Assembly: GCA_902535255.1 (NCBI GenBank)
Contig: CACASQ010000001.1
Location: forward strand, 1-64,000
Source: an uncultured Pelagibacteraceae bacterium
GTDB taxonomy: Bacteria > Pseudomonadota > Alphaproteobacteria > Pelagibacterales > Pelagibacteraceae
Length of the DNA stretch: 64,000 nucleotides
Reading direction: 5' to 3'
Part shown: positions 1-64,000 of the stretch, piece after piece
Position numbering within the stretch: the stretch's first letter is position 1
Layout: each line of letters opens with the position of its first letter
Notes under the pieces: generated by a model
The model's input: the letters and a program-made list of their open reading frames with translations, nothing else
Database searches by the model: none
What the model was told of the DNA's origin: nothing
Translations under genes and position numbers: made by a program

Positions 1-1229
1 GATAAATCATATCTTTCTTTCTTAAAGTACAAATTGTTGAATATTTCCTCTGCTATTTCCAAAGATGGTGCCTCACCTGGCCTTAATACTTTATATATAT
101 CATTTAAAGCATCTGTCTTGTTTAAATTTTTGTCAATTTTTAAAGTTTCAAGTATGTAAGGACCTTTGTTTATAGGATCTATATTAACTAAACTTAATGT
201 TTTTTGTTCATTTAAAATTATTTTATTAAGTTGTTCTTCAGTTATATCAAAACCAGCCGAGACAATGTTTTCTCCGCTCTTATCCTTTACGTCTTTAGCT
301 AAGTATTTTCCAATTATCTCCTCGTTAGATACTGATACAGATTTAAGCCCTTTTTCAGAAAGTTTTTTTGCTATAACAATATTTAGTTTTTCTCCTTTAG
401 ATAAAACTTTTTTATTCGTATTAGCATCAACGAGATCGAAAGAAAGTTTTATTGGTCGTTTGTAATTTTCAGGATTAAAATTTGTTTGCCAATTTTTTGT
501 TTTATCGGAATAAGAATAATTATTTGATGAGTAAAATGTATCAATAATTTTATCTTTAGAGTAACCTAATGCGAATAAAATTGATGTAATAGGTAGTTTT
601 TTCTTTCGATCAATTCTAAAATATAAAATATCTTTTGGGTCAAATTCAAAATCTAACCACGAACCCCTACCAGGAATTATTCTGCAATTGAATAATAATT
701 TTCCACTAGCATGTGTTTTACCTTTGTCGTGATCAAAAAATACTCCTGGACTTCTATGCATTTGATTAACTACAACTCGTTCCACTCCATTAGTTATGAA
801 AGTAGCACTAGGGGTCATTAGTGGTAAGTCGCCTATAAAAACTTCTTGTTCTTTTGCAGATAAAATTTGCTTAGTATTATTCTCAACGTCAATATCGTAC
901 ACTACTAATCTTAAATTTGCTTTGAGTGCTGCCGAATAAGATAAACTTCTTTGTTTACATTCAATTACATCAAATTTTGGTTTTTCTAATTTGTAAGAAA
1001 TGTATTCTAGAGTTGACTTATCATTACCATCTTCGATTGGGAAAATACTTTTAAAAACTTTCTCTATTCCTTTTGAAAGCTCACTTAGTTGTTCATTTAA
1101 AGATTTAGATTCTAAAAATTCGTTGTAAGAATTTTTTTGGACTTCAATAAGATTGGGTATAGATAAGCCCTCTACTAATTTACCAAAATTCTTTCTAATA
1201 TGTTTCTTTTGAGTAAAAGATAATTGCAT
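1..1229 (-). CDS. rpoB: RNA polymerase beta subunit, N-terminal part (truncated by window edge)
   Basis: Minus-strand translation from ATG at 1229 (MQLSFTQKKHIRKNFGKLVEGLSIPNLIEVQKNSY...) matches RpoB N-terminus; sits downstream of rplL as expected. Not in ORF track because it runs off the window. Confidence 0.95.
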   Translation of the reverse strand, partial: MQLSFTQKKHIRKNFGKLVEGLSIPNLIEVQKNSYNEFLESKSLNEQLSELSKGIEKVFKSIFPIEDGNDKSTLEYISYKLEKPKFDVIECKQRSLSYSAALKANLRLVVYDIDVENNTKQILSAKEQEVFIGDLPLMTPSATFITNGVERVVVNQMHRSPGVFFDHDKGKTHASGKLLFNCRIIPGRGSWLDFEFDPKDILYFRIDRKKKLPITSILFALGYSKDKIIDTFYSSNNYSYSDKTKNWQTNFNPENYKRPIKLSFDLVDANTNKKVLSKGEKLNIVIAKKLSEKGLKSVSVSNEEIIGKYLAKDVKDKSGENIVSAGFDITEEQLNKIILNEQKTLSLVNIDPINKGPYILETLKIDKNLNKTDALNDIYKVLRPGEAPSLEIAEEIFNNLYFKKERYDL

Positions 1230-1290
1230 CAAATATAAAAAATTCTACTGCAAAATTGTATTTGCAGCAAAATAAAATCTCTTAATTAGT

Positions 1291-1662
1291 TTACTTTAAT
1301 TCTACTTTAGCTCCAGCTGCTTCAAGTTTTTTCTTAAATTCTTCAGCATCCTTTTTTGGAACTCCGCCTTTAATCTCTTTAGGAGCACCCTCAACTAAAT
1401 CTTTAGCTTCTTTCAAGCCTAAACCAGTTATAGCTCTAACCTCTTTAATAACATTAATTTTTTTATCTCCAGCTGCTGCCAAGAAAAGAGAAAATTCTGA
1501 TTTTTCCTCACCGGCTGGTGCTGCTGCTCCGCCTGCAGGTGCTGCTGCCACTGGTGCTGCTGCAGTAACTCCCCATTTTTCTTCAAGTTTTTTTGATAAC
1601 TCTGCTGCTTCTACTACTGTTAATGTTGATAACTCGTCTATTATTTTGTTTAAATCTGCCAT
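1291..1662 (-). CDS. rplL: 50S ribosomal protein L7/L12
   Basis: Ala-rich hinge and [26 protein letters not shown]-terminal domain. Confidence 0.98.
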
Positions 1663-1677
1663 TGTTTTTCCTATGAA

Positions 1678-2190
1678 TTAATTTTTTAAACTCTTCGCGC
1701 GCGCTAAATTAGCAATTTTTGAGCCAGGTGCAAGTAAAATACTTACTAATTTCTGGGCTGGTGAGGTTAAAATACCCACAATTTTAGCCCTTGCTTCTTC
1801 CAATGATGGTAGTGTGGCTATTATAGACACCTCCTTTTCGTCTAAAACTTTACCATCCATAAATCCAGCAATAATTTTTAACTTACTATTGGATTTTGAG
1901 AATTTTGTTAAAATTTTTGCAGTTGATATAGGGTCAGAAGAAATTGCTGCAGCTGTTGGGCCTGTGAAAAATTTATCCAAATCTTTTTTGGAAGTTTCTT
2001 TAATAGCAATTTTTGTAATTCTATTTTTTGTTACTTTGAATAAAATCCCTTTTTCTCTAAGCTCTTTTCTTAAAGAGTCAAGTTCGTTCACATTCAATCC
2101 TTGATACTGAGCAATCATCACTGACTCATTAGAAGTAAAATTTTTTTTCATTTCCTCTACATAAGCTTTTTTTGCATCTTTGCTCATCAT
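1678..2190 (-). CDS. rplJ: 50S ribosomal protein L10
   Basis: L10 family sequence; operon position. Confidence 0.96.
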   Translation of the reverse strand: MMSKDAKKAYVEEMKKNFTSNESVMIAQYQGLNVNELDSLRKELREKGILFKVTKNRITKIAIKETSKKDLDKFFTGPTAAAISSDPISTAKILTKFSKSNSKLKIIAGFMDGKVLDEKEVSIIATLPSLEEARAKIVGILTSPAQKLVSILLAPGSKIANLARAKSLKN

Positions 2191-2194
2191 AAAA

Positions 2195-2881
2195 TTATCT
2201 AGCTCCCACTTTGTAAGAAATGCCCATAGTAGATGTTATAAATGTATTTTTAATAAATTCACCTTTAATTGTTTCTGGTTTTTCTTTTTTGATACTTTCA
2301 ATTAAATAATTGTAATTTTCTAAGAGTTTCTCATTTGAAAAGCTCTTCCTTCCTATCGTTGAGCCAAGATTGCCATCTTTGTCATTTCTTATCTCGACTA
2401 GACCATTTTTTAATTCATTAACTGATTTTGTTATTTCATTTGATACAGTACCAAGTTTTGGGTTTGGCATTAATCCTTTTGGTCCCAATACTTTACCATG
2501 TTTACCAATCTTTCCCATCATTGCTGGTGTACATAATAATTTTGTAAAGTTAAATTTTCCTGATGCAATTTTTTCAATCAAATCGTCAGATCCATATACA
2601 TCTGCACCACTTTTCTTTGCTTCATCTAATTTTTCAGATTCACAGAGAACAGCGATTTTCTCTTTTTTCCCTGATCCATTGGGAAGTTTAACTGTTGTTC
2701 TTAAGTTAAATTCACCACCTTTAGATTGCTTTAAATTTATTCTCAAACATACATCGATAGACTCATCAAATTTTGTATTTGAGTTTTTCTTTACAAAATC
2801 TATAATATCCTTTGCTGACAATTTTTTATCTTTAATTATATTTTTTTTCAAAGAATTATATCTCTTCGATCTTCTTTTCAT
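2195..2881 (-). CDS. rplA: 50S ribosomal protein L1
   Basis: MMGKIGKHGKVLGPKGLMPNPKLGTV motif. Confidence 0.98.
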   Translation of the reverse strand: MKRRSKRYNSLKKNIIKDKKLSAKDIIDFVKKNSNTKFDESIDVCLRINLKQSKGGEFNLRTTVKLPNGSGKKEKIAVLCESEKLDEAKKSGADVYGSDDLIEKIASGKFNFTKLLCTPAMMGKIGKHGKVLGPKGLMPNPKLGTVSNEITKSVNELKNGLVEIRNDKDGNLGSTIGRKSFSNEKLLENYNYLIESIKKEKPETIKGEFIKNTFITSTMGISYKVGAR

Positions 2882-2882
2882 T

Positions 2883-3308
2883 TTACTCTTTTACCTCTAT
2901 TCCCATTGATCTTGCTGAACCACAAATAATCTTAGTAGCTTCTTTTAAATCAAATGCGTTTAAATCCTTCATTTTTTCTTTTGCAATCGCTTCGGCTTGT
3001 TTCATGGTAATTGAGCCAGCTACCACTCTTCCTGGTTCACTAGAACCGCTTTTTAATTTAGCGGCCTCTCTAATAAAATGTGAGGCTGGTGGAGACTTTA
3101 TTATAAAATCAAATTTTTTGTCTTTATAAACTGTTATTACTACTGGCACTGGTTTTCCCATGAAAGCTTTTGTTTTTTCATTAAAGGCTTTACAAAATTC
3201 CATTATATTAATTCCTCTTTGACCAAGAGCGGGTCCTACTGGAGGTGCTGGATTAGCTTGACCCCCTTTAATTTGTAATTTTACGTATCCTGTAATTTCT
3301 TTTGCCAT
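2883..3308 (-). CDS. rplK: 50S ribosomal protein L11
   Basis: [37 protein letters not shown]. Confidence 0.98.
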
Positions 3309-3833
3309 TTAATTTTTCTCCACTTGATTAAATTCTAAATCTACTGGTGTAGCCCTACCAAATATAGAAACTGAGACTTTAAGTCTAGATTTTTCTTCAT
3401 CTATTTCTTCAATAAGTCCATTAAATGATGCGAAAGGTCCATCACAAACCTTTACTTTTTCACCAATTTCAAAATTCACACCTATTTTTTGTGAGACAGC
3501 ATTTTCAGTAACTTGCCCAAGAATTCTTTTAATTTCATTATCAGATATAGGTGTTGGTTTGTCTGAAGATCCTAAAAAACCACTAACCTTTTGAAGATTT
3601 TTTATTAAATGATAAATTTGCTTTGTCAGTTCAATTTTAATTAATACATATCCAGGAAAAAATTTTTTTTCTTTTTTTGTTCTTTTTCCTTTTTTAACCT
3701 CTGTAACTTGATGCGTTGGTACTAAAATTTCAGCTAAATTATCTGATAATTTGTGTTTCTTTAACTCATCTTTTATAGTTTCGACTACTTTTTTTTCAAA
3801 ACCAGAGTAAGCTTGAACGATATACCAATTCAT
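3309..3833 (-). CDS. nusG: Transcription termination/antitermination protein NusG
   Basis: NWYIVQAYSGFEKKV, KOW region; operon position. Confidence 0.97.
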   Translation of the reverse strand: MNWYIVQAYSGFEKKVVETIKDELKKHKLSDNLAEILVPTHQVTEVKKGKRTKKEKKFFPGYVLIKIELTKQIYHLIKNLQKVSGFLGSSDKPTPISDNEIKRILGQVTENAVSQKIGVNFEIGEKVKVCDGPFASFNGLIEEIDEEKSRLKVSVSIFGRATPVDLEFNQVEKN

Positions 3834-3836
3834 AAA

Positions 3837-4028
3837 TTAAAAATTTATTGTTAAAACTAAGTTTAGTAAAAACTTTAAAATTTGATCTAAAATTAAGAAG
3901 AAGATTGCTGCTATAGACGCTAAAGCAAATACCATTACTGCGCCCATCATAGTTTCTTTTTTTGTAGGCCAGGTAATTCTAAAAGTTTCTTGTTTTACTT
4001 CCTGTAAAAATTTTAGAGGGTTTTTCAT
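3837..4028 (-). CDS. secE: Preprotein translocase subunit SecE
   Basis: Short single-TM protein, FLQEVKQETFRITWPTKKET; between nusG and tRNA-Trp. Confidence 0.93.
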   Translation of the reverse strand: MKNPLKFLQEVKQETFRITWPTKKETMMGAVMVFALASIAAIFFLILDQILKFLLNLVLTINF

Positions 4029-4043
4029 ATTTTATCTTCTGGT

Positions 4044-4119
4044 TTGGCAGGAGCGGAGGGACTCGAACCCACAACCTCCGGTTTTGGAGACCGGCGCTCT
4101 ACCAATTGAACTACGCTCC
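4044..4119 (-). tRNA. trpT: tRNA-Trp(CCA)
   Basis: Cloverleaf on minus strand with CCA anticodon (ctCCAaa) between tuf and secE. Confidence 0.93.
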
Positions 4120-4126
4120 TAAGCGT

Positions 4127-5326
4127 TTATTTAATTATTTTAGTTACTACACCAGCTCCTACTGTTTTTCCACCCTCTCTAATCGCAAAGTTCAAATTTT
4201 CACTCATTGCTATAGGTGTAATAAGTTTTACAGTAAACTTACCATCATCACCTGGCATAACCATTTCTGTTCCAGATGGCAAAGTTACTTCTCCAGTTAC
4301 ATCAGTAGTTCTAAAATAGAATTGCGGTCTATATTTTGTAAAAAAAGGAGTGTGTCTTCCTCCCTCTTCCTTTTTAAGAATATAAGCCTGACATTCAAAT
4401 TCAGTGTGAGGTGTAATTGATCCTGGTTTACATAAAACTTGTCCTCTCTCGACATCATCTCTTTCAACACCTCTCAATAGAGCTCCAATATTATCACCTG
4501 CTTCACCGCTATCTAAAAGTTTCCTAAACATTTCAACACCAGTACAAACAGATTTTTTTGTCTCTCTTATACCAACTATCTCAATTTCTTCTCCTACTTT
4601 TATAACCCCAGACTCAACTCTTCCAGTGACCACTGTACCTCTTCCTGAAATTGAAAAAACATCTTCCACAGGCATTAAAAATGGTTTGTCTTTTGGTCTG
4701 TCTGGTTGAGGAATAGTTTCATCTACAGCTTTCATTAATTCCATGATTGCATTTTTTCCAGTTGTCTCGTCTTTGCCTTCAACCGCATTTAAAGCTGAAC
4801 CTTTTATTATTGGAATTTTATCTCCTGGAAATTTATAAGATGTTAAAAGTTCTCTAATTTCTTCTTCTACCAAATCAACAAGTTCTTTATCTTTTACTGT
4901 ATCGATTTTGTTTAAAAAAACTACAATTGCTGGCACACCAACTTGTCTAGCTAATAGAATATGCTCTCTAGTTTGAGGCATTGGGCCATCTGCAGCATTT
5001 ACTACGAGAATAGCTCCATCCATCTGAGCTGCACCTGTAATCATATTTTTTACATAGTCCGCGTGTCCAGGACAGTCTACATGAGCATAGTGTCTTTTTT
5101 CAGTTTCGTATTCAACGTGTGCAGTTGAAATAGTAATTCCTCGTTCTTTTTCCTCTGGAGCTTTATCTATTTGATCGTAAGCAACAAAGTTTGCACTACT
5201 TGATCCGCCTGCTTCTGATAAAACTTTAGTTATCGCAGCAGTTAAAGTTGTTTTTCCATGATCCACGTGACCGATTGTACCAATATTACAATGTGGTTTA
5301 TTTCGGTTAAACTTTTCTTTTGACAT
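4127..5326 (-). CDS. tuf: Elongation factor Tu
   Basis: [44 protein letters not shown]. Confidence 0.99.
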
Positions 5327-5357
5327 CTATTTTATCCTCATTTTATTTTTTTTATTT

Positions 5358-5431
5358 TGGAGCGGGTAAAGGGAATCGAACCCTTACATCCAGCTTGGAA
5401 GGCTAGCGTTCTACCATTGAACTACACCCGC
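5358..5431 (-). tRNA. tRNA-Gly(TCC)
   Basis: Minus-strand cloverleaf GCGGGTGTAGTTCAATGGTAGAAC...CTTCCAAG...CACCCGCTCCA. Confidence 0.93.
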
Positions 5432-5476
5432 AATATCCAAACTTATCGCGCTCTTATCGTTAAACAAATTCAAGTT

Positions 5477-5562
5477 TGGTGGAGGGGGAAAGATTCGAAC
5501 TTTCGAAGACCGAAGTCAACGGGTTTACAGCCCGCCCCATTTGACCGCTTTGGTACCCCTCC
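5477..5562 (-). tRNA. tRNA-Tyr(GTA)
   Basis: Minus-strand class II tRNA, anticodon GTA in CTGTAAA, long variable arm, encoded CCA. Confidence 0.93.
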
Positions 5563-5699
5563 TAATATTAATTGTGGGGATACCCACTAACTTAAAAAGC
5601 ATTTAACAACAAGCGTTTTATAAGCATTTATGAAGTAATTGCAATAAATCATTTTGCCTTAAAATATGCTAGTAATTTCAAATTAAAGCTTAAAAAACC

Positions 5700-6449
5700 A
5701 TGAAAAAAAGCACTTTTTTAATTGTTGGAAAACATGCAGTCTTAGAGGCTTTAAAAAACCCATCTAGAAAAATTGAAAGAATATTTTTAACAGAAGACGC
5801 TCAAAAAAAAATAAATAGGGAGAACCAATCTTTAAACTTATTCAAATCTGTTAATGTTTTCTACAAATCAAAAAGAGAATTAGATAATTTATGTGGCAGA
5901 GACGAGACTGCTCATCAAGGATTAATTGCGGAAATTGAACAATTAGAGGAAATTACGTTAAAAGAATTTGTTTTGGTAAATAAAAAAAAAAATTTGAATT
6001 TTATTGCTTTAGAAGAGGTCACTGATCCAAGAAATATAGGATCAATTATCAGAAGTGCTGTAGCATTTAATATTGACGGTTTGATCGTAAAAGAAAGATC
6101 TTTTCCATCAAAAAGCAAGCTACTCTTCAAAAGTGCGAGTGGTGGTACAGAACACATAAATATATTTAAAGTTTCTAATCTTAATAATGCTCTTAAATAT
6201 CTTAAAACTAAAGATTTTTGGATTAGTGCGTTCGATGTCTCCGCTGAAAAAGATTTCACAAAAAATAATTGGCAAGGAAAAAATGTACTTTTATTTGGAT
6301 CTGAAGGTTATGGAATAAAAGAGAAAACTCTTGAAAATTCAGATTTTAAATTTAAAGTGAATATCAATAATAATATTGAAAGTTTGAATATTTCAAATAC
6401 TGTTTCTGTGGTATGCCACCACATTTTCCAGTCTATAAAATCAAATTAG
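5700..6449 (+). CDS. rlmB: TrmH/SpoU family 23S rRNA (guanosine-2'-O-)-methyltransferase
   Basis: LEEVTDPRNIGSIIRSA, LLFGSEGYGI, SLNISNTVSV SpoU motifs. Confidence 0.9.
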   Translation: MKKSTFLIVGKHAVLEALKNPSRKIERIFLTEDAQKKINRENQSLNLFKSVNVFYKSKRELDNLCGRDETAHQGLIAEIEQLEEITLKEFVLVNKKKNLNFIALEEVTDPRNIGSIIRSAVAFNIDGLIVKERSFPSKSKLLFKSASGGTEHINIFKVSNLNNALKYLKTKDFWISAFDVSAEKDFTKNNWQGKNVLLFGSEGYGIKEKTLENSDFKFKVNINNNIESLNISNTVSVVCHHIFQSIKSN

Positions 6450-6498
6450 ATTATTTGTATTGTTTTTATTATGAAATTATTTTAAAACGCTTACTTAG

Positions 6499-6539
6499 CC
6501 CTCATAGCTCAATTGGTAGAGCAATTGATTTGTAATCAT
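6499..6539 (+). repeat. attL: orphan 5' half of tRNA-Thr(TGT)
   Basis: gccctcatagctcaattggtagagcaattgatttgtaatca repeats (one T indel) at 14579-14620, then diverges; no 3' half follows. Confidence 0.93.
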
Positions 6540-6653
6540 CAATCCACTGAAATAACTTAACATAATCAACACAAAAAAGATTCAAAATTATTTTTTATTT
6601 CTTTTGTAGATTGTTGGTAAATTTTCATGTGAAAATGCAAGGAAACATGGTCA

Positions 6654-6681
6654 GCTCGCAATGGCTGTTGCCATTGCTCGC
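6654..6681 (+). repeat. Left terminal structured motif (gctcgc a atggc tgttg ccatt gctcgc)
   Basis: 8-bp perfect stem gcaatggc/gccattgc with tgtt loop; same architecture inverted at 14483-14510. Confidence 0.85.
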
Positions 6682-6784
6682 TGGGGGCAAGACCTGTTGT
6701 AAACATTGAGTTTTATTTTTAAACTTTGTTTAGTTTTGACTCCCATTTCGCATTTAAAAGCCCGTAGAGCATCGCTGTAACTTT

Positions 6785-7051
6785 GTGCAAGTGTTGGGGA
6801 CTCATCACGCAACAACAGCTGTCAGTGGACTCCTAATTAAGTTTAAACAGTATGAAATGGATCCTAATCAAACTCCAAGTTACTTTAAAAAAGATACCCC
6901 ACCATCTTCAAATCTAGAACATGTTACTTACAGATCTAGGTTTAGTGTAAGATTGACTCAAACATTGCCAGCCAAAAATTTTTCAAAATTTTATTTCAAA
7001 CGACTTTTCCCTGCTGAAAAGAGATATCACAACAGACCACAAGGCAGCTAA
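6785..7051 (+). CDS. Hypothetical small basic protein (possibly starting at internal ATG 6857)
   Basis: Open frame in left end of element; GTG start in track; no recognised domain; weak RBS. Confidence 0.35.
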   Translation: MQVLGTHHATTAVSGLLIKFKQYEMDPNQTPSYFKKDTPPSSNLEHVTYRSRFSVRLTQTLPAKNFSKFYFKRLFPAEKRYHNRPQGS

Positions 7052-7076
7052 AGTTACAGTTCATTAATAGTAGTTC

Positions 7077-7110
7077 CCTTGCAGTCAGGACTGCACACTT
7101 GGCTGCAAGG
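7077..7110 (+). promoter_or_regulatory. Overlapping, mutually exclusive hairpins upstream of the plus-strand operon
   Basis: CCTTGCAG(7077-7084)/CTGCAAGG(7103-7110), and GCAGTC(7081-7086)/GACTGC(7089-7094) share GCAG. Confidence 0.6.
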
Positions 7111-7124
7111 CGTCCATAAATTTT

Positions 7125-7502
7125 ATGATTGAAAAAGGAATTAGATATAAGGAAAGAAAAGAGCAGCCATCAGGACAGATGGCAAAGACCACTAAAGAGG
7201 AATTGATGTATTATCTTTCCCCTGTTTACGGCAAAGATGCAATTAAAGATCTAGACGAAGATCAATTGAAAGAGCTGCTAGATGAATTAACTGAAACATT
7301 TTACAAAGTAAAAAAGAAGCAAGGTGGAGTAATTAAAGATCCTACCTTTACAAAATATTTTAGCGATGGTGGTTCAGCTGATGACGAGAAGCCGAAGCCA
7401 ATAGATCCATTGAAGTTAATGTTACAGATCAATGCAATGTCAGATGCTGAAAGAGAGCAGCTAGAATATATGTTGGAAAAATTAGGAGTAAAAAAGAAAT
7501 GA
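7125..7502 (+). CDS. Hypothetical acidic element protein (start could be ATG at 7179)
   Basis: Open frame, stop overlaps start of next ORF; DEDQLKELLDELTETFYKVKKKQGG; no recognised domain. Confidence 0.75.
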   Translation: MIEKGIRYKERKEQPSGQMAKTTKEELMYYLSPVYGKDAIKDLDEDQLKELLDELTETFYKVKKKQGGVIKDPTFTKYFSDGGSADDEKPKPIDPLKLMLQINAMSDAEREQLEYMLEKLGVKKK

Positions 7503-8149
7503 ATTATGATCAGGGAATCAGAAGTCTTTTACCATCCGTCAAGTTAGAGGATGAATTAAAAGCTGAAGCTGCTGCCAAGAAATTTGTATTAGATAGACTT
7601 GGTGTTAGCACCACTGCGAAGCCAAGTGTGCAGGCACCTTTAATAATGGATCCCCTAGTCAGCTCAATTGACATTGATAAAATTTTAAGACCCAAAGAAG
7701 ATGAAGCTCCTGATGCAATTGAAATGGATAAAGGATTAGATAAGTATCGTGCTGAACCTAGATACAAACCTAAAAAAGTTTCTGAAAGAGTTAAGTATGC
7801 AGCAATGATGAAACACTTAACTAGAGAAGCAAGAAATCCCACACCACGAGTTGATTTTAAATTGGCTGAATCAGGAAGAGAAGCAGCATTAGATCTTGAT
7901 GGAAGATTAGTTAGAAAAAGAAAAACATTATCAAAGTATTTACCTGATGAAGATGTTGAAGCTGCAATGAAAGCAGGAAACAAAATCATGGTAGACAGAT
8001 CTTCAGCTTCAGGATTTACAACAATGGATCCTGTTAAGTATGACAAAGATAAAGGTTCTTTTACTGATGGCAAGAAACATGCAGCTCTTTCAGATTTTAA
8101 GACTCCTGAAATAAGAGGTATTGCTAAAAGAGTATTGAAGCTCACTTAA
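7499..8149 (+). CDS. Hypothetical element protein
   Basis: ATGA overlap with upstream ORF suggests translational coupling; no recognised domain. Confidence 0.75.
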   Translation: MNYDQGIRSLLPSVKLEDELKAEAAAKKFVLDRLGVSTTAKPSVQAPLIMDPLVSSIDIDKILRPKEDEAPDAIEMDKGLDKYRAEPRYKPKKVSERVKYAAMMKHLTREARNPTPRVDFKLAESGREAALDLDGRLVRKRKTLSKYLPDEDVEAAMKAGNKIMVDRSSASGFTTMDPVKYDKDKGSFTDGKKHAALSDFKTPEIRGIAKRVLKLT

Positions 8150-8717
8150 GTTTTTTCTTTGCCCAATATATTGATTCCTCAATTTTATTTTTAAATCTTG
8201 GTAATCCTAAAGGATCTTCTTTTGCAGGTTCTACTTCAATGTAATCATCTTCAGATTTAGACCAATAGAAATGTTTTTGAAATGTTGTTGGTCTATTAAA
8301 GCTGCGTTCAGGTTTATAGCTTAATGGTTTTTTAGTTCCTGTAACTTCATCAACAATATCTTCTTTCTTGTCTTTGATACTGTCAAAAAATTTATCTACT
8401 AATCCCTGCACTTCAGATCTATGTTTTTTGTCCTGCATGCGATGGGATCGTGCAGCTTCTGCTCTCGCATCATTGATCTGTTTCAATCTAGAAAAATCAT
8501 ATCTTCCTCTTCCAGCTGATCTATATTTTTCTTTATTCTTAATTTGGTTACGAGCAGCTTTCCCTGTGATTGGTATTCCAACAGATGAAACACCTTTCAC
8601 ATTTTTTGCACCAAGAACATTTGAAAATGGTTCAGTGATTCCCTTTTTATCTTTTTGTTTCTTACTATGATCTTTGTAAAGTTCAGCTAAATGTTTCTTC
8701 CATACATCATCAGTCAT
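8142..8717 (-). CDS. Hypothetical basic element protein
   Basis: Long open frame in minus-strand operon; Lys/Arg-rich; no recognised domain. Confidence 0.75.
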   Translation of the reverse strand: MTDDVWKKHLAELYKDHSKKQKDKKGITEPFSNVLGAKNVKGVSSVGIPITGKAARNQIKNKEKYRSAGRGRYDFSRLKQINDARAEAARSHRMQDKKHRSEVQGLVDKFFDSIKDKKEDIVDEVTGTKKPLSYKPERSFNRPTTFQKHFYWSKSEDDYIEVEPAKEDPLGLPRFKNKIEESIYWAKKKLK

Positions 8718-8931
8718 GTGTAATTCTAATCCCTGTCATATTCTTATCGACAAATTCATCTTTATCCATCCATTCAATTCTAACATTTGAAATACTTTCA
8801 ATGTATTCAAAGATGCTATCTAAACAGTCAGGTTGAAAAGTTATGCGTTGATCGTAGACAAATTCATTATCTTTTGGTTTTCTAGTTTCCCCAACAAGTA
8901 TTCTTTTGTCGTTGTAATATATATGTCCCAT
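8710..8931 (-). CDS. Hypothetical small element protein
   Basis: Overlaps neighbouring ORF starts/stops in the operon. Confidence 0.65.
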   Translation of the reverse strand: MGHIYYNDKRILVGETRKPKDNEFVYDQRITFQPDCLDSIFEYIESISNVRIEWMDKDEFVDKNMTGIRITHD

Positions 8932-9452
8932 TATTTTTTATCCTCTTTAGTTGCTAGTTTAATTTTCTTTCCACTAGGCAGTTTTATATTTTTCATTTTG
9001 ACTGTGTATCTAATCTTCCCACTTTCCAGCACATCAGCTTTAAATTCTTCAAATTTATAGTTTCTGTTTTCAGGAAGTTTTTTATTCCAGCCAGCTAGTT
9101 CTGCAGCTTCTACTTCTTTCTTCGCTTCCACTAGGAAGTTATATTTTCTTATCGTATCGTTTCTGTCTTTCAAAAATTGTTGGTTCTGTTCGCCTAGTTC
9201 CTGATTAAGTTTCCATAGCTCTAGGTTATTTTTATAAACATCCATGAATCTTTTGCTCATGGCACAGCCAAGCTCATCATACTTGTTTAGATCTGTTTCT
9301 AATTCTTCAGCTCTCTTCTTCCATGAGAGCATCCATTTTTCTAGAAGCTGGCATCTACGGAATAATCTTTTGCTTAATCGTGAAAGCATATCTCTAGTTA
9401 CATAATTGATTCTTTTACCCATGAAGCTCCTTTGTATAATCTTGTCTACCAA
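8931..9452 (-). CDS. Hypothetical element protein with predicted coiled-coil
   Basis: Heptad-rich RCQLLEKWMLSWKKRAEELETDLNKYDELG...; operon position. Confidence 0.7.
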   Translation of the reverse strand: MVDKIIQRSFMGKRINYVTRDMLSRLSKRLFRRCQLLEKWMLSWKKRAEELETDLNKYDELGCAMSKRFMDVYKNNLELWKLNQELGEQNQQFLKDRNDTIRKYNFLVEAKKEVEAAELAGWNKKLPENRNYKFEEFKADVLESGKIRYTVKMKNIKLPSGKKIKLATKEDKK

Positions 9453-9687
9453 CTACTAGGTTCTTACGCATCCTCTTGGAGCTACCGAAAACTTTATGAG
9501 ATACTTTCAGCCACTGAAACATATTAATAGAAACTACTGAAACATTGGAACCACTAATGAATGCTGCCCTTTTTCTGCCTGCTTGCAAAAATTTACAGGC
9601 ACATAATTGAAACTTATCATTGAGCCAAGCAGCACAAGCACTTGCACATGATTTGAAACAACTTGAAACAATGAAACTCACAATCAT
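9415..9687 (-). CDS. Hypothetical Cys-rich small protein
   Basis: Start overlaps stop of primase-helicase as ATGA; N-terminus SSCFKSCASACAAWLNDKFQLCACK. Confidence 0.55.
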   Translation of the reverse strand: MIVSFIVSSCFKSCASACAAWLNDKFQLCACKFLQAGRKRAAFISGSNVSVVSINMFQWLKVSHKVFGSSKRMRKNLVVGRQDYTKELHG

Positions 9688-11837
9688 TTTGAAAAATCCT
9701 TACCTCTTTGAATAAAATATTTGGCTGCACCATCCCTGCTATTATCAACCTTGACCCAATAATTGTAACCATCATCGTATGAAATGCCCTGTGCAGTCAT
9801 TCCATTTTTAGTTTCTGCTGATCCATTCAAGCCATTAACAAGCTGTCGTCTAACTTTAGATTTGATTGTCTTTTCATCAACATTGGTATCTGCAAATTCA
9901 GGATCTTTCATCACTACCTGCTCCACAGCTGCATTCAAAGTACATTCATCATTTACCATTAGACTTTTGATTAATGGTATTTGGGACTTGGCAAATGCTT
10001 CGTTCTTTTCTGCTTTTAATTTATTTTTAGCTTTAGCAATTTTGTTTATGTCTGAAGTAGTAAATACTCCAAGACTTTCATTCGCTGATTCCCCATCTTC
10101 ATTAACAACTTCAAGAGATACTGAATTCTTTTTAAGCCAATCAATCTCATCTTCTGTGATACTGTAATTTGATTTAGCTTCAATCAAGCCAGCATAATTT
10201 GTAAACTTTGATCCATCTTTGATATGATCTTGAAACTTATCTTTGAATAGTTTTTTAGTCATGGGCTGAATAGCCAAAACAAATCTAGCAGCAGCTACTA
10301 ATGATGATGCACCTCTTGCAGCATTAAGAGCAACCTGATGATCAACCAGCAGCTCCCCATCTGTTATAGTTATCATGCTAAACTTGTTTGTGTGATGACC
10401 AGCAACTATGCAGCCATTATTTTCTACTGCTAAAGGTATTAAAAAATCTTTTACAAATTGCTCCATCTTTGCATTGTTATTTTCATCGTATGCACCTGTC
10501 TGAAAGCTGATTAATGGATCTAATAATATAAATTTTATATTATGTTTCTTAATGGCTAGCTGCAGCTGCAGGTATTCTTTTGTTGCTTTAGCTTCTGCCA
10601 TTGTAAATTTTACTAATTTAATCTGATCTTCTAATCCTCTTATGAAGATTTTATTGTTGGTTTTCTTATGTTCTAGTAGGTTTTCAATAGCTTTGATTCT
10701 TAATCTAATTTCATTTTTTGTTTCTTCTGCAGCTAATATTAAAACATTTCCATTTTCTTTTATTGGTCTACCAAGTATTTTTTGTCCGTTAGCGAGAGCT
10801 GCAGCAAGCATTGCCATAAGAATAGTTTTACCTACACCAGCTTGCCCTACAATTAAGGTTAATGCTTTCTTCATCATCCAACCATCAACAATCCAATGCC
10901 TAGCTTTTAAAGTTTCTGTTCCTGTGTATTCCTCTAGTTCAAGAGCTTCTAATTGTTCAGCAACAGGGGCGAGTTCAAGATCCACTTCAGCTGCAAGATC
11001 TTTATCAATCATTTCGCCTATCTTTCTTTTGATTGTTTCAGAATTTAATTTGTAAGTTTTGTATTGCCCATCTTTTATTTTCTGTATCTTTTTATGATCA
11101 TCAAATGGAGTTCCAAAGTTTTCTACTATCGCATCAATGTATTCATCTTTATATTTACCTGCAGCATGCAGGATAGAAGCTGCAAATAATAATGCATCAT
11201 ATCTATTCTTTCCTGTTTCTAAATTTGTTGCAGCAGCAATGTATGAATAATTATTAAATCTGTTTCTGTGTTTGAATTGTTTAAAAGTATATGGCTTCCC
11301 TCTAGGATCATAAGGTATTTGTTTAGAGTGGAATGGATAATTAATTCCAACATCTGATCCGTTATGATTTGGGTTACATTTTCCAAAATCAATTGTGTAT
11401 TTTTTTTTCGCTAACTTCATGCCAAGATCTCTAGACCATTTGGCAGCTACTGCTACTGGAACAGCTTTTTTAAAAAACATCCATGCGTGCCATCTACCAC
11501 TAGGCGATTTAATTGGAATAGCTTTTGGATCTAATGAAAATAATTCACTACAAATTTCTTTTGCATCTACTTTTTGATCAATATCAACTACTGCAGCTTT
11601 AGCATATTTCTTTCCATCTATTTCAAAACAAAGATTGCCACCCTGTTTAAGCTGCCCTGTAAGATGAAGCTCCCAATCAATATCTTTATTTTCCCAATAC
11701 TGTTTCTTCTTTCCATTAGGAAGATAGCCATCCCAAATTAATCTTTTGTTCTTCTTTCCACTGATTAATTCTGCTATAAAGTTTTTATCATTTTCAGAAG
11801 CCCAATGCATTGTGTTGGGCTTTTGTGTTTCAAGCAT
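9684..11837 (-). CDS. Primase-helicase: N-terminal AEP/prim-pol-like domain plus RepA-like RecA-fold ATPase
   Basis: AEP-like AAVVDIDQ and SPSGRWHAWMFF; Walker A LIVGQAGVGKTILMA; Walker B-like IKFILLDPL; GHHTNK. Confidence 0.88.
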   Translation of the reverse strand: MLETQKPNTMHWASENDKNFIAELISGKKNKRLIWDGYLPNGKKKQYWENKDIDWELHLTGQLKQGGNLCFEIDGKKYAKAAVVDIDQKVDAKEICSELFSLDPKAIPIKSPSGRWHAWMFFKKAVPVAVAAKWSRDLGMKLAKKKYTIDFGKCNPNHNGSDVGINYPFHSKQIPYDPRGKPYTFKQFKHRNRFNNYSYIAAATNLETGKNRYDALLFAASILHAAGKYKDEYIDAIVENFGTPFDDHKKIQKIKDGQYKTYKLNSETIKRKIGEMIDKDLAAEVDLELAPVAEQLEALELEEYTGTETLKARHWIVDGWMMKKALTLIVGQAGVGKTILMAMLAAALANGQKILGRPIKENGNVLILAAEETKNEIRLRIKAIENLLEHKKTNNKIFIRGLEDQIKLVKFTMAEAKATKEYLQLQLAIKKHNIKFILLDPLISFQTGAYDENNNAKMEQFVKDFLIPLAVENNGCIVAGHHTNKFSMITITDGELLVDHQVALNAARGASSLVAAARFVLAIQPMTKKLFKDKFQDHIKDGSKFTNYAGLIEAKSNYSITEDEIDWLKKNSVSLEVVNEDGESANESLGVFTTSDINKIAKAKNKLKAEKNEAFAKSQIPLIKSLMVNDECTLNAAVEQVVMKDPEFADTNVDEKTIKSKVRRQLVNGLNGSAETKNGMTAQGISYDDGYNYWVKVDNSRDGAAKYFIQRGKDFSK

Positions 11838-11839
11838 GT

Positions 11840-12097
11840 TTACCTCAAATTCGCATCAACCATATTCTGTTGTAAAGTTTTAACGATCAGATTCGCAGGA
11901 TAGAAAATCTTTCTGCCAACCCTAGTGTAAGGAAATAATGATCTACCTTTTGATCTTTGTTTACGCAAAGCTGCATCTGATTTCAGATTAATAATCTTTG
12001 CCAACTGTTTAGAAGTAAGTAGTTTGAGATTTCCCTCTCGCTGCATATCTTCAAGTTCTTTAGTAGATACCAACCCAGCTCTAACATTTACTGTCAT
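11840..12097 (-). CDS. AlpA/excisionase-like HTH regulator
   Basis: LTSKQLAKIINLKSDAALRKQRSKGRSLFPYTRVGRKIFYPANLI winged-HTH pattern; start at ATG 12097 has AGGAG upstream, better than track start 12118. Confidence 0.82.
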   Translation of the reverse strand: MTVNVRAGLVSTKELEDMQREGNLKLLTSKQLAKIINLKSDAALRKQRSKGRSLFPYTRVGRKIFYPANLIVKTLQQNMVDANLR

Positions 12098-12156
12098 GTA
12101 TACTCTCCTTTTTTTCATTGAAGTTATTTTTAAAATATTTGTGATCTTATGTGATT

Positions 12157-12193
12157 TCTCTTTTCAGAAGAGATTGGGGCATTGCTGCCCCAA
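12157..12193 (-). promoter_or_regulatory. Two abutting hairpins upstream of alpA
   Basis: TCTCTT/AAGAGA (12157-12173) next to TTGGGGCA-TTGC-TGCCCCAA (12174-12193). Confidence 0.6.
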
Positions 12194-12254
12194 CCATGTA
12201 CGGAGTGGAATCCGAACAGGATCTGCTTAACAGAAAAAAATTAATTTGTGATAT

Positions 12255-12797
12255 CTATTTTGGAAGTAGTTTCTTTAAAGCTCTCTTCTTGTAAATCTCT
12301 AATTGTTTCTTGGTATAGCTGCCATCTCTAGATCTTTTCTTACCGATAGCTTCACGCAGGATTGTTAAATCTTTTTTAAAAGTTTTTTCTTCAGGTGGTC
12401 TTTTGTAGAGTGTGTTTCTTTCAAATGCCAGCAGCTCCTGATCAGGATCTTCATTTTCAAATACAGTTTTTACATTGTATTTTTTTATTGCAGCGAGCAG
12501 CCGATCTAATTCAATTCTGTTTATTCTGATATCTGCTGCAACATAATGTTTTAAAAAATTCATTCTATGGTTCTTATCTTTGAATAAAAACCTATCAATA
12601 ATTTGATGAGTCGCTGCAGGAGTCATCTTAATTTTTTTCAGAAATTTAATTAGATCTTCGTAAGAATGTATTTCATTAAGTGGTCTGATCCCCTCTTTGA
12701 TAAAAGGTTCTAAACCCATACCTCTATCTTTATAAAATAGATCACTTAACGATCCTAAATTTGTTTCTGTTTTTCTTTTTTTCTTTTTTGTCGGCAT
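12255..12797 (-). CDS. Hypothetical element protein
   Basis: Long open frame downstream of int on same strand; no recognised domain. Confidence 0.75.
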   Translation of the reverse strand: MPTKKKKRKTETNLGSLSDLFYKDRGMGLEPFIKEGIRPLNEIHSYEDLIKFLKKIKMTPAATHQIIDRFLFKDKNHRMNFLKHYVAADIRINRIELDRLLAAIKKYNVKTVFENEDPDQELLAFERNTLYKRPPEEKTFKKDLTILREAIGKKRSRDGSYTKKQLEIYKKRALKKLLPK

Positions 12798-12862
12798 CGG
12801 CTTTTTTCCACTCCTTGTTTAACTTTAACTTAATATCAATCCAATTGACAGATGGTTTTGGT

Positions 12863-14350
12863 TTAATCATCCTTACCACCTTTCACTGCTTTTAATTTGT
12901 GATCCTGCTTTTCCTGTCTTGGCGAATACATGTGATCAATATCAAGAGCTGCTTTGTTTTCAGTAAAGTAATGTTCTTTAGTAACAACAGGCGAGCTATG
13001 TTTCATTCTTAAAGATGCAGCTTCAAGACCTTTAACTCTTCCATAGTGTGTTACAAAAGTTTTTCTTAAATGTTTAAAAGTATATTTGCATTTATACTTA
13101 TACAGCTTCCTAGTTTTTTTCTTCCTAACAAGCTCTCTATCAGCTAAACCAAATTTATATTGAAACCTATCCAGCTGCCATCTGTAACTGCTATTAGTGA
13201 TTGGCTTCATAATGTCATTTGATTGAGGAAAGACAAATGGACTCTTCAGATAGTGAGCTAAATCTTCTCTATCGTGCAGCAGCTGCCTTAACCTTTTTAA
13301 AATATCTGCAGCTTCAATTGTAAGTTTTTCAGTATAAGATTTTCTGTTCTTACTATCAAAGACATGCATCAATCTTTTATCAAGATCTAAATATCCTGTT
13401 GCTCCTCTTTCTTTTTCTTTCAGAATATTTGTTGGCACTTTCCATTGTATGCCCCTAACATCTTCCCCTCTTTCCCCAACCTCTACTAGTAAACAATAGA
13501 TGGTCAAAAAATGTGGAGTAAAGTCAGTATTAGTTTTGTGAAGATTGTTAGAGATATAATCTCTTTGAGCAAGCACCACATCAAGATCAATAAATTTTTT
13601 GTCTTTATTGATTATGTATTTTTTCACTCTCAAACATGGATTATTAGAACCATGATAAAGTCTTTCATGACTTCTAGTCATATCCCATTCGAAAGCTACT
13701 GATAGAGCTGCCAATGCATTGTTAGCAGCTGCAGGTTTATTCTGCATTCTCTTCATGTAGATTTCTAGATCGTCTCTAATAATTTTTGATAACGGAACAT
13801 CTTTCAATGCACCTGTAACAAATCTTCCATTAAAGTTGATAGGTTCATTAAATAACTCCGTATATTCTTTGTGTGATTTTTTACCCTCACAAAGTACATG
13901 AGCTGTTAAGCTGCTAATATAACCCTGAACAGTTTTAGCTTTATATTCTAACCTGTTTCTACTTCTAATTCGCTGCCCTGAAGCTCCTTTAGAAATAAAA
14001 GATTTTACAAGATCAGCAACAGTGGCTTCTGTTGAAGCTCCGTTAGTCCTCTTGCTTTGGTTCTTCCATTCATCATAGTTAGCTCTTAACCTAGATTTGA
14101 TTTCTGAAAGTGGCAGCTCATAACTACCAAGTTTCTTTTTCTTCCCTGTTGTCGTTCTCTTTCCATCAGGTTTTACAATCTTGATTCCCCAATGTGCATA
14201 GTAAGTATGTTTAAACTTTCCTACATATAAACATAAACCCTCAATGCCTTTTGCGAAGAGCCAAGTTCCTGCTTTTACTGTCTTGATTGTTTTGTCGAGT
14301 TTATCTTTTGTAAACTCAATTGTGTGTTCTCTATTTTTTACTTTTTTCAT
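12863..14350 (-). CDS. int: Tyrosine recombinase/integrase
   Basis: C-terminal FKHLRKTFVTHYG...LRMKHSSPVVTKEHYF fits HxxR...H...Y catalytic boxes; adjacent to attR; GGAG 6 nt before ATG. Confidence 0.92.
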   Translation of the reverse strand: MKKVKNREHTIEFTKDKLDKTIKTVKAGTWLFAKGIEGLCLYVGKFKHTYYAHWGIKIVKPDGKRTTTGKKKKLGSYELPLSEIKSRLRANYDEWKNQSKRTNGASTEATVADLVKSFISKGASGQRIRSRNRLEYKAKTVQGYISSLTAHVLCEGKKSHKEYTELFNEPINFNGRFVTGALKDVPLSKIIRDDLEIYMKRMQNKPAAANNALAALSVAFEWDMTRSHERLYHGSNNPCLRVKKYIINKDKKFIDLDVVLAQRDYISNNLHKTNTDFTPHFLTIYCLLVEVGERGEDVRGIQWKVPTNILKEKERGATGYLDLDKRLMHVFDSKNRKSYTEKLTIEAADILKRLRQLLHDREDLAHYLKSPFVFPQSNDIMKPITNSSYRWQLDRFQYKFGLADRELVRKKKTRKLYKYKCKYTFKHLRKTFVTHYGRVKGLEAASLRMKHSSPVVTKEHYFTENKAALDIDHMYSPRQEKQDHKLKAVKGGKDD

Positions 14351-14482
14351 TTTCCACTCCTTGTTTAGTTACTTGTAGTGGATCGGTTTCAAGCTGTGAT
14401 ATCTATTCTCAAAATAGCTTTTCGCTTTTTTGTAGATCGTACACTCACAAACCTAACTCTAGATTGCACAAATCAAACTCCT

Positions 14483-14510
14483 GCGAGCAGCTGCAACAGC
14501 AGCTGCGAGC
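14483..14510 (-). repeat. Right terminal structured motif (inverted relative to left; gctcgc a gctgc tgttg cagct gctcgc on minus strand)
   Basis: Same length, loop and flanks as 6654-6681, with compensatory stem substitutions. Confidence 0.85.
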
Positions 14511-14540
14511 AAATTAAGCTGACGATTTTTTAAGTAGGAC

Positions 14541-14569
14541 TTGAAGAATAAATTGTTTTATCCTATATA
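14541..14569 (+). promoter_or_regulatory. Candidate sigma70-type promoter for restored tRNA-Thr, located in element DNA
   Basis: TTGAAG(14541-14546)-17 nt-TATATA(14564-14569), ~9 nt before tRNA start. Confidence 0.65.
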
Positions 14570-14578
14570 TTCACGCAA

Positions 14579-14655
14579 GCCCTCATAGCTCAATTTGGTA
14601 GAGCAATTGATTTGTAATCAATAGGTTCGCGGTTCGAGTCCGTGTGAGGGCACCA
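14579..14655 (+). tRNA. tRNA-Thr(TGT), reconstituted at attR
   Basis: GCCCTCA acceptor pairs with TGAGGGC; anticodon TGT in gattTGTaatc; encoded CCA at 14653-14655. Confidence 0.94.
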
Positions 14656-14656
14656 C

Positions 14657-15412
14657 TTATATCGTCTCTTTTCTTATTTGTTCTAATTGAATTTTTTTTT
14701 GTAGGTCTTTACTCTTATCATAAAGTAGGTTGAATTTAATCTTATCTTGAACTTTTATGATAATTTTTTTTGCATTTCTTACTTCAACATTGTCTGCTAC
14801 AGCACTAACTGGTCTCTTGAGATAATTAAGATTATTAATTACAATTTTTGATTTATCTCCAACAATTTTTCCTGTCCATCTTCTAGGTCTGAATGCACTT
14901 ATTGGTGCTATAGATATTTTTTTAGAGTTTAGATTTAAGATTGGACCATGAACTGAGAGATTATAAGCTGTGCTTCCAGCTGGCGTTGAAACTAGAACTC
15001 CGTCTGAAACCAGTTTTTTAATTACAAATTTTTTGTTATTTTTTATTGTTAAGTTAGCAGCTTGTCTACTCTGCCTTAAAATTGAGACTTCGTTAATTGC
15101 AATACATTTTTTTGATTTATTTTTGAAAAAAACAGTCATCTCTAAAGGAGATATTGATATCATTTTTGACTTTTTGATATTTTGGATTAAATTTTTTGAG
15201 AATTTGTTCATCAAAAAACCATAGTTGCCAGAGTTAACTCCGTAAAACAATTTATTAGAATATTTGTTTTTCTTTAATGTTTGGAGCATAAAACCATCAC
15301 CGCCTACAACAATAATAATATTTTTTTTATGAAGTTTTTCCTTGTTTATAATTTTTTTAATTTGTTTTTTTATTTTTAAAGACTTAATATTTTTATCTGA
15401 AATAATTATCAT
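14657..15412 (-). CDS. nadK: NAD kinase
   Basis: GGDGFMLQTL, NSGNYGFL, SDGVLVSTPAGSTAYNLS. Confidence 0.95.
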   Translation of the reverse strand: MIIISDKNIKSLKIKKQIKKIINKEKLHKKNIIIVVGGDGFMLQTLKKNKYSNKLFYGVNSGNYGFLMNKFSKNLIQNIKKSKMISISPLEMTVFFKNKSKKCIAINEVSILRQSRQAANLTIKNNKKFVIKKLVSDGVLVSTPAGSTAYNLSVHGPILNLNSKKISIAPISAFRPRRWTGKIVGDKSKIVINNLNYLKRPVSAVADNVEVRNAKKIIIKVQDKIKFNLLYDKSKDLQKKIQLEQIRKETI

Positions 15413-15423
15413 TATAATTTTTT

Positions 15424-15510
15424 TGGTGCCCTCGGCCAGACTCGAACTGGCACTCCCAAAAGGGCAAGGATTTTAAGTCCTTTGTGTCTACCAATTTCAC
15501 CACGAGGGCA
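15424..15510 (-). tRNA. tRNA-Leu(TAA)
   Basis: Minus-strand class II tRNA, anticodon TAA in CTTAAAA, encoded CCA. Confidence 0.93.
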
Positions 15511-15648
15511 CATCGTTTTTTTAATTTCAATTTAGTATATTAATACAACAATGTTTTAAAGAGTTAAAATTTATAAATTCTTAATTACTATTCTGCCACA
15601 AATTCACAAAATTTTTAAACTTTTTTGTAATTTTCGTAACTAAATTTA

Positions 15649-17754
15649 ATGAGGGACATTACAACACTTTCATTATCACGGATATTATATATAAAACAAA
15701 GAATTATAGGAATTTTAAAAAGTTATAAAATGAAAATTTTAAAAATCTCAGTAATAATAGCGGTTTTAGTTTCAAGTCCATTCTTATTTTTAATCTACGA
15801 TTTAGCTTCATTTGATAAAAGTTATTTAAACAGAAATGTAATATATTTTAATAAAACTAATCTTAATAGTAAAAAGTCAAAAGAATTCTATTCTCTGATT
15901 GAAAAGATTTATTACAAAACTATTTATAAATTTAGTAATAACCAGAAAGAATACTGGGGTGTTGATGTTCAAAATAGAAGCTTATTAGAAGAATATAAAA
16001 TTATAAAGGGACAAAAGTCTGGTTTTAAAGAAGGTATGACTCTTGACGAAATAAAAATGCCAGGAAAAAACTGGCCGAGAAGTCATGGAAATTTAAATTC
16101 AGTTAGATTTTCAAATTTAAAAAAAATTAATAGTCAAAATATAAAAAATCTTAAATTAGCTTGGACGTTTAGTGCTGAAGATGGAAAGAAAGGGATACAA
16201 GCAAACCCAGTAGCAAAAAATGGTAGAGTCTATTTTCCTACCCCAGGGAATTTTATTGTTTGCCTGGATGGGACAAACGGTAAATTAATCTGGAAATATA
16301 AAGTAAAGAATGGATCTCATGCTGCGAAAAGAGGCTTAATGTTATGGAAAGACAAAATTTCAGGACAAGAAAAAATTATATTTAATAATGATGATGAATT
16401 AATTATGTTGGATGCCGATACTGGTAGACCTTCAAGAAATTTTGGAAAAAATGGAATTGTTTCAACAGGTTCCTCTCCTATGACACCAGTAATTATTGAT
16501 GATCAAATAATCATAGGCACTACACGACCTGCAATAGAGTCCTATAATATTAAATCTGGTAAAATTGAATGGAAATATTATTTACGAAAATTTGATGAAG
16601 GTATTTTAAACTCAAGTGACTTTGAAGGTGGAAATCCTTGGGGAGGGATTTCAGCTGATAGTAAATCAAAAACTGTTTACTTGACTACCGGAAATGCCCA
16701 TCCTTACTTCGTGGGTGTAATGCGACCTGGAAAAAATCTTTATGCAAACAGTATAATAGCATTTGATTTAGTAAAAAAAGATATTAAGTGGTATTTTCAA
16801 GAAACTTGTCATGACATTTGGAATTTTGATATTGCTGCACCTCCAGTATTAACAACATTAACCTTAAATAATAAACGAGTAGACGTGGTTGTTGCTTTTA
16901 CAAAATTGGGAAATACGATAATTTTAAATCGAGATAATGGTCAACCAATATTCGATTATAGAAAAAGGATAGCCCCAGCATCTAAATTACCGGGTGAGAA
17001 AACTTGCTTGTATCAACCCGATTTAACTACGCCAGAACCTTTTTATAAATCTGAATTTAATTTGGAAGATATAACTGATGTAAGTAAACAGGAGAATGAA
17101 TTTGTAAAAAATTTAGTTAAAGATTTTAACTATGGTTTTTTTCCAACTCATGAACTTAATAAACCTACTCTAGTCAAGTCACTTCATGGTGGGGCAACGT
17201 GGACTGGTGCATCAGTAAATCCAAAAAAAAATATCGCATATGTGACATCAAATAATATGCCAGATTTAATAGAGGTGTATTCTTCAAAAGACATAAATAA
17301 AAATTTCAAAGTTTCTACTAATGGCATGAAACAAAAGCAGCTATTCGATAGTAAAGGATATCCTGGTGTAAAAATGCCTTGGGGAGCTCTAACTTCTATA
17401 GATTTAAATAAAGGAAAAATACTTTGGCAGGTACCATTGGGAAATTTTGAAAAACTGAAGCACAAAAAAGATACTGGGACCTTAAATTATGGAGGGGCTA
17501 CTGCAACTGCGGGTGATTTAGTGTTTGCCTCAGGTACATTAGATAAAAAATTGAGAGCATTTGACTCTAATACTGGTGAAGTATTGTGGACATATGAGCT
17601 TCCGTACATTGGATCAGCTCCACCAACTATCTACGAAGCTAAAGGCGAACAATATCTAATGATTCCAGCTACTGGAAGTTGGTCTTTAAAAAATGTATAT
17701 CCAGATTTAGTAGAATATGGAGATACGTTTTTAGCATTTAAAATTAAGAGATGA
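15649..17754 (+). CDS. Membrane-anchored PQQ-dependent (quinoprotein) dehydrogenase; start may be ATG 15730
   Basis: N-terminal TM followed by beta-propeller repeats (GKLIWKYKV, GGNPWGGISAD, WTGASVNPKKNIAYVTSNN, GYPGVKMPWG). Confidence 0.85.
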   Translation: MRDITTLSLSRILYIKQRIIGILKSYKMKILKISVIIAVLVSSPFLFLIYDLASFDKSYLNRNVIYFNKTNLNSKKSKEFYSLIEKIYYKTIYKFSNNQKEYWGVDVQNRSLLEEYKIIKGQKSGFKEGMTLDEIKMPGKNWPRSHGNLNSVRFSNLKKINSQNIKNLKLAWTFSAEDGKKGIQANPVAKNGRVYFPTPGNFIVCLDGTNGKLIWKYKVKNGSHAAKRGLMLWKDKISGQEKIIFNNDDELIMLDADTGRPSRNFGKNGIVSTGSSPMTPVIIDDQIIIGTTRPAIESYNIKSGKIEWKYYLRKFDEGILNSSDFEGGNPWGGISADSKSKTVYLTTGNAHPYFVGVMRPGKNLYANSIIAFDLVKKDIKWYFQETCHDIWNFDIAAPPVLTTLTLNNKRVDVVVAFTKLGNTIILNRDNGQPIFDYRKRIAPASKLPGEKTCLYQPDLTTPEPFYKSEFNLEDITDVSKQENEFVKNLVKDFNYGFFPTHELNKPTLVKSLHGGATWTGASVNPKKNIAYVTSNNMPDLIEVYSSKDINKNFKVSTNGMKQKQLFDSKGYPGVKMPWGALTSIDLNKGKILWQVPLGNFEKLKHKKDTGTLNYGGATATAGDLVFASGTLDKKLRAFDSNTGEVLWTYELPYIGSAPPTIYEAKGEQYLMIPATGSWSLKNVYPDLVEYGDTFLAFKIKR

Positions 17755-18710
17755 AAATTGAAAAAATTTTAATTTACAACTCAGGAGGTGGTTTAGGTGA
17801 CTCTATTCAATTATTTCCATTAATAATAAGCTTAAAAAGTCACTTTAAAAAAGCTGAGTTTTTCTATTTAGGTGCACATGCCAATCATTTTTCAGGAAAA
17901 TTAAAAGAGTACAAGATAGAATTGAAAACACTTGATTTAGATTTAAAATATTTTGGATTTAGATGGTGGCATTTTTTATTTGTAAAAAATAAAGCGTTAA
18001 AAAAGATAAATAGTAAATTTGATCTTATAATTGATTTACAGACAAAAATTAGAAATTCTCTGATTTTAAAAAGAATTCCTCATAGACTATTTTACTCAAG
18101 AACATTGAATGGTTTATTTTCGTCAAAAAAAATAAAATCAAACTCATCTAATCATATAGAAAATTTAAGTTTATTTATTGAGGAAGATGTACTGGAATTA
18201 GATTTTAAAGTAAAAAAACTACCCAAAGAGTTTTTAAATGAAGCTAAACGATTATTACCAAACTCTAATTATGTTGGTTTTTCGATTACCCAGGGTAATG
18301 AGTACAGAAAAAAAAGTTGGTCAATATTTAGATTTACTGCTTTAGCCAATAAAGTTACCTCAAAAAATAAGATTCCTGTTTTTTTTATTGAAAAAGATAA
18401 AATTGATTTAATTGAAAAGATTAAAAGCCAAGTTCCATCAGCGATCTTTCCTGAGATGAATTCAAAATTTTCTTGTCCTGCATTAGTGACGGCACTAGCA
18501 TCTAGATTGAATATGGCTGTATCAATTGATAATGGTATTATGCATATGTTAGCTCTAGCTAATATTCCAATGGTTGTTTTATTCGGACCAACAAATTCAG
18601 AAAAGTTTGCTCCTAAAAATAAATTTACAAAAATCTTAGACAGTAAAAAACTTCACAAAACAAATGATATTAATTCTATTGAGGTGGATGAAGTTTTTAG
18701 TTTAATTTAA
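17751..18710 (+). CDS. Glycosyltransferase family 9 (heptosyltransferase-like)
   Basis: GGGLGDSIQLFPLI, SIDNGIMHMLALANIPMVVLFGPTNSEKFAP. Confidence 0.85.
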   Translation: MKIEKILIYNSGGGLGDSIQLFPLIISLKSHFKKAEFFYLGAHANHFSGKLKEYKIELKTLDLDLKYFGFRWWHFLFVKNKALKKINSKFDLIIDLQTKIRNSLILKRIPHRLFYSRTLNGLFSSKKIKSNSSNHIENLSLFIEEDVLELDFKVKKLPKEFLNEAKRLLPNSNYVGFSITQGNEYRKKSWSIFRFTALANKVTSKNKIPVFFIEKDKIDLIEKIKSQVPSAIFPEMNSKFSCPALVTALASRLNMAVSIDNGIMHMLALANIPMVVLFGPTNSEKFAPKNKFTKILDSKKLHKTNDINSIEVDEVFSLI

Positions 18711-19465
18711 ATCTTTAAAATCTTAATTTTTTTCAATTTAACTACTTTTAATATTTCTCTCTCTACCTGTTTAAGTTTTATTTTAGAAGTTGATCTAGTT
18801 ACTATTGAAACTCCAATTTTACCCAGTCTAAAAAATGGATAACTTCCAACATCGACAATTTTTTTATATTTTTTTTGAATTACTCCAAGTTTTTTTGAAA
18901 TATTGCTTTCCACAGTAAATAGATTAATGCTACGACTATGAACTTTTGATCCTTTGATAAGATATTTTTTACAATTCTCTATCATAGATTTTAATATTGA
19001 TGGAACGCCTGGTAGCGATAATACATTCCTTGTCTTGAACCCAGGGGCAGCGCTTGATGGGTTATATATTAGTTTTGAACCATTAGGCATTTTGGCCATT
19101 TTTTTTCTTCCATCGTTAAATTTTTTTTTGCCATAGTAATTTTCAAGAATTTTGTATGCTTCTTTATGATAGTTATATTTTAAATCGAATGCTTTTGCGA
19201 TTGATTGGGCTGTAATGTCATCGTGTGTTGGGCCAATGCCTCCAGTTGTGAACACATAATTAAATTTCTTCGATAAGCTTCTTACATTAATAACGATGGT
19301 CTTTTCAACGTCAGGTATTATTCTCACTTCATTAACAATTATTCCACAGTTTGAATTAAGCCAATTACTTATAAAAGCTATATTTTTATCTTGAGTTCTG
19401 CCTGATAAAATTTCATTTCCAATAATTAAGATTGCAGCATTTACTTTTTTAGTTTTTTTCTTCAT
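18707..19465 (-). CDS. CinA N-terminal/MoaB-Mog (molybdopterin-binding) domain protein
   Basis: AAILIIGNEILSGRTQDKN, FTTGGIGPTHDDITAQSIAKAF. Confidence 0.9.
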   Translation of the reverse strand: MKKKTKKVNAAILIIGNEILSGRTQDKNIAFISNWLNSNCGIIVNEVRIIPDVEKTIVINVRSLSKKFNYVFTTGGIGPTHDDITAQSIAKAFDLKYNYHKEAYKILENYYGKKKFNDGRKKMAKMPNGSKLIYNPSSAAPGFKTRNVLSLPGVPSILKSMIENCKKYLIKGSKVHSRSINLFTVESNISKKLGVIQKKYKKIVDVGSYPFFRLGKIGVSIVTRSTSKIKLKQVEREILKVVKLKKIKILKI

Positions 19466-19481
19466 AGATGATTAATTATAC

Positions 19482-20180
19482 ATGAACTTTAAAAATATAT
19501 TAATATCAGGAGTATTAATAAAAAGATACAAGCGTTTTTTTGCAGATGTAAAAATAAAAGATACCGTCGTCACTGCTCACTGTCCAAATACTGGTTCAAT
19601 GATGGGGTTGCTTAGAAGTGGCAATCGTGTGTGGCTCAGTAAGACAGACAATCCTAAAAGAAAACTTAAATATACACTACAAATAATTGAAACAGATACT
19701 ACAAAAGTTGGTGTTAATACTCTTTTAACAAATAAAATAATTTTTAATGCCCTACATGATAAGGAGATTAAAGAATTTAAAAATATACAAAATATTTATA
19801 GAGAAGTAAAATTTGGTAAAAATACAAGGTTTGATTTTCTTGTTTCAGAAGAAAATAAAAGATCTTTTATCGAAGTTAAAAATGTTACTCTTTCAAGAAA
19901 AAAAGGAATAGCAGAATTTCCAGATGCAATCACAGCAAGGGGGCTAAAACACATAAATGAATTAATGAAAGCTAGTAACCAAGACTATAATATTTATCTT
20001 TTATTTTTAATTCAAAGAAATGATTGTAAACGCTTTGAAATTGCTAAAGATATTGATCCTGCATATTATAAATTACTTAAAAAAGCTGTTAAAAAAAAAT
20101 TAAATATACTCTGCTATGATTGTAAATTTTTAACAAAAGGAATAAAACTTAATCGAAAAATAAAATTCAATATTAAATGA
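19482..20180 (+). CDS. sfsA: SfsA family protein
   Basis: VKIKDTVVTAHCPNTGSMMGL, RFDFLVSEENKRSFIEVKNVTL, FPDAITARGLKHINEL. Confidence 0.94.
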   Translation: MNFKNILISGVLIKRYKRFFADVKIKDTVVTAHCPNTGSMMGLLRSGNRVWLSKTDNPKRKLKYTLQIIETDTTKVGVNTLLTNKIIFNALHDKEIKEFKNIQNIYREVKFGKNTRFDFLVSEENKRSFIEVKNVTLSRKKGIAEFPDAITARGLKHINELMKASNQDYNIYLLFLIQRNDCKRFEIAKDIDPAYYKLLKKAVKKKLNILCYDCKFLTKGIKLNRKIKFNIK

Positions 20181-20941
20181 GCGAAAATTACAAAGAAGCA
20201 TTTGAAAAAACTAGGGTGGCTGGATTAATTGCGGCTGGTGCATTAGATGAGGTGGCTAAGATTATAAAACCAGGTATAGAAACTAATCAAATAGATAAAT
20301 TATGTTTTGAATATATCAATGATCATGGTGCCTACTCTGCTCCATTACTTTACAGAGGCTTTCCAAAATCTTGCTGCACTTCCACAAATCATATTGTTTG
20401 CCATGGTATACCCTCAGATAAAGTCTTAAAGGATGGCGATATTGTTAATGTTGATGTTACCGCTTTAAAAAATGGTTGGCATGGTGATACGAGTAGAACT
20501 TTTGAAATAGGAAATGTTTCTGTAAAAGCTAAGAAATTAATACAAACTACTTATGAGGCAATGATGCAAGCTATTTCCATTGTGAAAGATAACATTAATT
20601 TAGGCGATATTGGTTCTACCATACAAAAATATGTGGAGGCTCAAGGTTTTTCAGTTGTACAAGATTTTTGTGGGCACGGTATTGGTAAATCATTTCATGA
20701 GGAGCCAAATGTTTTGCACTATGGTAAAAAAGGGACAGGTGAAAAAATTAAAACAGGAATGATATTTACAATAGAACCCATGATAAATCTCGGAAAATTT
20801 GAGACAAAGACATTGAGTGATGGATGGACTGCAGTTACAAAAGATAAATCTTTATCAGCACAATTTGAACATACTGTAGGTGTAACAAAGAACGGTTGTG
20901 AGATTTTTACATTATCAAATAAAAAACAATTAATAAAATGA
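20177..20941 (+). CDS. map: Methionine aminopeptidase type I
   Basis: NHIVCHGIPSDKVLKDGDIVNVDVTALKNGWHGDTSRTF, FCGHGIGKSFHEEP. Confidence 0.97.
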   Translation: MSENYKEAFEKTRVAGLIAAGALDEVAKIIKPGIETNQIDKLCFEYINDHGAYSAPLLYRGFPKSCCTSTNHIVCHGIPSDKVLKDGDIVNVDVTALKNGWHGDTSRTFEIGNVSVKAKKLIQTTYEAMMQAISIVKDNINLGDIGSTIQKYVEAQGFSVVQDFCGHGIGKSFHEEPNVLHYGKKGTGEKIKTGMIFTIEPMINLGKFETKTLSDGWTAVTKDKSLSAQFEHTVGVTKNGCEIFTLSNKKQLIK

Positions 20942-22236
20942 TTGATAGATACTCAAGGAAAGAAATAAAAAAGATTTGGGACGACCATAACAAATATTCT
21001 ATTTGGTTAGATATAGAATTGGCTGCAGCAGAAGCTATGGAAAAATTTAATATAATACCTAAAGGAGTTGTAAAAAAAGTAAAATCGAAAGCCAAGATTA
21101 ATGTGAAGAGAATTTTACAAATTGAAGAAAAAGTAAAACATGATGTAATAGCTTTTCTAACATCGATTACAGAAAAAGCTGGTAAAGATGCTAAATATCT
21201 TCATAAAGGAATGACTTCCTCTGATATTTTAGACACATGTTTTAATTTACAACTTAAACAATCTGGTGAAATATTACTTAAAGACTTAGATGAATTATTA
21301 AAATCAATCAAACGTCAGGCAATAAAACATAAGTATACTTTGTGTATAGGAAGAAGCCACGGAATTCATGCTGAACCAATTACATTTGGTTTAAAGATGC
21401 TCTCTTTTTATCAAGAGTTCCATAGAAATAAAAAAAGATTAATTAATTCAATTCAAGAAGTTTCTACTTGTGCAATTTCAGGAGCAGTTGGAACATTTGC
21501 CAATGTTGATCCAAGAATTGAAAAATATGTAGCAAAAAAATTAAATCTTTCCATAGAGCCTATATCTACACAAATTATTCCTAGAGATAGACACGCACAA
21601 TATTTTTCAACACTTGCTATAATTGCGAGTTCAGTCGAAAGACTAGCAGTGGAAATAAGGCATCTCCAACGAACTGAAGTTTTAGAGGTTGAAGAATTTT
21701 TTGGTAAAAAACAAAAAGGATCATCAGCCATGCCGCATAAGAAGAATCCAATTTTAAGTGAGAACTTAACGGGTTTAGCAAGATTGATAAGATCTAGTGT
21801 TATCCCTGCGCTTGAAAATGTAGTTTTGTGGCACGAGAGAGATATTTCTCATTCATCTGTGGAGAGAAATATTGGTCCAGATGCAACAATCGCTTTAGAT
21901 TTTGCTCTTACTAGATTGTCAAATGTAATTAAAAATTTAAATATTTATTCGAAAAACATGTATAAAAATCTAAATTTGACCAATGGAATATTTTTTTCCC
22001 AACGTGTACTTCTTGAATTAACGACTGCGGGGTTTACAAGAGAAGAGGCATACAAAATTGTACAAAAAAACGCTTTAAATGCCTGGGAAAAAAACTCCTC
22101 TTTTTTAAGTACTATTATTTCGGACAAAAAAATTACTGATAAAATACCTGTTAATAAACTTAAAAACTTATTTGATTTTAGTTATCATACTAAAAAAATT
22201 AATATAATTTTTAATCGTAGTCTTAAAAATAAGTAA
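20938..22236 (+). CDS. purB: Adenylosuccinate lyase
   Basis: GSSAMPHKKNPILSENLTGLARL signature. Confidence 0.97.
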   Translation: MIDRYSRKEIKKIWDDHNKYSIWLDIELAAAEAMEKFNIIPKGVVKKVKSKAKINVKRILQIEEKVKHDVIAFLTSITEKAGKDAKYLHKGMTSSDILDTCFNLQLKQSGEILLKDLDELLKSIKRQAIKHKYTLCIGRSHGIHAEPITFGLKMLSFYQEFHRNKKRLINSIQEVSTCAISGAVGTFANVDPRIEKYVAKKLNLSIEPISTQIIPRDRHAQYFSTLAIIASSVERLAVEIRHLQRTEVLEVEEFFGKKQKGSSAMPHKKNPILSENLTGLARLIRSSVIPALENVVLWHERDISHSSVERNIGPDATIALDFALTRLSNVIKNLNIYSKNMYKNLNLTNGIFFSQRVLLELTTAGFTREEAYKIVQKNALNAWEKNSSFLSTIISDKKITDKIPVNKLKNLFDFSYHTKKINIIFNRSLKNK

Positions 22237-22240
22237 TCAA

Positions 22241-23032
22241 ATGAATAAAGGTAATAAATTATACGAAGGGAAAGCTAAGATAATTTATGAAACTAAAGAT
22301 CAAAATTTAGTTATTCAACATTTTAAAGATGATGCTACGGCATTTAATAATCTTAAAAAAGCAAATGTAGAAGGTAAAGGAGTTTTAAATAATAGAATTT
22401 CTGAATTTATTTTAAATAATTTATCTCAATGTGGAATAAAGACTCATCTTGTAAAAAGACTTAATATGAGAGAACAATTAATAAGGAAGGCAGAAATTTT
22501 TCCAATTGAATTTATAGTAAGAAATATTGCTACAGGATCACTTACAAAAAGACTTGGCATACCAGAGGGAACTCTTCTGGATAAACCTTTGTTAGAGTAT
22601 TGCTACAAGAAAGATGAGTTAAATGATCCTTTAATTTCAAAAGAGCACATTTTTTCTTTTGGGTGGGCTAGTGAAGATGAAATAAACAAGATAGATAAAA
22701 TCACTTTAAGAATTAACGATTTATTAACAGGAATTTTTAGGGCTGTAGGTATAAAGCTGGTAGATTTCAAAATTGAATATGGAAAAGCTTGGAACAAAGA
22801 TACTGAAGAAAAAGAAATAGTTCTTGCAGATGAAATAAGTCCTGACACTTGTAGACTATGGGATATGAAAACTGAAAAAAAACTAGATAAAGATAGATTT
22901 AGAAAAGACTTAGGAAATATTATTCAAGCGTATCAAGAAGTAGCTAGGAGATTAGGAATTATGCCAGAGGAAACAAACATTAGTGAAGTAAATTTTGGAA
23001 AAACTATCCCAATAAAATTCAAAAAGAAATAA
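22241..23032 (+). CDS. purC: Phosphoribosylaminoimidazole-succinocarboxamide synthase
   Basis: LYEGKAKIIYET, ADEISPDTCRLWD. Confidence 0.97.
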   Translation: MNKGNKLYEGKAKIIYETKDQNLVIQHFKDDATAFNNLKKANVEGKGVLNNRISEFILNNLSQCGIKTHLVKRLNMREQLIRKAEIFPIEFIVRNIATGSLTKRLGIPEGTLLDKPLLEYCYKKDELNDPLISKEHIFSFGWASEDEINKIDKITLRINDLLTGIFRAVGIKLVDFKIEYGKAWNKDTEEKEIVLADEISPDTCRLWDMKTEKKLDKDRFRKDLGNIIQAYQEVARRLGIMPEETNISEVNFGKTIPIKFKKK

Positions 23033-23033
23033 A

Positions 23034-23273
23034 TTGAAATTTGCAGTAACAGTCACTTTAAAAAAAGACGTATTAGATCCACAAGGCAAAGTTGTTCAAG
23101 ATACCTTGGCCAATCTAGGTATGAAAAGTTTGAAAAATATTAGACAAGGTAAATTTTTTGAAATTGAAATTGAAGAAAAAAATCAACTTAAGGCTGAAGA
23201 ATTAATTAACGACATGTGCAAAAAACTTTTAGTTAATTTAATTATCGAGGATTATAAAATAAGTAAATTATGA
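23034..23273 (+). CDS. purS: FGAM synthase subunit PurS
   Basis: VTLKKDVLDPQGKVVQDTLANLG; TTG start; between purC and purQ. Confidence 0.95.
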   Translation: MKFAVTVTLKKDVLDPQGKVVQDTLANLGMKSLKNIRQGKFFEIEIEEKNQLKAEELINDMCKKLLVNLIIEDYKISKL

Positions 23274-23950
23274 TGAATTCATCTGTCATTGTTTTTCCTG
23301 GTTCAAATTGTGATCGAGATATTGCAGTTGCTTTGGAGAAAATGCAATTTAAGAATAAAATGGTTTGGCACAAGGAAACAAAATTACCTAAATCGGATCT
23401 TATTGTGATTCCTGGAGGTTTTTCATATGGAGACTACTTAAGATCTGGAGCAATTGCAGGTAAATCTTTAATTATAGACGAAGTTATTAAAGCAGCAAAA
23501 TCAGGTTGTTTAATTTTGGGTATTTGTAACGGTTTTCAAATATTGACTGAAACAGGTTTACTTAAAGGAACACTTTTAAGGAATAGAAATTTAAAATTTA
23601 TAAATAAAGATGTTAATATAAAAGTTATAAATAATAAAACAAGTTTCACTTCAAAATATAAATTAAATCAAATATTAAAAATTAATATTGCTCACAATGA
23701 AGGAAACTATTTTACTGACAAAGATCACCTAAACAAGTTGAAAAACGAAAATCTAATTGCTTTTCAATATTGTGACGTTAATGGAAATATTAGTGATCAA
23801 TCTAACCCGAATGGTGCAGTAGAAAATATTGCAGGAATTTATAATTCTAAGAAAAATATACTTGGTATGATGCCTCATCCAGAAAGAATGGTAGATAATT
23901 TAATTTCTAACACTGACGGTATTAATTTATTTGCAAGTATTATGAATTAA
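23270..23950 (+). CDS. purQ: FGAM synthase subunit PurQ
   Basis: [45 protein letters not shown]. Confidence 0.97.
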
Positions 23951-23954
23951 TAAA

Positions 23955-26135
23955 ATGCAAATTACTGATAAGATAATTGAAAATCATGGATTAACTAAAG
24001 ATGAATATAAAAATATTCAAAAATTATTAAAAAGAAATCCAAACCTACTCGAGCTAGGAATTTTTTCTGCCATGTGGAACGAACACTGTTCGTATAAATC
24101 TTCTAGAATTCACTTAAAAAAGTTACCAACTAAAGGAAAACAGGTAATTCAAGGACCAGGGGAGAATGCTGGAGTAATTGATATCGGCGATGAGGATGCA
24201 ATAATTTTTAAAATAGAAAGTCACAATCATCCCTCATACATTGAGCCTTATCAAGGGGCTGCAACTGGTGTTGGGGGGATTTTAAGAGATGTTTTTACAA
24301 TGGGCGCTAGACCGATTGCATTATTAAATTCAATTCATTTTGGATCGCCTTCACACCCAAAAACTAAAAGCTTGCTTAATGGAGTAGTTTCAGGAATTGG
24401 CGGTTATGGAAATTGTATAGGAATCCCGACAGTTGCAGGTGAAACAAAATTTAATGAAACTTATAATGAAAATATTTTGGTAAATGCTATGGCCGTTGGG
24501 CACGCAAAAAAAAGTAAAATATTTTACTCAAAAGCTAAGGGTGTTAATAAAGCAGTTGTTTATGTTGGGTCTAAAACTGGTCGGGATGGTATTCATGGTG
24601 CATCTATGGCATCAGCAGAATTTGATGAGAACTCCGAAGAGAAAAAACCAACTGTTCAAGTTGGTGATCCATTTACAGAAAAATTATTACTCGAAGCATG
24701 TTTAGAATTAATGAGAGATGATTCTATAATTGCTATTCAAGATATGGGTGCAGCTGGATTAACTTCCTCAAGTGTTGAGATGGCCTCAAAAGGTTTATTA
24801 GGAATTGAGCTAAATCTCGAAAAAGTTCCTTGTAGAGAGGAAAATATGACTCCTTATGAAATGATGCTTTCTGAAAGCCAAGAAAGGATGTTGATCATTT
24901 TGGAAGATGGTAAGGAAAACCACGCGAGAGAAATCTTCAAAAAGTGGGATTTAGATTTTGTAGTAATTGGTAAAACTACTAATACAGGAAATTTAACCTT
25001 GAGATATAACGACAATCTTGAAGGTGAAATTCCAATTAGTTTACTTTCTTCTAGCGCTCCAATTTATGAAAGAGAATTTTCCAAAAAAAGAGTTCCAACC
25101 GATAAAATTAAAATTAAAGACCTAAAAAAAATTAAACTTGAGGATGCTTTATTAAAAATTTTATCATCACCAAACCATTCTAATAAAAGTTGGATTACAA
25201 ACCAATATGACCAAATGGTTATGTGTGATACCGCGCAAAGATCTGGTTCGGATGCAGCTGTTATAAGAATACATGGTAAAGATAAAGCTATTGCAGTGAC
25301 TGTAGACTCATCAGCTAATTATTGTAAATCTCATCCGTACACCGGGGGGAAACAAATTGTAAGTGAAAATTGGAGAAATCTAATTTCTGTAGGAGCAAAA
25401 CCTTTAGCAATTACTAACTGTCTTAATTTTGGTAATCCTGAAAATAAAGAAATTATGGGAGAGTTTGCAGAATGTTTAGACGGAATAAAAAAAGCTTGTG
25501 AATTTTTAAATTTTCCAGTCGTGTCAGGTAATGTATCTTTTTACAATGGTACTAATAACAAAAATATAGATCCGACACCAGTTATAGGTGGCGTGGGATT
25601 AATTAAAAAATTAGTGCAACCTATTAATCATATGTTTAAGGGAAATAACAATATAATTATACTTATTGGAAAAACTTTTGGTCATCTAGAGCAAAGTTGT
25701 TATTTAAAAGAGAATTATTCTATAATAAGTGGTAAGCCGCCTGAAGTTAATCTTATCAATGAAAAGAACAATGGAGAGGCAGTTCTAAATTTGATAAATC
25801 TGAATTTAATATCCTCAGCTCACGATATTTCAAGTGGAGGTTTGATTACAGCATTAAGCGAAATGTCAATAGGTTCAAATTTTGGAGTCAAAATTAAAAA
25901 ACCAAAAAAATTAACTAGTTCAATTGAGTATTTTTTTGGTGAGGACCAAAGTAGATATATTCTAGAAATTAATGAAAAAAATTTAATCGAAGTTGAGAAA
26001 ATACTTCAATCTAAAAATATATATTACGAAAAAATAGGTTTTACACAGGATAATAATTTTGAGATAGAAGGTGAAATGAAAATCAGCATAAATGACCTAT
26101 TTAAAGTTAATAACCAATGGTATAATAATTATTAA
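23955..26135 (+). CDS. purL: FGAM synthase subunit PurL
   Basis: [34 protein letters not shown]. Confidence 0.98.
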
Positions 26136-26365
26136 TGCCACTTCCTATTGACGAAATTAAAAAGCTTATTAAAGAGTCTATACCTGACGCTACAATTGAA
26201 ATTAAAGATTTAATGGGAGATAATAATCATTACTCTGCTACGGTAAAATCAAAACTATTTAATAACTTGAACAAAATTGAACAGCACAAACTTGTATATA
26301 AATCACTTAAGGGTAAAATGGGTAATGAATTACACGCTCTATCATTAATAACAGAAGGCAAATAA
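26135..26365 (+). CDS. bolA: BolA family protein
   Basis: IKESIPDATIEIKDLMGDNNHYSATV..., next to monothiol glutaredoxin. Confidence 0.9.
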   Translation: MPLPIDEIKKLIKESIPDATIEIKDLMGDNNHYSATVKSKLFNNLNKIEQHKLVYKSLKGKMGNELHALSLITEGK

Positions 26366-26682
26366 TGGAAATTAAAGATAAAATAAATAATGCAATTAAT
26401 GAAAACGATATTTGTTTATTTATGAAAGGAACGCCCGATTCACCTCAATGCGGATTTTCAATGGCTGTTACGAACATTTTAAAACATTTAAACGTAAAAT
26501 TTAAAGGGATAAATGTACTGGAGGATGAAAACTTAAGACAAGGTATTAAAGAATTTAGTGACTGGCCCACTATTCCTCAGCTTTATATCAAAGGAGAATT
26601 TATTGGTGGGTGCGACATAGTCAAAGAAATGTTTGAAAATGGTGAACTAAAAAAAATTTTTCAAGATAAAAATCTAATTTAA
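26365..26682 (+). CDS. grxD: Monothiol glutaredoxin, Grx4 family
   Basis: LFMKGTPDSPQCGFSMAV (CGFS), WPTIPQLYIKGEFIGGCDIV. Confidence 0.96.
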   Translation: MEIKDKINNAINENDICLFMKGTPDSPQCGFSMAVTNILKHLNVKFKGINVLEDENLRQGIKEFSDWPTIPQLYIKGEFIGGCDIVKEMFENGELKKIFQDKNLI

Positions 26683-26945
26683 TGAAAAATTATATTTATA
26701 AAATAATAATTTTTATAATAGCAACAATTATTATTTTTGAGTTTACAATAGGTAAACATATTGACCAATTCAACGAAAAAGTTGAATACTTTACAACGAA
26801 AGAAGGAAGAAAAGAGATGGTTTCATCTTTGAAAAAAGAAATTAGAAAAGCTAATGAAAAAGAAAATTATCTTGATGAAGAAGAGAGAGTTTTATTAAGA
26901 AATTTTATAATAAAAATTAAGAAAGAATTACAGTTAGAGAATTAA
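26682..26945 (+). CDS. Hypothetical single-TM protein
   Basis: N-terminal hydrophobic segment; ATG overlaps grxD stop. Confidence 0.6.
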   Translation: MKNYIYKIIIFIIATIIIFEFTIGKHIDQFNEKVEYFTTKEGRKEMVSSLKKEIRKANEKENYLDEEERVLLRNFIIKIKKELQLEN

Positions 26946-28522
26946 GAACACTTAAATATTTTAGCCAAAATTAAGTCTTCCTTAGAAAAGTTCATTTTTA
27001 CCTGCTCTGAATGAATAAGTTCACATTTATTTGGCACTCCTTTATTTGTAGCTCTTTCAGTTAATGCCACGTAAAAAGGTCTCTCATTTTTTTTGTGTAG
27101 CTCATTAAAAGGTTTAAAACATTGATTACTATTATTTAAGAAAAATATTATTCTATCATTTGTGTTTGATATAATACAGTCATCGGGATTTAAATTTTCT
27201 GAATTAATAAAATTTGCAACGTTTTTAGTTGATACACCCCAGTAATCTAATTCAAAATTATTACTTATTTTCATAAAAATATTTGAATTATTCAACCAAA
27301 TATAGTTGTAGGGAAATAATTTAATATTTTGAAATAAAAATAAAATAATTGAAAATCCAATCAATGCTAAACCTAATTTTTTTTTGAAATTAAACATTAT
27401 AATTAACGAAATAATAAAAATTAACGGTATCAAAAATAAAACTTGTCTTAATTCATCATACAAATTTACGTTAAAGAGAATTAGTAAAAGCATAATTACT
27501 ATTACAGATATGGATAATGCGCCTATAATTATTAAATTTTCCTTATTTTTAAAAAGTTTTTTTTCAACAAAAGGAAAAACTAATAATCCAAAAAGAATAA
27601 TAAGCGGTAATTTAAAAAATAACCAAATAAATAAATAACTAGATGGTAAATTTTGTGCTTTCATACAATCCCCTAATGTAATTGTGCAAACCGTTTGAAT
27701 ATGTTGACTCATAAAACTTATCGCTTTAAAAAAATTTAAGGGATTATCCCAAAAATTTGGGTTAAATAGAAAAGTAGTGGCAATAAAAACTAAACTAAAT
27801 ATTGAAATCATTCTTATATTTTTAATCAAAAAATAAAATAAATTCTTTTTGAAAATATTTGTGTAAAAAATCAAAAAAACTAAATATTCAATGAAAATTA
27901 AAACTCCACTGATACGAATTGAAATTAAATATGAAGTAAGTGTTGCAAGTAAAATGATATTTTTAGATCTTATTTTTTCATAATAAAAATATTCATTCAT
28001 TATTTTAATTATAAAATAGGTACAAATTAACCATATAGACATTGAAGGTATGTCTTTGACATTAAAAAAACTATGTCCAAGTAAATAAGGGTAAGTGAGA
28101 AAAAGAATTGTACTTATGTTTGAAAAAAATCTATCTTTAGTAAATAATAATATAATTTTTTTAAAATATATAGCTGACAAAATAAAAAAGATAAAAACTA
28201 CAGGATGTTTTATCAGCAGTTTAGATCCGGAACTATTAATTTCGTTATAATTAATCAGTTGAGAAAATAATAATTCCAAAGGTGTTGAAATCAGATAGAA
28301 CCCAATCCCATAAAATCCAAAATAAGAGTCTAAAAGTTCAACACTTTCCTTAGTATTTAGGAAAATATTTGAAATTTTAGACTTATTCAATTCCCATACT
28401 AAATTACTATGTGCTTCATCATGAGTGATGCCAACATTGAGAGAATAGAAAATACCAATAAAAAAATATAATAATAAGAAATAATTAAAATAATTGTCTT
28501 TAAAACTTAAATTTTTTTTCAT
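26942..28522 (-). CDS. Multi-TM glycosyltransferase-like (ArnT/GT39-type) membrane protein
   Basis: NVGITHDEAHSNLVWELN luminal acidic motif, many TM segments. Confidence 0.6.
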   Translation of the reverse strand: MKKNLSFKDNYFNYFLLLYFFIGIFYSLNVGITHDEAHSNLVWELNKSKISNIFLNTKESVELLDSYFGFYGIGFYLISTPLELLFSQLINYNEINSSGSKLLIKHPVVFIFFILSAIYFKKIILLFTKDRFFSNISTILFLTYPYLLGHSFFNVKDIPSMSIWLICTYFIIKIMNEYFYYEKIRSKNIILLATLTSYLISIRISGVLIFIEYLVFLIFYTNIFKKNLFYFLIKNIRMISIFSLVFIATTFLFNPNFWDNPLNFFKAISFMSQHIQTVCTITLGDCMKAQNLPSSYLFIWLFFKLPLIILFGLLVFPFVEKKLFKNKENLIIIGALSISVIVIMLLLILFNVNLYDELRQVLFLIPLIFIISLIIMFNFKKKLGLALIGFSIILFLFQNIKLFPYNYIWLNNSNIFMKISNNFELDYWGVSTKNVANFINSENLNPDDCIISNTNDRIIFFLNNSNQCFKPFNELHKKNERPFYVALTERATNKGVPNKCELIHSEQVKMNFSKEDLILAKIFKCS

Positions 28523-28532
28523 TAGATTTATA

Positions 28533-29279
28533 TTAATGTTTTTTTTTAATAAAACAAATATCAGACTCCTTCAAATTTCCTTTATAAACACTTAGTGAGC
28601 TTACGTAGTCAAAAAGTTTATTTTGTTTTTTTTCGTCAATATAATTAGACTTAAAATAAGATTTTTCTTTAATTTTTGTAATAAGCGTGTCAATTAAAAT
28701 ATCATTTACGTTTTTATTTCTTGTAAAATAATTTGGAAATCTAAAATCTTCTATAACGTAAATACCATTTGAATTTAAATAATCAAAAAGTACACTTAAA
28801 CCTATTAGCATATCGCTCAAAAGATGCGATCCATCATCAATAATGATATCAAAACCTTGAATTTTTTCTTGATCAAAGATTTTGCTTATAGTTGAATGGA
28901 CTTTTTTGATATTTGCAATATCGAGCCCATAAACACTAATTTGTTTAGATGCGTATTTAAAATTGGAAATATTTATGTCAAAACAAAAAATTTTTGATTT
29001 TGGAAAATATTTTGAAAAAGCTGCCGCAGATGCACCGGCAAAAGAACCAAGCTCCAATATATTTATTTCTTTATTTTTAAAATTACTTAATTCATTAGTA
29101 TAAAACTTTGAATATCCATGACCTTTAGATTTATCTAAATTAAATACATTAGCTTTATCACTTCCATAATGATGAAATAATTCGTCCAAAGTGTTCAGAT
29201 CAAATATTTCATTATCAATATTTATTTTTCTTTTAAATTTAAATATTAAGTTTCTTTTGAAAAGACTGAAAAAATTCAA
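28533..29279 (-). CDS. Class I SAM-dependent methyltransferase-like protein
   Basis: INILELGSFAGASAAAFSKYFPKSKIFCFDIN; FDIIIDDGSHLLSD. Confidence 0.8.
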   Translation of the reverse strand: MNFFSLFKRNLIFKFKRKINIDNEIFDLNTLDELFHHYGSDKANVFNLDKSKGHGYSKFYTNELSNFKNKEINILELGSFAGASAAAFSKYFPKSKIFCFDINISNFKYASKQISVYGLDIANIKKVHSTISKIFDQEKIQGFDIIIDDGSHLLSDMLIGLSVLFDYLNSNGIYVIEDFRFPNYFTRNKNVNDILIDTLITKIKEKSYFKSNYIDEKKQNKLFDYVSSLSVYKGNLKESDICFIKKKH

Positions 29280-29897
29280 TTATCTTGAGTAATATTCAAT
29301 TACTAAATTAGGTTCCATAACAACTGGAAATGGAACTTCAGAAAATTTTGGTATTCTTATTAGTTTCGCAGTTTTATTCTTATCATCTAATTGAATATAT
29401 TCAGGAACATCTCTTTCTTTGCTTTGTATTGAACCATCAATGAAAGTTAATTTTTTTGATTTCTCTCTTACTTCTATTAAATCAGAATTTTTAACTGTAT
29501 AACTTGATATGTTAACTCTTTTTTTATTCACCTTTATGTGGCCGTGATTTATCATTTGTCTTGCTGAGAAAACAGTTGGAGCAAATTTGGCTCTATAAAT
29601 TACCGTATCAAGTCTACTTTCTAATAATGCAATAAGATTTTCAGTTGTATCACCTTTTCTTGATAACGCTTTTCTGTATATGTTTCGAAACTGCCTCTCA
29701 TTAATATTTCCATAATAAGCTTTTAGTTTCTGTTTAGCTTGTAACTGGATACCGTAGTCTGTTGGTTTGCCTTTTTTATTTTGACCATGTTGGCCTGGGG
29801 GATATGCTCTTGAATTAAATGGACTTTTTGGCCGTCCCCATAAATTTGCTTTAAGTCTTCTATCAACTTTATGCTTTGATTTAAGTCTTTTTGTCAT
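29280..29897 (-). CDS. rpsD: 30S ribosomal protein S4
   Basis: [33 protein letters not shown]. Confidence 0.97.
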
Positions 29898-29947
29898 ATT
29901 TAATTTCTGAGTGTTTATAAGACTTCAGGTCTATTTGTCAATTATGG

Positions 29948-30667
29948 TTAATGATTATTTTTAGATAATGAACTTATAATACTAGCTAAAATCCTTAATT
30001 CTTTATCATTTGGCTCAAGTCTGTAAATTAAATTATTAATATTTGTTAACATTGACTGTCTTTTTTCTTTTGGAATGAAAAAATCCTTTCTTTCTAGTAA
30101 AATCACTAGATGATTAATAAGAGAAATCACTTTACCTTTTGATGCTACCTTTATCTCTTTGCCTCTTTTCAAAAATAGATTTTTATTCAAATACTTGAAA
30201 ATCTCATAACAAATGATTGTCACAGAGTGAGATAAATTTAATGATTTAAATTTTTTTGAAGTAGGAATTTGTAAAATAAAGTTTGATAATGAAACATCCT
30301 GATTTGACAAACCTGAAGCTTCGGGGCCAAACATAAATCCAATATTCGAGTTTTTCTTTTTTCTTAAAATTTCAAAAAAATTTTTAAAAGTGATATGTTT
30401 TTTGTTAATATCTCTTCTCCTGGCACTCAATGAAATGATTATATCAAACTCACTGATAGCATCATAAGTGTTATCAAAAACTTTTGTAGTTCTTATGATA
30501 TCATATGCACCAACGGAGGTTGTTTTAGCTTTACGATTAGGGAAAACAAATTTGGGTGAAACAATATTCAGTTTTTTAAAACCAAAATTTTTCATTGATC
30601 GTGCGCACGCTCCGATGTTCTCACCTAATTGAGGTTTTACTAAAATAAACCCAAATTTATTTTTCAT
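29948..30667 (-). CDS. TrmH-family RNA methyltransferase (TrmJ-like)
   Basis: FILVKPQLGENIGACARSMKNFGF, GFMFGPEASGLSNQD. Confidence 0.9.
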   Translation of the reverse strand: MKNKFGFILVKPQLGENIGACARSMKNFGFKKLNIVSPKFVFPNRKAKTTSVGAYDIIRTTKVFDNTYDAISEFDIIISLSARRRDINKKHITFKNFFEILRKKKNSNIGFMFGPEASGLSNQDVSLSNFILQIPTSKKFKSLNLSHSVTIICYEIFKYLNKNLFLKRGKEIKVASKGKVISLINHLVILLERKDFFIPKEKRQSMLTNINNLIYRLEPNDKELRILASIISSLSKNNH

Positions 30668-32261
30668 TCAAATTAGCTGGTGCTTTCTCTTTATAAAGCT
30701 TGTAATCCAAGCTATCAATCAGAGCTTTAAATGATGCTTCAATTATATTCGGAGATACACCAACAGTGAACCAGCTAATTCCAGATTTGTCAGTACTCTC
30801 AATTAACACTCTGGTGGTTGCCTCAGTGCCTGTATTTAAAATTCTTACTTTATAGTCTAAAAGCTTCAAATCAGAAAAAAAATTGTAATATTTAGTAACT
30901 TTTTTAAAATTTGTTCTAATTGCATTATCTAAAGCATTCACCGGTCCATTTCCTTCACCGTGGCATTCTATTTCTTTCCCATCAATCAAAAATACGACAC
31001 TTGCTTTTGTCTGGATATTATTCGATTTTGAAACATTTACATCATAGCTTTTAACATTAAGATATTCTGGTACTTTTCCTAACAATCTATTTGCTAATAA
31101 TTCAAAAGAGGCATCAGCTCCATCGTATGAGTATCCACTGAACTCTCTATCTTTTACCTCATCTAAAATTTTTTGAACATAAGGATCTTTTGAGTCAATC
31201 TTTACTCCGTACTTCTCGAGTCTAGATAAAATATTTGATCGACCAGATTGATTAGAAATTATTATGTTTCTATGATTACCAATGTGTTTTGGATCGACAT
31301 GTTCATAAGTTCTAGGATCTTTTTTAACTGCTGAAACATGAAGACCTCCTTTATGTGAAAAGGCAGAAGCGCCTACATAAGCCATATTCTTATTTGGTTT
31401 TCTATTAAGAATTTCATCTAATAATCTTGAACATTCAGTCAATGAAGATAATTTATCTTTTTTGATATTTATATCAAATCTATCACTAAAAGTTTTTTTT
31501 AAACACAAACTTGGTATAATTGACATTAAATTAGCGTTTCCACATCGTTCACCTAGGCCATTAATAGTACCTTGTATTTGTCTTACTCCAGACTCTATAG
31601 CGGCAAGAGAATTAGCCACTGCATTCTCCGTATCATTATGCGCATGTATACCTAGATTTTTTCCCGGGATAATTTTTGTTACTATATTTACAATCTCTCT
31701 AATCTCATTTGGTAAAGTTCCACCATTTGTATCACAAAGTACAACCCACCTAGCTCCATTATCATAAGCCTCTCGTAAACAATTAATAGCGTATTCAGGA
31801 TTTGCCTTGAAACCATCAAAAAAATGCTCAGCATCAAAAAGAAACTCTTTTTTATTTTTAACAAAATGTTTAGCTGTTTCTCTTATATTTTCTAAATTTT
31901 CATCATTTTTAATTCCTAAAGCTACTTTTACATGAAAGTCCCAAGACTTTCCTACCACGCAAACAGCAGGAGTATTTGCATTTAAAAGCGAAGCTAAACC
32001 TGGGTCATTATCAGCACTTCTTCCAGTTTTTTTTGTCATTCCGAAAGCAGTAAACAAAGTTTTAGACATTTTAGGTGGGTCTGAGAAAAATTTTGTGTCT
32101 ACTGGGTTTGCCCCAGGCCATCCACCTTCAATATAATCTACACCCAAATCTGACAGGACTTTAGCAATTTTGTTTTTATCTTCGATAGAAAAATCTACTC
32201 CTTCTGTTTGTGCTCCATCTCTCAATGTAGTGTCAAAAATATGTATTTTTTCTTTGCTCAT
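30657..32261 (-). CDS. cimA: Citramalate synthase
   Basis: FDTTLRDGAQTEGVDFSIEDK; YIEGGWPGANP; HMGL-like plus C-terminal LeuA-dimer region. Confidence 0.92.
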   Translation of the reverse strand: MSKEKIHIFDTTLRDGAQTEGVDFSIEDKNKIAKVLSDLGVDYIEGGWPGANPVDTKFFSDPPKMSKTLFTAFGMTKKTGRSADNDPGLASLLNANTPAVCVVGKSWDFHVKVALGIKNDENLENIRETAKHFVKNKKEFLFDAEHFFDGFKANPEYAINCLREAYDNGARWVVLCDTNGGTLPNEIREIVNIVTKIIPGKNLGIHAHNDTENAVANSLAAIESGVRQIQGTINGLGERCGNANLMSIIPSLCLKKTFSDRFDINIKKDKLSSLTECSRLLDEILNRKPNKNMAYVGASAFSHKGGLHVSAVKKDPRTYEHVDPKHIGNHRNIIISNQSGRSNILSRLEKYGVKIDSKDPYVQKILDEVKDREFSGYSYDGADASFELLANRLLGKVPEYLNVKSYDVNVSKSNNIQTKASVVFLIDGKEIECHGEGNGPVNALDNAIRTNFKKVTKYYNFFSDLKLLDYKVRILNTGTEATTRVLIESTDKSGISWFTVGVSPNIIEASFKALIDSLDYKLYKEKAPANLNEK

Positions 32262-33607
32262 TTGTATTTCCAGATTGTTTTATCTTTTTGATCCTCTATT
32301 ACAATCCCTTTGGATAGGAGTTCATCTCTTATTTTATCGGCTAATTTATAATCACCTTTATTTTTAGCGTCAATTCTGTCTTTTATTTTCTCTTTTATAA
32401 AACTTTCCGAAATATTGATCTGTCTTTTTTTTAAATTATCCCAGTCTTGCTTTGATACATTGAATAATCCTATCATTCTACAAGCCTGATTAAATTTTAA
32501 TTTTTTTTCATTATCCCCGTCTCTTGCAGCATTATATAATTCGTGAATTCTAGCGATAAACCCAGGGGTGTTTAAATCATCAAGCAAAAATTCATCTGCT
32601 TTAAAGTTTACATCCTTTGTCTCCTCCAAATAAAGATTATACCATTTATCCAATACTTTTTTTTGATTTTTAAGAAGCTCGTCATTCCAATCAAGGGGTT
32701 GGCTATAATGAGCGCTTAAAAGAGCTAATCTAACAACTTGTCCGGAATATTTTTCTACAGCGTTGGAGATTGATATAACATTTCCTAATGACTTTGACAT
32801 TTTTTCTTTGTTAATTGTAACAAAACCGTTGTGTACCCAATAATTTGCAAACTTTTTTAAATTATTATTGCAACAAGATTGGGCTATTTCATTTTCATGG
32901 TGTGGAAAAATCAGGTCTAAACCTCCACCGTGAATATCTAAATTTTTCCCTAAATACTTCTCGCTCATAGCAGAACATTCCAAATGCCAACCAGGTCTTC
33001 CCCTTCCCCAAGGAGAATCCCAACCTGGATCTTCATCTTTAGAGGGTTTCCATAAAACAAAATCCAATGGATTTTTTTTTAAGCTTGAAATTTCTACTCT
33101 ACTTCCTGCTTTAAGCTCTTCTAAATTTTTATTAGATAGTTTTCCGTAGTCTTTAAAAGAAATAACAGAGAAATATACATGGCCTTTATTTTCGTAGGCA
33201 AAACCTTTTGAAATTAAAGAAACAGTCATTTGAATCATCTCTTTTATATGTTCAGTTGCTTTTGGCTCTATAGATGGCTCTAAACAATTTAAACTTTTGC
33301 AATTCTCGTGAAAAATTTTAGTAATTCTTTCAGTAATTTCGTTTATTCTTTTTTTATTTTTTTTTGATGCCTCAATTATTTTGTCATCAACATCTGTTAT
33401 ATTTCTCACATAAATTACTTTAGACCCGTATACAGACTTTAATACTCTAAATAAGATATCGAATACTACTAGTGTTCTTGCGTTTCCAACATGAGGACTT
33501 TCGTAAACAGTTGGGCCACAAGCATACAAAGAAATTTTTTTTGAGCTCAAAGGTTTGAAAATTTCTTTCTTTTTAGTAAATGAATTTGTTAGGTGAAGGC
33601 TACTCAT
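32258..33607 (-). CDS. cysS: Cysteinyl-tRNA synthetase
   Basis: YACGPTVYESPHVGNAR, HGGGLDLIFPHHENEIAQS, KMSKSLGN. Confidence 0.98.
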   Translation of the reverse strand: MSSLHLTNSFTKKKEIFKPLSSKKISLYACGPTVYESPHVGNARTLVVFDILFRVLKSVYGSKVIYVRNITDVDDKIIEASKKNKKRINEITERITKIFHENCKSLNCLEPSIEPKATEHIKEMIQMTVSLISKGFAYENKGHVYFSVISFKDYGKLSNKNLEELKAGSRVEISSLKKNPLDFVLWKPSKDEDPGWDSPWGRGRPGWHLECSAMSEKYLGKNLDIHGGGLDLIFPHHENEIAQSCCNNNLKKFANYWVHNGFVTINKEKMSKSLGNVISISNAVEKYSGQVVRLALLSAHYSQPLDWNDELLKNQKKVLDKWYNLYLEETKDVNFKADEFLLDDLNTPGFIARIHELYNAARDGDNEKKLKFNQACRMIGLFNVSKQDWDNLKKRQINISESFIKEKIKDRIDAKNKGDYKLADKIRDELLSKGIVIEDQKDKTIWKYK

Positions 33608-34337
33608 TAAATTTGCAAACTGGTATAGGATTCATTTTGTGTAAATTTTTTTTTCTTATTTCTAAATATTTTTGGTAATTTGGATCATTTTTGTCTTTCA
33701 TTGCCTTTTCAAGATCCTCATAGCTCATTCCAAGTTGTTGAACATCGTTTCTTCCATCATCCCATAGGCCATCTGTTGGTGGTGTATTGACTATATCATC
33801 AGAAATACCTAGATGTCTTCCGAGTTCCCAAACTTGTGTTTTAGTACAATCAGCTATCGGAGAAATATCTACTCCTCCATCACCATATTTAGTATAAAAA
33901 CCAACGCCAAAGTCTTCAACTTTATTTCCAGTGCCTACTACTATTCCATTATTCGCTGCAGCTACCTGATATAAAGTTGCCATTCTAAGTCTCGCTCTAG
34001 AATTAGCATATCCATGTTCATTATCAAATTTGTTTAAAACCTGAGAGAATGAAGTGAAAATTTTATCCATTTCTAGCACATGATGCTCAACGTTTTGGTA
34101 TTTTTCTTTTAACCATCGAGCATGTAGTAAGCTTAAATCATGTTGTGACTTAATTTGTTTTATCGGCATTGTTAACACAATAGTTTTACGACCAGTGTTT
34201 GCACATAAAGTACTTACAACGGATGAGTCTATTCCACCTGAGATTCCAACTACTAGAGTATTGGGTCTATTAGAAGCCGAATCACAATAGTTATTGATCC
34301 AATCGGTGATGATCTTAGCTCTTTTTTTTACATCCAT
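33600..34337 (-). CDS. nadE: NAD synthase (ammonia-dependent)
   Basis: VGISGGIDSSVVSTLCA; GTGNKVEDFGVGFYTKYGDGGVDISPIAD. Confidence 0.96.
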   Translation of the reverse strand: MDVKKRAKIITDWINNYCDSASNRPNTLVVGISGGIDSSVVSTLCANTGRKTIVLTMPIKQIKSQHDLSLLHARWLKEKYQNVEHHVLEMDKIFTSFSQVLNKFDNEHGYANSRARLRMATLYQVAAANNGIVVGTGNKVEDFGVGFYTKYGDGGVDISPIADCTKTQVWELGRHLGISDDIVNTPPTDGLWDDGRNDVQQLGMSYEDLEKAMKDKNDPNYQKYLEIRKKNLHKMNPIPVCKFNE

Positions 34338-34390
34338 AATAAGTACCTTACCTCTCTTTTAAGGTTTGGTCTTAATAATTACAATAATTA

Positions 34391-35773
34391 TTAAGACGCG
34401 GCTTGAATAATTTTATTTGATATTTTTGAATTTTTCCTAATTTCTTCAGAAATTAGGAAAGCTAATTCTAAAGCTTGATCTGCGTTCAATCTAGGATCGC
34501 AATGAGTCCTATATCTATTAGATAAATCATTTTCAGAGATTTTTTGTGCGCCACCAGTACACTCTGTCACATCTTGTCCGGTCATCTCAACATGAAGGCC
34601 TCCTGCATAGCTTCCCTCTGCTTGACTCACTGTGAAGAAATTTTTAACCTCCTTCAACACACTTTCGAATGTTCTTGTTTTAAATCCTGTAGCTGCTTTA
34701 ATAGTATTTCCATGCATTGGATCACAAGACCAAACTACTTTTAAACCCTCTTTGTTAATAGCTTTAATCAATTTTGGTAAATATTTTTCTACGTTATCTG
34801 CACCGAATCTTGATATCAGTGTTAACCTTCCTGGTTCATTTTCTGGATTAAGAATATTACAAAGATTTATAAGTTCCTCGGGTTTTAAAGTTGGACCACA
34901 TTTCAAACCAATAGGATTTTTTATTCCTCTGCAAAATTCAACATGGGCTCCATCTGGTTGTCTAGTTCTGTCTCCTATCCAAACAAAATGTGCTGAAGTG
35001 TCATGAAATTCTCCTGTCGTAGAGTCTACTCTTGTCATTGACTCTTCAAATGGTAGATGTAGAGCCTCGTGAGAAGTATAGAAATTTACAGATCTTAATC
35101 TTCGATTATTATCAGAATTAATTCCACAGGCTTCCATAAAAGCAAGAGCATCGCTAATCTTGTCCTCTATTTCTTTGTATTTTCCTTTAGTTTTATCTTT
35201 AATAAATCCTAGATTCCATAAATGAACTTGTCTCAAATCAGCAAAGCCGCCTTGAGAAAAAGCTCTTAATAAATTTAAAGTTGATGCAGATTGGGAATAA
35301 GCTCTAAACAATCTTTTAGCATCAGGAATTCTAGCTTTTTCTGTAAACTCCATTCCATTTATATTATCACCTAAATAACTAGGCAATTCCTTTCCATCTT
35401 TTTTTTCAGTAGGTGCGCTTCTTGGTTTAGAAAATTGACCAGCAATTCTTCCAACTTTTACCACTGGCATTGAAGCAGACGCTGTGAGCACTAATGACAT
35501 TTGTAAAAGAACTTTAAATGTATCTCTTATATTATCTGGATGGAATTCAGCAAAACTCTCAGCGCAATCTCCGCCTTGTAATAAAAATGCTTTACCTTCG
35601 GCAACATCGCCAAGGGCTTTTTTAAGAGATCTTGACTCTCCTGCAAAAACAAGAGGTGGGTATTTTTTTATTTTACTTAAAACTAAATCAAGTTCTTTTT
35701 TATCCTGATAAACAGGCAAGTGTTTAGCAGGTAACTTTGTCCAACTATTTAAACTCCATTTTTTCATATTCAA
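34391..35773 (-). CDS. Class II 3-deoxy-7-phosphoheptulonate (DAHP) synthase
   Basis: [35 protein letters not shown]; class II pattern. Confidence 0.95.
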
Positions 35774-35849
35774 CTAGTGGTATATATATATTGCAATTAC
35801 GATTTTTCCAAGTAAGAATTTGAACAATAAGTCTGAAAACAGCAATAAA

Positions 35850-36263
35850 TCAAAATTTTTCAACTTTTTTGTTTAAAGATATCAATTTTGTTTCAATATT
35901 TAAATTCGGATATTTGTTTTTAAATTTTTTTTTTAACTTGATGAAAGAAATTTTATGAATACTTAATTCATTACTTTTATTGAAGTTTTTTTTTCCATTA
36001 ATTATCCTTGCTGCGCCACAATCACGATGATTGATAACTATTAATTTTTTAATTTTATGTAGTTTAATCGAGGTTTCTAAATTATCCCAAAATGTTTTAT
36101 GCCATTTTTTAAATTTTGGTGCAGTAACTCCAATAGCTGACCCTGCAATGGTAAAAGCGCTGCATTTACCTATTAATTTTTTTCTTTTTAAGTAATTATA
36201 AACTACCTGCTGAAACCTAGGGTCGATACATGATAGAACCATGGCTCGATATTTAATTTTCAT
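35850..36263 (-). CDS. Beta-carbonic-anhydrase-like protein
   Basis: SCIDPRFQ and NHRDCGAARI Zn-site-like motifs. Confidence 0.7.
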   Translation of the reverse strand: MKIKYRAMVLSCIDPRFQQVVYNYLKRKKLIGKCSAFTIAGSAIGVTAPKFKKWHKTFWDNLETSIKLHKIKKLIVINHRDCGAARIINGKKNFNKSNELSIHKISFIKLKKKFKNKYPNLNIETKLISLNKKVEKF

Positions 36264-36264
36264 T

Positions 36265-38082
36265 TTATTCTACAGTAACTGATTTTGCAAGATTCCTTGG
36301 TTTGTCTATATCACAATTTTTTAATAGCGCTACGTGATAAGCTAAAAGCTGTAAAGGAATAGTTAACAACAAAGGAGATAATAAATTATCTACATGGGGT
36401 ACTTTTAATCTAAATCTTATGTTCGTGCTTAATAGTCTTTTATTATTATCGGTGATAAAAAAAATTTTTCCTCCTCTTGCTATGACCTCTTGTGTATTTG
36501 ACAAAGTTTTCTCGTAATATTTATCTTTTGGTGCAATTACTATTACTGGTAAACCTTCTTCGATTAAGGCAAGTGGTCCATGTTTCATTTCCCCTGCTGG
36601 GTATCCTTCGGCATGCAAATAAGAAAGTTCTTTTAATTTTAATGCACCTTCAAGAGCTATTGGAAAAGAATTGCCTCTACCTAAGAACATCGATCCTTTG
36701 GCATCTAAAAATTCTTTAGCTATTAGTTGAATTTCACTTTCAAGTTTAAATGTGTTTTTTATTGCTTCCGGTAGTTTTTTTAAATTATCCAAGTTTGTAG
36801 AGTAAATTTGTTTATCAATATCTCCCCTAACAGTGGAAAGTTTTAAAGCTAGTATGTACAAAACTATTAATTGACCTAAGAAAGCTTTTGTAGAGGCCAC
36901 TCCTATTTCCGGACCAGCGTGAATAGGTAATACCCAATCAGAATTTCTAGCAATTGTACTTTCTACTACATTTACAATTGAACAAGTTTTTACTTTATTT
37001 TTTCTACAAATATCTAATGCAGCGGCTGTATCAGCAGTTTCACCAGATTGAGATACAAAAATATATAAGTTGTTAGAATTAAATTTTAAGTTTCTGTATC
37101 TAAATTCAGAAGCTATGTCAATTTCAGCTTCAATCGTTGTCAATTCCTCAAGCCAATATTTTGCAACCAAGCAAGAGTGGTAAGCTGTTCCACAACCTAT
37201 TAAAATTATTTTATTTATTTTTTTTGGTTCAATAGGAAAATTATAAATATTGATATCTTTTTTTAGACTATCAGTATATTCGCTCAAACATTTCTTAATT
37301 GTTTCAGATTGTTCGAAAATTTCTTTTGACATGAAATTTTTATAGTCTCCTTTATCTGAGATATTTTCATCATCTGAAACAGTAAAAATTTTTTTATTTA
37401 TCTTTTTTTTGTTTACATCATAAAATTCAACATTATTTTTCGTTAAAATACAAAGCTCTCCATCATCTAGATAAGAAATTTTATTTGTCATTGATTTTAA
37501 AGCATAAGAGTCTGAACCTAAATAATTTTCTTCATTCGAATAACCCACAGCCAATGGACTGCCTCTTCTCGCACCGATTATAATGTCCGAATAATTTTTA
37601 AATATAATACCAAGTGCAAAACTACCTTTTAATTTCTTTAAAGTTTTAAATACTGACTCTAAAGGTTTTGAGTTTTGTAAAAGCTTTGTAACTAAAACAG
37701 TAATCACTTCAGTATCGGTTTGTGATTTAAACTTAAAACCCTGTCCTTCTAAATCTTTCTTTAATTCTTCTGAATTTTCAATAATTCCATTATGAACTAC
37801 CGAAACCTCTTCTGAAGAGTGAGGATGTGCATTAATAATATTAGGCACTCCATGAGTAGCCCATCTAACATGACCTATTCCAATATTGCCGTTTGAGGGG
37901 CTTTTGAACAAAATTTTTTCAAGCTCAACAACTCTTCCAGAGCATTTTTTTTCATCTATTAAGTTGTTATTTAAAGTTGCTAAACCCGCAGAGTCATAAC
38001 CTCTGTATTCTAATTTTTTTAAAGAGTTAATAATATTTATAGATACAGGTTTATTGCTTGCGATTCCTATTATTCCACACAT
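36265..38082 (-). CDS. glmS: Glucosamine-6-phosphate synthase
   Basis: [21 protein letters not shown]; two SIS domains; KSVTVE terminus. Confidence 0.98.
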   Translation of the reverse strand: MCGIIGIASNKPVSINIINSLKKLEYRGYDSAGLATLNNNLIDEKKCSGRVVELEKILFKSPSNGNIGIGHVRWATHGVPNIINAHPHSSEEVSVVHNGIIENSEELKKDLEGQGFKFKSQTDTEVITVLVTKLLQNSKPLESVFKTLKKLKGSFALGIIFKNYSDIIIGARRGSPLAVGYSNEENYLGSDSYALKSMTNKISYLDDGELCILTKNNVEFYDVNKKKINKKIFTVSDDENISDKGDYKNFMSKEIFEQSETIKKCLSEYTDSLKKDINIYNFPIEPKKINKIILIGCGTAYHSCLVAKYWLEELTTIEAEIDIASEFRYRNLKFNSNNLYIFVSQSGETADTAAALDICRKNKVKTCSIVNVVESTIARNSDWVLPIHAGPEIGVASTKAFLGQLIVLYILALKLSTVRGDIDKQIYSTNLDNLKKLPEAIKNTFKLESEIQLIAKEFLDAKGSMFLGRGNSFPIALEGALKLKELSYLHAEGYPAGEMKHGPLALIEEGLPVIVIAPKDKYYEKTLSNTQEVIARGGKIFFITDNNKRLLSTNIRFRLKVPHVDNLLSPLLLTIPLQLLAYHVALLKNCDIDKPRNLAKSVTVE

Positions 38083-38771
38083 TATTTTTTTTTCTTCCTT
38101 TTATAATTTTTAATTTCAACTTGTGGTGCCCTTGAGAGTGCTAATGACTTTTTTTTCACATTTTTTGTGATTACACTTCCTGCACCAACAATACTATTTT
38201 TATTTATGCTTACAGGCGCAACTAGCGAAGAGTTCGATCCAATAAATACATTATCAGCTATTTTCGTTTGTGATTTTTTTATACCATCATAATTACATGT
38301 GATTGTTCCCGCCCCAATATTAGAATTTTTTCCAATAGAAGCATCTCCAACATAAGAAAGATGATTTACTTTAGAGTTTTTATTAATATGAGACTTCTTT
38401 GTTTCGACAAAGTTTCCAATTTTAGTATTATTTTTTAAAATAGTTCCTTCTCTTAATCTAGCATAAGGTCCGACAATTACGTTTTTTTCAATTTTAGTCC
38501 CCTCTATATGGCTAAATGATTTTATATGAGAGTTATCTCCAATTTTAACATTAGGACCTATTACTACATAAGGATCCACAGTTACGTTCTTTCCGAAATA
38601 AGTGTCTTTTGATAAAAAAATTGTTTCTGGTGCAACCAAATTTACACCTTTCTTTAAAGCTTTATTTCTTAATAATTCTTGTGAAAGCCTGTATGAGTTG
38701 GCTTTGTTCAATTTATTATTTGTATTCATTAAAAATTTCTTTACATTAATATTGTAACTTAAATAAGTCAC
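38082..38771 (-). CDS. GlmU C-terminal-like acetyltransferase (left-handed beta-helix only); start may be ATG 38729
   Basis: Hexapeptide repeats, [37 protein letters not shown] as in GlmU C-terminus. Confidence 0.85.
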
Positions 38772-38799
38772 AAAATATTTCTTTTTAATACTTTTAAAA

Positions 38800-39462
38800 A
38801 TGAGTCAAATTTATACCATTCTCTTCGATCTAGACGGTACAATTGTAAATACAGCTCCAGATTTAATGGCCGCTCATAATCACGTAATGCGAAAATACGG
38901 ACATGCAGAAAAAAAACTTGAGGATATAAAATCTCTCGCTGGTAGAGGTGCATGGATAATGATGCAAAGATCATTTAGAGAAGAAATTAAAGATGAGCAA
39001 ACAAAAAAAGAAATGACAAAAGAATTTTTAGATTTTTACTCAAAGAATATTGATAGAGGTAGCGTTCCATTAAAAGGTGCAACAGATTTTTTTGAATGGG
39101 CAAAAAACAAAAATATATCCATGGCGGTTTGTACTAATAAACAAGAGAAGCTTGCGATAGACTTATTAAAAAAACTAGATTTGTTTAAATTCTTTGAATA
39201 TGTTGCTGGTTCAGATACTTTTACATTTAATAAACCCGATCCTAGACACCTAACAGATGTTGTTGAAATAATTGGAGGAGATTTAAAAAAAACATTAATG
39301 GTTGGAGATAGTGAGGTAGATGCTATGTCTGCGTACAATGCTAAATTACCATTTGTTTTAGTTAAAGACGGATATACCGAAAAAACAGAAAAAGAAATTA
39401 AACACGATGAACTAATTTCCGACTTTGTGAATTTTGAACAAATTATTAAAAAATATTTATGA
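38800..39462 (+). CDS. gph: HAD-family phosphoglycolate phosphatase-like
   Basis: [26 protein letters not shown]. Confidence 0.9.
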
Positions 39463-40058
39463 TTAGTTTTGCTCTTTTTTCAGCTTTAGCGACTTTTTAT
39501 TTCACAATGTTTTTTACCCCAGGTCCGAACAATGCAATGCTTACAGCATCAGGTATGAAGTTTGGATTTATAAGAACTTTACCACATTTAATCGGGATAC
39601 CTTTAGGGCATATTTTTCAAATTGGGCTAACCTGTTTTGGTCTTGCAAATTTATTTTTAATTTATCCTCAAATCCAATTCTACATGAAAATCTTATGTTT
39701 TATTTATTTGCTTTATCTAGGTTGGAAAATGATTGGCTCATTTTCTATGGTTCAAAGAGAAACTGGAAGACCATTAAGATTTTACGAAGCATCATTATTT
39801 CAATTCATTAATCCAAAAGCTTGGTCAATTGCAGTCACTGTTGCATCAGGTTTTTTTCCAACTGAAGAAAATATTTTTATAGGTGTTGCATTTGTTACTA
39901 TTACTGCTGCAGTAATATGTTTTCCTACGATTAGTCTTTGGGCGCTTTTTGGAAGTGGATTAAGAAAATTCGTAGGGGATATTAAAACAAAAAAAATTAT
40001 AGAGTATGTTTTAGCTCTTTTGCTAGTATTAACTGGTATATTTATTCTTATAAAATAA
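39459..40058 (+). CDS. LysE/RhtB family transporter
   Basis: FFTPGPNNAMLTASGMKFG motif, multi-TM. Confidence 0.9.
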   Translation: MISFALFSALATFYFTMFFTPGPNNAMLTASGMKFGFIRTLPHLIGIPLGHIFQIGLTCFGLANLFLIYPQIQFYMKILCFIYLLYLGWKMIGSFSMVQRETGRPLRFYEASLFQFINPKAWSIAVTVASGFFPTEENIFIGVAFVTITAAVICFPTISLWALFGSGLRKFVGDIKTKKIIEYVLALLLVLTGIFILIK

Positions 40059-40095
40059 TAGCCTTTGATTTTTATTACTCTCTTTAATATAAACT

Positions 40096-40998
40096 TTGCA
40101 GATGCATTTTACAAAAAAGAATAGTCTTGAAAAACGATTAGAATTTGTAAAAAGTTTACAATCAAAAAAACTTCTTAGATTCCCTGGAGCGTATAATCCG
40201 TTGTGCGCAAAACTTATTGCTGAAATTGGATTTGATGGAGTTTACATCTCAGGAGGTGTTATGTCTAATGATCTAGGATTGCCAGACATTGGATTAACGA
40301 CTTTAGACCAAGTAAGTTACAGGGCTAATCAGATTTCAAGGGTAACAGATCTTCCCACAATTGTAGATGCAGACACAGGGTTTAAAGATTGTAAAAAAAC
40401 AATAATAACATTTGAGGAAAAAGGTTTAGCTGGTTGTCATATAGAGGATCAGATAGCTGAAAAAAGATGTGGGCATTTAGATAACAAAGAACTTATTTCA
40501 AAAGATGAAATGGTAAAAAAGATTAAAGAGTCGGTAAATGCTAGAAAAGATAAAAATTTTTTGATTATAGTTAGGACTGATGCAAATACTGTTGAAGGTA
40601 TAGATAAAACTTTAGAAAGAATTAAATCTTATGAAGATGCAGGAGCAGACATGATTTTTCCAGAGGCAATGAAAGATGAAAAGGAGTTTGAAAAAGTTAG
40701 AAAAATATCAAAAGGCTATTTATTAGCCAATATGACGGAGTTTGGGAAATCAAAATTATTAAATAGATCACAGTTAGAAAATTTAGGCTATAATTTAGTT
40801 ATTTATCCTGTGACAACACAGAGACTCGCTATGCAAAATGTTGAATTAGGTCTTAAATCAATATTTAAAGACGGCCATCAAAATAATATCATTGACAAAA
40901 TGCAGACTAGAAAAAGGTTGTACGAGTTAGTAGAATATGAGAAATACAATACACCTGATAAGAAAATTACAGATTTTTCTACAGAAGGACATGAATAA
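40096..40998 (+). CDS. prpB: Methylisocitrate lyase (PEP mutase/ICL family)
   Basis: FPGAYNPLCAKLIAEIGFDGVYISGG, DADTGF, EDQIAEKRCGHLDNKEL. Confidence 0.93.
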   Translation: MQMHFTKKNSLEKRLEFVKSLQSKKLLRFPGAYNPLCAKLIAEIGFDGVYISGGVMSNDLGLPDIGLTTLDQVSYRANQISRVTDLPTIVDADTGFKDCKKTIITFEEKGLAGCHIEDQIAEKRCGHLDNKELISKDEMVKKIKESVNARKDKNFLIIVRTDANTVEGIDKTLERIKSYEDAGADMIFPEAMKDEKEFEKVRKISKGYLLANMTEFGKSKLLNRSQLENLGYNLVIYPVTTQRLAMQNVELGLKSIFKDGHQNNIIDKMQTRKRLYELVEYEKYNTPDKKITDFSTEGHE

Positions 40999-42122
40999 TG
41001 AGTGAAGAAATTAAAAAAGGTTTGTTGGGGATAGTCGTTGACGAGACAACTATCTCACATGTGGTTCCTGAACTAAGTGCCTTAACCTATAGAGGTTATA
41101 CAGTTCAAGAACTTTGTGATAAGTGTGATTTCGAAGAAGTTGCTTATCTAGTGCTAAACGGAGAACTCCCAAACAAAAATCAGCTGAAAAAATTCATCAA
41201 ACAAGAAAGGTCAGAAAGAAAACTTTCTAAACAAATATTAAATGATATTAAAAAAATGCCTCGAAACGCTCATCCTATGGATGTAATTAGAACCTGTGTA
41301 AGTTTAATGGCATTAGAGGATAAAGACACAAAAGATAATTCACCTAAGGCAAATATGAGAAAGGCAATGAGAATATTTGCTAAAGCACCAACAGCTGTTG
41401 CTGCTTATTTCAGAACACGAAAAGGGAAATCAATTATAGCGCCAAGTAAAAAATTATCCTTTTCAGAAAATTTCTTTAAAATGATGTTTAATAAAGTCCC
41501 AGATAAAGAAATTGTAAGAGCATTTGATATTTCGTTGATATTATATGCAGAACACAGTTTCAACGTTTCGACATTCACAGCTAGAACAATTACATCTAGC
41601 TTGTCTGATTTACATGGTGCAATAACTGGAGCTATTGCCTCTTTAAAAGGTCCATTACATGGTGGAGCTAATGAAGCAGTAATGCATATGATGAAAGAGA
41701 TTGGAAAACCTGAAAAAGCAAAAGCTTGGATTGAAAACGCATTAAATAAAAAAAAGGTAGTAATGGGTTTTGGGCACAGAGTTTACCGTACAGGAGACTC
41801 GAGAGTACCAACAATGAAACACTATATGTTTAAGGTAGCTAAACTTTTGAAAAAAGAAAAATATACGAGAATGTATGAAATTTTAGAAAAAGTAATGTTA
41901 CAAAGAAAAAATATCCATCCAAATGTAGATTTTCCATGTGGTCCAACTTATTACATGATGGGTATCGATATAGATTTCTATACACCAATATTTGTAATGT
42001 CTCGTATTACTGGATGGTCCGCTCACATCATGGAACAACATGCTTCAAATAAACTTATTAGACCTTTGTCTAAATATAGAGGTGCTGAAGTGAGAGAAGT
42101 TATGTTATTAAACCAAAGATAA
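40998..42122 (+). CDS. prpC: 2-methylcitrate synthase/citrate synthase
   Basis: ISSLHGAITGAIASLKGPLHGGANEAVM-like, MGFGHRVYRTGDSR; next to prpB. Confidence 0.94.
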   Translation: MSEEIKKGLLGIVVDETTISHVVPELSALTYRGYTVQELCDKCDFEEVAYLVLNGELPNKNQLKKFIKQERSERKLSKQILNDIKKMPRNAHPMDVIRTCVSLMALEDKDTKDNSPKANMRKAMRIFAKAPTAVAAYFRTRKGKSIIAPSKKLSFSENFFKMMFNKVPDKEIVRAFDISLILYAEHSFNVSTFTARTITSSLSDLHGAITGAIASLKGPLHGGANEAVMHMMKEIGKPEKAKAWIENALNKKKVVMGFGHRVYRTGDSRVPTMKHYMFKVAKLLKKEKYTRMYEILEKVMLQRKNIHPNVDFPCGPTYYMMGIDIDFYTPIFVMSRITGWSAHIMEQHASNKLIRPLSKYRGAEVREVMLLNQR

Positions 42123-42311
42123 ATGACTTTAACTAATTTACTATTATTTTTAATCTTAGTTACGCTGGCTACATATACTTTTATGCCTTGGAAAGGTATA
42201 GATAAAGGTTCTTTAGTAAAAGTGGCGTCACAGTGGTTTATGTGGTTTGTAATATTTGCGGTTGTAGTTCTATTATCTACTTTTTTTGGAATTGAATTTT
42301 CTGGATTATAA
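42123..42311 (+). CDS. Hypothetical small membrane protein
   Basis: Two hydrophobic segments; immediately after prpC. Confidence 0.55.
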   Translation: MTLTNLLLFLILVTLATYTFMPWKGIDKGSLVKVASQWFMWFVIFAVVVLLSTFFGIEFSGL

Positions 42312-43194
42312 TTTTTTTCAACAAATAAGAATTTTAGATGGCGGCATGGGTCAAGAGCTGCTTAATCGTGGAGTAAAACCTCACGGATCACTCTGGGGAG
42401 CTTCAGCTTTATATAATCGGAAATATCATAAAACAGTTGTTAAAACTCATTACGATTTTATTAAAGCAGGTGCGGAAGTTATTGTTACTAATAGCTTTGG
42501 AAGTAGAAAACGAAGGCTTATTGAAAATGGATTGGTTAAAGAGTATAAAAATCTTAATGTTCAAGCGGGAAAATTAGCTAAAAGAGCTGTGGCTTTGTCT
42601 AAGAAAAAGATTTTGATTGCTGGAAGTTTACCTCCTCAAAACTTTACTTATTTTGCTGATCTTGGAAAAGATTTAAAATTTATAAAGGAAAGTTTTGATT
42701 CTCAAGCAAAATATCTCAATCCATATGTAGATTTCTTTTATTTAGATGTAATGAGTAGCTGGAAAGAGTGTTCGTTAGGTTTAAGTGCAATTAAAAAGTA
42801 TAAAAAAAAAGTTTTAGTTGGTATTCACATAAGGGATAAAGGATTATTGCCCTCAGGAGAAAAATTTATAACTGTAGCGAAGAAAGTCCAAAAACATAAA
42901 CCTGTTGGAATAATAGTTTCTTGTGTTTCTCACGAAGACCTACATGAAGTGATGAAAGACGCAAAAAAACTTAAAGTCCCATTTGGATTTAAGATAAATG
43001 CTTTTGAACATATTCCGCCAGGTTGGAAACCGGACTCGAATAATCCTAAAGTTCAGCTTGGAAAAAGAAAAGATCTCACTCCCAAAAAATTCTTTGAAAT
43101 TTGTAAAAATTTAAAGAAAAACGGAGTAAAAATTATTGGAGGTTGTTGTGAAATTACTCCAAAACACATCGAAAAGTTAAAGTCTTTAGTGTGA
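42286..43194 (+). CDS. Homocysteine S-methyltransferase family protein
   Basis: ILDGGMGQELLNRG, VTNSFGSRKRRL, IIGGCCEITPKHI Zn-Cys motif. Confidence 0.92.
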   Translation: MELNFLDYNFFQQIRILDGGMGQELLNRGVKPHGSLWGASALYNRKYHKTVVKTHYDFIKAGAEVIVTNSFGSRKRRLIENGLVKEYKNLNVQAGKLAKRAVALSKKKILIAGSLPPQNFTYFADLGKDLKFIKESFDSQAKYLNPYVDFFYLDVMSSWKECSLGLSAIKKYKKKVLVGIHIRDKGLLPSGEKFITVAKKVQKHKPVGIIVSCVSHEDLHEVMKDAKKLKVPFGFKINAFEHIPPGWKPDSNNPKVQLGKRKDLTPKKFFEICKNLKKNGVKIIGGCCEITPKHIEKLKSLV

Positions 43195-44037
43195 TTTAAT
43201 AATTTTTTGAGTAATTCTATCTAAAATGATTGCTAGAATTACAATTCCTGTTCCGCCGATAACCGCAGAACCAACATCAAGTCTTCCTAAGGCAATATAT
43301 ACAGTTAAACCTAGCCCCCCAGCACCTATAAGAGCTGCAATAACCACCATCGAAAGTGCAAGCATTAATGTTTGATTAACTCCTGCCATTATAGTTTTTA
43401 AAGACAAAGGAATTTCAATTTTAATTAATACTAAAAATTTTGTAAGTCCTAAACTTGATCCTGCCTCTTTAAATCCTTTGCCGACTTGCCTAATACCTAA
43501 ATTTGTTAATCGAATAATTGGTGGTAAAGCAAATATAATTGTAGCAACTACTCCAGGAGTTAAACCAACGCCGAAAAGCATAACTACAGGTATTAAATAA
43601 ACGAAACTTGGTATTGTTTGCATTATATCTAGCATAGGACGTAAAATAATTTCAAAAGTATTGCTTCTTGAGGCAATGATACCTAAAGGAATTCCTATTA
43701 ACATACAAAATAAAACAGCAGTAAAAATCATTGCAAGTGTAGTCATGCTTTCCGACCAAAGATCAACGAGATCGATAAAAAGCAAACTAAAAAAAGAAAA
43801 TATTGCAAATTTAATTCCATTAGTCTTGTAAGCAAAAATTACAAATATTAAAAGTATGATTGGAAAAGGAATAAAATTAAAAAGAGAATCTAAACTATTT
43901 AAAACAGCATCTATTGGGGCTGAAATTTTTTTAAAGAGTGGCCTTTGTTCGAATAGCCACTCTTTAATATTTCCTTCTATCCATTCACCTAATGGAATGT
44001 ATATTTCGTAATCTGAAGGGGCTAATTTTAAACTCAT
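43186..44037 (-). CDS. proW: Glycine betaine/proline ABC transporter permease (ProW-like)
   Basis: Binding-protein-dependent permease EAGSSLGLTKFLVLIKIEIPLSLKTIMAGVNQTLMLALSMVVIAALIGAGGLG. Confidence 0.92.
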   Translation of the reverse strand: MSLKLAPSDYEIYIPLGEWIEGNIKEWLFEQRPLFKKISAPIDAVLNSLDSLFNFIPFPIILLIFVIFAYKTNGIKFAIFSFFSLLFIDLVDLWSESMTTLAMIFTAVLFCMLIGIPLGIIASRSNTFEIILRPMLDIMQTIPSFVYLIPVVMLFGVGLTPGVVATIIFALPPIIRLTNLGIRQVGKGFKEAGSSLGLTKFLVLIKIEIPLSLKTIMAGVNQTLMLALSMVVIAALIGAGGLGLTVYIALGRLDVGSAVIGGTGIVILAIILDRITQKIIKSH

Positions 44038-44055
44038 TAAAATTAACCTGAACCT

Positions 44056-44997
44056 TTACTTGATCCAACTATCAAATGTACTTTGATTAGCTTTTATCCA
44101 TTCAGCTGCATGTTTCTTAATAGCCTTTTCGCTTTTCTCACCCTTGTTCATCTTCAAGTTCTGAGCAGCAATATCTCCAAGAGGTATAGAAGCTTTTTTA
44201 AGCATCTTTTCTACCTTAGGATTCGCTTTAAGAAAGTCTATGTTAGCCGCTGGTCTGATATCATCAGCACCAAAACCTAAATTTACTTTAGACTTTGTCG
44301 CATTAGCGATCTTAGTTGGTTTTGTTTTGCTGTATGGAACTTCAATCCAAACTACATCTTTACCAAGTTTTAAAGCTCCAACAGTCCAGTTAGGTGTCCA
44401 TGTGTAAAATAGAATTGATTTTCCATTTTTATATTTAGACACTGCATCTGCCATTGAAGCAGAGTAGTCTGCTTTTACTGGATTGATAAATTCACCTAAT
44501 CCTAGTTCTTCAAAGTGTTTTGTAATTTGTTTTTCACAACCCCAGCCTGGAGGGCAAGCGACCATGTCTGCTTTTCCATCTCCATTAGAGTCAAACTCTT
44601 TTGCATGTTTTTTAATATCCATTACACTCTTGATGCCAAATTTATCTGCTGATTTTTTATCAACTAAGTAACCTTGGGCTCCTCCACCCTTCATTACATA
44701 ACCTACTGGTTTAACTTTTCCTTTAGACTCTGATATGTAGCCATCATGAGTTCCGAACCAGCCGTTTACCCATAAATCAACATCACCTGATGTTGCTGCT
44801 ACATAAAACACTTGAGGTTTCATTACAGTTGGGCCTGAAACTTTGTAACCCATTTTCTCAAGAGCTGCCTTATAGATCTCAGCCTGAAAATAGCCTGTAT
44901 CCCAGTCTGCTTTACCCATCTTGATCTCATTGGCAAATACAGCACTACTAATAGTAAGAGCTGCAATTATTGATACTAAATGTTTTAAATATCTCAT
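44056..44997 (-). CDS. proX: Glycine betaine/proline ABC transporter substrate-binding protein (ProX-like), copy 1
   Basis: Signal peptide MRYLKHLVSIIAALTISSAVFA; start 44997 preceded by AGGAGGGAAG, better than track start 45057. Confidence 0.9.
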   Translation of the reverse strand: MRYLKHLVSIIAALTISSAVFANEIKMGKADWDTGYFQAEIYKAALEKMGYKVSGPTVMKPQVFYVAATSGDVDLWVNGWFGTHDGYISESKGKVKPVGYVMKGGGAQGYLVDKKSADKFGIKSVMDIKKHAKEFDSNGDGKADMVACPPGWGCEKQITKHFEELGLGEFINPVKADYSASMADAVSKYKNGKSILFYTWTPNWTVGALKLGKDVVWIEVPYSKTKPTKIANATKSKVNLGFGADDIRPAANIDFLKANPKVEKMLKKASIPLGDIAAQNLKMNKGEKSEKAIKKHAAEWIKANQSTFDSWIK

Positions 44998-45078
44998 CTT
45001 CCCTCCTAATTTAAAAAATTTTAACACGTATGAATTTTGAATGTAACCGTAATACAACTAAAAAGTGAGATATGTCTT

Positions 45079-45102
45079 ATATGCGCACCTTAGTGCGCAT
45101 AT
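45079..45102. terminator. 10-bp stem hairpin between the two proX copies
   Basis: ATATGCGCAC-CTTA-GTGCGCATAT perfect inverted repeat. Confidence 0.6.
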
Positions 45103-45124
45103 TTTCTTATTTGCTAATTAATTC

Positions 45125-46066
45125 TTAATTTATCCAACTATTAAAAGTTTTTTGATTCGATTTGATCCATTCTTCAGCATGTTTCTTTATTGCTTTTTCG
45201 CTTTTCTCACCCTTATTCATCTTTAAGTTTTGTGAAGCAATATCCGCTAAAGGTATAGATGCTTTTTTTAAAAACTTTTCTACCTTTGGATTATCTTTTA
45301 AAAAATCAACATTGGCAGCTGGTCTAATATCGTTTACGCCAAATCCCATATTAAGTTTTGACTTAGTTGCGTTTGGTACACTTACTACTTTAGTCTCACT
45401 AAAAGGAGCCTCGATCCAAACTACATCTTCACCTAATTTTAAAGTACCGACTGTCCAATTAGGTGTCCAAGTATAAAATAAAACAGATTTACCATTTTTA
45501 TATCTTGAAATTATATCTGCCATAGCAGCTGAGTAATCTGCTTTTATTGGATTAATAAATTCACCTAGACCAAGCTCTTCAAAATGTCTTGATATAATTT
45601 TTTCACAACCCCATCCCGGATGACAAGCGACCATGTCTGCTTTTCCATCTCCATTTGAGTCAAACTCTTTAGCGTGTTTTTTTATATCCATTACAGATTT
45701 AATATTAAATTTGTCTGCAGTTTTTTTGTCAATTAGGTAACCTTGCAATCCACCACTTTTAGCAACATAGCCTACAGGCTTTACCTTGCCCATAGCTTCT
45801 TTGACATATGAGTCATGGTTTCCAAACCATCCATTGACCCAAAGATCCATATCTCCTGCTGCTGCTGCAACATAGAACACCTGTGGTTTCATAACAGTTG
45901 GGCCAGTAACTTTATAACCCATTTTCTCTAGTGCTTTTTTATAAACCTCTGCCTGGAAATAACCAGTATCCCAATCAGCTTTTCCCATTTTTATTTCTTT
46001 TGCATTAATTGATAAGCTTAATGATGAAATAAAAACTATAGTAATTAATGTTTTTAAAAATTTCAT
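45125..46066 (-). CDS. proX: Glycine betaine/proline ABC transporter substrate-binding protein (ProX-like), copy 2
   Basis: Close paralog of 44056-44997 (shared EIKMGKADWDTGYFQAE..., MNKGEKSEKAIKKHA). Confidence 0.9.
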   Translation of the reverse strand: MKFLKTLITIVFISSLSLSINAKEIKMGKADWDTGYFQAEVYKKALEKMGYKVTGPTVMKPQVFYVAAAAGDMDLWVNGWFGNHDSYVKEAMGKVKPVGYVAKSGGLQGYLIDKKTADKFNIKSVMDIKKHAKEFDSNGDGKADMVACHPGWGCEKIISRHFEELGLGEFINPIKADYSAAMADIISRYKNGKSVLFYTWTPNWTVGTLKLGEDVVWIEAPFSETKVVSVPNATKSKLNMGFGVNDIRPAANVDFLKDNPKVEKFLKKASIPLADIASQNLKMNKGEKSEKAIKKHAEEWIKSNQKTFNSWIN

Positions 46067-46154
46067 AATTATCCTTTTGTTAAGATTATTTTAAATTATA
46101 AAAAATTATAATTAAAAGAGAGTATTGTCGCAGAAATGTTTTTTATAAGGAGAT

Positions 46155-46562
46155 CTAATCTTTTTTACACTTTTTACAAATACCAAAAAATTCTAAATTA
46201 AATCTTTTAAATTTCATTCCTTTTTTATGATTAAAATCCGATAAATATTTTGATAGTTTCATATCACTGATTTCATCAACCGTTTCACAACTTTCACAAA
46301 TTGAAAATGCAGTTGCTTTTGAAATTTCACAGTCTGAATTTCTACATGCAACAAAAGCATTTTTACTTTCAATTTTATGAATTTTCCCTGTCTCAACTAA
46401 TTTATCTAATGCTCGATAAACCTGTGGTGGAGCTTTAATTCCTTTCTTTTGGACACTAAAAAGTATTGTGTATGCTTTTAAAGGTTCTGAAGATTTATTA
46501 ATTAAATCAAAAATGATTTGTTGATTTTTTGAAAGATTATTTTCTTTATACATCTTGTCCAT
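46155..46562 (-). CDS. zur: Fur-family regulator, probably Zur
   Basis: Fur-like HTH and CXXC pairs (CESCE..., CKKCKKD); next to znuBC. Confidence 0.87.
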   Translation of the reverse strand: MDKMYKENNLSKNQQIIFDLINKSSEPLKAYTILFSVQKKGIKAPPQVYRALDKLVETGKIHKIESKNAFVACRNSDCEISKATAFSICESCETVDEISDMKLSKYLSDFNHKKGMKFKRFNLEFFGICKKCKKD

Positions 46563-46577
46563 TTTACTTGTTTATCA

Positions 46578-47381
46578 TTAATTTTTCAATTTAATCGATT
46601 GCTTGATATTTAATAATGAAAGTATGAATAAAAATAAGGAAGCTGCTATAATTGATGGGCCAGAGGATGTATTAAATTCTAGAGATGTAAACAAACCTAA
46701 AATTACTGACAATAAACCACCAAGTATTGAATAGACAACCATACCTTGTGGACTTGAAGAAATATTCCTAGCCATTGCTGCTGGTATTATTAACATTCCT
46801 GTAATTAATAATAATCCAACCATTTTAATTGAAATAGCAATAATTCCAGCCATTAAAATTGTGAAAATAGCTTTAGCTCTATCAGGATTTAAACCTTCTG
46901 CTTCTGCTAATTCATAATTTACTGTTGATGCAAATAAAGGTTTCCAAATTAATTTAAGAATAAGAAGAATTAATGGACCTCCTATCCATACAATTAATAA
47001 GTCGTCAACTGTTACAGCTAAAATATCTCCAAATAATAATCCCATTATATCGAACCTAATGAATGTTAAAAAACCAATAACGACAAGTCCAACTGCTAAA
47101 GATGAATGAGCTAAGAGTCCTAATAAAGCATCTCCTGGTAGATTAGTTCTTTTTTGAAGCTGGATTAATATTAATGCAATTAAAGATGAAATTATAAATA
47201 CTGAAAAAGCAATATTAAATTCCAAAGTATAAGCTAAGGTTACTCCAAGCAAAGCTGAGTGTGCGAGAGTGTCACCAAAATATGATAATCTTCTCCAAAT
47301 AACAAAACATCCAAGAGGCCCTGTTACAATCGCAATGCCTAGTCCAGCTATTAAAGCTCTTATAAAAAAATCATCTAACAT
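46578..47381 (-). CDS. znuB: Zinc ABC transporter permease
   Basis: ABC-3 permease; GDTLAHSALLGV. Confidence 0.94.
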   Translation of the reverse strand: MLDDFFIRALIAGLGIAIVTGPLGCFVIWRRLSYFGDTLAHSALLGVTLAYTLEFNIAFSVFIISSLIALILIQLQKRTNLPGDALLGLLAHSSLAVGLVVIGFLTFIRFDIMGLLFGDILAVTVDDLLIVWIGGPLILLILKLIWKPLFASTVNYELAEAEGLNPDRAKAIFTILMAGIIAISIKMVGLLLITGMLIIPAAMARNISSSPQGMVVYSILGGLLSVILGLFTSLEFNTSSGPSIIAASLFLFILSLLNIKQSIKLKN

Positions 47382-48128
47382 TTAATTTTTTTTTATTTCT
47401 CCTTCATTAGTGTGAATATGATCATGTCTATGTTCATACCTTGATAATATTTGAGAAGCTTGTTCACCGAACAAAGCTTTATATTCATTGTTTTTTGCAA
47501 CATCCATTGGAGAGCCTGAACAGCAGACATGCCCGTTTAAGCATACAACATGGTCTGTAGCACTCATCACTGTATGTAAATCATGTGAAATTAATAAAAT
47601 TCCACAATTCAATTCGTCAGTAATTTTCTTTATGAGTTTGTATAAAGCAATTTCACCAGTAAAATCTACGCCTTGTACTGGTTCATCAAGCACCAATAAA
47701 TTTGGTTTTTTTGAAATGGCTCTTGCTATTAATACTCTCTGAAATTCACCACCTGATAAATCACCCAAATTTTTATTTTTAAGTTGAATAACGCCAGTTA
47801 ATGATAGAGCTTCATTAATATCTTCATCTTTAAGATTCTCAGTCAATACCATGAAATCCTTCACTCTAAGTGGCAATGTCCAATCAATTGAAATTTTTTG
47901 AGGAACGTATCCAACTTTATTTGTAAATTTTTCAACTTCTCCATCAATTTTTTTATAAATTCCTAATGCAATTTTAGCAGTTGTAGTTTTTCCAGAACCA
48001 TTTGGCCCAATAAGAGTAACTATTTTTCCCTTTTCAATTTGTAGTGACACTCCTTTAACTAGCCATTTGTTCTTTAAACGGAAACCAGCTTGATTTAGTT
48101 TTACTAAAATATTTTGATTTGATGTCAT
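47382..48128 (-). CDS. znuC: Zinc ABC transporter ATP-binding protein
   Basis: LIGPNGSGKTTTAKIAL, LSGGEFQRVLIARAI, LLVLDEPVQGVD. Confidence 0.95.
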   Translation of the reverse strand: MTSNQNILVKLNQAGFRLKNKWLVKGVSLQIEKGKIVTLIGPNGSGKTTTAKIALGIYKKIDGEVEKFTNKVGYVPQKISIDWTLPLRVKDFMVLTENLKDEDINEALSLTGVIQLKNKNLGDLSGGEFQRVLIARAISKKPNLLVLDEPVQGVDFTGEIALYKLIKKITDELNCGILLISHDLHTVMSATDHVVCLNGHVCCSGSPMDVAKNNEYKALFGEQASQILSRYEHRHDHIHTNEGEIKKN

Positions 48129-48148
48129 TTTTTTCCTTGACTTAATAA

Positions 48149-48181
48149 TGTTATATTATTACATAGTGTTATATTATAACA
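48149..48181. promoter_or_regulatory. Two tandem candidate Zur boxes in znuC/znuA divergent promoter
   Basis: TGTTATATTATTACA (48149-48163) and perfect palindrome TGTTATATTATAACA (48167-48181), 18 bp apart. Confidence 0.82.
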
Positions 48182-48200
48182 AACCTTAAATATTATCATT

Positions 48201-49223
48201 ATGAAAAACATTAAAAAATTACCATTTATTTTATCAATAATATCTTTATTAACTATTTTTTCACCTGCAAATGCTGATATTAAAGTAGTCGCTTCAATTA
48301 AACCTATACATTCATTAGCAAGTTATTTGATGGATGGAGTGGGTAAACCTGATTTGATAGTAGACGGATATGCTTCACCACATGGATTTGCAATGAAACC
48401 TTCACACGCAAAAATGTTACAAAATGCCGACCTAATATTTTGGGTTGGTGAAGATTTAGAAAATTTTTTAGAAAAACCTTTAAAATCAATAGCAAAAAAA
48501 GCTGAGAAAATAGAATTAATGGAAATTAAGGGATTAACAAAATTAGAATTTAGAGAAAGAAACATATTCGATAATCATGACGATCATAAAGAGCACGGTC
48601 ACAAAGAAGATAAACATGATGATCATAAAGATCACGGTCACAAAGAAGATAAACATGATGATCATAAAGAACACGGTCACAAAGAAGATAAACATGATGA
48701 TCATCACGGGCATGGTCACGGTGAGCACGATCCACATATTTGGCTTGATCCAATGAATGCAAAAGTAATTTTAAGTGAAATGGCAGAGCATCTAATTGAA
48801 AACGATCAAGAAAATACATCTAAATACAAAGCTAATTTAAAAAAAGCACACAAAGATTTAGATAAACTTACAAAAAAAGTAAAATCTGAGTTAAATAAAG
48901 ATTTTAAATCAATTGTTTTTCATGACGCCTACCAGTACTTCGAAAAAAGATTTGATGTTAATGTTTTAGGAGCTTTTACAGTAAATACTGATGTATTACC
49001 TGGTGCAGAACAATTGTCTGAGATTAGAGAGGTGATTGAACATGAAAAAGTAAGCTGTGTATTTTCTGAACCTCAATTTAACCCTGACATAATCAAAGCA
49101 GTAGCAAAAGATACTAATATTAAGACTGGAGTTATAGATCCTTTAGGAGCAACTCTAAATCCAGGAAAAACTTTATATTTTGATTTAATCAGTAATATGT
49201 CTAAATCTTTTAAAGGTTGCTAA
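48201..49223 (+). CDS. znuA: Zinc ABC transporter substrate-binding protein with His-rich loop
   Basis: ZnuA fold motifs (ASIKPIHSLASYLMDGVG, GEHDPHIWLDPMNAK, FHDAYQYFEKRF). Confidence 0.96.
   Translation: MKNIKKLPFILSIISLLTIFSPANADIKVVASIKPIHSLASYLMDGVGKPDLIVDGYASPHGFAMKPSHAKMLQNADLIFWVGEDLENFLEKPLKSIAKKAEKIELMEIKGLTKLEFRERNIFDNHDDHKEHGHKEDKHDDHKDHGHKEDKHDDHKEHGHKEDKHDDHHGHGHGEHDPHIWLDPMNAKVILSEMAEHLIENDQENTSKYKANLKKAHKDLDKLTKKVKSELNKDFKSIVFHDAYQYFEKRFDVNVLGAFTVNTDVLPGAEQLSEIREVIEHEKVSCVFSEPQFNPDIIKAVAKDTNIKTGVIDPLGATLNPGKTLYFDLISNMSKSFKGC
48579..48730 (+). repeat. 39-bp tandem repeat (3 copies plus degenerate 4th) encoding DDHKEHGHKEDKH
   Basis: gatgatcataaagaNcacggtcacaaagaagataaacat at 48579, 48618, 48657. 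Confidence 0.95.
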
Positions 49224-49265
49224 GAATATTTCAAATAAAAAACTTAATTAAAAATAATTTTAACA

Positions 49266-50486
49266 TTAACTAAAATTTTTGTTATCTTCATTAATTGCTT
49301 CTTTAAGTCTTTTTAAATAATCGGGAATAGCACTTTTAACTCTGCTCCATGTGGGTATGAATGGAGTGTCCATAGGACTTTTTAAAAAAGAGTCACCAGC
49401 CTTTATTATGTTTAAAGCAAATAATTCAACTGTTTTTTCCTCAGTATGAGAATCAAATTTAAAACCATTCATTTCAGCATCACTTCTATAAATATCGATT
49501 AAATCTAATGCATATCGGTAATATGTAGCTTTTAATGATCTAAAATATTCAGGGCTAAATGTATTTCCTTGTGTTGCTAGTTTTCTTATTAATGTTTTGA
49601 TTATATCTAAAGACATCCTTGATAAACCTTTGTTTTCGTTATTTGCTGATAAGTCCTGATGTTTATGATCATATTTATCTGCTAAATCGACCTGGCAAAT
49701 ATTTTGAGGAGAAAAATTTCTTTGCATTTCTGATAGAATACCTACTTCAATACCCCAGTCAGAAGATATTCTCAGCTCTGGTAAAACGTTTCTTCTAAAG
49801 GAAAACTCTCCTGCTAGAGGATATTTAAATGATTTCATAAAATCTAAATAATCACTTCTTCCAATAGTTTTTTCTAAAGCATTCAATAAAGGAAATACTA
49901 GTAATCTTGCAACTCTACCATTCATTTTTCCGTTAGATATTCTTGGATAATATCCCTTACAAAACTCAAAATTAAAAAAAGGATTTACAACAGGATAAAA
50001 TAACTTTGCTAACATTCTCCTATCATAAGTTTTAATATCACAATCGTGAAGAGCAACAGATCTAGCTTCATCTCTTGCTATACACATACCAAGACAATAC
50101 CAAACATTTCTTCCCTTTCCCATTTCACTCGGTGCTAAACCTTTTTCTTTAAGTTCTTCATGTAATTTTTTTAATCTAGGTCCATCATTCCATAAAATTG
50201 TAAAAGGTGTCTTTAATTTTTTAAAAAATTTCCAAGCTTTAACAGCTTCAGCTTTTGAAGCCTTGTCTAAACCAATAATAATATGATTCAGATATTTTGT
50301 TTCACCAATCTGTTTTACAATATTAGGTAAAGCATCTCCTTTTAACTCAGAATATAAGCTTGGTAAAATTAATTCCATTTTTCTTTCTTTAGAAAATTTT
50401 ACTAATTCTTTTTCTATATCAGCTGTAGTTTTAGTTCCAAAATCGTGGAGATTTGAAATTATTCCATTTTGAGAAAAATCGCCCAT
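49266..50486 (-). CDS. Glucosyl-3-phosphoglycerate synthase-like glycosyltransferase (GT81-type)
   Basis: GDALPNIVKQI, GKGRNVWYCLG, ALHDCDIKTYDRRMLAKL, CKGYYPR. Confidence 0.78.
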   Translation of the reverse strand: MGDFSQNGIISNLHDFGTKTTADIEKELVKFSKERKMELILPSLYSELKGDALPNIVKQIGETKYLNHIIIGLDKASKAEAVKAWKFFKKLKTPFTILWNDGPRLKKLHEELKEKGLAPSEMGKGRNVWYCLGMCIARDEARSVALHDCDIKTYDRRMLAKLFYPVVNPFFNFEFCKGYYPRISNGKMNGRVARLLVFPLLNALEKTIGRSDYLDFMKSFKYPLAGEFSFRRNVLPELRISSDWGIEVGILSEMQRNFSPQNICQVDLADKYDHKHQDLSANNENKGLSRMSLDIIKTLIRKLATQGNTFSPEYFRSLKATYYRYALDLIDIYRSDAEMNGFKFDSHTEEKTVELFALNIIKAGDSFLKSPMDTPFIPTWSRVKSAIPDYLKRLKEAINEDNKNFS

Positions 50487-50503
50487 AATAAAATTTATTC
50501 CTT

Positions 50504-51304
50504 TTATTTAATTTTTTCTAGTGCCAATTTGACAATCTCTACCCACCCTTCTGGTGCAGCTTGTTTTGATATTATCAAATTTTTAATTTGTAGGTTTTTA
50601 CTAAAAAACTTGTCATTTTTTACTAAACAAGGAATATCTGAATTTTGAAGCATCTCTATATCATTATGATTGTCACCCACTGCTATAGTTCTTGGCTTAC
50701 ATTTAAATTTAGTTTCAAGCATTTGAGTTATTTTTTTCATGGCGTCAGCTTTATTTATTCTATCACCTAAATTTATAACTCTTCCCCCGTCTTTAAAATC
50801 TAAACCATTTTTTAATAATATATTTTTTAAATTTAATTTTTCTTCATTATTTCCCTCAAATATTATAGGTATTGTACATGATCTCTTATAAACTTGTTTA
50901 AGTTTATTTTCAGGTAAACCAAAAATTTTAGTTTGTTCCAAAATTGTAAGACTTGAAATTACCTTACATTTTGATCTTAAATCTTGATTTATATTTTTAT
51001 CGAAAATATTTTGAATTTCATGAATATTTTTAGCTAACATAATTTTCTCTGGGAATTCGTTACTTAAAAAATTTAGATTATGAATAATTGATCCATTTTC
51101 ACTGATAAAAGGAAATTGAAAATTAGCTTCGTAATTAAATTCTATTATTTCATCCTCAGTTTTACTTGAATTTGGTATAATTATTATATTTCTTTTTTTA
51201 AGTTCTTTTAGAAAAGTTTTAATACTGTCGAATTTAAAAGTATCTCTATTTAAAAGTGTTCCATCAAGATCAGTAAATATTAAAATGGATGAATTTGAAT
51301 ACAT
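50504..51304 (-). CDS. HAD-family mannosyl/glucosyl-3-phosphoglycerate phosphatase-like
   Basis: FTDLDGTLLNRDTF; VGDNHNDIEML; adjacent to GT81-like synthase. Confidence 0.82.
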   Translation of the reverse strand: MYSNSSILIFTDLDGTLLNRDTFKFDSIKTFLKELKKRNIIIIPNSSKTEDEIIEFNYEANFQFPFISENGSIIHNLNFLSNEFPEKIMLAKNIHEIQNIFDKNINQDLRSKCKVISSLTILEQTKIFGLPENKLKQVYKRSCTIPIIFEGNNEEKLNLKNILLKNGLDFKDGGRVINLGDRINKADAMKKITQMLETKFKCKPRTIAVGDNHNDIEMLQNSDIPCLVKNDKFFSKNLQIKNLIISKQAAPEGWVEIVKLALEKIK

Positions 51305-51333
51305 CCTAACATTTTAACACAAAAATGGTAAGA

Positions 51334-52794
51334 CTAAACTTCTATTACTAAAGTGTCTTTTGAACCACCACCTTGTGAACTATTAACTATAGTGCTTCCT
51401 TTTCGAAGTGCTACTCTAGTCAGGCCACCAGTTGTTACCCATGAAGTTTTGCCGCTAAGAACAAACGGTCTTAAATCAAGATGTCTTGGTTCGATTGAGT
51501 TTTCTGAAATTGTTGGAGTTGTTGACAAAACTTCAAGTGGTTGAGCAATATAACCTTTTGGATCTTTACTAATTTTTTTTATAAAATCGTTTTTTTCTTT
51601 TATTGAAGCTTTGGGTCCTATCATAATACCATTTCCTCCAGATCCGTTTGTTGGTTTTACTACAAGTTTTGAGATATTCTCTAGTACATGCTCTCTTTCT
51701 AATTTGTTTCTACATAAAAAAGTTTCGACTTGATTTATTTTTGGTTCCTCACTCAAATAAAATTTTATCATTTTACCAACATATGAATATATAGCTTTAT
51801 CGTCTGCAATCCCTGTTCCAGGAGCATTGACTATTCCAACATTTCCTTTAATCCAAGATTTGAAGAGACCTGCAACACCCAAAAGTGATTTTTTGTAAAA
51901 AACTTTAGGATCTAGAAAATTATCATCTATTCTTCTATAAATACAATCTACCTTTAGAGGACCTTTAACAGTTTTCATGTAAACAAAATCTTTTTCTACA
52001 AATAAATCTTTACCTTCAACTAAAGCTATGCCCATTTGATCAGCTAAAAATTCATGTTCAAAATAAGCAGAGTTATACACACCTGGTGTAAGTAAAACCA
52101 TGTGAGGATTTTTAGTTTTTTTCGGTACACATTCCTGCATACAACTATAAAGTCTATTTGGATATTGATGAATGGAAGATACCTTGTGTCTTGTAAATAG
52201 TTCCGGAAAAACATCTCTCATCACCATACGATTTTCAAGCATATAAGATACGCCAGATGGAACTCTAAGATTATCCTCTAAGACTAAAAATTCTCCATCT
52301 TTATTTTTAATTAAGTCAACGCCCGATATATTAGACCAAGCTTTGTGCTTAGGTGAAAATCCTTCACATTGCTTCAAATAATAAGGAGATTTTAAAATCA
52401 ATTCTTCAGGAATTAATTTTTCCTTAAAAATTTTTTTTTCATTATAGACATCATCTATGAAAAGATTAAGTGCCTTTACCCTTTGTAATAATCCTTTCGA
52501 AATTTTATTCCATTCTTTTTTTTCTATTATTCTTGGAATGATATCTAAAGGCCATTTTTTTTCATCTTGTCTTTTGTCTGCAGAATAAACTTTAAAATTT
52601 ATACCTCTAGCATTAATAGTGCTTTGACAGTTTTTCTCAATCTCATTTAATTTTTTTATTCCGTATCTTTCCAAGATACTTGATATAGTTTTAGCTTGTT
52701 TTCTAAGCTTATTATCTAAGTTAAAATACTCATCATACGACTTGCTAGGGTTATATTTTTTCCATATATCAACCATTATAAAATTATTTATCAT
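51334..52794 (-). CDS. Circularly permuted ATP-grasp family protein
   Basis: DLIKNKDGEFLVLEDNLRVPSGVSYMLENR, VVKPTNGSGGNGIMIGP, RHLDLRPFVLSG. Confidence 0.88.
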   Translation of the reverse strand: MINNFIMVDIWKKYNPSKSYDEYFNLDNKLRKQAKTISSILERYGIKKLNEIEKNCQSTINARGINFKVYSADKRQDEKKWPLDIIPRIIEKKEWNKISKGLLQRVKALNLFIDDVYNEKKIFKEKLIPEELILKSPYYLKQCEGFSPKHKAWSNISGVDLIKNKDGEFLVLEDNLRVPSGVSYMLENRMVMRDVFPELFTRHKVSSIHQYPNRLYSCMQECVPKKTKNPHMVLLTPGVYNSAYFEHEFLADQMGIALVEGKDLFVEKDFVYMKTVKGPLKVDCIYRRIDDNFLDPKVFYKKSLLGVAGLFKSWIKGNVGIVNAPGTGIADDKAIYSYVGKMIKFYLSEEPKINQVETFLCRNKLEREHVLENISKLVVKPTNGSGGNGIMIGPKASIKEKNDFIKKISKDPKGYIAQPLEVLSTTPTISENSIEPRHLDLRPFVLSGKTSWVTTGGLTRVALRKGSTIVNSSQGGGSKDTLVIEV

Positions 52795-52881
52795 TTAGAT
52801 GATTAATCAAATGCAAGAAATAGATGTCTGGCATGTCTAATTTAGATTATTTATGATAGATTAAATATTTTAACATTAAGA

Positions 52882-53604
52882 ATGACTTATTGTGTAGGTA
52901 TAAAAACAAATGAAGGAGTGGTTTTAGCATCAGATTCTAGAACTAATGCTGGTCTTGATAACGTCAATATTTACTCAAAGATGTTGACTTATGATGTAGG
53001 AGATAGAACAGTAATTATAGTAACATCTGGAAATTTAGCTACATCTCAAGCTGTTTTTAAATCCATTGAAAAGGACATAAAAGATAATTCAGCTTTAAAT
53101 TTAAACAAGTGTAAAGATTTTGAGCAAATAGCGTCGTACGTAGGAAAACTTACTATAAAACATTCATCTCCGGATGGAGTAAATACAGATAGCTTAGTTT
53201 TGGGAGCCACTTTTATTATTGGAGGGCAAATAAGAGGACAAGGCTTAGAACTTTACCTAGTTTATCCTCAAGGAAATTATATAAGACCAGCTGATAGTAA
53301 ACCTTACTTGGTAATTGGTGAAGTAAAGTACGGTAAACCTATACTTGATAGAGTAATAACTTCAAGTGTATCTTTAGGTGATGCATCTAGATGTGCATTA
53401 ATCTCAATGGACTCTACTCTTAAAAGTGATTTAACGGTTGGACCACCAATAGATATTGCGGTTTATAAAAAGGACCAGAAAAAATTATCTTATCTCAAAT
53501 GTCTGAGCACAAGCGATGAAGATTACAAAAAAATATGTAATCAGTGGTCAGATAAAGTTCTTCAGGTATTTAATACTTTTCCTAAATTTGATTGGGAAAA
53601 ATAA
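52882..53604 (+). CDS. Proteasome-type protease, Anbu/BPH-like
   Basis: MTYCVGIKTNEGVVLASDSRTNAGLDNVNIYSKM; Ntn-hydrolase beta-subunit-like. Confidence 0.88.
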   Translation: MTYCVGIKTNEGVVLASDSRTNAGLDNVNIYSKMLTYDVGDRTVIIVTSGNLATSQAVFKSIEKDIKDNSALNLNKCKDFEQIASYVGKLTIKHSSPDGVNTDSLVLGATFIIGGQIRGQGLELYLVYPQGNYIRPADSKPYLVIGEVKYGKPILDRVITSSVSLGDASRCALISMDSTLKSDLTVGPPIDIAVYKKDQKKLSYLKCLSTSDEDYKKICNQWSDKVLQVFNTFPKFDWEK

Positions 53605-53606
53605 TT

Positions 53607-54623
53607 TTAAGTAAAAACCTCACCCCATGTTCCTTTAGTAGAGGCTTTAGAATATTCTGTGGCTCTACCTTCAAAAAAGTTCATGTGCTCCACTCCGTTA
53701 AGCATAGTGTCTAACCAAGTTAATGGATTTTTCTTAACATCGTAAATAGGATTTAAACCTAATTGCTCTAATCTTCTATTTCCAATAAATCTTATATATT
53801 GTTTAACTTCTTCCGCTGTTAGACCTTGCATTGGACCCATTTGAAAAGCTAGATCAATGAAAGCATCTTCATGATGGACGATAGTTTTGCAAGCTTCATA
53901 GATTTCATTTTTTAATTTATCATTCCAGATTTGTGGCTCTTCTTTAACGAAATCCCTGAAAAGTCTAATCATAGAATTACAGTGGAGAGTTTCGTCTCTT
54001 ACTGACCAAGTTACTATTTGGCCCATACCTTTCATTTTATTAAATCTTGGGAAGTTTAATAAAATTGCGAAACTTGCAAATAATTGTAATCCTTCTGTAA
54101 AAGCTGAGAACACTGCCATTGTCATCGCAATATTATGTTTTGATTTTACATCAAAGCCTTGCATGTAGTCGTATTTATCTTTCATTTCTTTATACTGTAA
54201 GAACGCTGAGTACTCTGTCTCTGGCATTCCGATAGTATCTAATAGATGAGAGTAAGCAGCAATATGAACTGTTTCCATTGCCGCAAAGGCTGTCATCATC
54301 ATTAAAACTTCAGTTGGTTTAAATACTGTAGTGTAATGTCTTAAATAACAGTTATTAACTTCTACATCGGCTTGAGTAAAAAATCTAAATATGTGTGTTA
54401 AAAGATTTTTTTCTTCAATTGATAGATTTTTCTGCCAATCTCTTACGTCATCTCCTAATGGCACCTCTTCAGGTAGCCAATGGATTCTTTGCTGAGTTAA
54501 CCAAGCATCATAACACCATGGATACCTAAATGGTTTATATACTGGGTTTTCTACTAATAAGCCCATTTTGTTAGGTTGAATTATTGCTGGTTTAGTTTTT
54601 TCTGCTACTGACATGATAAACAC
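53607..54623 (-). CDS. nrdB: Ribonucleotide reductase class I beta subunit
   Basis: Di-iron ligands in FAAMETVHIAAYSHLLD, VRDETLHC. Confidence 0.95.
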   Translation of the reverse strand: MFIMSVAEKTKPAIIQPNKMGLLVENPVYKPFRYPWCYDAWLTQQRIHWLPEEVPLGDDVRDWQKNLSIEEKNLLTHIFRFFTQADVEVNNCYLRHYTTVFKPTEVLMMMTAFAAMETVHIAAYSHLLDTIGMPETEYSAFLQYKEMKDKYDYMQGFDVKSKHNIAMTMAVFSAFTEGLQLFASFAILLNFPRFNKMKGMGQIVTWSVRDETLHCNSMIRLFRDFVKEEPQIWNDKLKNEIYEACKTIVHHEDAFIDLAFQMGPMQGLTAEEVKQYIRFIGNRRLEQLGLNPIYDVKKNPLTWLDTMLNGVEHMNFFEGRATEYSKASTKGTWGEVFT

Positions 54624-56554
54624 TCCTCATAGTTATTGTTTTCATTATTTGATTCTTGTTTTCCAGAGTAAACATTTTTTGTCACATCTGTTGAAGATCC
54701 ATTGTTTACATTTTCAGCTCTCTGGATTGATTTGGATCTACAATAATAAAGGCTTTTCAGACCTTTTTTCCATGCTTGAAAATGAATATCGTGAAGTTCT
54801 TTCTTATGTATGTCCGCTGGAACAAAAATATTTACTGACTGCGCTTGTGATATGTGCGGAGTTCTATCTGCGCCAAGTTCAACAATCCACCTTTGATCGA
54901 TCTCGAAAGCAGTTTTGAAAGTATCTTTTTCGTTTGCTGATAAAAAATTCAAATGTGACACAGATCCTTGGTTGGTTGTTATTGTTGACCAAACTTCGTC
55001 TGTATCCTGGTTATATTTTTGAAGTATCTTTTTTAAATATTTATTTCTTACATTGAAAGAGCCTGAAAGCGTTTTATGAGTGTAGCTATTAGCAGCAATT
55101 GGCTCAATTCCAGGAGAAGATCCACCGCAAATAATTGAAATAGAGGCTGTTGGAGCTATTGCAGTTTTATTTGAAAATCTTTCTTTCATTCCATATTCAG
55201 CTGCATCAGGGCATGAACCTCTTTCATCAGCTAAAGTTTTTGAGGCATTATCAACCTTATCTTGAATGTTTTGGAATATCTTTTTATTCCAGACTTTGCT
55301 CATGACTGATCCAAAAGGAATATTTTTTTGTTGGAAGTATGAATGTAATCCCATAACCCCAAGACCAACACTTCTTTCTCTCATTGCTGAGTATTTTGCG
55401 TGAGCAAATTCATCTGGGGCTCTATTGATAAAGTCAGTCATAACATTATCTAAAAACCTCATTACATCTTCTACAAATTGCGGATCATCTTTCCACTGAT
55501 CATAAGTGTCTAAGTTTAATGATGATAAACAACATACAGCTGTTCTTTGATTTCCCTCATTATCAACTCCAGTTGGTAATGTAATTTCACTGCAAAGATT
55601 AGATGTTTTGACCTTTAAACCAGCAAGTTTATGATGTTGAGGAATTTGTCTGTTGACTGTATCAATGTAAACGATGTAAGGCTCACCTGTTTCAATTCTT
55701 GCAGTCAATAATCTGATCCATAAATTTCTTGCCGGTATAGTTTGTTGAACAGATCCATCGTAAGGACTTCTTAATGCCCACTGACTACCCGTTTCTACTG
55801 CTCTCATAAATTCATCAGTTACTAAAACTCCATGGTGTAAATTTAGTGATCTTCTGTTTACATCTCCACCTGTAGGTCTTCTCATTTCAATAAACTCTTC
55901 AATTTCTGGATGGTCAATTTGTAAGTAACATGCTGCTGATCCTCTTCTTAAAGAACCTTGGCTGATAGCTAAAGTTAAAGAGTCCATGACTTTGATAAAA
56001 GGAATAATTCCAGAGGTTTTTCCAACTTTTCCTATCTTTTCTCCAATAGATCTTAAATTACCCCAGTAGCTCCCTATTCCGCCTCCTCTAGCTGCAAGCC
56101 AAACATTTTCTTCCCAAAGATTTGTAATTCCCTCTAAGCTATCGCTAGCTTCGTTTAAAAAACATGAAATCGGTAGTCCCCTTTCTGTGCCACCGTTAGA
56201 TAAAACCGGTGTGGCTGGCATAAACCATAAATTGCTTATGTAGTTATAAATTCTTTGTGCATGTAAATTATCATCAGCATAAACACTTGCAACTCTTGCA
56301 AATAAATCTTGAAAACTTTCGTTCTGACCTAAATATCTATCTGTAAGTGTAGCTCTACCAAAATCAGTTAAATTTTCATCTCTTGATCTATCTATCTTGA
56401 TAGTTATACCCCTCTCGTTTTGAAATAACTCAGTCTCTCCTGATAAAGAAAATAAATCGGGCTTTTTAGGTCCGTTATTCTTTAGTTCGTTTTGGTTTTT
56501 TTGGCTTATCGAGCCGACAGCTTTCTCTATTGCCAATGATACACTTTTATTCAT
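54605..56554 (-). CDS. nrdA: Ribonucleotide reductase class I alpha subunit
   Basis: NLCSEITLP, RRGSAACYLQIDHPEIEEFIEMRRPTGGD, C-terminal ECLSCQ. Confidence 0.95.
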   Translation of the reverse strand: MNKSVSLAIEKAVGSISQKNQNELKNNGPKKPDLFSLSGETELFQNERGITIKIDRSRDENLTDFGRATLTDRYLGQNESFQDLFARVASVYADDNLHAQRIYNYISNLWFMPATPVLSNGGTERGLPISCFLNEASDSLEGITNLWEENVWLAARGGGIGSYWGNLRSIGEKIGKVGKTSGIIPFIKVMDSLTLAISQGSLRRGSAACYLQIDHPEIEEFIEMRRPTGGDVNRRSLNLHHGVLVTDEFMRAVETGSQWALRSPYDGSVQQTIPARNLWIRLLTARIETGEPYIVYIDTVNRQIPQHHKLAGLKVKTSNLCSEITLPTGVDNEGNQRTAVCCLSSLNLDTYDQWKDDPQFVEDVMRFLDNVMTDFINRAPDEFAHAKYSAMRERSVGLGVMGLHSYFQQKNIPFGSVMSKVWNKKIFQNIQDKVDNASKTLADERGSCPDAAEYGMKERFSNKTAIAPTASISIICGGSSPGIEPIAANSYTHKTLSGSFNVRNKYLKKILQKYNQDTDEVWSTITTNQGSVSHLNFLSANEKDTFKTAFEIDQRWIVELGADRTPHISQAQSVNIFVPADIHKKELHDIHFQAWKKGLKSLYYCRSKSIQRAENVNNGSSTDVTKNVYSGKQESNNENNNYEECLSCQ

Positions 56555-56587
56555 ATTTTCCTTGTTTTTAGTCGATTTGTTAACAAA

Positions 56588-56634
56588 ACAACTACATGTT
56601 GTGTTACAAATATGTTAATATACTATATAACACT
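56588..56634 (-). promoter_or_regulatory. Candidate pair of NrdR boxes upstream of nrdA
   Basis: acaactacatgttgtg (56588) and tatactatataacact (56619), 31 bp apart, shared ACTAYAT core. Confidence 0.5.
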
Positions 56635-56740
56635 TAAATCAATAGAACATTATAAGAACATCTAATTAATTTTGCAAGTGGAAAGTTTTGTTAATAAACA
56701 TTTAATAACAAATGCCTATATTCTTTAGTATTTATAGCTA

Positions 56741-58183
56741 ATGAAAATTAATCCAAATGGTTTTAGAGAATACGATGCAAGATGGATCTTTGAAAAAGAC
56801 ATCGATATTGAGGGAATCACAAATTTAGGCAAAGGCCTAGGCACTCAAATAATAAGCCATACCAAAAAAAATAATCCGAGGGTAATAGTTGGACATGATT
56901 ATAGGTCTTATAGTGAAAAAATTAAAAAAGCCTTAACTCAAGGTTTGATTTCAACAGGATGCAATGTTGAAGATATTGGTTTATCTCTTTCTCCAATGGT
57001 TTACTTCGCTCAGTTTAATTTAAACTCAGATGCTATAGCAATGGTAACTGCCAGCCATAATGAAAACGGTTGGACAGGTGTGAAAATGGGTATTCAAAAA
57101 GGTTTAACACATGCGCCTGAAGAAATGGCAAACTTAAAAGATATTACTTTAAATAAAAAATATTTAAGTGGAAAAGGATCATTAAAAAAAATTGATGATT
57201 TTAAAAATGTGTATATTCAAGATTTAATTAAAAAAAATAAAGTAAATAAAAAAATAAAAGCTGTAGTTGCTTGTGGGAATGGAACCGCGGGAATATTTGC
57301 GCCAGAAATTTTAAAAGGTATCGGCTGTGATGTCATTGAATTAGATTGTAATTTAGATTGGTCCTTTCCTAAATATAACCCAAACCCTGAGGATCTTGAG
57401 ATGCTGCATGCCATAGCTAAAGCTGTAAAAGATAATAAAGCAGATATTGGATTTGGTTTTGATGGAGATGGAGATAGATGCGGAGTAATAGATGAACAAG
57501 GAAATGAAATTTTCTCAGATAAGATTGGTTTATTAATCGCAAGAAATCTTTCAAATAAACATAAAAATTCAAAATTTATTGTTGACGTTAAATCAACAGG
57601 ACTATTTAAAAGTGATAAAATCTTAAAACAAAATGGATGTGAAACTATATATTGGAAAACTGGTCATTCACATATTAAAAGAAAAGTTAATGAAAAAAAA
57701 GCTTTAGCTGGCTTTGAAAAGAGTGGGCATTTTTTCTTTAATCAACCGTTAGGCTATGGTTATGACGATGGGATTAATTCAGCAATACAGGTTTGTCAGC
57801 TAATTGTAGATCAAAACAAAAAAATGAGTAAAATTATTGGATCGTTGCCTGTAACTTATCAAACTCCAACAATGGCTCCTTACTGTAAAGATGAGGAGAA
57901 GTATAAAGTAGTTGATAAAATGGTAAAAGAAGTAAAGAAATTAAAAGGTGAAGGTATTAAAATTGATAATCAAAGTATTGTTGAAGTATTGACAGTTAAT
58001 GGTGTGAGGTTTTCTCTAGAGGATGGCTCATGGGGCTTAATAAGAGCATCATCCAACAAGCCTTCTTTAGTCGTTGTAACTGAAAGTACTAAGTCTAATG
58101 AAAGTAAGAAAAAAATTTTTGAATTTATAGATAATCTTTTGCAAAAAACTGGTAAGATTGGAGATTACGATCAAAAAATTTAG
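56741..58183 (+). CDS. Phosphomannomutase/phosphoglucomutase
   Basis: NPNGFREYDARWIFEKDI; VTASHNENGWTGVKMG; GFGFDGDGDRCGVID. Confidence 0.95.
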   Translation: MKINPNGFREYDARWIFEKDIDIEGITNLGKGLGTQIISHTKKNNPRVIVGHDYRSYSEKIKKALTQGLISTGCNVEDIGLSLSPMVYFAQFNLNSDAIAMVTASHNENGWTGVKMGIQKGLTHAPEEMANLKDITLNKKYLSGKGSLKKIDDFKNVYIQDLIKKNKVNKKIKAVVACGNGTAGIFAPEILKGIGCDVIELDCNLDWSFPKYNPNPEDLEMLHAIAKAVKDNKADIGFGFDGDGDRCGVIDEQGNEIFSDKIGLLIARNLSNKHKNSKFIVDVKSTGLFKSDKILKQNGCETIYWKTGHSHIKRKVNEKKALAGFEKSGHFFFNQPLGYGYDDGINSAIQVCQLIVDQNKKMSKIIGSLPVTYQTPTMAPYCKDEEKYKVVDKMVKEVKKLKGEGIKIDNQSIVEVLTVNGVRFSLEDGSWGLIRASSNKPSLVVVTESTKSNESKKKIFEFIDNLLQKTGKIGDYDQKI

Positions 58184-59010
58184 AGTTTAAAATATTCGTA
58201 TAAAAATCTAGTTCCAATAACTATTAGAAACAGTCCAAAATATTTTGTCATTCTCATTTTATCGACTCTATGGCTAGCTTTTGCTCCAAGTCTTGCCATG
58301 AATGCAGTAATAGGAAAAAAAACTAAAAAGGCAGGAATATTTAAAAATCCAATGCTCAAAGGTAAGTCAGCTTTTAGGTATGAGCCAGAAATTAAAAAAC
58401 CCCCTGCACCAAATAAAGCAATAATAAACCCAATTGCAGCCGCACTACCAATAGCCTTATTTATTGGATAACCAAAAAATTTTAAAATTGGAACATTCAT
58501 CACAGCTCCTCCAATACCCATTGGTGCAGAAATAAAGCCACTCACAATCCCTGAAATGGCTTTAGAGACTAATCCCATTTTAATTTCTATATTTGTTTTT
58601 TTTTCTTTTAAGAACAGTAAGTAAAACGCAAGTAAATATACAATAATTGTAAAAAATAGTATTAAAGGTTTTGTTTTTAAGCTTGCAGCGAATATTGTTC
58701 CTAAAATCACTCCAGTGGCTACAAAAAAACCGAAACCTTTTACAATATTAAAATCTACAGCTTTATGTTGGTGGTGAGTTAGAACAGATACAGTCGAGGT
58801 AGGTATAATAATCCCAAATGAAGTTCCTACTGCTAAGTGCATGACATAAGCTGTTTCAATTCCGGAAAAGCTAAAGATATAAAATAAAATTGGAACTGTT
58901 ACTAACCCTCCCCCAATACCAAATAACCCAGCTGCAAAACCTGCTGGTATTGCTGTAGCAATCATTATTAAAACTAAATAAATTATTTCTGATTGAGAAA
59001 GGATATCCAA
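58180..59010 (-). CDS. TauE/SafE family membrane protein
   Basis: GFAAGLFGIGGGLVTVPIL, GFISAPMGIGGAVMNVPIL. Confidence 0.92.
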   Translation of the reverse strand: MDILSQSEIIYLVLIMIATAIPAGFAAGLFGIGGGLVTVPILFYIFSFSGIETAYVMHLAVGTSFGIIIPTSTVSVLTHHQHKAVDFNIVKGFGFFVATGVILGTIFAASLKTKPLILFFTIIVYLLAFYLLFLKEKKTNIEIKMGLVSKAISGIVSGFISAPMGIGGAVMNVPILKFFGYPINKAIGSAAAIGFIIALFGAGGFLISGSYLKADLPLSIGFLNIPAFLVFFPITAFMARLGAKASHRVDKMRMTKYFGLFLIVIGTRFLYEYFKL

Positions 59011-59012
59011 AA

Positions 59013-59996
59013 CTATCTCTCTAAAGAAACAGGATTATTTTTTCTTACTTGATCCATAATATGATTTACTTTTTGCAAGTCTGCATCTCTTATGCACATA
59101 TTTTTAGATAGATATTGTTTCCAAGTTTTTGAGCCATTTTGTCCATGAAACAAACCTACCGTATGTCTCATAATATGATTTAATTGTACACCTTTTGAAG
59201 TTTGTTCTAGAATATAAGGAATTAAATTTTCCATAACTTCTGTTCTTGTCGGTACATTTTCATTTTTAAAAATTTCTTTTTCAACATCTGCCAAAAAATA
59301 AGGTGAGTGATATATAGCTCTGCCAATCATCACTCCATCTACTTTTGTTAAATGATTTTTAATTTGTCCTGTTGTTTTTACTCCTCCATTAATAATTATC
59401 TCATCATCTTTAAAATAATCTTTTAATTTGTAAACAAAATCATATTTAAGTGGTGGAATATTTAGATTTTCTTTTGGTGTGAGTTTTTTAAGTAGAGCTT
59501 TTCTTGCATGGATTATAAATTTTTTTGAACCTGCATCCTTAGTAGTTTGAATAAAAGATTTTAAAAACTCAAAATTTTCAACGTCATTGTAACCAATTCT
59601 AGTTTTTATTGTTACAGGTAGTTTTGATGCTTTAGTCATTGCTTCAATACATTTAGCTACAAGATCTGGTTCTTGCATTAAACATGCACCAAATTTATTT
59701 TTTTGAACTTTTTTACTAGGACAGCCTAAGTTTAAATTTATTTCATTATATCCGTAGTCTTCAGAAATCTTACATGCTTCGGATAGCTCGTTTGGATTCG
59801 ATCCTCCTACTTGAAGTGTTACCGGATTATTTATTTTTTTAAATGAAAGAAGTTTGTTTCTGTCTCCTCTTACAATTGCATTAGCAACAATCATCTCCGT
59901 GTACAAATGTATGTTTTTACTAATAAGACTAAGAAAATAAATTTCATGCTTATCAGTGCAATCCATCATAGGCGCAACTGAAACAGTTTTCTTCAT
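59013..59996 (-). CDS. dusA: tRNA-dihydrouridine synthase A
   Basis: SVAPMMDCTDKHEIYF, NLNLGCPSKKVQKNKFGACLMQEP. Confidence 0.94.
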   Translation of the reverse strand: MKKTVSVAPMMDCTDKHEIYFLSLISKNIHLYTEMIVANAIVRGDRNKLLSFKKINNPVTLQVGGSNPNELSEACKISEDYGYNEINLNLGCPSKKVQKNKFGACLMQEPDLVAKCIEAMTKASKLPVTIKTRIGYNDVENFEFLKSFIQTTKDAGSKKFIIHARKALLKKLTPKENLNIPPLKYDFVYKLKDYFKDDEIIINGGVKTTGQIKNHLTKVDGVMIGRAIYHSPYFLADVEKEIFKNENVPTRTEVMENLIPYILEQTSKGVQLNHIMRHTVGLFHGQNGSKTWKQYLSKNMCIRDADLQKVNHIMDQVRKNNPVSLER

Positions 59997-59999
59997 AAT

Positions 60000-60497
60000 C
60001 TACTCTGATTTGTTTTCTTCTGCTGGAGCCTCTTCACTTAATTCAAGAGGAGCTTCCTCTGTATCTAAGTTTTCTTCTTTAATCTCAGGTTGCTCTGCTT
60101 TTAGCTCAGAAAGGGCTTCATCAGCTAAGCTAGGTTTTTTTACTTCAGGAATTCTTCTTGTCCTTTTTGAGGGTAATATAGCTACACCGCTTTTAGAAAC
60201 CTGTCCTTTATATAAATTTTCAAAGTCATCATTAGTTTCCTCTTCGATTTCTTCTTGTTCCTCAGACTCGTCGGGTTCTTTTCTTAATCTTTTTATCGCG
60301 TTAGCTTCAACTTCCTTAACATCTATTTTTCCATCTCCAATTTCACGTAATGATATAATAGTTCGTTTATCATTATCCTCTTCGACCAGCATTGGGGCGC
60401 CAGCATTTAATTGAACTGTTCTTTCTTTAGCTAACAAAACTAGGTCATATTGATTATCAACTTTTTCTAAACAGTCTTCTACAGTAATTCTTGCCAT
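60000..60497 (-). CDS. rpoZ: RNA polymerase omega subunit with long acidic C-terminal extension
   Basis: MARITVEDCLEKVDNQYDLVLLAKERTVQL...; Glu-rich tail. Confidence 0.93.
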   Translation of the reverse strand: MARITVEDCLEKVDNQYDLVLLAKERTVQLNAGAPMLVEEDNDKRTIISLREIGDGKIDVKEVEANAIKRLRKEPDESEEQEEIEEETNDDFENLYKGQVSKSGVAILPSKRTRRIPEVKKPSLADEALSELKAEQPEIKEENLDTEEAPLELSEEAPAEENKSE

Positions 60498-60535
60498 GAT
60501 GCAGAGTATATATTCAAATAATGTAAAGAAATCAA

Positions 60536-61750
60536 TTATTTTCTAAGCTTAACAGGCTCAAGCTTATTTCTTATAAACATTAAAAGAACCAGCGAAAAAA
60601 CAATATACAATCCTGATACAAAAGCGATATTTTCAATTGAAAAACCATTGTCGATCATTAATCCAAATACTGCTGTACCAAAAGCAGTTGAAAAGACCAT
60701 AAAAGCTGTGGTCAAGGCTTTGATAGATCCAATAAATTTTACCCCATATATTTCAGCCCAAGTAGATGATCCAAGTACGTTGGCTAATCCATTTGAAATA
60801 CCTACTAAACCTAAAAAAACAAATGCTGACATTTCATGTTTGTAATAAAATAGTACAAACATACCTATTAACAGAGGTATATTCATAATTGGGATTAATT
60901 TTCTACTCGTAAATTTGTCAACTAAAAAACCTGAGAAAAATAAAGTTATTATTGAAGCTAATGAGTAAACCATAAATGCTTTTGGTATTGTGTAAATATT
61001 CCACATTTTAGAGTCTGAAATAAATGACTGATAAACAAATACACCAGTCGCTATCCAAGGCATTGCAAGCATATTAAGTGAGACAATATAAAATCTATAA
61101 TCTTTAATTACTTCTTTTCTTTTCCAACTTTTAATTTTAAAATTTTTTTTAGGATCTAAATCTTTTTCTCTAGAATCTAACTTAATTTTTTTGATTGTAT
61201 TTAAAACAACAAATGGCAAAAATATAATTATTATAATTGCTATTCCTTGCCAAACTGATCTCCAGGAATAAATTACAAACAAGTAAGTTACTAATACTGG
61301 TAAAATAAATTCTGCAGATGACAATCCAAACCAAATTGTGCTTAGAGCTTTTCCTCTAGACCTTTCAAAAAATCTTGAGATTGTAGTCGTAGAAGTATGG
61401 CTCATCAACCCTTGACCAGAAAATCTCATTAAAAATATACCAATGGATAAAAAAATAATACTATTGATAAAAGAAAAAAATAAAGCTGAAAAAAATAACA
61501 GTAAAATAACAAAAAAAGAATAATAAATTATTTGATACTCATCGATTTTCTTTCCTACCCATATAAGTAAAAGGCTAGAAAAAATTGTTGCTGTGGCATA
61601 AATATTTCCAAATTGTCCGTGGGAAATACCTAGTTCATTTCTTATTGGTGCGTTAAACAATCCCAAAAAAAAGCTCTGTCCAAAGCTTGAAAAAAATGTA
61701 AATATAAAGCCGAATATTATTACTTTTTTATTTGTTGAGAGATTAATCAT
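60536..61750 (-). CDS. MFS transporter
   Basis: About 12 TM segments, MFS motifs (KFIGSIKALTTAFMVF, GRGKALS). Confidence 0.88.
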   Translation of the reverse strand: MINLSTNKKVIIFGFIFTFFSSFGQSFFLGLFNAPIRNELGISHGQFGNIYATATIFSSLLLIWVGKKIDEYQIIYYSFFVILLLFFSALFFSFINSIIFLSIGIFLMRFSGQGLMSHTSTTTISRFFERSRGKALSTIWFGLSSAEFILPVLVTYLFVIYSWRSVWQGIAIIIIIFLPFVVLNTIKKIKLDSREKDLDPKKNFKIKSWKRKEVIKDYRFYIVSLNMLAMPWIATGVFVYQSFISDSKMWNIYTIPKAFMVYSLASIITLFFSGFLVDKFTSRKLIPIMNIPLLIGMFVLFYYKHEMSAFVFLGLVGISNGLANVLGSSTWAEIYGVKFIGSIKALTTAFMVFSTAFGTAVFGLMIDNGFSIENIAFVSGLYIVFSLVLLMFIRNKLEPVKLRK

Positions 61751-61752
61751 TT

Positions 61753-62622
61753 ATGAGTTGTAAAGTTGCTTTCATAGGTTTGGGTGTTATGGGTTACCCT
61801 ATGGCAGGTTATATATCAAAAGCTGGTCACGATGTAACTGTTTATAATCGAACTAAAGCTAAAGCAGAAAAATGGATCAAGGAATACAAAGGCAAAACAG
61901 CAGAAACTCCAATGGATGCTGCAAAAGACTGCGATTTTATTTTTACATGTGTTGGAAACGATAATGATTTAAGAGAGGTGACTTTAGGTGACAAAGGTTT
62001 ATTTAAAACTGCAAAAAAAGATGCGATCTACGTAGATAATACTACTGCATCTGCAAATATTGCTAGAGAACTTTACAAAGTAGCAAAGTCAAAAGGATTT
62101 GATTTCTTGGATGCCCCTATTTCAGGCGGACAAGCTGGAGCTGAAGGTGGAATTTTAACTGTTATGGTTGGTGGGGATGAAGCTCCTTTTAAAAAAGCTG
62201 AACCAGTGATCGATTGCTACAGTAAAAAGATTAAACTTCTTGGTCCATCAGGAAGTGGCCAGTTAACTAAGATGGTTAACCAAATTTGTATTGCAGGCTT
62301 AGTACAAGGATTGTCTGAAGCAATAAATTTTGGAATGAATGCAGGATTAAATATGCACGATGTAATTGAGGTAATTTCAAAGGGTGCAGCTCAATCTTGG
62401 CAAATGGAAAATAGACATAAAACAATGATTGAAGATAAATTTGATTATGGTTTTGCAGTTGATTGGATGAGAAAAGATTTAAAAATAGCGATGGATGAAG
62501 CTAAGAAAAATAACTCACCTTTACCTATTACAAAAATAATTGATGAATATTATGCAGAAGTACAAAAAATGGGTGGTCAAAGATGGGATACTTCAAGTTT
62601 AATTAAAAGATTTAGAAAATAA
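61753..62622 (+). CDS. 3-hydroxyisobutyrate dehydrogenase/tartronate semialdehyde reductase family
   Basis: FIGLGVMGYPMAGYISKAGHDVTVYNRT, DAPISGGQAGAEGG. Confidence 0.93.
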   Translation: MSCKVAFIGLGVMGYPMAGYISKAGHDVTVYNRTKAKAEKWIKEYKGKTAETPMDAAKDCDFIFTCVGNDNDLREVTLGDKGLFKTAKKDAIYVDNTTASANIARELYKVAKSKGFDFLDAPISGGQAGAEGGILTVMVGGDEAPFKKAEPVIDCYSKKIKLLGPSGSGQLTKMVNQICIAGLVQGLSEAINFGMNAGLNMHDVIEVISKGAAQSWQMENRHKTMIEDKFDYGFAVDWMRKDLKIAMDEAKKNNSPLPITKIIDEYYAEVQKMGGQRWDTSSLIKRFRK

Positions 62623-62625
62623 GTT

Positions 62626-63234
62626 GTGTCAGAAACAGTTAGTTACTACGAAGATTCAAAAGAGATAGAAAAGAAGATATGGGATCTTTTGTCTAATGCA
62701 GTAAAAGACAGGTCATCAGAATTCAGAACACCTGTATTTATTTGCGGTAACGATAAAGATCTTGATGGAAGAGTTGTTGTTCTTAGAAAAGCAGATAAAC
62801 AAAATAATTTTATTCAATACCATAGTGATATTAGATCTTCAAAAATTGAGAAAATAAAAAAAAATCCCAAATGTTCTATTTTGTTTTATGGCAAGGAAGA
62901 AAAAATACAGCTTAGAGTTAAGGCTGAGTGCGAAGTTAATTACAACAATGATGTTACAAAAGAGTCTTGGGAAAAAACTGGCCATATTAGTAGAAAATGT
63001 TACTTGGTTACTAGTGGACCTGGAACAGAGTCTGAAAAACCAACCTCAGGGTTAGATAATAAATTTGATAATTTTGATTTTACTAAAGAAGAAAGTGAGG
63101 CCGGTTATAAAAACTTTTGTGTCATAAGATGCAACATTAAAAGCATTGAATGGCTCTATTTAGCAGCCAAAGGTCATCGAAGAGCAATAATTGATTTGAA
63201 TGGATCAAAAAAATTTACTTGGTTAATTCCCTAG
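62626..63234 (+). CDS. Pyridoxamine 5'-phosphate oxidase-like flavoprotein
   Basis: RVVVLRKADKQNNFIQYHSDIRSSKIEKIKKNPKCSILFY; GTG start. Confidence 0.85.
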   Translation: MSETVSYYEDSKEIEKKIWDLLSNAVKDRSSEFRTPVFICGNDKDLDGRVVVLRKADKQNNFIQYHSDIRSSKIEKIKKNPKCSILFYGKEEKIQLRVKAECEVNYNNDVTKESWEKTGHISRKCYLVTSGPGTESEKPTSGLDNKFDNFDFTKEESEAGYKNFCVIRCNIKSIEWLYLAAKGHRRAIIDLNGSKKFTWLIP

Positions 63235-64000
63235 TTTTTTTGTAACTTTTTCTTTTGTCGAGCCTAAATTAACTTCATCAAAATAAACAACCATATTTGG
63301 ATAGGGTTTATCTCCATGCTCCCTTTTCCATCCGCTTACGAATGTTTGATAAATTCCAAAATCTAGTCCGACACCTCTTTTAGTGTATGGCGTAATATTT
63401 TTTATATTCTCAGCATTTAGTATTAACTTGTTATTAATCCAAACTTTCATGAATCCATTTTCATCTCTTGAGTATCGAGCGTTAATTAGTACATCAGTCC
63501 ATTTTCCTCTCATATCATTTATCCTGATTGCCTTTTTCATTTCAACATACTCGCCACTCCACATTCTTCCTACTTCTAACCATTCACCACTTCTATCTGT
63601 AACCATAAGAATAGGTTTCCAGCCTTTTTCATAAAGTTGAGCAAAAGTAGTTCTAACAGGAGCTACTGATTGATATTCTTCGGGTAAATAAATAGATGCA
63701 GAATACCAATGATCTTTTTTACCCGTTTGATGTTTTTTGAATTGAAGCTCAGTTCTTTGTCTATCTTTTTTACAATCATCATGTCCGCTATCTTTACCGC
63801 AATCACCTAATCTTACCTCAAATCTGTAAGATTTTTTTCCGGATCTTACAGGATGACCATCTTTACTATTAGCTAAAGTTAGAGAATATTTTTTTTTGTG
63901 AGAGATAGTTTTTCTTTTTACCTCAGTATTAGAGACATCTTTACTGTTTTTAGCTTCTAAATCTGAAGAGCCTGATAATAAAATCGCAAATAAAAAAAAA
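63223..64000 (-). CDS. Secreted polysaccharide lyase-like (heparin lyase I-type) protein, truncated by window edge
   Basis: Frame stays open beyond the track ORF to 64000: KKDHWYSASIYLPEEYQSVAPVRTTFAQLYEKGWKPILMVTDRSGEWLEV..., with signal-peptide-like FFLFAILLSGSSDLEA at the edge. Confidence 0.75.
   Translation of the reverse strand, partial: FFLFAILLSGSSDLEAKNSKDVSNTEVKRKTISHKKKYSLTLANSKDGHPVRSGKKSYRFEVRLGDCGKDSGHDDCKKDRQRTELQFKKHQTGKKDHWYSASIYLPEEYQSVAPVRTTFAQLYEKGWKPILMVTDRSGEWLEVGRMWSGEYVEMKKAIRINDMRGKWTDVLINARYSRDENGFMKVWINNKLILNAENIKNITPYTKRGVGLDFGIYQTFVSGWKREHGDKPYPNMVVYFDEVNLGSTKEKVTKKLGN

Follow-up and report, generated by a model that had tools for sequence, protein, structure and literature searches.

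The SaPIs and the PICIs of E. coli carry packaging sites adapted to the terminase of their helper phage, and the Gram-negative PICI EcCICFT073 has two cos sites (PMC6739421). The SAR11 satellites described here resemble them in that each appears to carry a version of a helper packaging site and in that some members encode a TerS of their own while others would use that of the helper. Unlike in SaPIs and PICIs, the site includes a covarying hairpin that is conserved in structure, the hosts are SAR11 bacteria, the candidate helpers are lytic phages of the HTVC023P type, and packaging is putative. PICMIs, which are satellites of virulent Vibrio phages, are packaged as concatemers, and no cos or pac site has been identified for them (PMC10803314). 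Like the present elements they are small marine satellites with an integrase, AlpA, and a primase, and the use of lytic helpers would be a further common trait; in contrast to PICMIs, a shared candidate site was found here, and the hosts, the genes, and the integration site differ.

A hairpin at the concatemer junction of bacteriophage T7 was reportedly described by Chung, Nardone and Hinkle in 1990. T7 resembles the locus studied here in having a hairpin-forming inverted repeat by a podovirus packaging junction, which in our case is putative; the T7 hairpin, however, probably serves the formation of terminal repeats, and HTVC023P-type phages are not known to have such repeats; the likeness drawn here is one of form and position. 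The plasmid RSF1010 has two hairpins on opposite strands, ssiA and ssiB, that recruit the AEP primase RepB'. The element described below likewise combines hairpins on opposite strands with an AEP-type primase, but whereas the RSF1010 hairpins are tied to the primase of the plasmid, the hairpin reported here is independent of the replication module and is present in phages upstream of terL. P4, like the present element, is a tRNA-integrated satellite that encodes a primase-helicase and has paired cis sites (ori and crr in P4); the P4 sites consist of repeated iterons, in contrast to the covarying hairpins found here.

A satellite-like element in a SAR11 genome

The window, by which we mean the whole 64,000-nt stretch of DNA that was analyzed, belongs to a SAR11 (Pelagibacteraceae) genome of 0.95 Mb and holds an 8.1-kb element integrated in tRNA-Thr(tgt), with direct repeats at its borders (Table 1). 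With an integrase and att direct repeats at a tRNA, an AlpA-like regulator, a replication gene, and no capsid or tail genes, the element has the makeup of a PICI-like satellite; the search of the element for structural-gene families (capsid and tail) gave no match, and no recognizable TerS was seen in it. Related elements, designated below by our own locus (L) and genome (G) numbers, are carried by the single-cell genomes AG-916-E19 and AG-422-A09, among others. The replication protein is 49% identical to its copy in L010, and the counterparts of the first of the two small genes near the distal end are 20 to 28% identical to the window copy. A small basic gene at 12255-12797 always adjoins the integrase and has counterparts in L010, L012, L013, L023, L118, L129, L252, and L253; a family match was sought for it and none was found. 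It is a core gene of these satellites.

At its integrase-side border the element provides, within 14511-14578, the upstream region and the 5' half of the intact tRNA-Thr, and the upstream region that the host gene originally had remains beside the truncated attL copy. Two words are overrepresented in the element (6539-14578) when the host part of the window is taken as reference, AGCTGC about 12-fold (41 observed against 3.5 expected) and GATC about 2.5-fold. L010 is likewise rich in AGCTGC, which is absent from L024.

Table 1. Position of the features of the integrated element in the window
Feature	Position	Strand	Remarks
attL, 5'-half partial tRNA-Thr copy	6497..6538	+	Distal end of the element; direct repeat with 14578-14620
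Distal hairpin	6652..6683	+	Outer helix CAGC/GCTG, TC/TC internal loop, 8-bp inner stem GCAATGGC/GCCATTGC, TGTT loop; motif of the initial annotation at 6654-6681
Diverged composite pre-terL-like site	6851..6993	+	By the distal hairpin; satellite-only nhmmer profile, E = 9e-5
Box 1, GGATCCTAATC	6859..6869	+	Same box in L013, L024, L118, and phages
AAAAAAGATACCCCACC box	6887..6903	+	At the C-run position of relatives; common to L012 AAAAAAGATACCCCATACCCCC
AT box, GCCAAAAATTTTTCAAAATTTTATTTC	6971..6997	+	In phages usually ~22-43 nt before terL
Two small genes (125 and 216 aa)	7125..8149	+	Positional counterparts in other satellites
Replication protein	9684..11837	-	AAA_25 helicase domain; N terminus AEP-primase-like (AEP match below cutoff)
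AlpA-like HTH protein	11840..12118	-	HTH_17 below cutoff; 45% identity to L010 relative
Tyrosine integrase	12863..14350	-	PHROG 216, E = 1.4e-5; Pfam Phage_integrase, E = 0.013, below cutoff
Proximal (integrase-side) inverted hairpin	14481..14512	-	Stem GCAGCTGC/GCAGCTGC, TGTT loop, outer TGC/GCA; motif of the initial annotation at 14483-14510
attR	14578..14620	+	Within intact tRNA-Thr(tgt), 14579-14655

Structure and covariation of the hairpins

The initial annotation of this DNA had described a 28-nt structured motif in inverted orientation at both ends of the element, and both copies were found exactly (Table 1). They are the only matches to the motif in the window at up to three mismatches (shuffle mean, 0.01) and the only ones in the 0.95-Mb genome at up to two; when all 256 tetraloops were tried, only TGTT yielded GCTC-stem-loop-stem-TCGC hairpins in the window. 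In the circle, as computed from the att repeats, the inverted pair flanks attP with a separation of ~225 bp, as had been proposed. The flanking gctcgc sequences are conserved as described but are not plain repeats: in DNA folding, the flanking GC...GC pair with each other, and the helix extends outward around a symmetric TC/TC internal loop. This outer helix measures 3 to 4 bp and covaries as well (CAGC/GCTG, GAGC/GCTC, AAGC/GCTT, GTGC/GCAC, and GAAC/GTTC); one of the outer-helix covariation analyses used composite letters, with the variable outer pairs of the inner stem omitted.

The claim that the stems covary was borne out by the alignment of related ends. Fourteen hairpins from relatives, 9 of them distinct, show 100% pairing at the five inner positions (shuffle mean, 67%); the inner stem has 16 double-changed cells (shuffle mean, 4.2) and no one-sided change, and the covariation score was reached by none of 500 shuffles. 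G-T pairs are nearly absent from the hairpins. A pattern that fixed only GCTCG, TGTT, and CTCGC and did not require pairing was found eight times, in seven of 397 SAR11 genomes. Pairing is perfect at seven of these sites, where the stems are 5 to 8 bp long and comprise several unrelated sequences. A looser pattern, run on an overlapping draw of 398 genomes of the order, added only unpaired sites. The variable stem, the fixed loop and internal loop, and the near lack of G-T pairs argue, in this small sample, for recognition of a folded DNA strand and not of a sequence.

The proximal stem, taken alone, is weak evidence, since it is built of AGCTGC, which is overrepresented in the element. Background pattern matches in G071, G006, G237, G459, G538, and G110 have unpaired stems and were set aside as chance, as were the two matches of the exact 28-nt pattern in viral contigs (L001 and L002), which lie in GC-rich phage sequence and have an unpaired stem. 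A search against Rfam returned nothing above its cutoff except tRNA.

Distribution among satellites

Every satellite with a readable integrase-distal end has a GC-rich perfect hairpin near that end, always in the same orientation, and almost no other hairpin of this kind there. The loop is TGTT in the window, L012, L023, L024, L118, L129, and L252 (which has two hairpins), TGAA in L013, TGAC in L253, and TGC in L010. The related hairpin-bearing elements come from cellular genomes and from virome contigs; the satellites are integrated at tRNA-Thr, tRNA-Met, tRNA-Arg, tRNA-Val, and other sites, and they contain three replication modules, with an AAA_25-type protein, an AEP+DUF5906 protein, or a family-A DNA polymerase (PolA). 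Viral-contig searches with the window primase or integrase as single proteins gave no match.

The integrase-side hairpin was found only in the tRNA-Thr lineage, namely in the window and, at the same position, in L010, L015, and L022, and is absent from five other proximal regions. The inverted pair is therefore a lineage trait of the tRNA-Thr elements, and the proposal that the two copies function as a pair can be kept for that lineage only: other satellites are without the proximal copy while their distal copy keeps beside phage-like boxes. The hairpin of L022 adjoins a partial tRNA-Thr, and no integrase was found nearby. In L022:1-9386 (genome G029), cargo of the surface-polysaccharide type extends from this hairpin and partial tRNA-Thr to an rlmB-like gene; an element of the same kind may have left this stretch behind as an island.

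Two satellites are circular contigs with attP joined, L118 (IMGVR_UViG_3300025769_000061; 14,031 bp, terminal overlap of 127 bp) and L129 (IMGVR_UViG_3300028925_008470; 9,078 bp, terminal overlap of 99 bp), which is as expected of excised or packaged DNA and only suggestive. In L118, an intact tRNA-Arg gene lies immediately inside the distal site.

A composite site shared with HTVC023P-type phages

On the inner side of the distal hairpin, the satellites share ordered boxes, and the order of a GGATCC/GGTACC-type box, a C-run, a second box, and an AT tract is seen in several relatives. The window has the most diverged copy of this composite site that was found. With L010 left out of the training set of the satellite profile, 6851..6993 was recovered at an E value of 0.002, and a phage-only profile matched the 3' part only (6958-7002; E = 0.31). 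The window site has no second GGATCC-type box, and its hairpin lies ~178 bp from Box 1, compared with roughly 15 to 110 bp in other elements. A TerS gene lies beside the site in four satellites (L012, L013, L129, and L252; Pfam Terminase_2 for L012 and L252), and the TerS of L012 matches that of HTVC023P-type pelagiphages.

In most PolA-type satellites (distal ends of L012, L013, L023, L129, L252, L253, and L026), a short CxxC Zn-finger-like protein starts right after the AT box. Past the intact element, G009 (L026:2057-2361, L023) contains a tandem satellite remnant that has pre-terL-like boxes, a Zn-finger-like reading frame, and a second att repeat but no hairpin.

For comparison with phages, 80 related TerL loci were fetched. 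The phage pre-terL region runs from a GGTACC/GGATCC-type box through a C-run, a second box, and a promoter-like stretch to an AT tract near the terL start, and Box 1 and Box 2 are spaced by 62 to 68 bp, or about six helical turns, in 31 measured phage pairs. A profile of 58 phage pre-terL regions recovered satellite distal ends in 452 kb, most clearly those of L024 (E = 1e-22) and L252 (1e-17) and more weakly those of L013 (2e-6), L118 (5e-6), L010 (3e-5), L012 (2e-4), and L129 (5e-4). In the opposite direction, a profile of nine satellites with the hairpin excluded had phage pre-terL regions as its top matches (E down to 1.5e-16), and its only other strong background match was G009, itself a tandem satellite remnant by its second att repeat.

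Searching helper phages for the motif, as the initial annotation had advised, was productive. A blind motif scan of 2.9 million viral contigs returned 96 stretches. AT-rich contigs gave nine matches, of which eight are fully paired and correspond to seven HTVC023P-type phages and one circular satellite (L118); among the matches in GC-rich contigs, 2 of 87 are fully paired. In all seven phages the motif precedes both the pre-terL site and terL. They represent two TerL lineages, 99% or ~78% identical to the TerL of the motif-bearing viral contig L063, which is itself 59 to 74% identical to HTVC023P-type pelagiphages. The TGTT hairpin was found within 1 kb upstream of terL in none of 67 other phages, which rules it out as a general helper feature. 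Some GC-rich hairpin is present upstream in 41 of 58 phages, mostly just outside Box 1, with different loops and in some cases terminator-like; terL coding windows gave 0 of 58, a rough control in that coding is set against noncoding DNA. The pre-terL site is single copy in the three phage genomes examined (50 kb of two and all of HTVC023P). It is absent from HTVC010P and HTVC019P, which were rejected as helpers for this reason. To our knowledge, no packaging start or virion terminus has been established for the HTVC023P group. In a report on uncultivated HTVC023P-type genomes, the main text mentions terminase and no satellites or terminal repeats (PMC9599517).

A candidate mimic of a helper packaging site

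The explanation toward which we lean is that the distal end of these satellites mimics the packaging-initiation site (pac or cos) of an HTVC023P-type helper pelagiphage, with the hairpin as its outer, structure-read part. It would be a mimic and not the phage site itself because the satellites are without terL and have the site at the element end. Such a mimic would comprise, in order, a GC-rich hairpin, a GGATCC/GGTACC-type box, a C-rich run, and an A/T tract, with a second GGATCC/GGTACC-type box ~64 bp on in some members of the satellite family. Once excised and replicated, the satellite, as a circle or a concatemer, would be recognized at its distal site by a terminase, with the TerS of the helper or, where encoded, of the satellite, and would then be loaded into helper capsids; satellites without TerS, including the window element, would need that of the helper. 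Pairing, loop, and internal loop of the hairpin are conserved although the stem sequence is free to vary, so its recognition probably depends on a folded DNA strand or cruciform and not on sequence. The inverted integrase-side hairpin would be an additional copy specific to the tRNA-Thr elements.

It is the position of the shared site that suggests a packaging role, and the helpers, assigned by sequence, are probably phages of the HTVC023P type; the terminase that would read the site is a matter of inference, as is the folding of the hairpin in DNA. The packaging reading fits because of the terL-proximal position of the site, its single copy, the TerS genes beside it in four satellites, its independence from replication genes, and the circular or concatemer-like contigs. 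Hairpin and site persist across three replication modules. Counting against the reading are the TGTT form, which is not general in helpers, the divergence of the window site, the lack of TerS in the window element, and the remnant boxes without a hairpin in G009. Packaging had been among the roles listed for the motif at the outset, and it now has strong circumstantial support from the match of satellite distal ends with phage pre-terL regions in both directions and from two phage lineages that have the motif ahead of terL.

A wider proposal is put forward more tentatively. The covarying DNA hairpin, with its outer helix, TC/TC internal loop, variable stem, and TGNN loop, could be the outer element, recognized by shape as a folded strand or cruciform, of a tailed-phage packaging-initiation site that is common to lytic SAR11 phages and to the diverse satellites that copy it for packaging; we regard this as possible, though doubtful.

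Alternative explanations

A single-strand initiation site or replication origin seems unlikely to us. The exposed hairpin would recruit a primase or primosome, the AT box would be the unwinding element, and the inverted pair of the tRNA-Thr elements would prime both strands. Such a role suits the invariant loop and variable stem, the ~225-bp spacing of the pair in the circle, the AT-rich tract adjoining the hairpin, the AEP/helicase-type replication protein of the element, and the absence of one-sided (G-T) changes, an absence that fits a DNA fold. The hairpin does not go with the element's own primase as RSF1010-type ssi sites do, however: the site is also found in satellites with PolA or with an unrelated (AEP+DUF5906) primase-helicase and in lytic phages right upstream of terL, and most satellites are without an integrase-side partner. 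The initial proposal of an origin for the primase-helicase is disfavored by this distribution. Our own primase-linked version, favored at first, was demoted since PolA satellites and phages share the motif. Cumulative GC skew in three phage genomes has no clear turn at the site, but it follows gene direction and is uninformative as an origin test.

The late promoters of P4 share the activator site of P2. By analogy, Box 1 and Box 2 might bind a late-gene activator of the helper, so that the genes at the satellite end would come on with the helper structural operon. In many phages the interval from Box 2 to terL contains a TTGATT...TAAAAT-like promoter, and a small Zn-finger-like reading frame follows soon after the AT box in L012, L013, L023, L129, L252, and L253. 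We nevertheless judge this role rather improbable. In L024 and L118, the strand in question has no reading frame of meaningful size beyond the site. Satellites preserve the boxes and also the AT tract, which phages have downstream of the promoter-like part, whereas the promoter-like part itself is the least preserved. The site is also single copy in phages.

That the hairpins are integrase or excisionase arm sites, or recombination-enhancing structures flanking attP, is very improbable, even though those of the window lie within ~70 to 120 nt of att on both sides and L010 also has hairpins at both ends. The distal hairpin is retained across elements with different integration sites and integrases, the neighbors that stay constant closest to it are the phage-like boxes and not att, and its distance from att varies from ~115 nt to ~370 nt. 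The freely varying stems are unlike protein arm sites, and the hairpin is present in lytic-type phages. The inverted arm-site pair suggested initially is further disfavored because satellites integrated elsewhere have no integrase-side copy (0 of 5 proximal regions). Transcription terminators or insulators, which would be GC-rich stem-loops in AT-rich DNA as these are, and of which true terminator-like examples lie upstream of the site in some phages, are highly improbable, since the inspected flanks of the satellite hairpins have no T-run as in an intrinsic terminator, the proximal copy is flanked by int and tRNA genes that diverge from it, and the conserved loop and internal loop are not needed by terminators.

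Implications for SAR11 satellites and their helpers

SAR11 bacteria are among the most abundant in the ocean, and the DNA signature described here ties a family of their satellites to a specific, widespread group of probable helper phages. It points to where HTVC023P-type phages may begin packaging, of which no description was found in the literature searched, and it is a short, testable structure in which pairing, rather than sequence, appears to be under selection.
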